The translations under genes were made by a program, and so were the position numbers. A stretch of DNA of 64,000 nt from Alitta virens (lineage: Eukaryota > Annelida > Polychaeta > Phyllodocida > Nereididae): positions 38,903,995 through 38,967,994 of the forward strand of contig OW028581.1 of the NCBI GenBank assembly GCA_932294295.1. Direction: 5' to 3'. The notes under the pieces were generated by a model. The model had not been told where the DNA came from. It worked only from the letters and a program-made list of their open reading frames with translations, and did no database searches. This document shows, in pieces, positions 1 to 64,000 of the stretch; the first letter of the stretch is position 1, and every line of letters starts with the position of its first letter.

Positions 1-7
1 ACTATTG

Positions 8-39
<32 letters not shown>

Positions 40-140
40 ACTACTACTGATACTGCTGATACTGCTATTGCTACTACTACTACTACTACTATCACTACTA
101 TCACTACTACTGATGCTGCTGCTGCGGCTACTGCTATTGC
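1..140. repeat. Imperfect trinucleotide repeat (ACT/GCT)
   Basis: Runs of ACT and GCT triplets, interrupted by GAT, ATT and ATC, occupy the left edge of the window. The array may continue to the left. It is a simple repeat with no sign of coding use. Confidence 0.9.
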
Positions 141-804
141 CTTAGGTATACTACCTTAATAAATAACCATGTTGGTGATGCTAATGTACATGTATTTCAT
201 CTAGTTGCCATTCGCTTTGCAGTTAAGCACGTACATTTGAACTGATGTGCTCAGCTGATCTTGGCCTTATCATGCATTTGGCTTCATTGACTGGTGACCC
301 GATGGTCTACTGGTCTGGTGTGCTTGGGGTAGTTAGGACTGGGGACAGAAGGGCCTTGAATGGAACTGGGGGGCTCGGCAGGTCCCCTAAGACCCCAGCT
401 GAAGGACGGTGGGCTGCAAGGACCTCCAATCGACTCATGGGTCCTGGTAACACACTCATCTTGGGAGAGAAGAGCTCATTGAAGCCCATTTGAATAACAA
501 TGAGGCCCGGAGAGTGCCATCAAACCGGCCGAGTGGTCTGCCTTAGTGCTCACTCCAGCCTCTCACACACCTTTCATGGCGAGTAACCAGCATCCCTCCA
601 GCATCCCTCCGCATCATCCCGCATCCCCAATGGCCATAAAAACAGGACACTTGTTCCGCTTCCGCGCCTGACAGATTGTTATGGATGGGACATTTGGAAA
701 CCAGTGCTTTCTGGTGGTCACCAAGCTATCAGTGGTTTACTTAAACTTTAAATACAGTTTATATTTCTTGTTAATTCTAAAGTCATGTAGTCAATTCTGG
801 ATCC
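141..804. other. Unassigned sequence
   Basis: Open frames of 60-82 codons on both strands at 245-493 overlap one another and show no domain, splice context or biased composition. A short tandem of catccctcc/gcatcatccc occurs near 590-630. Nothing else is recognised. Confidence 0.6.
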
Positions 805-806
805 TA

Positions 807-957
807 CATGGCCAATTGTGCCACGTGCGTTTTCCATGCGTTAAGATAAACGCATGGAAAATGCATAGTTTTTGCCTCATTATAATTAGCTAAAAACCAT
901 GCGTTTTCCTTGTGTTTATCCTTCTCATGGAAAACGCACGTGGCACATTTGGCCATG
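807..957 (-). mobile_element. 151-bp foldback MITE, copy 1
   Basis: A nearly full-length inverted repeat. The termini read CATGGCCAA... and ...TTGGCCATG, and both arms carry gtgccacgtgcgttttccatg-like sequence around an AT-rich centre (attataattagc). TA dinucleotides flank it at 805-806 and 958-959. Copies 2 and 3 have exactly the same length and TA flanks, and this copy lies in the opposite orientation to them. There is no coding capacity. A TA target points to a Tc1/mariner-type transposase in trans, but this is inference. Confidence 0.85.
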
Positions 958-959
958 TA

Positions 960-3341
960 GTTATTCGATGAAAAACTAGATATAATGATAATGTTAAGCT
1001 TGGTTTACATGAAACAGCATACAATGTGCCAATAAATAGGTACTAAGCAAACAGTTGCATGGGCAGTACAATGCGACCACTTAGTTTCCAGCTACACAGA
1101 ATCTGTCAGTGCAGATGAGAACATGAAAGGAAACACAGTTCACTTTGTAGAGACTTTTCGGCACAGACATGTCAAGCATAACGTCACCAATGCGTTTTTC
1201 CCACACAAAAAAAAACTTAGTTGCCAGAGTTTTGATGTTGTTTTTTTACTGAAGCCGTTTTAGCATGTCAATTAGTTTTATTTTGTCTGAACTGCATGCG
1301 TTTATCCCAATGCCTGTAAAAGGAAAGAAACGAATGTTTAATTTTCAGTTTGCTGTGCTCACACCGAATGCATGTCGCGTACATGGCACAAATGAAGTCT
1401 GCTTCCAAAAAGACATTATTATGGAAATTCAAGGAATTGTGGCATCATCTGCTGTACAATCTCACACACAATCTCACACACACAGCCTCGCTTGTTCAAT
1501 GTTTATGATGGTGCAATTGCTATTCAGCCGAAGTCTAATCTTCTCGATTTGCCAAGCAAGCGAATTGCCTGCTAATGATGATGCATGGCGGACATAAAGT
1601 GTCTTGTCAAAATCCCAGATTACACTAGGAAGGTTATCAGCATTTTTGTATTGGAAGAAAGTAAGGAAATATGACATGATGCACCAATGATACCGATGTA
1701 AATTGGCACCGTAGCATCTACTCAGAGTCTATGCTAGGGCAAGTGAAAGACCCCACCTCATCAATACCATTGCATCATGACGTCTGCCTTTGGTTTGATG
1801 CTCATCAGACTAAATGAACTTCAATGTGAGCATTGAAACAAAACACTACATGTCCTGGCATACACAGTACAATACTGGCGGTAGCTAAAACAAATGGACA
1901 GCAACATTATCTATGAAACTTGCTACTAAAGCCACACAAAATGGGCCCTTTTGGCCACATGGCTTTGGCCGTTTTGACCATTAACTGACGGGGTGGACCA
2001 TATGACCAGCAAGGTTTAGCAAACCTTAGGTTGGGCTATGGCATACATAGTCTGTTATGATTTGAATTGCAAACTCCCTAACCAGCCTTCCCGGGGAGTC
2101 AGTGGCCAATATCCGTTGAATCATGGATTATGCAAGAGTGGAAAGACCCCTGCTCTACTCATATGGCCCTTGCTGTCAGCAGACGATTCGTACTCTAACA
2201 AAACCGTCCAACAAACACCATCATGGCATCCACATGACTGCACAATACTGCGCCCTCCATTCCCCCATTCACAACGCAATGATGACGTCACTGACGCCAA
2301 CAATCATCTCAAAGCGACGTCTTGTGCCACACGTTCTATCAAGGGTCAAAATGGCGTCTGCCTATTGTTGCCATGGGGAGTAATTTCAGTCTGATGGAAT
2401 CGCTTGCAGACATGATTGTCATCCGCACGCCATTGCAATGAAAAGATTCCACACATGTTACTCTCATTTATCATTGTACAAATGTGTAACTGCAGTTGAG
2501 TGCCAAAGTTTGCAACTCTATTTTTTGGTATAATCTTAATATTCATGTCAAATTGTGTTTCATGAAGATATCGAAGTCATTATTCCCATCTGGACCACAT
2601 AAACTCACAAACAAGAAGGCATCTGACTCTTCCAAGGCCACAACAGGCTGAGGGTGGGTCTCGCTGGCAAATACACTTAGCGTGTTCTTGTATCGACCCA
2701 ATAGTTTAGCTGGCAAAAGAGACTCTCACTTTATCAATGCACCCCAGGCCGTATCATTCTGGATGATTTTGTGGCTATATCACAATAATAAGAGTCTCTA
2801 TGGGCAATATCAAGAGGAGAATTCCGCATGCAATTCTTATATCAATTGATAGGGTGCCCGCGGTCTGGCCTGGTCAGCCGGAGAGTGGGGGAAATGTAAT
2901 ATGCCCTTGGAAAGAAAGAACGAATCAACCACCCCTCCCCACCCTCTCCCCTGACTTGTCTTACAGGGGACTCTCAGGGCAGACTACAAAGGATTCCTGG
3001 ATTGACCAAGGGACGTCAAATGACCAAGGGACAGCCTAGACAGCCCTGGACAGCTGTTTGGTCTGGTGGTTCAAGCTGTGTCCAAAGAGATATGGCTTTT
3101 GTTCTCTGTTAAAAAGTAGTATATTGGAATATGTTTGATCTGGTTTCAGTGATAACTGATTCAGTATAGGCCTACGAAAATAAAATAGAGCAGGGTGACC
3201 AAGTGTTGTTGGAGAAGGGGAAGGGTTGGCCTGGGGGGGAGAGGGTTTACCAGCTTCCCTGCCTGTATAGGGCTTCAAGTGCCAGTAGCTAATCACTTTA
3301 TTAAGTGTGCACTATAATCATTATAGTATCGTAATTATATT
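960..3341. other. Unassigned sequence
   Basis: There are several overlapping short open frames (for example 1265-1597 and 2038-2394), none with a recognisable domain or consistent exon signals. A repeated gaccaaggga motif occurs at about 3003-3033. No RNA gene or mobile element was recognised here. Confidence 0.55.
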
Positions 3342-3391
3342 CCAAGCTTTATCATCTCATCATTACGTTTGCCTCTCACTACAGCTGGTCA
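3342..3391 (+). repeat. Dispersed old repeat (family B), copy 1
   Basis: The core atcatctcatcattacgttt followed by gcctctcactacagctggtca resembles segments at 4941-5015, 17763-17800, 34307-34390, 48798-48844 and 54970-55015. The copies diverge from each other, so this looks like an ancient interspersed repeat of unknown class. Confidence 0.5.
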
Positions 3392-4940
3392 TATTATTTG
3401 TCTCAGGCGCAGAGCAGCAGGGAGATACCATAAATGCAGCTATATCTGCTGGCATGCATTGGTATGTGGCAGTGTGTAACATTATTGTACACTTATGATG
3501 ATTTCTTTTATCAGTATTCCAAAACGATGATATGTCATTCAAGTTCCCTCTTAGCAAAGAACATGATACTTTCCCTTTTATAGCTGCTCTTAGCAGACCC
3601 CTGCCCATGCCAAGTGTTTAAGGGCAACAGGATAGATATAATGACATTAAAGGGCTTGGATTTCGCCAGGACCTGGCACAGGAACAAGATCTCCCTGCCA
3701 AGACATTCTGCCCCCCTTCCCCACTTGGGTAGTTTTGTCTTTATCCTTAGAGGCACTGCATCAATGAAACACGTGTGCACTACAAGGCTTCTTTACGTGT
3801 AAGGTCACATGGATTCAGTTCTATGCATTTATTTTACATTTGTTAAATATATTTTTTGATAGTGATGCTACCCCATATCTGATATTAATGATACCTCTCA
3901 ATATTTTTACTCAGATTGATCCTCATTCATATATCAGTTATAGCATAAAATACAGCGATGACGCGACATTAAAATAATATTCTAAATCCAAATCATAATT
4001 GGAGATGCTCAGCAAATTAACTCTTTTTTTTGTATAACATAATAATTACCTCAAGTAAGGTGTAATACCACATAATCTGAGCTGCTTAGACAGAACATGA
4101 CCCTCATCCCATACATAATTTTGCAAAATGAAGGGTGATGTCTATTGTCTTAAAACAAGACTCATGTTCTACGATTGCCATAAATCGTTTTGTTTTCGAC
4201 ATGAACCCTTTCTCCCATATCGCTGTCGCAAAAGTAGATGGTTTATGGCAGCGGAAAGAAGTCGTTTAACAGCGCTTAAGAGCTGCCTGCATTCCTGACA
4301 CTTCAATTTCCGAAGGGTGGCGCTGTAATTTATCTATGGCCTGTAAATTCTGACTGCCTCTCACATTGAATATTAAAAAAACTTGTCAAGGATCCTAAGG
4401 AAACGGAAGCAGCATGAAATGAGAACAATCTCTTGTGACGTGATTTTTCATTTTAAAAAGCAATTGATAGAACGAACTGTTTATACGGTCATATACGTGC
4501 AATCATTCCATACTGAAAATATCAATGAATCATAAATACTTGTTGCCAGACTAATAAATAACTAATCGATCATATTCCAGGAAAACAAAACATTGCTGCA
4601 GACATTATCCAGAGGGAGACATAAAAGGAATTAAAACAGATCATTAAAGTGAGATGCTACATTTCATTTGCATGTAAGCCATTACTGATTCTACAATAAA
4701 ATTCCAAAGCCTATTGAATTGTCAGACTAGTAAAGATATGGTCCTCAGGCAGCCAAGTAGATAAAAATGCCATATCCAGTTGACAGAGAACCATTTGTCA
4801 AACTTTTTTCACAGTAGTTAAGCTACTTAACTGCTCAATAATAATTGAACTCCTTTAGGATGTGTCACATATAACTCACCAAGTTTCAAAATTTTAGTTA
4901 TGTTCATAATAACAACGAAATTCATCTCTCAATGTCTGCC
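3392..4940. other. Unassigned AT-rich sequence
   Basis: Short open frames at 3535-3802 lie on both strands and have no supporting signal. The stretch 3840-4940 is AT-rich with frequent stops in all frames. Confidence 0.55.
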
Positions 4941-5015
4941 ATGAAGCTTAGTCAGCTTAAATGACCTGCTGCAAGCAAACGTAATGATGAGGTGTATATT
5001 TTGAGTCCACACCAT
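4941..5015 (-). repeat. Dispersed old repeat (family B), copy 2
   Basis: The segment atgaagcttagtcagctt through gcaaacgtaatgatgagg to tgagtccacaccat is collinear with 34307-34390 (gaagcttagtgagctt, gcagacgtgatgatgaga, gagtccacaccac). This collinearity is the best evidence that family B is a real repeat rather than a shared short word. Confidence 0.6.
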
Positions 5016-5143
5016 CTTATTCAAAATGCCTTCTCTCTCCTTTTGGCTATTCCGTTTATAAGGCCACTGCATTTAATTATTTGTTAATTAAAGTCCAGTA
5101 AACCGAGTCATTTTCCATGATAGAATAGTACATAAGATGTACA

Positions 5144-5235
5144 TGTAGAGCAAGTAATTGACTTTGCTGCACACCATGAGGACATAAGAGCATTATAAGT
5201 TGTAGAGCAAGTAATTGACTGCACACCATGAGGAC
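5144..5235. repeat. Local direct duplication
   Basis: The 20-bp word tgtagagcaagtaattgact occurs at 5144-5163 and 5201-5220. In both places gcacaccatgaggac follows; the first copy has four extra bases before it. The two units lie 57 bp apart. Confidence 0.85.
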
Positions 5236-7014
5236 TATATTTACCTGGGTTCTCAGAAGCAGTGAAGATGATCGGCTTATATGCAGTCGTCTTTAATGGA
5301 GCCCTGTAAATAACAAGAAAGGTTATTTAGAGCCAGTTCGTTTCAATCAATACATTTTGTGTGTCTCAATATGTAATGTAATAGTAAACATACACTGTGC
5401 TATTGTATATTGTTAACAAAGAGGAAACTCAATGGACCAAGTAGAAAGTCATTGTTCACCAAGTCACTCCACTGAAAAGTGGCAAGTTCGAGTAAGAGAT
5501 AACTTGTTTTGAAGTCATATTTAGGTAAAAAAAGCCAGCATGTAAACAATAAAGCCACCAGTCTAACCCATGTGTTCTATTGTTCCATCAACTACCTGTC
5601 TCTTTGTTCTGCCTAAATCAGTTTTCTAGGGGGGATTAGTGGTATCCTAGCACAGCCTTACAACCCAAGAACAGCTCCCATAAATCTCACACTTGCTCCT
5701 GTTCTATCTACACCATCACACAAGGTGAGCCAAGCCATTAATAAGTGAAACGGATGACCCCTGTTTTACTCCTTTCTGAATAAAGAACCCGAGCTTCCGG
5801 GTCAATGACCTTTCGGTTCACCGTGAAACTCTCCTGCCAGCCAAGATGCCTTATCAAATTGCCCTGTCTTAAAACAAGGATCCCTCCCATCACATAAAAC
5901 TATCCTTCACCCTCCTCCTCTGCTGATAGTAGGCATAAAAAGGACTGCTTCTGCCCCCAAGTAGTCTACTGAGTGAGCTAAACCTGGACTTTCCTATTAC
6001 TAGAGGACTGCAGAGATATGAAGCAACAGAATAGAAAAGTCAAATGACTGCAGTTATGGCATTTGAAGCACTTTCCAGAATGGAGAAACTACCCAACTTT
6101 CAGAATGACCAGATTCCGGAATCAAATGTATCGAGATGTCATCTTTGCAATCAGAAATAGCAAGGTATAATAACATTGCTGTGACATTGGGAAGAAATCC
6201 ACAGAAACAAGAGTTTGATTTATAAATGTTGTCATTTACATGTATTAGAATTTTGTATCGACAAATGTGAATTGTTCAGTACTGGTGTGAGCTCATCAGG
6301 CAGAGTACACAACAGACCATACAGTCATTACAAATAAACATCAAATGCATTATAACTGAGCACAAAATTTTCACACAAACCTTAGAGTACATGTACTTCC
6401 TTTACAAGAATTTAACGATTTCCAGCGAGTTATTGCACATCTTTCAGTTTACTCGCACAGAACCAAGCAGTCGATACACTAGGGTTCTTGTTCTGGCACT
6501 GACAGCGATCTTCGAAATTGAGCAGAAGAGAGATAGAGCAATTGTGGCAGGGACCAATCAGAGGCAGCGATGACAGTAATAAAGGAAAATGGCGGCCTTA
6601 ATGGGGGATTGTCCGGGATCAGCTGACTCTTATGGCACTCGCTGCCAAATGGAGGAAGTGAGAGGTGCTCATCTGTGAACAAGACATAGCACTCTGCACC
6701 ATTCACAGGAACAAAACTCCCAAGGGGAAGATATTGCAGCTCCTTCTTCAATTAATTTAACTTCTCAGGAGGAATATCGCCTTGGATGGGATCGGATCGG
6801 AGTAAGCGCGCAGTGAAGGAGAGTTGATCAGGCCACTTAGAGACCACAAAGGACTCAGGACGGTGGTCTGCCCAGCTCCCTTCTTATCACCACATCCGGG
6901 CAATCCTCTTATTGATCGCCCAGGGATCCCCAATGACCAACCTGCAATGTCTTAGTCCCCCAATTCTCACTGTCTTTGCAGTCTTGCATTTACTCTAATG
7001 AAAAATTTCCCATA
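5236..7014. other. Unassigned sequence
   Basis: No gene model is supported. Short frames at 6391-6751 overlap on opposite strands. The region 6560-6960 is less AT-rich and contains runs such as gatcggatcggag, with no other structure noted. Confidence 0.5.
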
Positions 7015-7195
7015 TTTCGAGACTTCCATCCAGTGCACCCTCTTTTGGGCCACTCCGTGACTTCCAGGCTCCTTGAGTGACTCCTAAGGAAGAACTTTAC
7101 AGGAGCAGTTCTACACCAGACTCCAGAGCAGCAGCCACTGACTCCTTAGGAGTGACTCCTTGGGAGCATTCCTCTGCGATTCCTGAGTGAGCTCA
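7015..7195. repeat. Cluster of GACTCCTTAGGAG-like motifs
   Basis: The palindromic word actccttaggagt and its variants (gtgactcctaagga, gactccttgggag, gattcctgag) recur about six times in 180 bp. It looks like a degenerate tandem or palindromic repeat. No function is assigned. Confidence 0.45.
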
Positions 7196-9951
7196 CTTTC
7201 ATTAAATTACAACTTGAGCTGGGCCTCAAGGGATTGCAGAGTGTTCCTTCTGCACACCCTCAACTTCAAGTGCTTTTTTTTCCTCAGTGACTTGTTTGTA
7301 AATGGTCTTCAGTGGCTCAAGGGCCTGATCCTGTCTTCATGGACTCAATCTAATCGCTGTGGTCCTTGTCAGAATCTACTTTGATCCTTGATGGTGTGTG
7401 CAGTATGCACAGTATTATTTTGCACAAGCAGAGGATAGCATATACATATAATTTGTTTGGTAATTGAATACTGTAGTAAATTGCATGTCCTGGTTTCAAA
7501 AAGTCATCCCATACTATTTTAGATTATCCACACATCTTTCTTCCCAGGCATGTTGACACCTTAGATTTGCCAGCAGCACACATCTACCAAGCTCTTTACA
7601 TCAATTTATCTACGTTTTCTGCTTAATTGACATTTAAGTCATTTGTTTGGAAGGACTTAAGATGACATTAAGTCCACAGAGATGGTGATTAATAGGCCTA
7701 CATTCATTGTTCAATGGCTTGCAAGAGATTCATGGAGGACAGAGTCATCGTCATTATTCCGGGATATACTTCATTTCTGATGCATTGAGCCCGGTAGTCT
7801 GCTGGCAGCCTATTGCTAGTCTGGTCTTTTTAGGGGATCCATCGCTCCGCAGTATTTTGCTGTTTCAATTCCCTGATGCAGCCGCGGGGCAATTTGTATG
7901 GTTCGGCTGGTTTGTTGATGCGAGTCCCGGACCGGGCGCTGGACCTGTCATGGAGGGGACCGAAAATACTTTCTGGAGAGGAGGGTAAAACGTGTCTGTT
8001 GTTATTGGGCCTACTTGTGATGCAGGTCATCCCTTGAATAAGGATGTATCTGAAGCATCAAGAGAAGCAGAAATTGCTACATCAGCTTTGGGCTCCTATC
8101 TGCCCAGGCTACTTGGTTTTTCCTCCTGGAAATGTTCCATTGTCTGTCCTGGAAATGACTTGGGACCTTTTGATCCTTCGCTTGACAGCGATGTGGATGG
8201 CAAGAGAGCCATATTAAGAGCAGTAACTCATATTCTGGGTATGTGGCAAACAATATGCGATAAGTGGATTACCTGTTCACTCAGTTTTATCATTTACTTC
8301 GGTTATTTTCTTGGACTTGACATGAAAGTAGTAAACCTTCATAGAAAAGTATTGTAATAACTATTGTATACTCCAGAAGGAGTTGAGAAAGACTAAAGCT
8401 TGAATATGACTGTCAAGGATGCATATAGTAATTTTAGCAGTGCACGATATCGAGGATAAAATACACAAGACAATTTCAATTTTCTTATTGCTGAGAAGAG
8501 CTTTGGAATGAAGTGATGAAACTTTACTTGAACAAAAATTATTTTCAACTTCAGGATCTAGTGCAAGTTAGGTATGCAGCTGATGAATCCATTGTCACTC
8601 GGTTAAGTCCAAGGCCAAGTAATTCAAGTGGCTGTAAATGCATTACAGCAGGTGTGAGTGATGTCAGAGCCAAGTTAAGGGCTTTGCCATCCATCTTCAT
8701 CAAGATGCTCAGATGCGGCTGGGATGCTGGGTGATGCTCTGTCTGACTTTGATGGCACTTGCGGTGGATGCGGGCCAGTGGGCCACTTGGAGGGGGCTGT
8801 CAACTCAAGCATTCACTTTAAATTGATGTTCTTAGGTCAACTTCAAGGGCCCAGCAAATCGTGTAATTGCACCTCTCAATCAGTTTACACGTGCATTTAT
8901 GAACTAGCTGTGTCTTTAATTTTAGGTAACATACAAGCATTTTAACCTAGAGTCCTATCTATCTAACTTAAAAGGCTATATTTTTAATATTTGCAGCAAC
9001 AATGTTAGATCAATAATTGCACATTTAACAGCAAAATGGAAGAGCCCAATAGTTATTTCGTTGTCATAACTATATGATTCTTCGACCAACTTGCCTGCTT
9101 TTTTATCACAAATGGACGGCTCGGGTTATTAAGTTTGGGAAAACGAGCGGAGACAAACTTTGCTCTCACAATGATCTGATATTGGGGAGGGTGAAATGTG
9201 CACAGCAAATGTTGACTTGTCAAATATGGGAGGTATTGACGCCGCAGGTTGTCTATGGGGGGCCCTGGGGTCAGTGTTATTGTCCTTGCATTCCTTTGGT
9301 CTATGGACCTCCCACCAAAATGCAAGGCTCTCCCCCATTCAACAGATAGGCAAATAGTCTTCGGTGTCATTTGATATGCCAGGGTGTAAGATATGAGCTT
9401 GGGAATGAAGACATTCTAACATACTACCTCTGAGCTCTTTCCCTTGAATTAAAGTCATTGATGTACGTTGACTCCATGAACAACGCATTTCAATGAAATA
9501 AATAAATCTAGCTAAATGGAGCATTGAACCTCCCTGAAGTACACCAACTTCTTGACTATCTGCCAATGGTAAATATAAGCATTGCCTTATTCAACACATA
9601 TCAACTACGTATATAGAGCCCAAGAAACCCCTGATAGTCTCTTTTACAGAAGTTTGAGGTTAGTGTTTGCCCAGCATATTGGGGGTAGAATAAACAAACA
9701 AGTTATTTAGCCTTGCAAAATGGTGTCCTGAAACAGGCCTAGTGTGGTTTGAGGAGGTAAATATGCCACAGAAGGCCATTAGGGATGCTGCTTTGGGATG
9801 CTAGCTGCTTCCCTTGGAGGGATGCTGGTTGGTAATTCCGGTTGCTGAGGCTGCAGGGCATTGGAAATGCAAACAGCAGATGTCGTTGATGTGGTTACGC
9901 TTTGAGGTGATGAGGGGGACCGGTGGGATGCTTGACATCAGTCAGAGGTAC
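7196..9951. other. Unassigned sequence with several short open frames
   Basis: Frames of 66-121 codons occur at 7707-7988, 7992-8357, 8513-8734 and 9053-9370. The one at 8513-8734 has an acceptor-like cttcag at about 8550 and stays open for 60 codons afterwards. None shows a family motif, and frames on the opposite strand are equally long, so none is called as a gene. Confidence 0.45.
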
Positions 9952-10265
9952 TGTGCCAATGTGAGTGATTCCAAACCAGTGTGAGTGACACTGAACTAGT
10001 GTGAGTGATGTCGTAGTATTGTGAGTGATACAATATACTATAAGTGATACTGGACTGGTATGAGTAGACCTGAGGAAATATTGTGTAAAAGTAAAGTGAT
10101 GCCAAGACAGTTTAAAATGTCATTGGCCCAGCCTGGGATATACTGAACTAGCCTACACATAGAGCATCATTATAACTGACTTAGGGCCAGTTTGTGTAAT
10201 ACTGAGCCAATCTGGACAGCACCAAGCATCAGGAGAACACTACTGAGGCAGCTTGAGTAATACTA
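9952..10265. repeat. Degenerate ~21-bp minisatellite (GTGTGAGTGATAC)
   Basis: Words such as agtgtgagtgacactgaact, agtgtgagtgatgtc, attgtgagtgatacaa and ataagtgatactggact follow each other at 20-22 bp spacing from about 9957 to 10075. Weaker echoes (gtttgtgtaatactgagcc, gcttgagtaatactaag) run to about 10265. It is an eroded tandem array. Confidence 0.6.
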
Positions 10266-11441
10266 AGTCTGCAACTACATCTGTAAAAGAAGGGGGCCTG
10301 GGAGTGCTATATGGACCAGACAGTCATTGCAGGAGAGCAGGGCATTTCAAACTGCTCACTAATAGCACAGGCCACATCTCTGCTCCCTGCCAAACTCCTG
10401 GGAATATATCATCCCAGATATACGAGTCTTTGATACGATGCTCCCAGGCCACGTATATCGAAACTAGGGCTGGTGGAACTAGGCACTTAGGTATACAGCT
10501 GTGCTGGGTCTACTTTGGGTATTGCTGACATATAAATGGCTGAAGAGCACTGTAGTGGAGTTTAACGTATGTATGGGATGTTGAAATTGAAGTTTTCTAC
10601 CTGTACTTTCCTAAATCATTGCATGTTGAATCAATATCACATCCAGGCATTGATCGATTGATGAGCTGACTTTCAAAGTACTAGTACTCCTGTATTTTTA
10701 TGCTACTTATACTGTAGCTATATACAGTATGTTATCATGATGCAGTGCATTTATTTCCCCAATACCTGTATAGGGTATTCTGTTATTAAGTAAACACTAT
10801 AGCTGTGCTTCAAATGCAGCAACAATCAGGACAATACCAAATTACCATTTTGTCAATAATTTCATGAAGATGATCAGAAATTCCGTCAACATCTGTCCCC
10901 CACTTACACCAAGCACCCCCTTCACCCAGGGGCCGAATCCTCAGGGGTGTAATTCGAGGATAATTGATTGGACTCGCGTAAAATGTGCCGCTTCCCCCCT
11001 GCATTTGTCATAAACAGCTTCTGCCTCTTGCAAGGATGTGATGAAACAGACATGATAAAGTGAGCTCCATCTCACATGCTCTGCATCTCACATGTTTTGC
11101 ATTTCACATGCTCAACATCTCACATGTTCAGCTAATAATTAATCGACAAGCGACAAAGCTCAGCTGATTTGGTCACGTGCAAGGAATGAGCAAGAGATGG
11201 ATGCTTATTTTATGACCATGAATAATCTCTTTCCCGTCTGTTAACTGTAAAAAAAGGCACTTATTATGTCGCCCATTCGTGGGCCATTTGGATCTCGTCC
11301 ATTTTCATGGAGCTATAGACTCAAATGTAGTTGATTACATTATATATATTTATATCCATATACTTCTGTATTTATAGTCAGTGTATGCATCTGCAATGAC
11401 AAACCAATATATATGTAATTCATTGGTGTCTTGTTTATTTT
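10266..11441. other. Unassigned sequence
   Basis: No gene is recognised. A short direct repeat of the form tctcacatg(t/c)t recurs four times between about 11070 and 11130. Confidence 0.5.
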
Positions 11442-11455
11442 CCCCTTACAATGAG

Positions 11456-11548
11456 TTCATCCTTCATCCCATTGCCATGGTCCCTGCCTGTCCTAATTAG
11501 CCCATCAGGGGCAGAAATACAGGACGTAAAGCCCTAATCCACCCACCA
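11456..11548 (+). mobile_element. tRNA-derived SINE, 5'-truncated (copy 1)
   Basis: Only the body and tail of the SINE family are present: ttcatccttcatc, attgccatggtccctgcctg, tcctaattagcccatc, aggacgtaaagccctaatcc and a cca-rich end. The tRNA-like head is missing. A 13-bp target duplication with one mismatch (ccccttaca[a/c]tga) flanks it at 11442-11454 and 11549-11561. The truncation therefore happened at insertion and not by later deletion. Confidence 0.9.
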
Positions 11549-11561
11549 CCCCTTACACTGA

Positions 11562-14500
11562 CTGTGATATCATAAACACCTTTATGACATATCAATCCAA
11601 ACACCTGAGACATAACTGACAGTTATCTCCCTTAAGTGCCCATGGCTGTCACATTACATAATCATTTAATGGCCTCTATCCAAGGAAGATCTGAGGATGG
11701 CTATTACTGACCAATGACGGACGTAGCCAGAGATCAAAGACTGCTGACCACTCAGGATGACCATTAAACAAATGATGCCTTCTCAGATTGGCTGCAGGTT
11801 GTGTTATTATAATTGCATCGATTTAAGATGGCCCCTAACACAACCCACTGAGGTTCTTTGGGGTCTCCTGGCAAATTCAACATTAATAGAATATGTAATA
11901 ATTAAAAATTTATCATGCCAAAAAAGTAACAAAATATCATGCTGTATTCTTGTTTAATTGCCAAATAAATTATTTTCAATTCATTTAAGTAACGCCAGGA
12001 CAATATTGATGCAGAATCATAATGCTGTATAACCCCTGGCAACAGATCTAATGCTGTGTTATGCAAATTCGATTATGTAATATTTCCTTCACCCCAAACA
12101 AGATGAGGTCAAAGTCATTTGGATGGAAATTATCTTTTTTTTTTTCCAGTAACTGCTCTAATTACAAAGTGGTTATAGGTGGTCCATAACATTTTATATA
12201 ATGTCTTTACATGGTACTCCCTCTGTTACATTTGTGAACTTGTTACGGGCAGATGTAACGAAGAGATGAATTCAACAACACGCACACAATGGCATGGATT
12301 ATATTATATTCCATTGAGAAGTTTTTTTGTTTTTTTTTGCTAATTTGTTGAGCTTACGAATATCAAACCACATGACCTTGACACATCTCATCAGTGATCT
12401 GACGCCTTTATTGATTAATAACAGCACGTAGTTAAAGCTTAGTAACAGTACATCTTTCTGCGTTAATTGCATTCATGAAATCTGCAGATTTCCTATTATG
12501 ACTATGGCGCTTATTTCTGATCTCACGGTGGGATTATATTAAATGATATTAGGATGGAGTGTGACGCCGGCTGAATTCAACCTTCATGAAATGCATTGAT
12601 GTGAAATCCAGACGAACATGAAGCAATAAATTGGCATAAATAATTCAGGGGAGGTCTTGTGGCTTTCCTGTATGGATGACAGGACTGGCAAAACCTCTTA
12701 ATGATGATGTAAACAGACTTAGTTCATATTGTTAGTAAAGGACTAGGCGCTGAATATATTGGCATGCCACCCAATGGTATTAAAAAACCGTTAATATTGC
12801 CCCTTCATGCATGTCTCAGTTATATTTATGCATCTATAATGCCAATAGTTTGTGTATGCGGTGGATTTATTAACTTATTAAATGTCAATATTTCACACAT
12901 CAATTGCTGGTGAGTACATTTCATGAGATGTTACATATACGCATCATGACTTTTAGTGAACAATTTGAAAAAGACCAAAGAGGCAGTCATGAAATTGCAC
13001 CAGGTAACGAGAGGTCTATTCTTGAGATTGGTTTTATGATCACAGTTGAGTGAGCAGACCTAATAACAATGATCTCACTTGAACCAAGAATAAAACATCA
13101 TCCAGACAAGCACTGCTTAATCTTGGTTGATCTGCTCAAATGTCCTGGAATGACATCAAAGAAGTAGATAGGCCAAGTGGACATGCAGTTCTTTGGGATG
13201 GTACGAGAGATGAGCGATGATAGGGGACCATTGACAGCCGAGAGAGAGAGGTGTCAAGACAGGTCAGTCAGAGTCCTCTAGTGGAAGACATCTACACTAC
13301 TCCCTAGGGTCGGCGATACCATCTTCTGGCCTTTGTTAATACATGTTGGTCTCCCTATAATCAAAGCAATCTCTTCCAAGCCCTCTCCTGCCGAAAATAC
13401 TATTGGCAGGACAATATGAATGGCTGCGTTCAGGGCTCTGTGCCACTAAGTCCAGGGTGGGCCAAATGACATTGCTCCCTAGGGGGCGCTCTGAGTGCCA
13501 CGTGACCCCCTTGGTGTCGTTCCAAGTGTGAAAGGAACCAGAGGAGACGAGAATGTCAGCATTTTTGGTCTAAATTCCACCTGGGAAAAAACTAGGATCT
13601 TGTCTCTGAGCATCTGTCAGGTCAATTGACACGCCCAAGAAGTGTCACTTTTCCAAAGTCAATTTTTGGGTCTAGAAAGATGGCATATGCATCTGTCAAC
13701 AAATTCCATTTAAATCTGAGAAAAGCCAGATCTCTGTTACTTTGCATCCCCAAAAAACTCCAGGATATTAGCCGAATCTGTGCAAAAGTGTCGAAGTCAT
13801 TGAGTTCAAATGAAAGATGGGAAAGATGGTCTTTTAAGTGTCAAGTCAAATGACCTTAAGGTTGGACGTTAAGGCTGATGTCCTTAATGACCTTACAGAG
13901 CAAGGGCCAGGTCGTGTCAGTCTTAATGATACACCAACTTCTTTTGCCAGTCTTACTTACAGTCTTAAACTTTTCTGACTTCAAATCAATGAATTAGGCT
14001 GAGCCTGGTGGGCTGTAGAAACTAGGCTAGCTGAGGAGAGTGGGTGGGTGGACGGAGTAATTGTGCTCAGGAAATGCCAGGAAACTCTTGAAAACAATTG
14101 AAAATACATTATTGAAAGCAGAGACAGATCTGCTACCTGCACCGAAATGCCCAAATGGCAAGCAGAAGAGCACGTGTTCCATACCAAGAAAAACACTCCA
14201 CAAGTAATAAGCATATATAAGAAGTATTAATAGATTATTTCAGAACGAGCTCTATTTCAGGGAATGACGTATTACTCTGATAAATACCATATATAAGCAG
14301 GAGAGGTAAGAAGAGCTTGTCAAATTAAGAAAGCATAGATCCCATAAAACTCACTTCACCGCCCACAGCTTTCTTAAGACTCTTTCGTGTTAATTTTATG
14401 GTGAAATTGGACAGGAAGCGCATTCATTGTATCCATGCTGAGCCCAGATATCATTCTTCTTTCTTATCTCAATTTACAATCCAATAAAACAAGCAGAAAT

Positions 14501-15273
14501 AGCCAATTACTTGTTAGACAAACCATAATTCCTATCAATGCTTGACACCGCCCACATTGGCAACACAAGTAGCCATGCTCTCCCTCATAGTGACACTGGA
14601 GAGGCTCCGCGTTTATTGCTGCTCTGAAAATAACTAATGTTGGAAATCACTCTGGAATTATGGAGCTAAACTTATAATGCAAACAGGAAGGGGAGTTTGG
14701 TTGTAGAACATTCGGTTGGTTCATTCAGAAGCTTCGTTAAGGGAATATTATGAAAAAGGACAGGGCAATAGGCAAAGGCAATGGTCTCAATGAGTTCTTG
14801 CAAAGGCAATTAGCCACTCTCAAGAAGTGTGTTCAAGGAATTCGCCTTTCTGCCATGATGCTCGTAATGTGCCAGAGCATGGCAAGCACGCGCATTCGCC
14901 AGTGTAAACACATTAGGTGCATGAGGGGCGCCAAATCGAATTCACCCTTATTAAAAGCTCAAATCAAATTCCCCCTGTAAAAATAACAGATTTGTGAAAA
15001 TGGTGAAGAGGCGTTGCACACATGGGTAAAATCAGAAGCTGAGCAAATTTCCGTTTGGTAGATGAACTGCTGGTTCTAATTGTGCAGCAGTTATTTCAGT
15101 TCTTTGGAATGACTTCTCAGAACATGACGCCAAAACAGAAAAATGTAAACAGTGGGGGTTACCTTCAGTAATTCAGACACAGCAAGCAGTTGCATGATAA
15201 ATGTCACCGACTGGCAGATTATTATTTGGTTATCACTTTTGCATTTATTGGTGGGACATATGTAATTACCCTA
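11562..15273. other. Unassigned; parts look like conserved non-coding DNA
   Basis: No coding exon is supported over 3.7 kb. Stretches such as 12470-12660 mix homeodomain-type ATTA words, inverted words and few simple repeats, which is the texture of developmental enhancers; that is only an impression. Frames at 13626-13853, 13981-14214 and 14750-14980 lack supporting signals. Confidence 0.45.
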
Positions 15274-15424
15274 CATGGACAAATGTGCCACGTGCGTTTT
15301 CCATGAGAAGGATAAACGCATGGAAAACGCATGGTTTTTAGCTGATTATAATGAGGCAAAAACCATGCATTTCCCATGCGTTTATCCAAACGCATGGAAA
15401 ATGTACATGGCACAATTAGCCATG
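15274..15424 (+). mobile_element. 151-bp foldback MITE, copy 2
   Basis: Same family as 807-957 and 27261-27411. It starts CATGGACAAATGTGCCACG, ends ...GGCACAATTAGCCATG and is flanked by TA at 15272-15273 and 15425-15426. The internal arms (ggataaacgcatggaaaacg and its complement) surround agctgattataatgaggc. The length is again exactly 151 bp. Confidence 0.88.
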
Positions 15425-15675
15425 TACTGATGACAATTTGGCCCCCTGCTGGTTTGAATGGTAACCCAAACACACATGAGGTGAGGAACTGGGCTCATGT
15501 ACCTACTGTCGCATGAGATTGCATATGTAGGCATATTACACATTCATGTATATAACTGTTGACTATGCCTTGTATATACTCCTAATTCAAATGTTGTACT
15601 TAAATTAACATTGTGATAATGAACAATATTAACTGCAGTAATGAATTTAGCGTTACTGTATACAAGTGATATATG

Positions 15676-15678
<3 letters not shown>
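15425..15678. other. Unassigned spacer
   Basis: AT-rich sequence between the foldback element and the AT microsatellite. No feature recognised. Confidence 0.5.

Positions 15679-15708
<30 letters not shown>
15679..15708. repeat. (AT)15 microsatellite
   Basis: A 30-bp uninterrupted AT run. Apparent reading frames through it are artefacts. Confidence 0.95.
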
Positions 15709-15710
<2 letters not shown>

Positions 15711-15992
15711 TGTATGATATTACTGTGTCAATAAAAGCATATATAAAAGCATATATATTAAGGCAATATGACGTAATGCTGGAGGACATCTCATTTGAGC
15801 TGCAAATTGAAGCTAGGTCAGTTGAACTTCGTGACTGACAGCAGCCGAGATGTGTCAAATATCGCTGGGCTGGCTGAGGTTCCAGGAAACCTGCTAATTT
15901 GGTAGGCGCTGGCAGGGCAGGCATGGGGCACAGGTCCAAGTGGCTGTATGAATTATGAGGGGGCTGTCACGGCTGATCCTGTGTCACTGGGA

Positions 15993-16282
15993 GGTGGCAG
16001 TGTGGTGGTAGTGGGACATTTTTGTGGCACGTGTGGTGGCAGTGTCACTTTTTGGTGTCAGTGTGGTAGTGTGGTAGTGTGGTGGTGGTGGTAGTGTGGT
16101 GGTGGTGGTAGTGTGGTGGTAGTGTGGTGGTAGTTTGGTGTCAGTGTGGTGGTAGTTTGGTGGTAGTTTGGGGGTAGTGTGGTGGTGGTGTGGTGGTTTG
16201 GTGGTGGTGGTAGTGTGGTGGTGGTAGTGTGGTGGTAGTTTGGTGTCAGTGTGGTGGTAGTGTGGTGGTGGTGTGGTGGTCT
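15993..16282. repeat. GTGGT(A/T)GT minisatellite
   Basis: A G/T-only array of gtggtagtgtggtggt-type units, with occasional tttggtg and tgtcagtgtgg variants. It is densest at 16046-16282. On the minus strand it reads as a His/Thr/Pro-rich frame purely because of the repeat. Confidence 0.9.
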
Positions 16283-17762
16283 ATAGTGATTTGGCTCATT
16301 GAGGATGAGCGTCTTCCTGTGCTTGGCTGGGTTCAAGTGACAGCCTAATTACAAGTGCAAATCTAGGACCATGTGGTCTGCATCAGTCATTTTCACTTTA
16401 TTTACTATAATTTAAAGGATCAAAATAGCCATGCCTTGATTGCTTTTGATAAACTTCAGTGTGATAGAATTCTAATATGTGCTGTTCCTGAGGTATTTCA
16501 TGGCTGTAATTTGTCTACCTCAGTTATACAGGAGATACACCTCTGCATACCATTTATACTGAATATGTTACCCTGTATAAATATATTTTATAAATAAATA
16601 AATAAATACCATACAATCATTCTCATTGTTTCTTTAAACACTACTAATATAGGTCAGGTTGGTATTTCCATGAAATGAAATCCCATTGATGTTATCATAT
16701 TCACGTCCAGTTTACCCAATGAGTTATTATTCACTTTATATTCTCTTTATATCTATACATTATTATTCCTTTGTAATGCCCCTCAAACATTGCCATATCA
16801 TGATTCCACTACATCTGACAATCTCATCTCAACCTGTATTTTGTTCAACTGAGCCACATATCAAAGGTGTCATTTTTTTGATCGATGTAATGTGTCAAGG
16901 GTTGGCAAGGCAGTCAGTCATCTGAACTGGTGCAACAGGTGATTTCAGAGTAGTAACAAAATACTATGAAAGCCACATGATCAATACTACTATATATACA
17001 TGAAGTATCTCTACTGCAATTGAGTTAATCAGAAATACAATCGTACAAATCACCAATAAGGGAGCACCCATGCAAGGCAGCTTGCATTACATGATTCCGT
17101 AATTCTGTCAAATTGTAAGCGTGCAGATCCCCAGAGATGAATCAGACAGGGGCAAATTAATATTTGAAGCAAATGTCTGTCTCAATCTGTCAGTGTCCCA
17201 AGCATAACAGTGTCATGTTTCAAGCAGACATCGATTTGGGAAATATTAGCTGGCAGAATAAGAACATCAAATGCTGTGACGTTAATTCCTTGTTCAAGTG
17301 TTTTGGTAATGATCAAAAAATATTTGATTAGTTTAAACTATCACTGGTCTACAAGGCAAAGCAATAGTGTCTTGCATCAGGCGTCTATGCATGTGCACAC
17401 CCGTGGGTACAGTATAACCTTATATATACAGTTAGTTTCTTAAACTATGGTTTACTCTAGACAGGTGTAGCGACCTATTCCTGGCTGCAGCTGTAACTTG
17501 CTAAAGCCAACCGCTTCTGTCTACTTCTAGCTAATAGTCGGCTTATACCTAACACCATCAAAAAATACAAACCTCCTTAAATGTAAAAAATGTATCTAAT
17601 ATATCATAAATATATACTTTTAGATCCAGCTTTGAGTAGCCAGTTGTAGCCAGATAGTTCCGTATAGTGGCAGGTAGCATCGTATAGGAGAGAAGTTGTC
17701 TAGATTTGTGTAGGTTTAAGTTCACAGGCCGTTTTTAATGCAACTAACTGTATGTGAATTCT
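16283..17762. other. Unassigned sequence
   Basis: AT-rich, with (AAAT)n-type text near 16588-16610 and several short frames on the plus strand. None has protein-like composition or splice signals. Confidence 0.5.
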
Positions 17763-17800
17763 AGGCCTCACCATCTCATCATTACTTCTACCTCTTACAA
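17763..17800 (+). repeat. Dispersed old repeat (family B), fragment
   Basis: ccatctcatcattacttctacctcttacaa matches the family B core (atctcatcattacgtttgcctctcactaca) with several substitutions. Only the core is recognisable. Confidence 0.4.
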
Positions 17801-18082
17801 AGCTTCAGTCCAGTGGTAGGAGACCATATATTACCGTCCACATGTTGCATTCACTAAAATGTCAACTTTTTTCTATAAAAATGCAAACAACGCCACAAAG
17901 TACATGGTAATCTCATGAGGTTTAAGTAGATACAATATTGAATACATACTCAGAAAGAACAATAAGCACTGTCCATTGTTGGGTGTGCAGCTGAAGATCT
18001 TCCAAATCCAGACTTTTTGAAGTGACACAATGGATGGATTATTCCAATAGATGAAGGTGGAAACAATAATGAATGTTCTCAA

Positions 18083-18376
18083 ATGACGCCTGAGCGAAGT
18101 CAATTGAGTCCTCTGAGGTCTCTTTGTAATGTCAGTCTGTGGGTTACTGCTCTGTGGAGACAGCGTCAAAGGCAGGCCAGAGACAAGTGCCTGAGTGATG
18201 GCCCAATGCTGCTGATCAGGCCGTGTGTCAGGACGCCTCAAGTGCTTATGAAGACGCTTATGAAGACGCCACTATCGCCCGCCCTGGCGCTCTCACGCGC
18301 CTCACAACGCGCCATGACGGCGTGGCAGCGTCACGGACAGCGTGGCATACAACGTCGCAGAGAGCGTCATGAGTGA
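18083..18376. repeat. CpG-containing cluster of GACGC/GCGTC words
   Basis: About nine to ten GACGC or GCGTC words occur in 290 bp, including a tandem cttatgaagacg pair at 18245-18270. The patch is GC-rich against an AT-rich background. The plus strand is open for 97 codons here, but the Arg/Gln/Ser-rich product follows from the word repetition and shows no domain. Confidence 0.5.
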
Positions 18377-20830
18377 TGTGGGAGTCAAATATACCTCCAG
18401 GGCAGAAGTGGCTAGGAGGAAGATGCTTTCATACACATTTCACGGGAGATTAACTATATTCAAAACTTCATTAGCCGGTCATGGTGTTGCCACAGAATTT
18501 CATGATGTCTTTTAGTGACAATTCCTGAAACTTTGCCAAATCATAAAGAAGTGAGCTTATCACGCTTCAGCTACTTACACGAGCCAAGGTCTTTCTTTTA
18601 CAGAGAAAGAGTAAATGTTTCTGATCTAGGATCACAGCATTAAAAAACCTTCTGCTACCGAATCACCGCATACAGAGCAACATGCTAATTTGATAAGACA
18701 TTATATGCTGGGCTGGTTTAGCTGCTTTGACGTTCATCCACACAAAACGGGTCTTTGAGAAACGCCTCAATGAACACATGCCATTCATGTGGTAGCTTGC
18801 CCTTTAATTGATCAACACACCAAGAAAATAAAAGATCAAGGCGAGTCGTCTCATGTGTTGCTTCCACATTCTGCCAATTAATGCATGCTTAATTTCTCCC
18901 AGCTAACAAGAGAATGCAAGAAAGTTTGAAATGTGTAAATTTACGTTCATATGATATATAAATGAATAAAGGCAAAGATAAAGGAAGTTTATAGAAGCTT
19001 CAAAAATCCTTACATCAATAGGCGGAGGGCAAAATATCTTTTGGCACATTGACGTAGGCAGCAATTTGGACAATTTCAGCATCTTGAGTATTAAAGACCA
19101 GTCTTGTATTTAATATCAAATAGTATTCTGATGAATACTTCACCATATATTTGAGCAATAACTGATTGCACAATGTCATTAATACTTTACGTAACCTTTT
19201 AACTGTTCCACTTTTTAACATGACCCACCGTCGGCCACCGATAAAGCTGATTCAGCAGGATATGAATTTCAGGGCAGAGAGCTGAGGGAGTGTCCCTTTG
19301 GTCCCCCCAGACCGGCATAATTGAATGTGTTGTGAAGGTCTGACCCTTGTGGCAGCTTCATATCCAGTCTCTTTACAAAGCATTATGTCAGATTGTAAAA
19401 CTACGAGGCTAGTAATACGATATAACATCAATAGTGCAGGTATCAGTGGACACCATTGTTGGACACCCTTGTTTTATTCCATAAGGATTTCACTGATACT
19501 TTTTTTGGAGACACTGATGTTATGCTGCTCCTTACTGAGGGCATGTGTTTAGAATCCCTGAGTGGAATCCCTGAGCAGAATCCCTTAGCCTAGAGGTAAT
19601 CCCATCCCACTGTTTCTGGGCATAACATATTCACCACCACAATGATCCCGTTTACAAGAAATTCTTTGGCAAAAAGACAATTGAATCGGGTCCCTTTCTT
19701 TCTTCTCCGTCTCAAAGAAAAATGTTAATACCTTTGACCTTTCTTCTGTTAATCTTTGTAAAATGATATCATTGATAACATTACATTTCTCTCCTTTTTT
19801 CTATTGCCTTTTCTTTTCAGTAAACATTTGCATTGTGTAATAACAGGTGATGAAATCGTTTAGTTTACGCTGTTTCTGTAAATTATATTTCATATTAATA
19901 GAAGACACTTAATAATGAAAATGTAGCCATAATAATTGATTACATTTTGAATAGCAATCTCGACGACATTTCTGTCGAAAACATTTCTGTTGAATGTGAG
20001 AAGTGCGCACATCTGAAAGACACATATTCAACGTAGAATTTACGATGGAAATTGCAATGTTTGAATGAGAAACCAGGAACAAATAGAAAACAAGGCGAAA
20101 GGCAACATTAGCCTGACTTGCATTGTAGAGAATATAATTCAAGGTGGAAGTTTCAGACTGCTTTGATTCTGCATTAGCCCTATATGGCTATAGGCTACGT
20201 TTAAGTCTTTCTAAACTTCTGTTATATTATTTAGTAATCATACAGTGCTTAGTTTCAATGTAGACATGACTTGTAACCAGTTCCCTGGTTCCAGCAGAAG
20301 TCACCAGCCGCAAGAAGGCAATAACAGGCATCTGGGATTAGCAGGTCGTTCTTCAATTTGCCAAACATTTGAATTACCGATTCACCTGTCATGGCGACTG
20401 CGGGGGACGGAAGATCGACTGCAATATCGGCCCATGTCATGTTTATTCACAAGGAATAATCGGCTCATGGATAACCATATCCCTGTCTGTCTGCCTATCA
20501 CTGGATCACTGCCTCAGTGGGACACTGCCTGGGCCACATGATGTTGTCAGCCCTGCAGATTACCCTTCCTTCTTTACTGTCAACCAGCTCAAACTGGAGA
20601 TTATCGGCCCACACAGTAAATTCTCGTTGTGCGCGAGAAATGAAATGGCAATTACCTCCCCCGGTGACTTTTTGATGGCTCTATGATAATACATTTCAGC
20701 TGAAAACTGCTTATGAGACATCAACAGTTGAATACCTTTATGTACTTCTAAAGCTTTTAACGCAACTGTTAATATTTCCTTCTCCTTAGTTTGGTGAGAT
20801 TAGACCATTGACAAAATTGGTCTCTAACAT
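18377..20830. other. Unassigned sequence
   Basis: No supported gene. Short frames at 19015-19221, 19325-19552, 19909-20142 and 20245-20686 overlap each other on opposite strands. The section 20245-20690 is less AT-rich but lacks recognisable motifs. Confidence 0.5.
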
Positions 20831-20845
20831 TGTTATTTCAGAGTA

Positions 20846-21033
20846 TGTGTGTGTGTAATTAGGGCTTTACGTCCTGTATTTCTGCACCAGTTGGGCTAAT
20901 TAGGACAGGCAGAGACCATGGCAATGAGATGAAGGAGGAAACGGCCATCCAACTTAGGCTCGACCGGGAATCGAACCCGGAACCCAGCGGTTGAAAGCCC
21001 AGAGCGCTACTTCTGAGCTAGGCCCCCGCCCTC
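20846..21033 (-). mobile_element. tRNA-derived SINE, full length (copy 2)
   Basis: Read on the minus strand, the tRNA-like head has an A box (tagctcagaagtag, one of the more diverged) and a B box ggttcgattcc. The body is gttggatggccgtttcctcc...gccatggtctctgcctgtcc, and the tail is gaaatacaggacgtaaagcc. A perfect 15-bp target duplication, tgttatttcagagta, lies at 20831-20845 and 21034-21048. Such elements are transcribed by RNA polymerase III and copied by a LINE in trans (family knowledge). Confidence 0.95.
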
Positions 21034-21048
21034 TGTTATTTCAGAGTA

Positions 21049-21605
21049 GCAAACTTTGTCGTTCACGTAATGATGCTTTCATGAATACATATTTGTGAGT
21101 AATCTTTGGCAAATGTGCTGCTTACAGTTGAGTGTCTTATAAAATACTATTTGGTTCAACACCTTATGGCTATGATGATCAAAGGTAGGCATATTTATAT
21201 GAAAATACATGTTAAGATCTGGACATAAAATATAGATGGCAGCTACGTCTGTTAGTTCCAGATGAAAGCGAGACAAAAAAAAAGTGGGAATCGAAAGAAA
21301 GAAAAGGCTTGAATGTTCGTGGCTGAATGAGAGGCATAGATTGGCCCTTGCTCTTTCTGCTGGCCTGCAATTTGGATTGCTCGCAAGATTAGACAGCCAG
21401 CAAATTGCTACAACAGCTGGCATCTCTTTCACTATGGGAGATGTATTTATTCTTAAGTGGTTGGGATCCTTAGGTCTTTGCATTAGTTATAGCACCTAAG
21501 AGTGTGTGGGAGGTCATCATTATTTCCTAGAATTATGTTTTTATTCAACAGCATTTTGTTCCATGAATGAAATATTCATTGTAACTATAGAAGAGGGAGT
21601 GGTGG
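21049..21605. other. Unassigned sequence
   Basis: Short frames on both strands at 21079-21499 have no domain or splice support. The right end (21586-21605) is part of a local duplication with 21960-21978. Confidence 0.5.
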
Positions 21606-21782
21606 TGGGTGGATTAGGGCTTTACGTCCTGTATTTCTGCACCTGATGGGCTAATTAGGACAGGCAGGGACCATGGCAATGAGATGAAGGATGAAACAGC
21701 CATCCAGCTTAGTCCCGGGTTCAATTCCTGGTCGAGCCTGAGTGGTTGGAAGCCCAGCACACTACCACTGAGCTATGCCCCC
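21606..21782 (-). mobile_element. tRNA-derived SINE with internal microinversion (copy 3)
   Basis: Minus-strand SINE: tail at 21610-21665, body to about 21710, head ending at the ccccc run 21778-21782. The segment 21712-21738 (gtcccgggttcaattcc...gagcc) lies in the opposite orientation to the rest of the copy, so the B box and T-arm are flipped. A possible diverged target duplication is agaggga(g/a)tggt(g/a)g at 21592-21605 and 21800-21813, leaving 17 unexplained bases at the 5' side. The promoter should be inactive. Confidence 0.88.
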
Positions 21783-21960
21783 AACTGCGGAACCACAGGA
21801 GAGGGAATGGTAGATATACGGGAACACTGCTATTCATTATCTGACAATTTGAGGGCTGAAAGTGAAATGCGGCCGTATAGATGAATTCCTTGTACTCAAA
21901 TGTCAATGTTTTCTAAATGAAACATGTCAATAAAAAAAGTTATATCAACATGTGGTTCTC

Positions 21961-22230
21961 ATAGAAGAGGGAGGTGGATGGATTAGGGATTTACATCAAG
22001 TTTATCAGAAGCTTTAGATATTAATGATTTAAAAAAATTACTTTCGAAATGGGAAGGTCCAAAATGTTGCTGCAATGTTTGCATTTTATGATATGTTTAA
22101 AAATCTCTATCATGGTTTTGTTATAATTTAATTAGTTTTTAGCTCTTTGAGCTAATTTAATTGTTGTCTTATGTCGACTTTAAATAAAGATTATTCTATT
22201 CTTCTATTCTATTCTATTCTATTCTTATCA
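21961..22230 (+). mobile_element. LINE-like 3' end with (TTCTA)n tail
   Basis: A frame open to a TGA at about 22092 encodes a peptide ending LLSKWEGPKCCCNVCIL. A 3' UTR-like stretch follows, with taaataaagattattc and a tandem attctattct tail at 22194-22227. A cysteine-rich C-terminus, short UTR and microsatellite tail after an AATAAA-like motif is the usual look of a 5'-truncated non-LTR retrotransposon. The clade cannot be assigned. The first ~30 bp resemble the SINE tail at 21586-21630. Confidence 0.5.
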
Positions 22231-22591
22231 GTAGCATCCCTAAGAAGGAATAAACCATCATTTACTTGCACACAACATATTAAAGTCATGTACTGTTCTT
22301 TATACCCTAAGAGAGGCTAGTGGTTGGTATACATGAACAGTCATTTGATACCATTTGCATGTCATTGAGTTGCATTCCACCGTGCTTCTGCATGCAGTAG
22401 TAATATGCTACCCCCTGAAAGCAGCACTTAAAATGAAATGCACATATTATGTGACATCAAAGATGGTGCACCAAGTTTAGTGTGACACCAGAGCTCTGAG
22501 GTCTATCACACATATCGTATCAAAGTTTATTTCACAAAAGCCATGACATACATATGGCACAGAAGTAACCTGCAGAAAAATTAAAGGAAGA
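22231..22591. other. Unassigned spacer
   Basis: No gene or repeat recognised between the LINE-like tail and the inverted-repeat element. Confidence 0.5.
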
Positions 22592-22881
22592 AGTGCAGTA
22601 TAGCGGACCCAGATTTATGACCATATTTAACGCGCCTCATTGCCAGGCTTAAAAATGCTTGAAATCTATGTATGACGTCACAAACTAATGTAGTTATGAC
22701 GGCGGTTTCATCTTCACGGTAAAGACAGCGTTTATTTTTGCTTTTTCCAAACCCCCGCTCATCTACACCAAATGTTATTTTAATTGTGCTAGAACTTCAA
22801 AACTTGTTAAATATTTGATAAAATCTAATTTTTTAATTAGCGCCAAATATGGGCATAAATTTGGGTCCGCTATACTGCACT
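22592..22881. mobile_element. 290-bp MITE-like element with ~40-bp terminal inverted repeats
   Basis: Both ends read AGTGCAGTATAGCGGACCC, and the match continues, with several mismatches, through atttatg.ccatattt for about 45 bp on each side. The interior (22640-22830) contains atgacgtca and no usable frame. No clear target duplication is visible directly outside (gaaga / aaacc). A non-autonomous DNA transposon is the simplest reading; the superfamily is unknown. Confidence 0.75.
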
Positions 22882-24260
22882 AAACCCAAATTTAACTCTT
22901 TTACCATTCATGTATGAACTCGTGAATTCAGTGACTGTCACCATAGAGATTGTCTGCTTGTGTCCTCATTACGTCTGCCTCATGGAAAACAAGTTCAATT
23001 TATATAAGAAAAAAACTAATACAGTTTTGCTAAGACTTAGAAATTGAAGGAGCTAGGAGAAAGGAAACTCACTCAAGGATAGTCAGGCAGCTAACTAATC
23101 GTGGTAATGCCATGTTGTGTTAAAATGAGCATTTTCTGCCCGTTTCATGGGGCATTTCATGCTACACTGATATTTCCACGAGCAATCGATCTGCCCTAGT
23201 AATATTGACTTAAGTGGTAAGTTGTGTGGTTTTAATTCCATCAACAAATTGCCTTGTGCTGCTAGTCCTTTAAGCCTCCCCTTTCAGCCAGTCCTTTCAG
23301 TCAGTCCATTCAGCCAATCCTTTCAGTCAGTTCTCTGTGCCGCTCCTGCCCTAATGCTTCAAAGCATAAGTAGACCATGAGATTATTTGCATCTTGCAAA
23401 AGCCATCTCAGTATTGACTGGAAAGGGGCTAGCTAAAACATGCAAGTATACTCTATGCAAACTTCACAGAGTGGATAGTTACATTGCCTTTGCCTTTGAT
23501 TTTTGTTTGTAAAATATGGAGTTCACGAGTTGCGAAACATTTTGTGTGAAGATGTAAAACACGTTCGGTAAATAAGATTCGAGTCATGTAAAGACCATTT
23601 AGTTCTGCCAGCCATGCTTTGCCGTTTCAATCTCTAACCATGAATTTAATTACGGCAATTCTTAAGAACCTAAGCATAAACTATTGTCTTTCAATTCAAT
23701 GTAGTAGCTTTAAGTCTAACTATTAATTGTCTTAAGTCTAACCTTAACAATTATCTGTCAAAGTACCCAAGACGCCAGCCTTACAATCTCCTTGTCAATT
23801 AAGGGAATTTCTTGTAGAGGCCATGTAATGACATTAAATTCAACAAAGCCACAGAGCTAAGGCCATTCCAGATATCCTTCACATTTTAGTTAAAGCTTCA
23901 CATTGATGTTGATGTTGTCTTTTGAAAGTGGCAGATTTGAGGAAATAGCTAACCTTATGATGGCTTTTAACTATGGGGGCTGTGAAATAATTACAGACAT
24001 TTTTAGAGAACAAATTTAAGGAATGCAAATGAATGCAGGACCAGCACGCAGAGAGTGCCCTCTGCCTCTCATCACCACTCTGTGCATGGTCCATGATGTG
24101 ACCATGTTGAAATGAGCAAGGCCTCCTGTCAATATTTCATCAAGTATAATCCACTAATGAAATAATGCGATACTTCTCGGTGAATCACTCAGTCAATAAT
24201 GTACTCTGTCCACTTACATGACTTCTCAGTTAGAGCCAGACCCTGATATCAATCGAGATG
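22882..24260. other. Unassigned; contains a short CAGTC-type repeat
   Basis: At about 23265-23340 the words cagccagtcctttcagtcag, tccattcagccaat and cctttcagtcag form a degenerate tandem repeat. A weak family B echo (cctcattacgtctgcctcat) lies at 22964-22983. There is no gene evidence; the minus-strand frame at 23879-24094 is unsupported. Confidence 0.5.
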
Positions 24261-24338
24261 GGGTCAGGGGGTTAATTCCCTTCTCCAATGCCCTTATATG
24301 GGTCAGGGGGTTAATTCCCTTCTCCAGTGGCCTTATAT
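24261..24338. repeat. Tandem duplication, 39-bp unit x2
   Basis: gggtcagggggttaattccc...ccttatat is repeated head to tail at 24261-24299 and 24300-24338 with a few differences. It is recent enough to align without gaps. Confidence 0.85.
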
Positions 24339-27258
24339 GGGCCTGAGGTAGAATAGAGTCCCCCAGACTTCAATGTACGGTATCCATTAATGTGATCAAC
24401 CTGATCATAATTCTGTTATTTATTGAGAAGATATGATTCAATGCTATGGCCATTGCACTCATAAGTATGTCCATGTCAAACAATATTTATGATCGTGAAT
24501 TTGTTTTAAAACATCATGTTAAAATATTTTGTGCTGAGACTGATATCATTTAATGTAATTAGTGCTTATGCTTATCAGCACACAAACCAGACCAATTTCT
24601 GATGTGGCAAACAAAGCTTGCATGAGACTCTCAGTTGCCAAAGGTCTACCAGTCTTGGAGCTGACATGATGTTCTAAAAGTTCTTTCTGTTGGATAAATT
24701 CAATTTAGATCTAGTGAACAAAGTTTGTCAACTGCTTTCAACTGTCATTTTTTATGGACATTTCTGTTGCAATACATCATCAGATTGAAGCACGTTACGA
24801 GGGCTTGTCACGATTTCATTTCATCAATCAAAATTTTGTTGGATGAGTCTGGTCTCTACTACATATGATACATGTGGTTTTTTTTAAACTCTGAATTGTG
24901 TACTCTCTGTGAACTCTGTGGTGAGCATAGGGTGAAGTAAAAATGTAGTTGCTTTCAGGTAAAATACAAGCCTGATTTGACAATGCAGGTCAGCGCAGAA
25001 AAATATGCATTATACCTGTGCTTTGTAAATGAAACAAGGAAAACAGTCTTGCACACCTGTGTGAACCTAATATATAATTTTATGTAATCTGGAGTAATAT
25101 TACACTAAAATTGCTATTAGCCTATTCCAACTAATGGATGTTTAGAATTTGAAGAGCAATTACGTGAAAAATCCAGTCAGCCATCAACCAGTCTCCCGGT
25201 GTCATGCAAGGCTTTAATAAAAACATAGTCAGTACCCAAGGCAGGATATATACATAGACTGTCTCGGATCATATCTGATGAGGCTGTACTTTTGCTGCTT
25301 AGGATGATAACCGTGTTATTTTACGAGGTGTCATTTGAAGGGTATACCCCAGCGTCACTAAGGGGTATGAAGCATTGAATAAATCAGATCTCTAGGGAGG
25401 GTATGCTTAAGGGCACTGGTTTTGGGGTTTCATGGAGAGGGTTGAATCGATCGGGTATGATACATGATCTTGTGGGTCAGGGCAATCGCCTAATGCATCT
25501 TCCAAACATGTGTGACCTTAGCATTGTAAGACGTAGCCCCATGGATGTGTGGGTGTGTTTGCTTGTGTGCGTACCATGTGTATGATGCGTATGTACAATT
25601 TAGTTAACCTACCCATTAATATCAGGGTCGATAACATATCTATCTCAAGCATAATACCCATAAGTCTTATGTATTGGAGAACACATGGCCATGTATCATG
25701 CTTTAAGACCCCTCCAAATGTGTGCGATACATATCTGGCATATATATCTGGCATACATATCTGCCACATATTATGGCAGTTATCTGGGACGCATCATGTC
25801 TCTGGCACAGGTCTATGTCCTCTAAATTTGATTTGAGCATTCCTGTACTGCCAATGTTTTGGGAGGCAAGAAGCTTGTAAACGGATAAGCAAGGCATTAC
25901 AAAACTGTAAAACAGCTCTGAAGTTTGATCATGGAAAAAAAAAAACAAGACTTGTCATCAAAGGTCAGGGAGCTCTTTGATCACAGAGCAATGAAAAATT
26001 CAGTTTTTATAATAGTAGCTGTGAAAGTGGTCAGAGTAAATAAAAACATATATATTTTGAGTGTGAATTCCTAAACAGAACAATAGGCACAGTGTCCTCT
26101 TGAAACTGTCATTTTTTGTGCTTTAATTCTTTTCTTTTTGCTTCCTGATTCATCCCATTCCGGTTTAGCTTCTGCAATCCAGTTTTCAGCTCTTATTTTC
26201 CCCTCCTCTTATTTTATTTTGCCTCTTATTTTTTCTTGTGCTCTTATTTAAATCATATTTTCCCTCCAGGCCTCCGCCGTGACAAAAACCAGGGAATCAA
26301 TTGTTTGGGTATTCATGTCAATAAAGACAACATGGCTGACAAAAAAGGGCTCAATGGTCTGGTAACGATTTTGCCAAATGTGAATCTCCGTCCATTTCTG
26401 CTGAATTGTAAAATGTTGGATTGCCATGGTAACATAATGCACAAATTAACAAACAACTTCATAACTCGCAATTAAACTTTTGATGTTGCTGTCGTTGCCA
26501 AACTTCCTAACGATTTGAAATGTTTGAGATTTAAGGAATTAGCAAACGTCTGGTGTTGAATTGCTAGTTGGTTTTCTGAATCAAAAGACATCCGCAGCGT
26601 TCCATCTTTATTAATACGAATGCATTATTATTGTAGCGTGCAAATGCATTAAGGAACTAATTATGATACATATCAAATGCTACTATATGACTTTGCCTTG
26701 AACTAATTGATTTTATCCTTTCTTTCATTGATTAGTGAATTAGTGATAGCTTGATAATTAACTTTGTTAGTAACTGCACAGCTCCTGTCTTGTCTTATTT
26801 GTCCTTGATAAACTTGTTCTTTGTCTAATAAAATATTGAATTAATGCACTTTTGGTTCATTATTACAGACATAATTTTTTTAGCAAGATTTTGTGTTTTT
26901 GTCATTGTTTTATAATCAAAGCGCCATTGTGGTTTTATCGTCTCTTATCTGCTGATCTAACACCATTTATCAAGGACCTTTTATCAAACCAATATTAGCT
27001 CGCTTGTGTTTGTTAACTGGTTACTCAATCTGATTGATTTGTGGTCATTCTATCGAGTTAAATTGGCTAGCATGGCTGGCTACTGTAGCACTGTGTGGTA
27101 GTGACTCTATGTTGTTTAAAGTCCCACCGCGACAGCTGTCAAGAAGAGTACATTACATTCATGAGCCTCATATTCTGCACAAATATACTTAAAGTAACCC
27201 ATGACAGGTCTTTTTTATTATACTTATTGAACACATTAAACAATGTATCTGTTCTTCT
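24339..27258. other. Unassigned; minor local repeats
   Basis: The word catatctggcatac recurs three times around 25727-25765, and ctcttatttt recurs four times at 26196-26250. Overlapping frames at 25403-25948 and 26236-26475 occur on both strands and are not supported. The stretch 26460-27060 is AT-rich with no features. Confidence 0.5.
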
Positions 27259-27260
27259 TA

Positions 27261-27411
27261 CATGGCCAAATGTGCCACCTGCGTTTTCCACGAGAAGGAT
27301 AAACGCATGGAAAACGCATGGTTTATAGCTAATTATAATAAGGCAAAAACCATGCCTTTTCCATGCTTTTATTCAAACGCATGGAAAATGTACGTGGCAC
27401 AATTAGCCATG
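27261..27411 (+). mobile_element. 151-bp foldback MITE, copy 3
   Basis: Starts CATGGCCAAATGTGCCACC, ends GGCACAATTAGCCATG, with TA at 27259-27260 and 27412-27413. Same orientation as copy 2 and close to it across the whole length. Arms of about 65 nt pair around agctaattataataaggc. Confidence 0.9.
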
Positions 27412-27413
27412 TA

Positions 27414-27930
27414 GTTACATATCATGCGATTCTGATTTTCAATGCAATTAGTGGATAGTATCAGATACTTATTGATTTAGAACAGGGCAATGGAGATCAC
27501 ATGATCTGGAGTGTCACGTGACTTCTGAAGTGGGACAATCAAGTGCCCGGATGAGCAGGTTGCCCACTGAGCATAAAAACTTATTACTTTCCCTTCCAGG
27601 GTTATTAAGTAAGCTTAGTGCTGTGACTGCCCACTGGTCACTCTGGTGGTCATTCCACTGGTCATTGTAGTGGTCAGTCTGATGGTCAGTCCAGTGGGAA
27701 TGTCTGGACAGGATAATGATATCACGGCCCAAGGCCATTCAGACAAAAACAAATATCAAAATGCTGATTGACTGCAATAAAACAATGCCAATTCCCCAAG
27801 ATGTTTATCCACAGGATGCTAAACTGTTGCAAATGATTATTTAATATCATCTTGTGTGAGCTCTTCAGCCCCTGCGGTTAACTTGACTCGGATGCCATTG
27901 AATGAGGGCTCTGCTCGCTTGGCTAGGTCA
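27414..27930. other. Unassigned; TGGTCA-rich stretch
   Basis: Between 27625 and 27700 the words tggtcactctggtggtcatt, ccactggtcattgtagtgg and tcagtctgatggtcagtcc make a short degenerate repeat. No gene. Confidence 0.5.
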
Positions 27931-27946
27931 ACCCCGTGTTCAAGGC

Positions 27947-28113
27947 CAGTGGTAGCGTGCTGGGCTTCCAACCACTGGGTCCCGGGTTCATTTCCCGGTT
28001 GAGCCCATGTTGGATGGCTGTTTCATCCTTTGTCTCATTGCCATGGTCCCTGCCTGTCCTAATTAGCCCATTAGGTGCAGAAATACAGGACGTAAAGCCC
28101 TAATCCACCCACC
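27947..28113 (+). mobile_element. tRNA-derived SINE, 5'-truncated in the A box (copy 4)
   Basis: Begins at cagtggtagcgtgctgggc, so the first ~13 bases of the tRNA-like head are missing. B box ggttcatttcc, body and tail are intact. A perfect 16-bp target duplication (accccgtgttcaaggc) lies at 27931-27946 and 28114-28129, so the 5' truncation occurred at insertion. Confidence 0.95.
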
Positions 28114-28129
28114 ACCCCGTGTTCAAGGC

Positions 28130-28742
28130 TGAATACTCCCCAGGAAGTTGAGAAAGACTCAAGATTGGCCTGCCATGGATGTAATTGTACCACTGTTGAG
28201 AGATATCAGACTGTAAACTCTGATTTACATTTACATCTCATCTCTGCTCTGTCCAATTATGACAAACCATCATAATTCATGTTTTGGTTTAATAAACTGC
28301 TTAATTCAAAAGCAAGGTTATGTGTATTAAAATTCTTTAAACTTCACTTTTTTACTGTTAGGGTATAGGTCGTGTTATTGTAATAATTTGGCTGTTTATG
28401 TGAACAGTATCATCACAATGTTTTCCTGTGAAAGCGAGGTTAAGTCACCATAACCAGACAAGCGTTTGTGGAATGAGGAGTTCCTGCAGTCAATCAATTC
28501 AACCCATTTCAAATGCAACAATTCAATCCTTGTTTTCATGCCGAAGGGATTCCAATTTTTAGGCAGCAATAGTGTTTTTAGATTTGTTGCAAAACGCTGA
28601 GTGCTAGGAAGGCAATTACAATTTTATGGAAATGCGGATATCAGGGCATCATCAAAGCCAAACGCCCAGATTTATGCTGAGCGATAAAATCGAGTGGATG
28701 TTAATGAAAGTTGCATTATGAGTGCAATTGTGATTCTTTCAG
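28130..28742. other. Unassigned; possible conserved non-coding DNA
   Basis: 28540-28740 has a low-repeat, motif-dense texture (for example ttatggaaatgcggatatc, gcgataaaatcgagtgg) and leads into the possible acceptor at 28741-28742. No coding frame is visible before that point. Confidence 0.4.
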
Positions 28743-28931
28743 GCAACAAAGATGATCAATGAAGAATCCTTCATCAATCTATCAGCTGCATGTCACTTCG
28801 ATCTGCCAATGCTTCAGGTCATGTCTGCAATTGGGTTCTTGAATTATGGGTTTGAACTAAAAAGCGCAAGATGGTTCCATGAAGAGAGGCAAGACATGAG
28901 CATGTCAACATCATTTCAAGGAACTGTTTGA
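28743..28931 (+). CDS. Possible exon, unrecognised protein
   Basis: After an acceptor-like gtgattctttcag the frame beginning ATKMINEESFINLSAACHFD is open for 62 codons to a TGA at 28929-28931. Its composition is ordinary for protein, without low-complexity runs. A caggtcatg at about 28816 could be a weak donor, which would shorten it. No partner exon was found and the peptide is not recognised, so chance openness remains likely. This is inference from signals only. Confidence 0.2.
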   Translation, partial: ATKMINEESFINLSAACHFDLPMLQVMSAIGFLNYGFELKSARWFHEERQDMSMSTSFQGTV

Positions 28932-31164
28932 CACCTGTTGTAAGTTGTAAAAAGATGGATTATCGAGTCATTGAGTAAGATGAATGTTTCAAAAGGAACT
29001 GAGGAATTTATAAACAGTCAACAAGCCTGAATTGTTTATACTTTTGTATGAGATATTACAACACAATCACATGCATTGTATTGTGACATCAAACAGTCAC
29101 AATGAACCGCCGCTGACAGAACATTGTGTGATGTTGTGCTGAGAGCATGTGTTAATCTTGTGACCTTTGTGTCATCTTGGTGCACTCTGACCTCAGTTGG
29201 TGCGAGAGAGGCCCTGTATACACACACGACATCTGACAGCCTGCTAGGTCTCGCTTTTTCCTCTGACCTCTCATATTGCAAGAGCTGAGCACAAGCTGAG
29301 CATCTTCTGTAAACAGCTTCGTGTCTTTGTGAGGCTACCCTGACACGCCATAGCTGCATCTTTCAAGAGCATCTTTCAGAAGTTTCTGTCAGGAGTATCT
29401 TCCAGGAGCGCAGTAGTTGTACCCAGCTAGTAGTTCCGCCCAAGACACCCCAGGCTACTGCTCCCAACAGATCAACTCAGCTCAGCAAGCCATACCCTCT
29501 TGACTACTGCAAGGTTTAGCATCTGCCCCCGGCTGTGTTGCATAAGCCACAAGTCTGCTCAAGAAATATCTTTTGTTCTTTGAGGTTTTACCTGCATTTT
29601 TGTTCTTACAGTCTTACATCCGGCCTTATTTGGGTGTATAATAAAACTGAAGAATAAAAACAAAGAACAATTGTCTGAAAATTCTGCAAATAAGAAAGCC
29701 ATCTTAGGAGTAAACAACAAAATCAGCAATCACAAGAAGTCTAGGAAAACAGCTCCTGTAGAGTAGCTTTTTGAATGAAAGTGCTGACCACTTGCTGCTG
29801 TGATGGACACTAGCCGGACGAAGACTGGCCGCTGGTCATTTGTTATCGGGGATTACACGACAGCACATGACACTGTCCACTAGTTGAGCACAGGACAGCT
29901 GACCAGCAACTGACCAACCATTGACCAGGCAAGTAATGAACTCTGAAGAGCATCAAAACGCAATACAACCCATGCTGTGGTAGGTGAAAATGAAAGCATG
30001 CGACAATTATTCTCTCTACGAGTATATATTCCACATTGCTTGTGTCTCATACTAAATCCCTTCAGCTCTCATAATTCTCTGTCATGTCATGGGCACCTGC
30101 AGTGGCCAGGCTGTCTGTTGGGTATTAGGAGACATTAATTACCCTCCCTCCCTCCACCCACCTCCAATGCAACTACCACCCCCTCCTCTCCCATTTTGTG
30201 AGTTGTGCACACGCAATGCAGTGGTCTTTCATTCCACGTGGTTTGCGCCAATCCTTGATTGTTTTCGCTGTCACGATGTTTTCCCTGCCTTCAAATTGTT
30301 CTCTGTCATGTTTTATCAGCTTGAATTAAGCGTAATCGATTTAATCCAATCTGTATTGCTAGCAATCCCCACTCATTCTCCACTCAGTCGTACGGAATTG
30401 AACGACTTGATTCGCCATTTCAGCTCTGCGTCTGGCTGACAATGAGCAGAAAATTGGCCGACAAAAAATGATTCAATTCTTGTTGGAATCCCACTAGCCC
30501 TGTGTGTTGAACACAGAAGATGAACATCGATGGACAACCTCTGTGGCACCTACACATTCAAGTTAATGGCCACAACTGATGTTACTTTGACCTCGACTGA
30601 AACATTCAGCGGTTCAACATCTCTCTGACTTTGACCTCGCTGAACTTGTGTGACCTTGACCCCTGGCCCGTCACCAATAGCAACACCTCGGCTGTCCTGA
30701 GGGGAGAGAACCCACTTAGCAGATGAATGCATGGAGAGATGTGACATTTTGCCAACTTAACAGTTCACCCGTCAGTTTCTATATTAAGAACATGAACAGT
30801 TATATTCTGAAATTCCCTCGTTAAAAAGTGGCTTATTAGTCTAATCATTGAATACATTGTTTTTAGTAAGTATCCACAGTCAGCCAATATTATGCAGCTG
30901 AGGATAGGTAACTTTTCTAGTGATGATACTTTACCTAAATGCTGGGAGCTAATGCATCTCCAAGAGTGGCAATTTTACTCTGTTCCTTCCATCTGTCCAA
31001 ACCAACGTTTCTTGTAATTGGATGTTATTAAGCATCAGACCTCCATCTAACGACCCGCTAATGGTTGTAATAACAGTTTATGTCTGTCATTCCCATATTG
31101 GCGAAATAAATATACCATCTACCTTCTTAACGTTTGCAAGAAACTGCCTTAGAGGGCTACACTT
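28932..31164. other. Unassigned sequence
   Basis: No gene model. Frames at 29036-29359 (minus) and 30089-30439 (plus) are isolated. TGACCT-type half-sites cluster at 30586-30660. The word tcttccaggag/tctttcagaag recurs near 29360-29410. Confidence 0.5.
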
Positions 31165-31269
31165 TCAACATCTATCTATCTGTCTAGCTGTCTATCTGTC
31201 TGTCTATCTAACCATCTATCTAACCATCTATCTGACCATCTATCTAAATATCTATCTAACCATCTAACC

Positions 31270-31300
<31 letters not shown>

Positions 31301-31301
31301 C
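31165..31301. repeat. (CTAT/CTGT)n microsatellite
   Basis: Tetranucleotide array with an inner 12-bp higher period (atctatctaacc). The purest run is at 31270-31300. Confidence 0.92.
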
Positions 31302-33227
31302 AGCCTGAAAACACTTGAGAAGTAGTTCTTTCACAGACAGCACTGATGCTTATGGTGAAGAGCTAAATATAAGAGTTACAATAATTTTTTCTGGTTACAA
31401 GCGCAAGTAATGTTTTCAAGTGAGTCATCTGGCTCTCTTCCATGTCCTACTGTCTCTTATATACAACTTAAATTACCAAGTGTGTCAATTATCGTATTTT
31501 AGCTACACATGTGCAGATAGAGTAACATTTTTTTTATTGTACTCAGTGCTGCATGTAATAATCCATGCAAAATATACCACATGGTATTACACATTGTATT
31601 AATTACAGCCAAATTCAGAGCTGGGAACTAATCTCTTAGACTTTGATGCTCAACTCCAGAGGACGTCATATAAATCCAGGACTCTCATTGGTCAAAGTAA
31701 TCCCTCACATGACGCCATCTGGGGTGTTTAGCTTCCAAATCTATGAGATTGGTTTCCAAGTCTCTATAATTGGCTGTAATAGATAGGGTTTTGTGTTTAT
31801 CATTTGCCTTCAGTGATTTTTACACCTCTCTAGTTTTCCCTTAATAGAAAGCAGTCCTCAACACAGTCTGCTGCATCCCCAGCAAGTGACTGACTGCTGG
31901 GCATCTTCTGCTGACTTGATTCATCACTCAGTCAGCTTCAAGTTTAAACAGACCAGACTCGCTGATCTGTTTCCGATCAAATTCTTTATTGAGTTAGTTC
32001 ACTCTTGTCTCACCAGATGGCTGCTCACTCACTCTCCCACCACCCTACTATGTCACGTGGGTCTCATTACAATTCCCTCATTGTCCTCCGATCTCATTGC
32101 ACCCTTCAAGTCTCGTCGAATCTCGTCAATGGCGTCAAGTCAACGATAAGACAAGAGAAGACCTTTAAGTCTCGTTGGGAGGGCGAGACTCGCGCGAGAC
32201 TCACGCGAGATTCAGACTAGGCACCGGAAGTGCAGACATTGGGAGGAGGTTGTAGGGAGGATGGATGGAAACATTAAGAGCTGAGAAGTAGTTAAGGCAA
32301 ACTTTGTGAAGAAAGGAAGAAAGAAAGAAAAGAAAGAAAGAAGAACACTGTTTTAAGACTAATAGTTAACTGTCTTCTCTTCCTTTGCACGCCACCAGTG
32401 CTACGAGAGAAGCTTAGTGATTCTCAACAAACATTTGCCGAATGTTGGCTCCATGATATACTCCATGATGTACACTCGTTTATGGCTCATCTATTATGTA
32501 ACATTCTAACAGCTTCAGCATAAATGGTGTGACACGATTGCCAAAAAAAAAATATATTTGTATGTTGCACTATATCATTTCTTTGTCATCTATGCCATGT
32601 TTTAACATTTTTAGGAGACCACACTTGGGGCCAATTTACTTGTCTTAATAGTGAAGTAGTCTTTAATGTGGTTCTACTTAACTAGCAATAATAAAGTAAA
32701 GACCCTCACGAGGGTACTTCAGTGAACATAACATCATGTGCCAGACAATCAAAGTAGTTGTCTGTGACGCCATCCAACCTCGTTTTGGCCAGACAATAAA
32801 CCCGGCCATAGCAACAGTCGTCATGACAACTGGTGGGGTGTTACTCGGTTATTCCCAGCAGCAACTGGCAGTTAACAGGTCGGGTCATTTAGTGCAGTAT
32901 TAGGCAGCTGAGGGTGCTAGGTTATTGGTCAGCTGTTGGTCACTCAAACTGGCTGCACACGTCCACATCTGCCCGCTGCTATATTGGCCCTCATTCACTA
33001 TAGAATGACCAAGCCTTGACCACAAGAGTCACCATAGCTGGTCAGTTATGAGCTCCAGATGAACTTCATACCCCAGGGACCAGAGAGTTCCTGCAGCTGA
33101 CCTGAATGAACTCTTTGCTGCCAACAATAGTTTTTCTGTCTTTTCGCAGTTGTGTGTGTCGCTCCGTTTCTAAATCTGTCTATCTCAATTGTGAAATGAT
33201 ATTTGATATATTGCCTATTGTAGATTT
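31302..33227. other. Unassigned; TCTCG/CGAGA-rich patch and GAAA run
   Basis: 32105-32215 contains six or more TCTCG or CGAGA words, ending in gactcgcgcgagactcacgc. A gaaagaaagaaaag microsatellite lies at 32310-32342. Frames at 31886-32220 overlap in two registers and are unsupported. 31715-31775 resembles 35350-35400 (ggtgtttag..tcc.aagtct..aattggctgtaa), possibly an old repeat. Confidence 0.45.
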
Positions 33228-33239
33228 TCGTTTCCTGCT

Positions 33240-33428
33240 AGGGGTGGGGGCCTAGCTCAGTGGTAGCTCGCTGGGCTTCCAACCACTGGGTCCCGGGTTC
33301 AATTCCCAGTTGAGCCTAAGTTGGATGGCTGTTTCATCCTTCATCTCATGGCCATGGTCCCTGCCTGTCCTAATTAGCCCATCAGGTGCAGAAATACAGG
33401 ACGTAAAGCCCTAATCACCAACCAACCA
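33240..33428 (+). mobile_element. tRNA-derived SINE, full length (copy 5)
   Basis: Head with A box tagctcagtggtag and B box ggttcaattcc, body and tail complete, ending ccctaatcaccaacc. A 12-bp target duplication tcgtttcctgct lies at 33228-33239 and 33429-33440. Confidence 0.95.
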
Positions 33429-33440
33429 TCGTTTCCTGCT

Positions 33441-34306
33441 TGTTTTGTCAATAGTCATTGAGGTCTGAATCCAGTCACCTACTAAGCATTTAACAGGTAT
33501 CAACTATGAATGCATTATTGTATGCTTTCGCATTTATAAAGATAAAGTAAAGGAAATATTGGGGAATATTGGCGAAAGTTTCAGAATAACAAACAGGTCT
33601 TGTACAAAAATTATGATCACGCAATTTTGTCATTGAAAACATCTGTGCAACTTGCTAAATATTTTCTAAGTCTTTGCAGACTTTCATTTGATAAAAACCT
33701 GTTTTGATTAGGTGCAACTGATCTGGAGCTCTTGAGACCTTTTCCTGTATTTTTTGGGGTTTTTTGAGGAGATTATCCGGCAATATAGCCCACTACAAAC
33801 TCTTTCAATAAGTATCTTTGAATTGCAATTATAACATATTTGTACTATAGCCTACCCTTGCAGCCGCATCGGAAGCACATTTAGGGAAGCATCATTCTGT
33901 AAGAAAGCTACGCACGTTCCCATGTAATACATTTCTCGGGCATCCCTATTTCCAGGCCGTTGCACGGGCCAGTGTTATGCACATGCTTGATTTGAGTTCA
34001 ACATGCAACTTGCACCGGCCATGCCTGCTTTTGTCCTGAGGTCACTGGGGTACGAGGAGTGCATTACAAGTGGCCTTGACCATATGCATTTGCAAGTGAC
34101 AGCAGTGACCTTGAGTGACATTCAGTATTACAAGTGACCTTGACAAGTCAATGAGAACAGAAGTAGAGGTAACTCTAATGAACAGACAATAAGATCAGGC
34201 CTTAATGATTGTATTGCCTGGAAAATGATTTAGGTTCTTCATTCTACTTTCACTGCTGAAACTTTAACTGCTACGAATACTATGTTTAATGTTCAATGTC
34301 TCGGGT
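33441..34306. other. Unassigned; half-site cluster
   Basis: An 18-bp near-duplicate, attacaagtg(g/a)ccttgac, occurs at 34063-34080 and 34127-34144. TGACCTTGA words lie at 34106-34114 and 34135-34143. No gene. Confidence 0.5.
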
Positions 34307-34390
34307 CTGAAGCTTAGTGAGCTTTATGGCCCCCTGCAGGCAGACGTGATGATGAGATAAGGCTTAGAGTCCACACCACGTTACACATTT
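34307..34390 (-). repeat. Dispersed old repeat (family B), longest copy
   Basis: tctgaagcttagtgagcttt, ccccctgcaggcagacgtga, tgatgagataaggcttagag and tccacaccacg align with 4941-5015 across ~75 bp. The shorter copies match its middle part (gcagacgtgatgatgaga). Confidence 0.6.
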
Positions 34391-37300
34391 ACATTTGTGT
34401 GGGTCCTTTATTTGCCTCAGCATAGACACCGATTACAAGGCACCTCCAAGTTAACAATAAACTATTAAAAGACAGAATTCATCAAGGATGGTGATTAATC
34501 CAGTTTAAATTACGGTGTTGGAAAATGTGATCCTTTATATTTGCCCTGTAAGCTGATCCTCAAAGTAGGTCACCTGTCACCATGAACAATGGCTGTGATA
34601 TTATCAGAAAGAGGGTGTCAAATGGGACCACGTGCCTCATGTTAAGTAAATCAGCATCACATATGACTCGTTAATGACGATGGGGCATGTTCCAAATGAT
34701 TTAGAGCCAGCATCTTCCATGTTAAACATCTTCTGCATTCTTCACTGGGTGCTTCTAAGGGAATCAAAGTACATGGGTCACACGGAGAGACTCAAGTTGC
34801 ATCAGAGGAGAACCCAGTGGGCCCCACGTGCTCTTAATGGCCCTTTGGGGCCCTGGACGGTTAATGCTGCAGATGAAACACTGAGTGGCATCGCACGCAT
34901 ACTTATGGTAACTTTTAAACGTCCTCAGCATTACACATATTGCGCACATCACTTAAACACAAATTGATCTTGACTTCTTCTCATAATATTGCACGCTATC
35001 ACGCAATGTCACTCCTTTGAGGCGGTTGGCCCTACTTAACTCGATCAAACTGTCCTGGTGTAATTGAGTGTCTTGCCTCTCAGTGCATTTACTTGGTACA
35101 TGTGGCACACAGCATCTCTCCTAACATCTTTGCATTAGCAACACTTTGCACAGGTGATCTCAAACCCACACACAGGCCTTAAATGAAATAAAAAGTCTTG
35201 TAATAAATATTTTGCCCTTAGAATTATCGTCACATTACATGTCAAAGATAGTTTCCCCAGCCATTCAATTGCTCCGCCACCTGCTACTCTCTAAGGACAC
35301 TGTCTGCCACATACTTCATTCATTCTCAGCTAAAAACATCCTGGATTCGCCTGACATCTTGTGGTGTTTAGTTCCCAAGTCTTTGAAATTGGCTGTAAGT
35401 TGTTGCTGTACAAGTTCAGATTGTCAGAAAGAGAGCAAAAGAACTGCCAGGTACCTGTGAAATATCACTGCGTCGACATCTCAAGGCAAAAGGCGATCTA
35501 TATGTAGACTGTCCAGTAAGCTGACCACAAGACCTGGGAGACTGACCGCAGTGTCACTGGGTGACACTAGCAAAGGCCGATGGATCAGACTGATAAGGAG
35601 TGACAGAGCAACCTCTGGCCAAGGATCACCGGCCGGCCTCTCTGCCGGGGTCTGACAGATTCCTCATAACTTATTCGCGACTCATCTGTCCTATATCTGT
35701 CCCATATCAGTCGCATATCAGTCGCCCGCTCCGAAGAGTCCTTCGGCCAGATTTCTCATCACGAGCATTTCGCTGTGGCTTCTTGTGTCACTTAACTTGC
35801 ATCAGTAGGGGATGACCTGTCACTCTCACTGAAGATCTCTATTTACACTATATTTACACTATGAAGTGGAGCAGTCACCTCAATCTGTACATAATGCAGC
35901 ATCTTCGCATTAAGCATTTTTACGATGATGTATCACATTCCAGGATGAGAATAACTCTCTTCTTAAGCACCAAGTGTGTGGCTTGTGTGTAATGTGATAC
36001 TTTTGCTGCAGTTCATCTCCATGTAAAATGACATCGTATATAAACAAGAATACAACACAGCTCTTATTACTGTTACTTACGATGCAAATCTATGGACAGT
36101 GTTATTGGAAATTTGACAATACGTATCATGAAGATACATTAAGTTCTACATTAAGCTCAATGCAATTTAAGCTTGATTTAGTTTGATAAACAGCCTGTCC
36201 TATATTGTCATGAACTTTGCTGCTGTCCATCGTGTTTTCCATTCATCTTTTTAGTGCCTTTCAGTCAAAACCTAACTCTCCCTGCAGTGGGCAAACCTGG
36301 GCATTTTTTGCTCTTGTATTCCGATGAATGATGATCGGGAAATGTACTTTCAATATTTATGCATGGAGCATATCCTCTGGCACTTTTTCATTCTTAGTGC
36401 CAGCCTTTTAGCCGGGCCTGCAGCCTGGCATAGTCATATATCTCTATCTCCAAAACCATCGATCTGTTCTCCTTGGATTTATATATGGGCTACACTTGAA
36501 ATCCCTGTCAAAACCAGTCCATGTATATTTCATACATTCCTCCCTTTTCCCCTTCAAGTGCAAAAACATCCCGCCCTGCCTTAAAACCTCCAGAGCGACA
36601 TTGCATAATCCGTGTACTCAGCATCCGGGCAACAACATCCAAGCCGCCGGAAAAATGGTCCCAAAAAGCCGAGTGGGATGGGGTGTGTGTTTCAGACATT
36701 AGGCGAAAAAACAAATCTCCCAACTCGACAAAAACAAACCTCGGCAGGACCTAAATCCCCCACGGTGTCAACTAACAGGCTGCCCCATATCTGATCTTCG
36801 CCAAAGCACAGTTACCCGACAAGGAAATTCAGCTCAATAGCTTCAGCTCAGCTGCTCGAATTACGCTGAATTTGTTTTTCGACTTTAATAGTTTTTGTTA
36901 CACAACAGTATATCAGCTTTTCATAACGCTTTGGGGAATTCTCTCTCGATAAGCTTCTGTTAGAACGAGTAGAACAGGACCACTGCCAATATGAAAATTA
37001 ATATTCTACTCTTCATATTTTGCCCAGAGAATTAGATAATCCAGCACTGAGCAATTACTGGAGTACAGTCAGAACAGTCAGGACATGGTCGTGTCACTAA
37101 ATATCAGTTGCAGTTTGCATTTAACTGGACAAACTATCATTGTCTGACCAAAGGCTTCGCATAAGAGACATATGTTTCTGGCACGCTTGCTGGTTATCTC
37201 TAAGATAATTGCCACAACCAAGATAACAGGCCATTGTTTTGTCCTAGATGAAGAAACGATGTCAAATCCTTATTCTTTCAGCATTAAAAGCTTACAATTG

Positions 37301-37392
37301 ACTATACGAAGAAAAAACTGAAACTGGAAATGTACTTCATTTCACTCTTGTTTTAAACTATGTAAACTTGAACTAAAACATACAAAACGCTT
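34391..37392. other. Unassigned sequence
   Basis: No supported gene. 36500-36800 has a lower AT content and is open in several registers on both strands at once, which argues against any one being real. Short duplicated words (tatctgtcccatatcagtcgc) occur near 35690-35730. Confidence 0.45.
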
Positions 37393-37850
37393 ACCTGCAG
37401 TTTCTGTGTTGTTGCTCTGTATCCTTAGCTGTCCACACAGATGTTGAAGTGTCAAAAAAGTTCTGAGATTCGATTCAGCTATAGTCCGCAACAAAGGATG
37501 AAAAGTCGACAATAAGCCTTTGTGAGCTATTGAGTAAAGTCCGGGATAAAAATGTGGAATGGGAGATCAGATTACAGGCGAAGTGTCATATGCGGTCCTA
37601 AAATAGAGAAAGTTTTACATCCGGAACATTTGGACACGAGTTTGCCATAAAGAGTTGACCGAGCGGATCGGAGCGTGCAATGTCTATGAGAGACACGGGA
37701 GATGTGAAGAGGCGGCTGACCATGCTGCTGCTGCTGCTGGGTGATGCGGATGCCACTGATGCTGCTGCTGCTGCTGCTACTGATTCTGTGGGTGCTTGTC
37801 GTGAAATGAGTGCAATGATCAACCTGCTTACTCGCTAGTTTATGACCGGG
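37393..37850 (-). other. Possible first exon or 5' UTR, minus strand
   Basis: On the minus strand, acagaaactgcag is followed by gtaagc, a good donor, at 37387-37392. The sequence before it contains two (CTG/CAG) triplet runs and minus-strand frames rich in Ala/Ser or Gln, at 37572-37991 and 37598-37822, both closed before the donor. This is compatible with an untranslated first exon whose gene lies to the left, but no downstream exon was found in the window. Alternatively it is chance. Confidence 0.2.
37720..37785. repeat. CTG triplet repeat, two runs
   Basis: gctgctgctgctgctg at 37723-37739 and ctgctgctgctgctgcta at 37761-37779, separated by ggtgatgcggatgccactgat. Confidence 0.9.
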
Positions 37851-39975
37851 GACTTTGCCTTTTATAGCAATTAAAAGTTGTTTATAATCTTCTACGTAAA
37901 ATGACCTGAATTTTATTTCATGCATTTTGAGATACATTTTTGGCTTGCCTTGTACTGGGTGTCTGTACAGAGACAAGTAAATGGTCCACACCTACAGTAA
38001 AGGTGCAACCTTTTGTAAAGGCTATTGTCTAATTAGGGCGTCAGTTGCTCAAGAAAGTATAACTTTCAGGCTGATAGTAATTGCGCTGACGCAATAAATT
38101 CAAACTTGGTATGCTGATTAACGGAATAAATTTGTCTAACTTGATTACAGCCGTTTCTCTTCTATAATCCAAGCCCAACTTCCAAATCCAATTAATCCAC
38201 AATCGAAATAAATTGACTTTATTGCTTTATTTATGCTGAGAAATAAGACATATTTCAAAGCAAAAATTACTCAACAGTAGCTTCCTCATCTCTCGATTAT
38301 TATTTCCTGGTTTCCCAGAAAAGTTTTTTATTAGGTAACTTGAATATTGTGATTTCCTAAATTTATTAAAATTACAGAAACTACCTGATATTAGTTCAGA
38401 TCTGCAAGGAATGATCAGACAACATTCCCATAAAATTGCTAACTATCAAAGCAAATTAGTCAGTAGTGACTCCATCAAAGTTACATGGCTGTTTATTGCT
38501 TAACTTATTAATTCATGAAATTTATTATCGAGGTAATAACTCAAGATGTAAGATTGTTTAGATTTAAATATTTAAGGTTTCATAACTAAAGTTAAAACAT
38601 AAAGAGAAATGAGATCTCTAAAATGAATAAGCAATAATAAGCAAAGTGCTAAAATATTGGCATTCGGATAGGGTAGCAATTTGGGATGTAGCAGTATCTC
38701 TTTGAAAATATTATGCTGGATTAAATTGTTGTGAGGAAGACACCATCAAAATAATTGGGCAGGCAATTTGATTTATTCTTCATTTTGCCACTGACAACCA
38801 ATATGGGGGATTGGCGAATATTTAATTGAACAAATTCGCGACGTATTTACAAAAAGCTTTAGACGGAATGTCGATTTATGGTGGGTGGTGCTGCGTGTTA
38901 TTTCATTAAGATTTCTATGAGAATATTCAAAGATGCTGGGATGAGCCGATCACTTTCTCACAAATGATGTTTACTTCAGTCAGCTGAAACAATGAATAAA
39001 TCAGCCGTTCATGAAACTGCAGGAAAGCAACCATGGAGACTGCATGATACCGCTCATGAAATTCCTGCCTTCTTATCTGAGACTTTTTTGCATGTACCCA
39101 ACATTTATCTCAGCAGTTGGGAGGCAACAGATTATCAATGTTTTCCAGCGATTCATAATTTTCTAATATATACTGCATGCTGATTCTTGGCTGATTTCTC
39201 AAGAGTAATTGGTTTAAATCTCTCCTTTAGGATCAGCCATAAAACAAGTTGATCCTTTTGCATTCATCTTGTGTTTTGCGTGGACGGTTGCTGAAACAGA
39301 GGAAGATCAACTACATAAGGCGACTTTGATTTGTGTTTGAACTGTCTGAGCACAGTTTTGAGTCCCAGGAGCCTACACACCAGTGGGCACATTTACACCA
39401 CTGTACTTGGAATGTGATTGTGACGAGGTTAAGATTTATAGATATTCTCATCCTTACGTTTGCCTGCATGTTACAGTTGGTCATGTAAGCCTGGGAAGCA
39501 TAAATAAACGGAATGAAAAAATACTTTCTACTTGATTTTTAAGAATAAAGAAATTGAGGAACTTTTAGCACGTTGTTTGCCCAACAAAAAAATGAAATTG
39601 CCACATGCGTGTTAAATCCCATCGATATTAACTGTCTGAACTCATAACACGGTTGTTCAAACAGGTAATTCGGATGTGTACAGTGCTAAGTCACGCAACA
39701 GTGCGAAATTGCTATTTTTGAAAGTTTCCCAGGAGGAAATGTTCGACCATTTGAGCATTCAGGGTACTGGGGCAGAGCGCTGTCTCCACACTTGTGTGTA
39801 TTAGCTATTGTGGGCATGCCTTACTATGCATTGGTTATATGCCATGCAGATTGGTCGACTATGCATTGGCCGTTGGGCAGACTTCAGCCTGGCTTACATT
39901 GTTTTGTCCCTCATTTTGTTTATTGTTTTGTCCATTGTCCACGTAGCAATACATTGGTCTACAAAGGAATGAGAA
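37851..39975. other. Unassigned; possible conserved non-coding DNA
   Basis: Long AT-rich stretch with stops in all frames. 38740-38985 is motif-dense and repeat-free (ccaatatgggggattggcg, aaattcgcgacgtattt), which is the usual look of a regulatory element, but nothing specific can be named. The frame at 38992-39183 is unsupported. Confidence 0.45.
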
Positions 39976-40026
39976 TAAAGGGGGGGGGGGTGCATAATGC
40001 AATAAGATTGAAGGGGGGGGGGGGTG
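39976..40026. repeat. Duplicated poly-G tract
   Basis: An 11-G run (39980-39990) followed by tgcataatgcaataag and a 12-G run (40013-40024) followed by tgcag. The flanks aataa and tgca are shared, so this looks like a tandem duplication of a G-run unit of about 33 bp. Confidence 0.85.
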
Positions 40027-40451
40027 CAGTCTTGGCATGATGATGCAGATATGGATTATACAGCAGCTAGCCATGCAAAGTGGCCACTTCCTCCCAACAC
40101 ATTAGACTTTCATCTCTGTTCATTTCTGTTCATTTCTCATGACGTGTTTCCTGTCCTACTGCGCATGCCCAATATGCTCCCACTGCATTTGATCAGTCAG
40201 TTTCTTTCATCACAACATCAACATTATTATTCTTTACATTCCAGGCATTCTTCAAATTCTTAGCATTCCAAGAAGACGGGGAAAGATCAACAGGGGTGCA
40301 GGGGCCCATCTACCCCGTGGTAACTAGACACCCCGACTGTCTCCCGGCTTGTTTGGCCGGTCAGGCAATTGCAATAAACGGCCTAAACCAACTGCGGGTC
40401 TATGCATAGAGTCAACAGGGGCGCCATTGCCTATGCCATTCATGCTGTGGT

Positions 40452-40470
40452 GGGGGGGGGGGGGAGGGGG
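40452..40470. repeat. G13-A-G5 tract
   Basis: Homopolymeric G with one interruption inside a G-rich patch 40445-40500. It could form a quadruplex, and it is also a likely sequencing-length uncertainty. Confidence 0.9.
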
Positions 40471-40917
40471 TGGTAGGAGGGGTGGGACGTTGGTTGGTGA
40501 GGACTGTGGGATGCTTCAAGGGGCACCTCTCAGGCCAGCACTTCTCTTCATACCTACTTACTTCTCAGCACTTAGAATTGTCTTCATGTCTGCTTATTAT
40601 ATTATATGACAAAGTTCACAACAGCTGTACAGTTGACATACTCTTTCTGCAGGGTGATATACTTCTGTTGTGATATCATTTCTCATGCAAATCTTGTTAA
40701 GCACATTTAGATAATTCAATTTTGTCTTGTTGACCATCTTGATACGATGATGATATATATGTATATTCAAATTCGGATTTAACTTGATGTTATGTTTCTT
40801 ATATTGGGAGCCACCATGAGATGTTTTCGATTTTAAACAGTATGGACTATAGTACATTTTAATGAGTACGTTCTGTTATATGGTAACCATCAGTCAGTTT
40901 AGTTGCAGGTGCAAATT
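40471..40917. other. Unassigned spacer
   Basis: No gene or repeat recognised between the G tract and SINE copy 6. Confidence 0.5.
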
Positions 40918-40931
40918 ATGTAAAATGTCTT

Positions 40932-41106
40932 AGGGCGGGGGCCTAGCTCAGAGGTAGTGCACTAGGCTTCCAACCGCTGGGTTCGATTCCCGGACGAGCC
41001 TAAGTTGGATGGCTGTTTCATCCTTCATCTCATTGCCATGGTCTCTGCCTGTCCTAATTAGTGGTGCAGAAATACAGGACGTAAAGCCCTAATCACACAC
41101 ACACAC
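40932..41106 (+). mobile_element. tRNA-derived SINE (copy 6), CA-type tail
   Basis: Head with tagctcagaggtag and a canonical B box ggttcgattcc. It lacks the ggtccc-type bases before the T-arm and lacks cccatcag in the body, so it is shorter (175 bp). The tail is (ca)n instead of (cca)n. A 14-bp target duplication atgtaaaatgtctt lies at 40918-40931 and 41107-41120. Confidence 0.95.
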
Positions 41107-41120
41107 ATGTAAAATGTCTT

Positions 41121-42331
41121 TCTTAGTGTCAAATTAAGATAAACTTAAACTAAAAGCTTCGGTGGCTACACCACAGTTCTGAGTGAGGGGTTGTCTGAGT
41201 GAGTTTGATCTATGTACTATGAAAAAATTGCAAGATGTAATTTGTGAATCGAAATGTGGAGTCACAGCAGAGCTAGTGAGGTAGAATATAACACAGATGA
41301 AGATCAGACAAAGTTAGACACTGAACATAGGTGGACAAAAATATGCAAAGAAAAAAATACAAAGCTCTAGACAGAAAAAAGAGGCTGATTAAGTCATGCA
41401 GCTGGAAATAGATTAGGTCAGGATGAGATAGATCAACCCAGGAGGAAAGTGATTAGCAAGTGAGCACCAGGTACTTTCCAAACTCTCAATTAAGAGATGA
41501 GCTTCATTACTGAGGTGGCCGCAAGGTGGCGCAACAGTGAAGTCTTCGTAGTAGACCCCCTCATTACCCCAGTCAGGTTAGTGCTGATGTTTCTTGGGGT
41601 AACATTACCAAATATGGTAAAAAGGCACAATTTGTACAGCAAGAGGAACCCCGGGCACCCCCTACCCCATAATGGGTCAAGAAAGATGATATGAAGGGGT
41701 AAACAGGAGCCTAATAGGCCAATGGTCAGAATTTGTCCTTTTGCAGTTGACTTGCCTATCAAGTCACTGTCTTAGAAGAGTGTCTTTTACAAGAGAACAT
41801 GTCCCCTGTTTAATATCTACGCCCTTTTATTTCAAACAATAAATTATTTACACTCTCAAACTTTGATGCGAAATCAAATCCAATAGACATAATGTAGTGA
41901 GGGATTGCGTGTGATTCTAAAACACCATTCAGAGATTGATGGTAGTGGCAGCATCTGATAATGGCTTCACTAGATTTATCGCTTCCAACAATCAGAATTT
42001 TTACGCATGGCTTAACAGGATAAACGACGAATTCATTTCATTTTGATCTGTTTAATTTTCGCCTTGCTTCACAATCATGTTATGGTATTGGATTGCAAAA
42101 TGTTTCTTGCAAAATGTCACAAAAGTTGCTCCTAAAAAAAGTTAAGAAAGGAAATCCCGTTTCAAAGACATTCCAAAATGCAGGAATTGTCGAAGTGGAA
42201 TTTTTTGATCATCTCCTCAAAAGCTTATGAACAGCTTCTTGAATCAATTAGGAAATTGCCTCAATGAGTAAATTTAATCTCACCTTTTAATGTAAGAAAA
42301 AGGAGAGCATAAGATGGTGACAAAATGTCTC
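41121..42331. other. Unassigned sequence
   Basis: Overlapping frames at 41490-41762 on both strands, no support. Otherwise AT-rich with no features. Confidence 0.5.
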
Positions 42332-42427
42332 TAATAAGACTTTGGCATCTGACCCAAGGTCTAGTAAAAGGCCACACACTAATAAGACTTTGGCATCTGA
42401 CCCAAGGTCTAGTAAAAGGCCAGACAC
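42332..42427. repeat. Tandem duplication, 48-bp unit x2
   Basis: taataagactttggcatctg...ggcca(c/g)acac is repeated head to tail at 42332-42379 and 42380-42427 with almost no differences, so it is recent. Confidence 0.92.
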
Positions 42428-42856
42428 TTTGACGTGAGGTGCTGACCATCTTTGATATTATTCCTCCATCTGTGGTATTGTTACAATCTCCTGATGGACT
42501 CCTTCTTTGCCAGGGCAAATTCCTTTTCTTGTTTGCTTACTCTCAGGATGAAAATGTCTTGCGTAAGTGAATAGTAGGCAGACAGACAGCCAGACACAAA
42601 GCCATGCAGCCTGACAGACATACAGTAGACAGAACAAATGATCTTGTGTCATTAACACGAAGGCATTTTCTCTACTCAGCACCTGTGAGCCAATTAGAAT
42701 GCCTTGAACATTGTCAACCAGCATTGGTGTATGTTGTACAGCAGCAGAGTATATTGGACGGTTGTTAAATATATACGATGGCTGCAGTATATGGTGAAGT
42801 GTATATTTTACAATGTGGAGAATATAAGCAATAGTGGTTGGTGTGTCATCCAACAT

Positions 42857-42935
42857 AGTTTTGTGGGATGAGAAATAATTAGATTGGCTATGGCTTCACA
42901 CTATGCAAAATACTATTTCCTCATCCCACAAAACT
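42857..42935. repeat. Short foldback (24-bp inverted repeats)
   Basis: agttttgtgggatgagaaat at the left and its near-complement ttcctcatcccacaaaact at the right enclose ~30 bp. CAT occurs next to both ends. It could be a minimal MITE or a cruciform. Confidence 0.7.
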
Positions 42936-45535
42936 GCATGTCACCGTTCCCTGTTGATATAATAGACTAAAGAAATAAAATAAAACTCTAAACTTGGTGT
43001 TGTGCATAAACAAGAATATTCTTTTTCAAAAAAGAATATACATAGGGAAATCCTGCCAAAACTGTTTTAACTTGCGCTTTCGTACAGTTTTGGGAGTACA
43101 GCTATAAATGGCACACCATTAGAACCGCGATACAAAAGCGCAACTTACAAACCAAATTTTGTGAAGATCTGACCAGTACCTGCCCCATATATTATCAAAA
43201 CTCAGAGCGCATAGAACACAGTATGATAGTTATATACTTGTTAAAGGCCTAGGCCCAGGTATAAAAAATAACCATCCAATCCAATTGTGCACACAAGCAC
43301 AGTTTTCTAATCAACAAATAGATACTGACTAGTGGCTTTTTATACCTGCTAATTTTCTTCATTAATTCATGAAATGAATGTCTCACAATGACAGCATTTT
43401 ACCGCCTTGATAAGCCTTACTGATCAATACAGACTAAAGTGAAAGTTAGTAAGGGGGCTGGCCATTCACCTCTTCGTTGATATGCCAATAACACTGGACC
43501 TGCTTTTCTTTGATTTTGCTCCTACTTTTTTCGTGAATGTCTGGAAAATCTGTCCCACCACCCTCCCCCCCCCCCCCCTCCGTTGGTGGTAGATTAGCTG
43601 CAGGCTGCCTTAAAGACCCTCTTTTCCTGCATGGTTTCTCTTGACACTCGGGATCTTCCAAACAGTAAGATAAACGACCCGCCGAAGCATCTTGTCTCAG
43701 TGATGCATAGACTGGTCACACCTTTGCTGCGGCGCCATGGTAACCACGGGCAACAAGAGATTAACCCCGACACCCCACCCCCTCCTCCCACAATGCTCTG
43801 CAGTTACGTAACAAGCTCACTTACAATGAACACCGTATCTGCATACCACTAGTGCCTCATCCACAAATGGATAAATGACTTAACAAATAACATAGTGCCA
43901 ACAGGCTTACATGAGGTGCATGAAAAAGCCTCAACTATGTATTTCTGGGCAAGGGAGACTTATGAAATGTTAAAGTGTACATGTAATTCAAAATAATCTC
44001 CTTGAACTACATGATATCATACAGACCCTATGTAAAGATGATATAAACATGATATCCATGTTTTTTTTATGACATTTCTTAATTCTAGGAAATGAAAGCA
44101 GTTTACTAGGATAAAATCACTAGTATATATCTGGGCTCTTTTTTGAAAGAGTCCCTATGTTCCATAGGCATATATTCGGAAAATCGTCTCTTTCCAGGAA
44201 TTTTTTTAGCAGTGGACCAATATCTTGAATCTTGTGGAGCTAATCTTCCAACAGATATATCTTTCAGGCTGAAATTCCGTCTTTTAGAGTCTCTGTCACA
44301 TGGTGTTTTTTCAATGACGTCACTACTACGTAATCCCCCATTCAGCCTCGCTTTGGGTATCAATAACACACCAGGCAGTTCCTTTACCCTCTTGACCTAC
44401 TTAATTCTGCCAAATCCAGATGACGTCTCTGCCATCTGTCCCCCAGTCAGATGGTGGCCCCTGCTCAGCTGACATCTGACTTAAGATTTATGGAGGGGCT
44501 GTGCTGAGCTGTGCTGACAGCTTCCATGGCCCAGTATTGAAGATGCTGTCCAGTACCAACCGACCTCCCTAAATTTATTCTGCTGCTCTGTGTATTCAAC
44601 CTATATCTCGGCATCCGTAGTGCGAAGGCGCACCAGCATCATCAATGTTTCACCATCCTTCTCCCAACTCATCATTTTAATTAACACTGCCATTACATTA
44701 GTGACTGTATCTATATACATCTGCAATGTCATTACTAAAAAGTCTTAAAATTATCATGGTTTGAATTTTTGAAATTTTGTTAATTTATTGATTAACTAGG
44801 GTGTGGCCCTTGTTAGCGGCAGAATTTCTGCTTAATATGTGATAAACTGTTTTAGCAGTGATACTCAGTAATGGCATGCGATTACTGCTACAACTGCACA
44901 CAAGTTAGAATAGGAAGTTGCCTAGACTACGTGTAGTTATCCGAGAATGAATCAGAGGCACAATGTGTATTGCTATGTCCCCACCCCTATTAACAGCCTC
45001 ATCATCAATTATGCATTGTTAGGTTCAGGCAGTGCAGCGGTGTCAACCTACCTTTCCTCCTACGTTATTGCTTGTGCACTAGGTGGGCTATCTTGGTGAA
45101 TTGTTAAAGATGCTTTGTGCAACTGAATTTATACTTTTAATGCAACTCCGGTGTCTTCTAGTTAGTCTTAATCATAGGATTACTAAATAAAACTCAAAGC
45201 CTATGAAAATCATCTATGAAGATCCAGGGCCTTTTATTGTTATCTATGCTTACACAATGTTACTGTAGATTGGTGCCATCAATAACGCATAAAGAATAAT
45301 GAATGGGAATTGTAGAGGCAAACTGTTTTATTTCAATATGTTAAAGTACAGCAGTAATGATAAAATATATCTTCTCCCTAGGACAAAATCTATATGTCAA
45401 AGTAGAAACATGTCACCTATTTCTCTGTTGTTAAGTGACAAAATTGTAAATGTTCTGCCTACAGGCCAGGTGGATGGAATTGTTTGCAGCCTTGGGACAT
45501 GTTTTGAAAACTATGATGACTACAGTAAAAGTATA
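42936..45535. other. Unassigned; includes a C14 run
   Basis: Poly-C at 43565-43578. Frames at 43446-43852 overlap on both strands in a GC-richer patch, and those at 44106-44472 overlap likewise; none has a recognisable domain. No other feature. Confidence 0.45.
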
Positions 45536-45655
45536 GTCAAGATGTTTTGTCACCTCAATTTGATTTTATGTAATCACTGTGTTTTTATATCTTTTATATA
45601 TTTCTTTTTGGGGAGGCAAATAAAGATTATTATTTTTACTATTATTATTATAGAT
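45536..45655 (+). mobile_element. Possible LINE-like 3' tail with (ATT)n
   Basis: ttttatgtaatcactgtgtt, tttggggaggcaaataaaga and tta(tta)n form a UTR-like end followed by an ATT microsatellite, like the tail at 22140-22230 (taaataaagattattct). No coding part of a LINE is recognisable upstream. Confidence 0.35.
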
Positions 45656-47073
45656 TAGTGTGCATACTATGTAAAGCTTTGTGGAATATGGTTTGTCTTA
45701 CTAGACAGAAATAGGCAATATATAGATATATCCTTCCGTAATGGAGTCATTTATTTCATGGCATTACTCCGCTGTATCCTCACAGTATCCAATTCGTGCT
45801 GTGTCATCCGCATCAAAATTTCCACAAAAGTCGGCAATCAAAAAGTGACAAGGTCATAGGATGTATTTTGGAAGATGGTAGAGCTCTTTATCTGAGGAAG
45901 AGCAAAGACAACGGAAAGAATAGTGGAGGTCGGGGCGCTATAAAAATGCAGATCCTCCCTATTTCACCCTCTTTCTACTTGTCTTAGCAAAATACAGCCA
46001 TCAGGGGCTCCTTATACAGGAACACAGATGCACACCATGGCCTCCTAGTACCACGGGTGGCCTTATGTTACTCCCACTGATGCTATGCTCCTTACATGAA
46101 TCTAGAGTGCTCAGGTGATTTACCTTTCTTATTTACTTTGATCCAACTACGTGTTATTGCAATGCTACTGAAGTGGAGTAAAATTATTTGACTACTTGCC
46201 AAAAATTAATGTCTTGATCAGACGTAGTCTAGAAACGCATCACTGGTTTGGGCGAGGTCGTTCACTTGTCTTTCACTTATTTAGAGAATAAGCAGAGGAA
46301 AAGCCTCCATCTTTTATCGTCCCAAGTCCTTGGAATCCAGCTTAAATATAGCATGGTAGCTGAAAACATAATCTGCAGACTCAGCAGATGTAATTTCGCT
46401 TAGTATCAGCATGTATTCTACTTTGGAACAGCAGTGTCTTTGATGTTTTAGTGAACAAAAAAGGAGAGATAGGGGTATGACAGGTAACTTACCCTTGCTT
46501 GTATTACATTGGTATTATATTGCACTCAAGTTTCAACCCGTTTAATTAAACAGTGGATTGTTGTACTTCCACAAATTTAAAGTATGTGAACGAACAACTT
46601 AGCAAGCAAGCAAGCAAAGGCAAGCAAAGCTCAGATAGAAATAAGCAGTCATAAAACTAAGTACATCTGCACAGCAATCAGTGCATGGCATATTGTGTTC
46701 TTGTCATAACTGAGTCACAGTTTCCCCCAGTAATAATTCCTAATTTCATTAGCCTCGCCTTTCTCTGGCCTAATGCAGTTTGCCTTGGAAAGTGTGGACC
46801 AGACATGACAGCTTGATAGCCAAGCAATTTATTAAAACTGGCCACCGACTCTGGCTTGTTCTTGTAATGGCAATATGGAGTGAGTCCAAATTCCTGCATG
46901 GTGAAAATTGTAGGAATAGTCTCATCTTGCAACTGGTGGGCCATAGTTACATTGTAATTGCAGTTCACTATTAGAGCAATTACAGACTATCAGACATGGA
47001 AACAAAACTCCACAGGACGTTTCCAAGTCAATGAAATCAGCTGTAATATAATGTAAGATGGCAATGCATCGTT
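45656..47073. other. Unassigned sequence
   Basis: An (AAGC)n-like run, agcaagcaagcaagcaaagg, lies at about 46600-46625. The word ccatcttttatcgtcccaag at about 46307 faintly recalls the C-terminal part of LINE proteins, but it is too short to call. Overlapping frames at 46678-46974 are unsupported. Confidence 0.45.
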
Positions 47074-47150
47074 TCTGGTCAAGTGGGTAGCATGGTTAGC
47101 TATTGACAGTTACCATGGGTGCCTAGGTACAAATTCCAGTTTATGAGCCA
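47074..47150 (+). repeat. Degenerate tRNA-like sequence
   Basis: tggtcaagtgggtag resembles an A box, and ggtacaaattcc, 35-40 bp later, resembles a B box. Stems do not pair convincingly, so this is at best a tRNA-derived SINE remnant or tRNA pseudogene. It is not the family of copies 1-8. Confidence 0.22.
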
Positions 47151-47689
47151 CATGTATAATTGCATGGTACGTATTCTTCAGCATCAGTTTCTCCTTCAAC
47201 TTGTGGTTTCCTGTGGTAACAACAGGTTAGATGTCACACCCACAATATGCTCCACATTAAAATGAAATGCAACTAGGAAGCCTGGAAGAGTCTTACTGAA
47301 AGTTTTGCTTCCAAGACATAACATTTCGATAGGGCTGAAAATTGGTGTCATTGAGTCTTCAATGATTTCATAAAAACTTTTGAAATGATATTCCAAGCGC
47401 ATCAGCCCTCCCCTGAGCCTGGATCCATCTTTAATTCCAGAGTCCCAGTGAGCTAGCAGGGGACATCTCTGATTCCTTTTACTTCAACTTCAAAGGAAAT
47501 CATCACACTCTGCCTTAGATCTGTAAGTAAGGATTAACTGCTCAAAGCAACCGGCCACCCCTTGTTACTGCCCGGAGCCTCTTTCTAGTAATGTGATTGG
47601 GATGTGTGTCAGATGCCCCTGGAATTGACACCACCAGAGACGGAGAAAGTTGTTAAATGGATAAAATATTAAACATAACGGGGAGAGAA
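47151..47689. other. Unassigned spacer
   Basis: No recognisable gene or repeat. One minus-strand frame at 47196-47402 without support. Confidence 0.5.
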
Positions 47690-48105
47690 GGAATGAATGC
47701 AGGAAGGGCACTTATAAATGAAGAAAAGCAATACAGAGAGAAATTACAGAAAGAAGAAACTAAAAAGAAAAAAGCCAGAAGGAAAGTTGAATGAAAGAGA
47801 GTAGTAAAAATTGATACAGAAAAAAGAAGGAAAGTAAAAAGAAGAACGAAGTTAAGAAAGAAGAAAAGCAAAAAGAAACATGAAAGAAAGGAGAAAGAAA
47901 GAAATAAGACGAACAAGTATAAAGAATGAGTAAAACAGAAGAAGGAAGGAAGAAGAAAGACAAAGACAAAAGGAGGAGACTAGAACAGAAAGAAGGAAAA
48001 TGAGACAGAAATACAGAATGAAAGAAGAAAGACAGCAAGAACCAAAAAGAGAGTAAAAAAGAACGAAATAGAAATGAGCAAGAAAGTGAAATGAAAAACC
48101 AGGAA
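47690..48105. repeat. Purine-rich (AAG/GAAA) block
   Basis: About 415 bp in which the plus strand is nearly all A and G (gaaagaaagg, aagaagaaag words). Minus-strand frames made of Phe, Leu and Ser are by-products of this bias and should not be read as membrane proteins. Confidence 0.85.
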
Positions 48106-48329
48106 ATGGTGTCATCGATCAGGAGGAAGAATTTCTGCATGATTCGCAACTTCATATACTTTTCACAGCACAATTACAACAGTAGACCACACCCCAGAGA
48201 TATATTTTTTCTCTTTTTTTTTCTAAAGAGTACAGTAGGCGATTGTAATGCATGGTTCTCTGATGAATGGCTTTCTCCGAGGCCTTTAGCACAACCCAAC
48301 AGCTGCAGGGCTCACTGCCCTTTGGGGGA

Positions 48330-48535
48330 GCCGGCTCTTGTTTTTTTTTTATTTTTTGCTCCTTTTCTCATTTCCAGCCCATGCACTTTTCTATTTTCAG
48401 CTGATCCTGATAAACCGCTTTTATCGTTCTTCTGCCTCAATACAATTCCCACTTCTTTTATTCTTGTATCTTCTTTCTTATTCTATCTTCTTTCTTATTC
48501 TATCTTCTTTCTTATTCTTCTATTTTCTGAGTGTT
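48330..48535. repeat. Pyrimidine-rich block with 17-bp tandem
   Basis: Plus strand rich in C and T. It contains three exact copies of tatcttctttcttattc at 48467-48483, 48484-48500 and 48501-48517. It follows the purine-rich block at 220 bp distance and is of opposite strand bias. Confidence 0.85.
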
Positions 48536-48689
48536 TATCTGTACGAAGTTTGCTGTTCTCCTCATGCCAGTTGAATGACATCATCCAGGGGGATTCCCAT
48601 TTTTGCATCGTGCGCATTAATATCCCAAGGTGCATTTCGACCAGTTAACAAGCGCAGTGTGAAACCTGATCTCTCAAACAGAACCTACA

Positions 48690-48705
48690 CCCCCCCCCCC
48701 CCCCC
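48690..48705. repeat. C16 homopolymer
   Basis: Sixteen consecutive C after gaacctaca; the length is probably uncertain in any assembly. Confidence 0.9.
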
Positions 48706-48797
48706 TTGCCAACCAACCTCTTCAAAAACAGGTGGACGCTGTATTGAATTGCTTTGGATCTTCTGGTCTGCATGACACCCAATCAGCTTGTAATAAG

Positions 48798-48844
48798 ATC
48801 TGCTGCAGAGCTGACGTAATGATGATATGATACAGCTTGATAGT
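48798..48844 (-). repeat. Dispersed old repeat (family B), fragment
   Basis: atctgctgcagagctgacgt and aatgatgatatgatacagct match the middle of the family B copies at 4941-5015 and 34307-34390. Confidence 0.45.
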
Positions 48845-49235
48845 CACCCTCCACTTTACAAGTACAACAGCCTTTATGGAGTAATATACTTGTATGACTG
48901 CTTGTCTTATTTTATTTACTTTTTTCTCTTTTAATCCTTACGATTTGTGGCTGTATATTAAATATTGAGGTAAAAATAATCTTTTTGCAGGAGTTCTCAG
49001 AACACACATGGGTGGCTCCTCTATAGTTGCAAACACCTCTTGCCTTTGAGGAGTTTCCTTTCATCCATCACCTCTCATTCATTCATCTTTCTTTCTTTTT
49101 TTTTCTATATACATTTTCCTTTATCTTATTTTATTTATTATCATTTTTTATTATTTTATCGATGTGTGTGTGCTTTAATGTTATATGTGTGGTGTGTGTG
49201 CTTGTGTATGCTGAAGTTTTTGTGATGAAAAATAA
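48845..49235. other. Unassigned; T-rich stretch before minisatellite
   Basis: T-rich from 49075, with tgtgtgtgtg words at 49163-49205, and ends with tgatgaaaaataaattattc immediately before the tctg array. That could be a LINE-like 3' end that seeded the repeat, but this is inference. Confidence 0.4.
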
Positions 49236-49655
49236 ATTATTCTGTCTGTTTGTCTGTCGGTCTGTCTGTCTAGCTGACTGGTTGTCTATCTGTCTGTTTG
49301 TCTAGCTGGCTGGCTAGCTGTCTGTCTGTCTGTTTGTCTAGCTGGCTGGCTAGCTGTCTGTCTGTCTGTTTGTCTAGCTGGCTGGCTAGCTGTCTGTCTG
49401 TCTGTTTGTCTAGCTGGCTGGCTAGCTGTCTGTCTGTCTGTTTGTCTAGCTGGCTGGCTAGCTGTCTGTCTGTCTGTTTGTCTAGCTGGCTGGCTAGCTG
49501 TCTGTCTGTCTGTTTGTCTAGCTGGCTGGCTAGCTGTCTGTCTGTCTGTTTGTCTAGCATGCTGGCTAGCTGTCTGTCTGTCTGTTTGTCTAGCTGGCTG
49601 GCTAGCTGTCTGTCTGTCTGTCTGTTTATCTAGCTGGTTGGCTGTCTGTCTCTGC
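49236..49655. repeat. 36-bp minisatellite (about nine units) with TCTG core
   Basis: The unit is gtctagctggctggctagct followed by gtctgtctgtctgttt. From 49298 to 49633 the units are almost identical, with one cat variant at 49558. Because 36 is divisible by 3 and the unit lacks stops, both strands are open through the array (a 12-residue peptide period). There is no evidence that it is translated. Confidence 0.95.
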
Positions 49656-51520
49656 CAGTCTGTATTTGCATAGGTTTGGAGTCAGTTATATTCAGGAAAC
49701 TTAACATGGAGCTGACACTTTCATATTTTGCAGTCACGTGATGACGTAATAAACGTGACCTTTGTCACTCACATCTTTGACCAACCTTTCGCACTCATTA
49801 ATATGTTCCACACTTCTTTTTAGCACTCTATCATATTACTAATGTGTGACTGTCATAGAAAAAAGGGGCTAAAACTAAGCTACAATGGGTAACAGACAGG
49901 TAGTTAGCAATTCAACACCTACGGTGTGAAGACAAACAAGCCGACAGACAGCCAGATACTAGCCAGATAGCCATTATTTCTAGACAGATATACAGAGAAA
50001 AGCTAGACACTGCCTGGAGTTCTCCACTGGAGACAAACTGCACTCCAGCCAATTGCAAATGGAGTGCAACTCATGCCATTGGACAGTTACATCACTCTTT
50101 TATCCAAATTAAGTAGCTAATTTAGATTGCATTGCCAGAAACTAGCCTGATAAGAACAGGGCTGTAGGCTGTCTTGCTGGAAGGCAGGACAATTGCATTG
50201 TTATCGCAGTCTGCTATCTAATGACGTCATTCTGGGTTGGCCACAAGAAACAATATCCTTTTGTTATCAGGTTGTGTTGTGCATGACCCCTTATTCAACT
50301 GAACATCTCCATTCATTGTTTGCTGACGTATAGTGCCCTAATATGGTCAGTGACCTAATATGGTCAGTTTCAATTAATGCTCCCTGGTTACATTTGCACG
50401 ACTGAAACAACAGCTTTTTGAAACTTTAACTGTGTCTTTTCAGTTTGCAAGGTCATTCAAAGACAAATAATTCCAATTTGTTGAAACAATAAGCCAAGAA
50501 ATAGAGCACATGAAAACAATGTTGGTCATCAGGGTTTCTCTTCAAAAATGCATGTTTGAAGCACCTAATTTTTGATACGCACTAAAAGTCTGAAGAAACA
50601 AATTTATAAATATTGCCTTACTGAATTTAAGTCATCTATATTTTTTCATCGGAGGCTGTTTTACAACGAAAAGTCACTTGTTAAAAATATAAAACTCATG
50701 CTTAAAAACAAGGTGACCATAATATGACACTAGTGTCCCTATATTGTCAATATGAGGTTGTTTTTACAGGCTGTATTTTCTTATGTTTAGCAAAAATTTA
50801 GTCATTTTCAATGATTTTGTAAAGCTAAATGATTATACTTAACAATAGAGTTATCAGGAAGCTGTCATTTTGCATTTTATTGATAGCTCTCTTAAACAAA
50901 AACCTGACGATAATAGAGCACCATACGTTAGTACATTTGTGTGCCGTTAGAAAATAAACAAAGTCATCTATTTTAGAATGAATACATTGCAAATAATTAC
51001 AATTGCTATGCAATACCGAAGTGCAAACACACTATGTGAGGATTAATCGACCACATAATATTGCGAAGGTTAAACAATGTAATATCCTGGATCTCTGAAC
51101 TAACACATACTGTTTAACAACAGCTAATGATTTATCATTGCATTTGCAAAGGTCAATGAATTGTTTTCATCTGTCATCAAATAAACCAGTATGTACAATT
51201 TATTAATACTTTTTCATTCATTTCTCTTGTGGTTCAGGTAGATTGTGATAATTCAAAATAACATTTACACAAACGACATTGAAACTAGCCTCTGAGCAAA
51301 GCCAATGCCTTTACTTCTATTCAGCCTGCAAGGAGTATGCAAGGGAGCCTCCCTGCATCCAGTTCTGTTTCCACTAGGATGTGTTCTAAGGGACTCAGAG
51401 CAAACAAACCTGAAACTAAGTGCAGAAACTCAGCAACCCTACTTAAGTTGCTAATCCGCAGTCCAGTTTCTGTTCTTAAACTAGTTTTGTTTCTATTTCA
51501 TTGCATTTAGGATGGAATTT
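49656..51520. other. Unassigned sequence
   Basis: A direct repeat of cctaatatggtcagt lies at about 50337-50369 (two units). Degenerate gacagacagccagata text occurs near 49935-49995. Otherwise AT-rich without gene signals. Confidence 0.5.
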
Positions 51521-51534
51521 ACTTGCAAACAAGG

Positions 51535-51718
51535 GGGTGGGGGCTAGCTCAGTGGTAGCGCACTGGGCTTCCAACCACTGGGTCCCGGGTTCAATTCCCG
51601 GTCAAGCCTATGTTGGATGGCTGTTTCATCCTTCGTCTCATTGCCATGGTCTCTGCCTGTCCTAATTAGCCCATCAGGTGCAGAAATACAGGACGTTAAG
51701 CCCTAATCCACCACCACC
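51535..51718 (+). mobile_element. tRNA-derived SINE, full length (copy 7)
   Basis: Head gctagctcagtggtagcg with B box ggttcaattcc, body and tail complete, ending ccctaatccaccaccacc. A perfect 14-bp target duplication acttgcaaacaagg lies at 51521-51534 and 51719-51732. Among the least diverged copies. Confidence 0.96.
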
Positions 51719-51732
51719 ACTTGCAAACAAGG

Positions 51733-53741
51733 ATATTTTCAACATGGAATATCTGGCATTGAAGTTAGAACATTTATTTAATAATTAACGCTAATAATAA
51801 TAATAAACTGCAAAGTAAATACTCTGTGCATACCAGAGATGTACAGTTTCAAATTATATTTCATAAGAATCTTGCATTTATTTTGTGTATCACTTCGATC
51901 CAATACTGTACATGCAATATTTAAATGTTGTAAGTCATTTACCCTATCGGCGCCATGCATGAGCACATGCATCAATGCAAGGTTCTTGTATTCAGCCAGC
52001 TCAACACTTTATGCAAGTTAACTGGGGCATACAATATTTACATCATGGATAAACGCAGCCACGTGATTATGATAAAACCCAAAGTTGCTCATTGATAAAA
52101 GCGCTCAATACACAAAAGTTGTGAAGCAAATGTGTTATATCTTTCTGTATCTTTCCACATTTCCCTGTTATGTAGGTTTAAAAGTTTAAACTTTTCATCG
52201 GTTGCTGCTGCTGTTGTGATGTTTGCTATATCAAATTCGGATGCCACGAAACTGTTGGATCTGCCAGTTTCTTCTTTTGGCTTCAATGTGAGATGGATTT
52301 TCTCGCTTTCCTTTTCTTCTATATCTCCTGTCACGGTTCTTGAACACGCTTCTATGTCTGATTATAACTCAAACGTTTTTCTTTCCTTTCTCCTAGCTTT
52401 CTTTTTTGCCTTTTTTGCGGCTTCTCTGGTAAGAAGTATTGACTGGCGGAAGACCGTTTGTCACAGGTCCTATGCCACAGACTTTCTCCTTTGAAACGAT
52501 TTCATTTGCAGCAGCAAAAGACAGAAAAGATTAAATAAAAAGGAAGAAGCGGTGGATATACTGGCTTCACTTTAGTCTTCGATCACGACCATTGGCACCT
52601 TCCCCTCTTTGCGTTCATCTTATATTTCCTCAATATTTCTTCTTAAATGAACGATGGTATTTTTAAGCTGAACTACAGTGAACGTATGTAAGTTATATAC
52701 TTTCTAGATAGTTGTAAACCACGCCTGTTTTCTCCAATGATGCTACCTGAAATATGTAAAAATTGCAGAAAATAATTTTATATAAAAAAAGAGCTGCCCT
52801 CACATGTGATAATTCTTTACATGTGGCCCTTTGTATTTCCCACAAAGAAACATTTTGGTATGATCCTTGACATTATGCATCTTGCCAACTTATTCGAGAA
52901 AGAGAAAACAAAATTGTCAAAGATAAAGATAAAATGAGAGTTTTTATATTGACAGTGTGTATAAGAAAACCACAGACAAAATTCAGAGCATTTGGGATGC
53001 CATTGGGACTGGGGTACATCTGAACTTGTATAAATCTTATGTACCTTCACATAATTATAGAACTAAGTGGTTGGAATTACTTGGCTTCCGTGGCAAATGA
53101 AACTTGGTCTGAGTTTGTAATTTCTTCAATTGTATATTTGTACCTTCATCACATAATTTCATATAACAAAGCAGGATTGAATAACCGAATCCATAACCAT
53201 TTAGGTATATTTCACCCTGACGCCTGGCCCTACAGGGGCTCATTTAGTACTTCCAGGGGTCCAGGGTGATGCCCCATTTTTGTTGCATTGGGGCTATGCG
53301 TGTGTGTTCTGGGAGGTGTTCGGGGAATGAGAATTCGTGGCAATTTGGAGATTAGAACAATTCCTCATTGACTGGGCCAATTGAAGCATGGTATAGTCCA
53401 TAGGACATGACAGCCAGAACGGCAGATGGATGGCCACAGTGACCACTGGTCATTGATTCACTCCCCCTCCTTGCCCCCTACTGCCCCCCTCCATGAATGG
53501 TCTCTGCTGTCTTGGGGGTGGCCGAGGGGGCAGGGTTGACCAACTGCTTGCTTGAGCGAACTAGCAAGTATTTTCAGCTGTACATACAAGTTTGATTCAA
53601 GGACAGATTGCTTAGTAACTCTCAAACCAAGAGGAAATTTTGTATTCTAATTTTCGATTAATTAGTTTTCAGCTTAATGGCAAGCAAATTAAAAATGCAA
53701 ATTACACATCATCAAAATTCAACACGTTCGTGACATCTGAC
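51733..53741. other. Unassigned sequence
   Basis: A plus-strand frame at 52132-52494 has hydrophobic runs (about residues 22-32 and 90-104), but it is opposed by a minus-strand frame of 81 codons and has no splice or family support. Frames at 52817-53269 are similar. Nothing is called. Confidence 0.4.
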
Positions 53742-53773
53742 AAAAGGCTCAAAAGGCTCAAAAGGCTCAAAAG
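53742..53773. repeat. 9-bp tandem (aaaaggctc) x3.5
   Basis: Perfect short tandem repeat. Confidence 0.95.
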
Positions 53774-53919
53774 AATTAACTTCCAACAGTACTGGAGACC
53801 ACAGCCAGATCCTAACAGTACTGAAAACTGTTATTTGGCAATATTATTAGCACTTGTCTGGTCCAGCGAGCCCTTCTAGCAGTTGGGCTGACTGTACGCC
53901 CAAGGGCCAGTGCTCAACT

Positions 53920-53959
53920 GAGGGTACTTGTGAGTGCATGAGGGTACTTGTGAGTGCAT
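53920..53959. repeat. 20-bp tandem duplication
   Basis: gagggtacttgtgagtgcat occurs twice head to tail; related text (agagtgcattagtacgtgc) follows. Confidence 0.95.
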
Positions 53960-54969
53960 TGGTAGTCCCATAGAGTGCATTAGTACGTGCTCATACTTTC
54001 AACAGAGCGTGCTGGAGTGCCAGGCCCCTTTTATATTGATTGGATGTACTGATAAATGGGTTGAGTCTCTCTAAGTACTTCTAGAGGTGATAATAGATGA
54101 CGTCTGTCCAGTTAACCAGCTGCAAAGTCTGAAGAGCGTGAGAAATAGATGGACGAAAGTATTAGAGAAATAGTACAAAGGCATGAACATCGGTAGCTTG
54201 GTGAAAAATCTGCACACGCAAGGTACTACTAGGTGGTCAATTTACATAGCCAACTTCTCTGGCAAGGAACTCTAGCATATCTTCGTGTCAAGCACATTTC
54301 TTTGGAATATTATCATCATCGCATTGCAATTTTTCAAACTCAAAATGTATTTATTGTTTAAGCATTTACATGTGTTTAAGCATTTACATTTCTAATAAAA
54401 AGCTTCACAACTGCTCCCCGATACCTCCGGTATATTTGGGGCAAGAATAAGAAATAAATATAGAACATCGTAAATAAATAAGAACAATAGTATAGTGATA
54501 TTACTGAAACAGTGCTGTCAATAAAACGTGACAAACCACAAGATAGATATGGGCGATTGACCACTTTCTGCCTGGAAGACAAAACCCGGTCCTAACACTA
54601 GCCACTGTGAGCAGCAAGAGCATTACATCTATTGGGGAACACAACAAAAAGGTCTCACAATAAACTCATGCACTTGCTGCTTACGATTGCACGTCTTTGC
54701 TTGACTAGCCAGAAATGGACCTTTTTACGCCTTGCTTGGCAAAATTGATCAGTTCGTCGGATGAGTGCATGCAGCAACTTGTAAGCAGGACACTCTGCAG
54801 CCAGCCACTCCCAGTGCAGGACCTGCCAGGCCACTGCATTCACTGGCATGCCATTCCAACTGCTCTGCTTGTAAAAATGTATAATTATACAAACTGTTTG
54901 TGCGATGTTAAAATAGTACCAATGAAGGTTCCATTTGTAACCATAAGGTCAATTAGTAATAAGTGATTG
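53960..54969. other. Unassigned sequence
   Basis: tttaagcatttacat is directly repeated at about 54357-54389. Short opposed frames at 54655-54966 are unsupported. Confidence 0.5.
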
Positions 54970-55015
54970 CTCCAAGTCTATCATCTCATCATTACATCTG
55001 CATCTGACAGATGGT
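54970..55015 (+). repeat. Dispersed old repeat (family B), fragment
   Basis: tccaagtctatcatctcatc followed by attacatctgcatctgacag matches 3342-3391 (ccaagctttatcatctcatcattacgtttgcctctcac). Confidence 0.5.
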
Positions 55016-55380
55016 TAGATACAGTGTAAGTTGAGGGAGCACCAGCCTGGTAGCATTGAAACAAGCCATACTTGAAAAGTAACTAGTCAATAAAGTAAAC
55101 AATACACTGATGAAGCACCCAAATAAGGTCTTTATATTAGGATATTATTCCTGTTTTGCAGGGCAATTCCAACAACGTTTGTAGGGACTTGTTAACACGC
55201 ATCTGAACCGAAAGACTATCTCAAAATGTCACAGACCTTCCCTCTGAAGGTCAGTAACACAGTGTAATTACTTTTTTTTAACAAAGAAACTCTTTTATAA
55301 TTCAATGTGTGATGCGAACGTTTTGGGTCATCTATAGGCAATATAAGGCATTTGTGTTTTTACAGCGAGGCTAATATGAA
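55016..55380. other. Unassigned spacer
   Basis: No gene or repeat recognised before the inverted-repeat element. Confidence 0.5.
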
Positions 55381-56380
55381 CAGTGGCAGAGAGGGGACAT
55401 GGGAATTTTTTTTAATGAAATAATATCTCGTTCTAACGACTTAGTATCTCATTTTAACGAGATAGTATCTAGTTCTAACGAGATATAATCTCGTTCTAGC
55501 AAGATAACATTCTGGACGTTGTAGCTCGGGAACCAGAACACTGCATAACTGAGTGTATTATCTCGTTTGGACAAGATAGTTTTTCGTTGGGACAAGATAG
55601 TTTTTCGTTGGCACAAGATAGTTTTTCGTTGGGACAAGATAGTTTTTCGTTGGGACAAGATAGTTTTTCGTTGGCACAAGATAGTTTTTCGTTGGCACAA
55701 GATAGTTTTTCGTTTGGACAAGATAGTTTTTCGTTTAGACAAGATAGTTTTTCGTTGGGACAAGATAGTTTTTCGTTGGCACAAGATAGTTTTTCGTTGG
55801 CACAAGATAGTTTTTCGTTGGGACAAGATAGTTTTTCGTTTGGACAAGATAGTTTTTCGTTGGGACAAGATAGTTTTTCGTTGGCACAAGATAGTTTTTC
55901 GTTTGGACAAGATAGTTTTTCGTTGGCACAAGATAGTTTTTCGTTGGGACAAGATAGTTTTTCGTTTGGACAAGATAGTTTTTCGTTTGGACAAGATAGT
56001 TTTTCGTTTGGACAAGATAGTTTTTCGTTGGGACAAGATAGTTTTTCGTTTGGACAAGATAGTTTTTCGTTGGCACAAGATATAGTTTTTCGTTGGGACA
56101 AGATAGTTTTTCGTTTGGACAAGATAGTTTTTCGTTTGGACAAGATAGTTTTTCGTTGGGACAAGATAGTTTTTCGTTGGCACAAGATAGTTTTTCGTTG
56201 GGACAAGATAGTTTTTCGTTTGGACAAGATAGTTTTTCGTTGGGACAAGATAGTTTTTCGTTGGCACAAGATAGTTTTTCGTTTAGACAAGATAGTTTTT
56301 CGTTGGCACAAGATAGTTTTTCGTTTGGACAAGATAGTTTTTCGTTTGGACAAGATAGTTTTGTCCCCTCCCAGCCACCG
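55381..56380. mobile_element. 1000-bp TIR-bounded element carrying a satellite
   Basis: The left end reads CAGTGGCAGAGAGGGGACA and the right end, complemented, CGGTGGCTGGGAGGGGACA (16 of 19 identical). Between them lie four palindromic 21-bp-type units (55422-55508), a unique 45-bp spacer and the 21-bp array. A CAGTGGC start is common among hAT-type elements (family knowledge), but no 8-bp target duplication is visible, so the class stays open. No transposase is encoded. Confidence 0.65.
55564..56361. repeat. 21-bp satellite array, about 38 units
   Basis: The unit acaagatagtttttcgtt plus a 3-base variable end repeats with little other change. The variable position takes four forms (ttggg, ttggc, tttgg, tttag before acaag). 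One unit at about 56078-56086 has a 2-bp insertion (gatatag). All reading frames stay open because the unit is a multiple of three and lacks stops in every register, giving long meaningless frames on both strands. Confidence 0.97.
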
Positions 56381-57523
56381 TAGATATGCTATATGAAATC
56401 ATGACAAAATAAAATCATTATTCTTTAGCCAAGTTATGGACATCAAAACAAACAACTAGGAAAATATTTTGTATATAAAATTAATCAAACGGACAATAAA
56501 AAAAGCAAATATATAAGCAACGAATATATAGCGGACAGGCAAGGAAATGACTGGGATTCCACACTCTGTATTTGATTGTTGTGCACATATGGCGGGAGTG
56601 AAACCCTACCCCAGCACCATCTTTGCTTGACTTTGTCAGTTGCTTGTAATCAAATATACACGAGAAGGAAACAGGAATTTCTGAAGGCGGCTCATACTTA
56701 TTTGATTGTGGCGATCGGAGCCAGCTGTGAATAAAGGACCACGGTCCAATGGCCAACACCCATGACAATGGCCAATGCTTGATTGCTTCCCCTGCATTTA
56801 TCCCCTTGCATTATTCCCTGCATTTGTCCACCCTTGCATTTCTCTGCTGTCTGCCTGGCCCTCTCTCCATGCTCTTCACACACATACGACTCTCCTCAAT
56901 TTCGTACAACTCTCTCTTGCAATTCCACCCCATGTTTGGAATCATTGGATATTGCATTAGGACCAGTCCAACCATCAGCAAAGATTTTTGACGGATCCAC
57001 TGTGAAACGGAACCGGATGTTGGTGTGTAATAACTTCCGGTCGTACAAGGGATCTGTTATATTTGAATTCTTAATAACATTTGATTATGAATATGTCGTA
57101 ATATGATAGCAGTTCTGATCCGAGATAAAAACTGATTTTTTTTTTTTTTTTTTTTGCTCCACCAATATATAAATGAATCTAAACATATAGACAAAAACAA
57201 TTCAAGGCAATTTATGATCATTTCATAGGTTTATTTGGCACACAAGAAAGAGCCTATTAATTAGGTAGCCGAGTGTTCTTTAATTTGATTAAAGCCTCAA
57301 ATGATATTGAACCTTAAACACATTGAAGATACAATTATTTTTATACTCACAACATCATTGCACGTAACACAACGACAAATGGAATTGATAATTTGCGTTG
57401 AAGACCTTCAAAGCCAGAAGCAGTGAATGATGGTATCTTGTTACTTTTGATGCTGCCAGTTGGCCCCAGCAGCCTCTGTCCAGGGTTAACCCGTTCCTCT
57501 GAATATTTCATGTCTGTCTGTCT
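56381..57523. other. Unassigned; includes a T20 run
   Basis: Poly-T at 57136-57155. Frames at 56481-57106 overlap on both strands in several registers. The words cccttgcattatt, ccctgcatttgtcc and cccttgcatttctc near 56800-56840 are a short degenerate repeat. Confidence 0.5.
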
Positions 57524-57537
57524 CTCCAGGCTGCCTC

Positions 57538-57727
57538 TGAGGGGTGGGGGCCTAGCTCAGTGGTAGCACGCTGGGCTTCCAACCACTAGGTCCCGGGTTC
57601 AATTCCCGGTCGAGCCTATGTTGGATGGCGGTTTCATTCTTCGTCTCATTGCCATGGTCCCTGCCTGTCCTAATTAGCCCATCAGGTGCAGAAATACAGG
57701 ACGTAAAGCCCTAATCCACCACCACCA
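57538..57727 (+). mobile_element. tRNA-derived SINE, full length (copy 8)
   Basis: Starts ggggtgggggcctagctcag, with B box ggttcaattcc, body and tail intact and ccaccaccac at the end. A perfect 14-bp target duplication ctccaggctgcctc lies at 57524-57537 and 57728-57741. With copy 7 it gives the best view of the consensus. Confidence 0.96.
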
Positions 57728-57862
57728 CTCCAGGCTGCCTCAAAGGTCCGAAGGAGAATTAAATGCCTCGATTGGAGTCATCTGCCTGAGCATGCTGTGT
57801 ATTGTTCAGTGTACAAATTTTCACCAAGGGTTGTGTATACCAGAATTAAATTTGATTTGGTT

Positions 57863-57935
57863 GCCTGGCTGGTCTAATGGTTAAAACAGAGCTCAGACGC
57901 TTGAGTCTTGGATTCAAATTCTCTACTAATATTTA
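57863..57935 (+). repeat. Degenerate tRNA-like sequence
   Basis: tggtctaatggtta is a good A box, ctcagacgcttgag can form an anticodon-like arm, and ggattcaaattc resembles a B box. The T-stem and acceptor stem do not pair, so this is a tRNA-derived repeat remnant or pseudogene and not a working tRNA. Confidence 0.35.
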
Positions 57936-58660
57936 TGTCATCAAATAATCTAATTCCATGTAATTGTGTAAAGCTTTAAGATTTCAACAACTTATAAATG
58001 ATCATTGATGGAACACTGGACATTGTAATTAGCTATGACCACGAACTTTAATTAAATGCAACATTAACGGAACAGTATAAAGAACTTTAATGGTTTTCAC
58101 AGGGTGTGTCATGCGCCAAAACAGGATCAACAAACTGATGCTGTTCAGTTGTCAGATACATGCAGAAAAGATGATCACCTCCCTGGGGGCTGGAATCGGA
58201 GGACTGCTTGAATTTCATGCAGAAAGACAAATCAAAGATGAAGACAAATGAGGAGAAACAGTGCGCAGATATCACTGCAGAGAATTTCATGAAACACGAT
58301 ATAGTTTGCAAGTGAACGGAATGTGCAACACATGCCAAGTCAAGGGAAGTTTCTCAGGGTCCTGGGGCAATTGGGCAAAGCACAAAAGAACTTGCCTCAA
58401 CTTCCCTGGAACTGAAACAACTGGTTTAGGGCCATGAGATGGATATAGAAGAGAATCAGGGAGCCAGGGATTCTAGAGACTAGGTGGGGGTGGGAATGTC
58501 GTGAATATAGTGTAATGCGCCTATGATCCTGAAGGTAAATAATGAAAAAAGCATGATAAGCTTGGAATACATTTCATATTGAATGTCATTGAATTTTTTG
58601 CCCTGCAGCCTACACATACATTCACATGTCCTGAAAAATAATAATTCTACTACTTTTCTA
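57936..58660. other. Unassigned spacer
   Basis: A minus-strand frame at 58087-58338 has a cysteine-rich and phenylalanine-rich composition but no recognisable domain. No other feature. Confidence 0.45.
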
Positions 58661-59130
58661 TGCTTACCACTGCACTCTAAATAATTTGGACGCCTGACGC
58701 GTAATAACATGTTCATTTCTTGCACATCCATGTTCTCCCAGATGTTCCCTTCATGAACACATGTTGTTCTAAAATTTTGTTAACAAATTGAGTGTTCCAT
58801 TCTAGAACTTCAGTGTTCTAGGTAGTGTTCATAAACTGAACACTGTGTGTTGTGAGGTGTTCGGATCTAAGGATGCGTTCATGTTATGAACACTACTGTT
58901 CGGCATTTGCACACCTAGTGTTTATTGCTGTTCAGCAATTGTTCATCCCTATCAATTAAGTGTCTACAAGATGTCCTTAACACTTGGTAGGCCGAAGTAT
59001 TTAAGGGTAAGGGGGGTGGCAAGAGGGTTACTCCCTAATATCCTAATTACCCCTCAATCATAATGACATGGACCAGTCCTAAAACAATTTGGTGCCAAAG
59101 ACCAGTGACCTGATTCCACTCTTAAGTTAG

Positions 59131-59166
59131 ATGACCTGTCTGGCAGTGCAACAAAGTCCTCCAGTG
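59131..59166 (+). CDS. Possible first coding exon of the transposon-borne gene
   Basis: ATG followed by eleven sense codons (MTCLAVQQSPPV) ends at a good donor, cagtg followed by gtaagt at 59167. It ends in phase 0, matching the phase of the next exon at 59801. An in-frame TAG lies directly before the ATG. The phase match has a one-in-three chance of being accidental and the exon is short, so this is a weak proposal. Confidence 0.3.
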
Positions 59167-59800
59167 GTAAGTTTTAATCCCTATTTGTTAAAGACATTCT
59201 ATGATTACATAAGCTGTTAATTCTTTTAAAGGAATTGAATATTCTTTAATTGTAGTTTCTTTGCATTTTGAAGGATACATGGGAGTTATCAATTAGTAGT
59301 AGTAATTGCATGTTCTTATATAACACATTCTTGGTTTGGATGTAAAGGGCTTTTTCTTCCAAGTTCAGAGTCATGTTCTAGTTAATTTTAAGGCAAGAAT
59401 CAATTGGTTCATTGGTGAAGAAGTGCAATATGTAACTATTTTGTTACTTTATGATAACTGCAAAATAAATAAGTCATGGTATATTTTTTTCGACAAAATG
59501 TAATTTAGAGTGGATTAACCAGAGAACAAAACAAATGGAGAATTTTACACCCAGACATGCACTTGTAGTGATGACCTCATTATAGGTCACCATTTATCCC
59601 CAAGGAGGGGTGGGGGTGGAAGGGTGAAGATGGTCAGATGCACCCCAGAAATGGCTATTTAGATACAACATATATATGACAAACTATTAATATTTTAAAT
59701 ATGACACTTTGTTTGCACAAAATATTCAAGGATTAAGTATTTTCAGCTAATTACACATTGACATATTATTATGATTATGTTGCATTTTCACTCTTTGCAG

Positions 59801-60493
59801 ATTTTGTATGAATTTTCATTGATGGTTGGACATGAACGGGTGACCAAGTTTGCCAACAATTTGAAAAAGCTTTGCGCAGCTGTGGAGACCCTGACCGAAG
59901 CAACACCGGTAAATTCCAAAATAACCCATAGTAGCTGAAATTACTAAACATTATCTAGCCTTACTGCTAAGATGTAAAGTTTTTCTTTTAAATACAGATC
60001 TCACATGGGTAAACGGCATGGACTGTTTCACTGTCTTAAATTTGTTATATTTTATGTTTTTGTCTGTAGGGTCCCTTTCGCATGATGCCTGTACTACAAC
60101 ATATTGAGAAGGAAACCTGTTTTGACAGAAGTTCAGGCAAAGGGAAGAAGCAGAAGACAGAGAGCATTCTCAAGGTGTACAAGGTAATCTATGCATGACA
60201 TTTTAAAAAATACAGCTGATCTTGCAGTGTACAATTACACTAGAAAAGGCAATCTGCATACATCGGTGTACTGAAGGTCTGACCTAATATATATTCACAC
60301 TTCTTATAAAATATCAAAAATTAGCTGTAACCTGTAGCTTAATGATTAGGTGATGTTGATGATATTGATATATCTAACAGTCTTTCTATTGATATTTTTG
60401 CAGGGAGTCCCGGATGAACATATCGAGGAGAAGTTGAAGAGTCAGGAGGGAACACCTCGCCATATTGCTGCATTCCAGTCTGACAGGGAGTAA
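59801..60493 (+). CDS. Multi-exon gene, unrecognised protein (3' part)
   Basis: Three exons: 59801-59908 (36 codons, beginning ILYEFSLMVGHERV), 60070-60183 (38 codons, beginning GPFRMMPVLQHIEK) and 60404-60493 (29 codons plus TAA, beginning GVPDEHIEEKLKSQ). Acceptors are ctctttgcag, tttgtctgtag and atatttttgcag; donors are gtaaat and gtaatc. Every junction is phase 0, and introns of 161 and 220 bp contain stops. The protein is charged, with a Lys-rich segment (SGKGKKQKTES) in the middle. I do not recognise the family. The gene lies wholly inside the 2.8-kb element, so it may be an element protein or a captured host gene. Confidence 0.6.
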
Positions 60494-60649
60494 CTGACTG
60501 GAATCTACCCAAGGCAGTATTCCATGCTGATGGGCCTCTTTCAAATCCATGTGATGGAGGAGCCATACAGGCGTGAAAAAACTAAAAAATTAAATTTCTT
60601 CAATCAGAAATTACAAAATGCGCTGAGGTCTCTTCCAGATCCCAAATAA
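60494..60649 (+). pseudogene. Open continuation beyond the TAA
   Basis: After the TAA at 60491-60493 the same frame stays open for 51 codons (starting LTGIYPRQYSMLMGLFQIHV) to a TAA at 60647-60649. The residue mix looks like protein and includes a basic stretch (YRREKTKKLN). This fits an older, longer C-terminus cut by a nonsense mutation, or stop-codon readthrough; an untranslated 3' end open by chance is also possible. Confidence 0.4.
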
Positions 60650-61471
60650 TTTTTTTTTTATTATTGTTGGGGGACCCATCAGCTGTCAAATGCTGTCATT
60701 GGCAATATCTTAAAATGGTTTGAAATATTATCTTCATATCTTCATGATGCATTAGTTATTATTGTACAAAAATACTACCTTATAAAAATGTTATTTCTAT
60801 TTCACCTCCCTGTAGTATTAATACATACTGTATAAGCTAATTTACAGGTTAATATGTCACATGATTAAATTGACGTTTTCGCAGTTCAAATATTTATGTA
60901 ACACTATGGTCTAAGGCTGAATATTAAACATGTTAAAGCTATGTCATTTTATAAGTTTTCATTATCGGAAAATGAGGTATAAATACTGTTTTATTTTCCT
61001 CACTATTTAGGAAGACTAAAGGAGATTGCCTTATAAGTATGTTCTACTTCTAATATTATTAATATATTTTCAGGCTGGCTATTATGAAATGGTGATGCTG
61101 CCTTAACTCCAGGATGGCTCAGTGATGACGTACGGCTGCAGCTCTGCAGAACACCTAGTGTTCAAGAAACGCCTTATGAACATGTATTCGGTGTTCATTA
61201 TCTGTTACAGGCGTCTGCAGCATCCATGGTGTTCATATGTAAAACACCTCAGAACACATTTTACATGTTCTATAATCATGAACACTGCTGTTCTAAGCAT
61301 GAACACTAGTGTTCTGAGCCATCCTCTAAATATTAAACACTGGTGTTCCCTACAATAACACTGGTGCTGATGAACTTTTAAGAACACCTGTGATGCGTTC
61401 ATTATATGTTACAGAAAAGGTGTTCAAATAAGTGTTCCATCTCTGAACACTGGTTTTTAGAGTGTGCTTAC

Positions 61472-63794
61472 TAGGATGACAAGACCAGCTATCTAAGCAG
61501 TCTCATGATCTCTGACACTAAACCAAAGAAGCATGATAGAACACAACAAAATCTATCATAAAAGAGGTAATTTGGATGGTAGCTAACAGCCCAGTGTGAA
61601 CGCCATAAATAGCCTAGATTTCCTCATTTCATTGGTTGACATGCGACATGAGTATATACTCTCACTCTGTGCCTCGCATTAATCTCTTGGTATCCATGGT
61701 GATACTTGGTAGCCATGGTGATACTGATATTAAAAGGAGGCAGAGGGGTACCTGACAGCGAGGCTCGAGCAGATGGGCCTGTCCTGTCATAAAATGACAT
61801 TTTGCGACAATCAACGATTTCTGACCGACCTAGTTGAACCCGTGCACCGGGCAGACCCCAGTCAGGGTGACTGGGCCCCAAAGTAAAAGGGATCAAGCCT
61901 TGATGACCTAGATTGATGAGTGACGTGACCTAGATTCCCGACTGACACCTCATTAGTCTTTTGGAAATCTTCTGTCCTGGAGGTAGAGTTCTGTCCATCA
62001 GGGCATGTGACAACCCCAACTTCCGGTCTGTAAGAAAGTCGTCTGAGGGTGTTTACGAAGGCTTTATTCTTCCATAAGGCTATCATGTCATACATGTGTG
62101 TGCTAAAGTTTAAAATGCTTTATATAATATGGCAATATGAGTGAACCATATATATGTCTCTATTTTTCACGTTTGGTTCTTCATACCCTGGGTACCCGAA
62201 AGAGCCGCCCAAGGGTCTTTAGGCCCTTCACGTGACATTTTTATGATGAACTTTTGACCTCGGAATGACTTATATTGACGGAAATGCCAGTTGGCAAATA
62301 AGAAAGGGGCCGATGATGATTGTTATGGCCCCAGTGCGTGCATAAAGACATTAAGAACTGGACGTATGGGACGATATGGCTGCATTAAATGCTTCTGTTT
62401 TCCTATTTGCTCATTGTTGATCATTGCTGATCATGATGAGATATGACTTCGATATTTCCATGACTTTATGTAAGACCACGTGACTCCTCAGCGCATTAAT
62501 AGGCCATGACGCATGAAAATAGCAGTAAATGTTTTCAAGACCCACTATTCCCAGACAGATATGAATGGTGATGTTTATGAGTGCAAATACACATGACTTT
62601 ACTGCGTGTTTCTTAACAGCATGATTTACATGGCTTGGACAATGATTTTCCATCTGCGTTGGCCCTTAAGCATTCACGATTTGTGTATTTCATAATTAAT
62701 GCATGATACATGAATCCAAGTTCACCCTTTATGGTAATCTTATTAATAACTATTCTCTCAAAAGAGTCCAAACATCTGCCAGCTTCAGAAGATAATAGTC
62801 AGAAATACCCAGTTACATTTTTTATGTTCTCCTTTTGATTAGATTTACCCTATAATGTGAACTCTTGTATTAGTGCCAAAGTATCTGATTGTAAGTAAAT
62901 GATATATATGTCAACAATTTAGGACGGTGTAAATATTGGAATTATCTGGCTGCACAAAAAAAAAAATCCCTCAGCTATTAACAATCCTATGGCGACAATA
63001 TCCTTCTGACCTCCAAGAGCAGTGCATGACTGTTACATGTTATGCTTGTCTCAATTGAGGGGGTGTTCACAGGGTCACGAGGTCAGGGTTTATCCGATCA
63101 TCTCATTGGTGAAGTACCCTACAAATGGCGATCATATAGCATAGTACCCCAATGCCAAATGGGACAAATGGACGCGTGTCTGATCTACTGATCAATCAAG
63201 GGGGCTAAGTGTCCCCCAGGGTGAATTAATAGGGCTGTCCCAATGTATGAAACCGTTTCGCCCTGATTGAATGCATTAGATGCATGCATATACACTAGCG
63301 GCTGCAGTGAGTAAACCTTGTGTATAGAGATAGATCCTGCAGTGAACCCTACTGAGCAATTGGTGCCGACCAGGGACCTTCTAAAGCATTCCAGGGGTCC
63401 TTCTGCTCACTGTGGATCCATGGGTACTCACCGGGGACTCATACGCGACTCACAAGGGTTCAATGCCAATCAATGCTAGGATTTCGCCGTCTTTAGCGAT
63501 CAGGAAAGGTGTTCAGCAGAGCGAAAGACCCAGCCCAGTGCCTCCCTTTGTGCCCAATATGGGCAGGGGCTACGGCTGGATAGGACGATGGAAGGGCTCG
63601 AGTCTTGGCCATTCTGCTACAACCACGTGGGCCAAGGTAATTCGCGAGAGGTCCCTGCCAATTGAAGTAATGGCGGCCAATTGCTGGCTGCTTTGTGCTC
63701 CATGCATTCTGTTATGGGCTGTGCTAAATGCCTTGGGCTGATAACCAGTCATCCCCGCACAAAGACATAAGCAAACCCTATGAGTGGCTCCACT
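61472..63794. other. Unassigned sequence
   Basis: A 19-bp near-duplicate, cttggta(t/g)ccatggtgata, lies at 61686-61723. Minus-strand frames at 61624-62095 and a plus-strand frame at 63412-63741 are less AT-rich but lack domains and splice partners. Nothing is called. Confidence 0.45.
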
Positions 63795-63833
63795 GGTGGC
63801 CCTTGATGGTGGCCCTTGATGGTGGCCCTTGAT
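63795..63833. repeat. 13-bp tandem x3
   Basis: ggtggcccttgat repeats three times without change. Confidence 0.95.
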
Positions 63834-64000
63834 GTATCACTTCTCTACACAATGCTTAAACCTGTGGAGTCAGAGAGAGATGAGACTGCTCACTCTCTAC
63901 CCTGTGACTCCTCAGGGAATCATAGATGCAGTCGGACTAAAGCCAGACTGACTGCAAGAGTGCTAGCCTGGTTTTCACACAACATCACTGTGTCTTGACT

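Follow-up and report, generated by a model that had tools for sequence, protein, structure and literature searches.

The element at positions 58673–61464 (+ strand; 2792 bp) is probably a decayed and non-autonomous member of a cut-and-paste transposon family, one whose mode of action resembles that of CACTA/EnSpm and which is most likely part of the wider CMCT clade (animal TRC-like). It lies in the 64,000-nucleotide stretch of DNA analysed here (the window; C9:38903995–38967994 of a 671,116,069-base genome assembly, i.e. 671 Mb in 23 contigs). From its size and introns the genome is probably that of an animal. CAC..GTG tips, 2-bp target duplications and subterminal arrays together agree with a CACTA/EnSpm-related (CMCT) element that is non-autonomous and was mobilised in trans. 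The transposase, whether encoded at another locus or since lost, would have cut at the tips and inserted the element with a stagger of 2 bp; the subterminal words would have been bound by a transposon protein; and the exons inside the element may be what internal deletion has left of the genes of a longer parental element. The initial annotation had proposed an element of CACTA/EnSpm type, with arrays near its ends and without a recognisable transposase, and this is still the best reading of some 30 copies that share their ends and differ in their middles. Nothing found requires the undescribed system that the annotation had also suggested.

A genome search for copies had been set beforehand as a test of the proposal, and its outcome agreed with it: the family comprises about 30 copies that have both ends in common, carry different middles and show 2-bp duplications at most insertions. 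Using window positions 58600–61530 as query, we obtained at least 131 matching genome segments, counting the element's own, from 38 candidates. The right 391 bp matched at 33 places, again including that in the window; two copies count as two places each in this search, being split by an insertion as judged from position and flanks. The window and 33 fetched stretches (L041–L073) were aligned, giving 34 rows. The aligned copies start with CACTCTAAATAATTTGG and end with CACTGGTTTTTAGAGTG, with few substitutions, and their common start and end define the element. The right edge at 61464 had been placed correctly. The left edge had been set at 58668; the copies begin at 58673, and CACTG (58668–58672) is therefore flank.

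As had been noted, the ends are oppositely oriented: the 9-bp terminal inverted repeat CACTCTAAA occupies 58673–58681 (+) on the left and 61456–61464 (−) on the right. A third copy of CACTCTAAA lies inside the element at 59504–59512 (−); 0.86 occurrences are expected by chance in the window. On its own, the 9-mer has no genome-wide enrichment (7402 matches vs 8800 for the reversed control). The tip is CACTC, or CACTG in one copy, and the aligned copies have CAC..GTG tips.

Among the right ends the mean difference was 2.6% (19 rows). The tree of these 19 rows was star-like, with one of 16 inner branches well supported and a bootstrap that had not settled. This low divergence and the star-like tree fit a burst in which the passengers would have been multiplied by a transposase acting in trans. 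Eight copies (L059, L060, L064–L071) represent a single insertion. They have near-identical flanks, occur in both orientations and sit on C3 around 43.77 and 49.2–49.7 Mb and on C7 at 22.86 Mb; given these flanks, the host region itself has been duplicated. The window also contains two tandem arrays, at 55563–56362 (21-bp unit, 38 copies, 94% matches) and at 49251–49651 (36-bp unit, 11 copies, 94% matches).

To count target duplications, we used the 21 of 34 rows that keep both tips; the other 13 (truncated, masked, split or with one end unmatched) were excluded. L059, L060 and L064–L067 have common flanks and were counted as one insertion, which reduced the 21 rows to 16 independent insertions. 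An exact 2-bp duplication was present in 13 of the 16, and a match of 3 bp or more in none. Other offsets up to 6 bp gave a match in only zero to four insertions, and the probability of at least 13 2-bp matches in 16 is ≈ 3 × 10−13 given the base composition. The duplicated dinucleotides in the 13 clear cases were TA (four), TG (four), CA (three), CG (one) and TT (one). The three insertions lacking the match were L050 (TA/AT), L056 (TA/CA) and the L059 group (CA/TG). In the window, the two duplication copies are TG at 58671–58672 and TG at 61465–61466.

The 7-bp word TGCTTAC, found at 58661–58667 (+) and again at 61465–61471, had been taken to abut both ends in the manner of a target duplication. 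It is parted from the left tip by CACTG, and none of the 16 insertions has a direct repeat of more than 2 bp next to its tips; the window duplication is TG/TG. When joined with a single TG, the window flanks read TGCTTACCAC-TGCTTACTAG; most simply, TGCTTAC would have been present twice in the target, 10 bp apart, before insertion. An empty site at this locus would be expected to have one TG and to read TGCTTACCACTGCTTAC. A striking flanking word of this kind calls for caution: comparison with further copies showed that this one is not the target duplication.

The subterminal arrays extend over 58710–58944 on the left (14 TGTTC/GAACA words) and 61149–61449 on the right (16 words). Expected numbers, derived from the rest of the window, were 0.64 for 58673–58964 and 0.78 for 61109–61464, and the maximum per 320-bp stretch elsewhere (about 1–58600) was six. 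About 15 GTGTTC/GAACAC words per end had been reported; the figure holds for the 5-mer and not for the strict 6-mer, which occurs seven times in the left end and 13 times in the right. Counted by column majority across the copies, the left 292 bp hold 14 words (20 rows) and the right 356 bp hold 17 (19 rows). Left words were less variable than their spacers (0.040 vs 0.055; five of 292 circular shifts as low); right words did not differ significantly from theirs (0.011 vs 0.015; 75 of 356 shifts as low). Plant TNPA is described as recognising subterminal repeats (PMC2613891), and by analogy with it we infer that a transposon protein may have bound the words found here.

The small gene reported within the element was only partly confirmed. 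Its phase-0 exons do form a single frame across e2 (59801–59908, +), e3 (60070–60183, +) and the start of e4 from 60404. In the window copy, e4 is broken: the remnant (60404–60649, +) contains a stop at 60491–60493 and, relative to other copies, lacks 102 nt near 60506–60509. Comparison with L041 revealed 4-bp microhomology at this deletion, and 10 of 15 exon-4 rows have a gap, an insert or a stop. A possible first exon, kept in many copies, may run from an ATG to the splice donor GTAAGT at 59167 (59131–59166, +), its coding status being uncertain. The nonsynonymous/synonymous ratio among copies was 1.00 for e2 (14 rows), 4.33 for e3 (14 rows) and 3.10 for e4 (15 rows), compared with 2.38, 2.86 and 2.70, respectively, expected without selection. 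These values hint at constraint in e2 alone; e3 and e4, two of the three tested exons, drift with no sign of constraint.

No homologue was found for the 103-aa reading that ends at the stop. Extended past the stop (written as X) to 155 aa, the reading matched seven metagenome proteins, most of which have a longer last exon. An alignment-based search yielded 13 proteins at E up to 1: the same seven (P0001–P0007), P0009 (85% over half), P0008, P0010 and P0011 (60, 46 and 44% identity), and P0012 and P0013, whose E values of 0.05 and 0.09 are not significant. Neither the window gene nor its relatives scored above a Pfam cut-off, and no exon-4 relatives were found in viral_contigs, genome_contigs or plasmids. 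Against solved structures there was a single weak hit (9k9w, E 0.0016), in which no individual stretch passed, and the predicted structure of the gene product was poor (mean pLDDT 58). The exon-4 domain may resemble fish SAMD3-like proteins, a likeness not used as evidence. Of the 46 matches to the exon-4 protein within the genome, 30 were close (76–100% identity; several of these are parts of a single copy) and the other 16 distant (24–41%). One distant relative lies in a duplicated region present at C4:1915500–1925499 and C4:3429742–3439741 (L074 and L075; 99.9% identical over 5.5 kb); because the region is near-identical, the matches at C4:1921607 and C4:3435849 yield no element boundaries.

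Deletions, a replaced segment and nested insertions distinguish the middles of the copies. In seven copies (L050, L051, L053, L055–L057 and L059), window sequence is replaced by a related segment of 416–699 bp. That of L059 contains a short open reading frame with a C2H2-like pattern that falls below every Pfam cut-off, the query being approximate at two residues. The finger exon may resemble the starts of EnSpm transposases, which we likewise did not use as evidence; the literature on these likenesses yielded one paper, apparently unrelated. L058 has an additional exon whose splicing to e2 would preserve the frame. The 4.7-kb insert in L045 (C3:50742403–50751442) has an open reading frame of 448 codons with a DDE_Tnp_4 domain (E 8.2 × 10−31) and is, on this predicted domain, a nested Harbinger-type element; a second insert in L045 has an open reading frame of 183 aa. 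Two copies on C3 contain an insert of ≈ 9 kb (between L068 and L069 and between L070 and L071), at whose edges the matches overlap by 11 bp. The insert might hold a transposase, although this overlap suggests a nested insertion.

Among 18 translated segments, with up to four open reading frames listed for each, the only transposase identified was the nested Harbinger in L045, and no DDE transposase of the CMCT clade was seen. The longest frame listed outside L045 was 105 aa. An autonomous partner was sought in the genome with the right-end DNA, which recovered the same family only, and with the alternative middle, for which 15 of 17 matches lay in known copies and two were short (60 and 35 bp). 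A genome search for Transposase_21 (PF02992) gave no matches; exons were searched singly and no control matched, so this result is uninformative.

How did the exons come to be in the element? They could be captured pieces of a host gene, carried by the same kind of transposon as a Pack-type passenger rather than as a native second gene. The 16 distant relatives of the last exon, additional to the 30 close stretches, would suit such an origin, as would the drift of e3 and e4 and the lack of a transposase-sized open reading frame in three 10-kb stretches around distant relatives (L074–L076; longest 164 aa). Nevertheless, most copies contain the same gene remnant, further in-phase exons or a finger-like reading frame occur elsewhere in the family, the pattern that deletions in a native gene set would leave, and no single-copy host progenitor was identified. 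We consider capture possible, though rather unlikely. A bolder proposal, in our opinion a doubtful one, sees in the broken gene the remains of an undescribed family of accessory proteins that bind subterminal GTGTTC words in animal CACTA-like transposons, as a counterpart of plant TNPA. The family also links to CACTA-like elements a small domain that Pfam does not name and that is multi-copy in this genome and present in metagenome sequence.

It is quite unlikely that the copies are non-autonomous members of another superfamily with 2-bp duplications, such as a relative of Mirage, ESTA or ISL2EU/PHIS. Mirage follows a TA target rule. Only four of the 13 clear duplications were TA, the dinucleotide with which ESTA and PHISTA are described, and arrays of short subterminal words are presented as typical of CACTA elements (PMC2613891). 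Such an assignment would nonetheless agree with the account of TA-specific lineages that also have 2-bp duplications (PMC12730594) and with the finding of no deciding transposase in the element family.

Profile searches with the KDZ transposase (PF18758) gave 61 genome matches, all over the cut-off and several with stops; Kyakuja/Dileera/Zisupton-type elements are present in this genome. The TGCTTAC word suggested a KDZ (Kyakuja), Dada or hAT7 type of element with a 7-bp duplication, and the 61 matches, the 7-bp duplications described for Kyakuja and hAT7, the former with CA..TG ends (PMC12730594), and the 6- to 7-bp duplications described for Dada within small RNA genes (PMC3706591) would accord with this, but all three are refuted by the length of the duplication (2 bp, none of 16 longer) and no tRNA or Rfam match was found in the 64,000-nt window, which makes this origin extremely improbable.

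The CACTA-like reading, then, has in its favor the common boundaries of the copies, the 2-bp duplications, the arrays at two ends, the burst-like right ends and the microhomology of the e4 deletion. Against it stand the lack of a linking transposase, a CACTC tip that is neither CACTA nor the CCC of TRC, right-end words that are not significantly better conserved than spacers and three duplication mismatches in 16. Superfamily membership is not proven, as no transposase links the family to one; we hold more firmly that the element works like CACTA than that it is CACTA.

Most CMCT transposons (EnSpm, Mirage, Chapaev, Transib and kin) are described with CA..TG tips and 2- to 5-bp duplications (PMC12730594). 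The element shares both features, with CAC..GTG in the aligned copies and 2 bp in 13 of 16 insertions. Defective deletion derivatives, in plants for example dSpm, are a further feature in common with plant CACTA/En-Spm, and no homologue of plant tnpA or tnpD was shown in the element. Descriptions of the plant elements also include CACT tips, arrays of subterminal words in two orientations and a second spliced gene, as here (PMC2613891, PMC4158355), whereas their tip is CACTA, not CACTC (CACTG in one copy), and their duplication 3 bp, a length matched in 0 of 16 insertions (PMC4158355). Animal TRC elements are reported with 2-bp target duplications (PMC1636069, PMC4298943), found for SmTRC1 in seven of 14 copies (PMC1636069). 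SmTRC1 and its kin, placed in the CACTA superfamily, resemble the element in this and in having inverted terminal repeats, introns, and truncated as well as longer copies (PMC1636069). They differ from it in a CCC tip and inverted repeats of 10–54 bp, compared with CAC and the 9-bp CACTCTAAA, and they encode Transposase_21, for which our search of this genome, uninformative by its control, gave none (PMC1636069). Kyakuja shares the CA..TG ends, yet is described with 7-bp duplications and no inverted repeats (PMC12730594), whereas the element has a 9-bp inverted repeat and duplicates 2 bp. The copies look like a new family of a known transposon kind, with which the CACTA-related transposons outside plants gain a family making 2-bp duplications.
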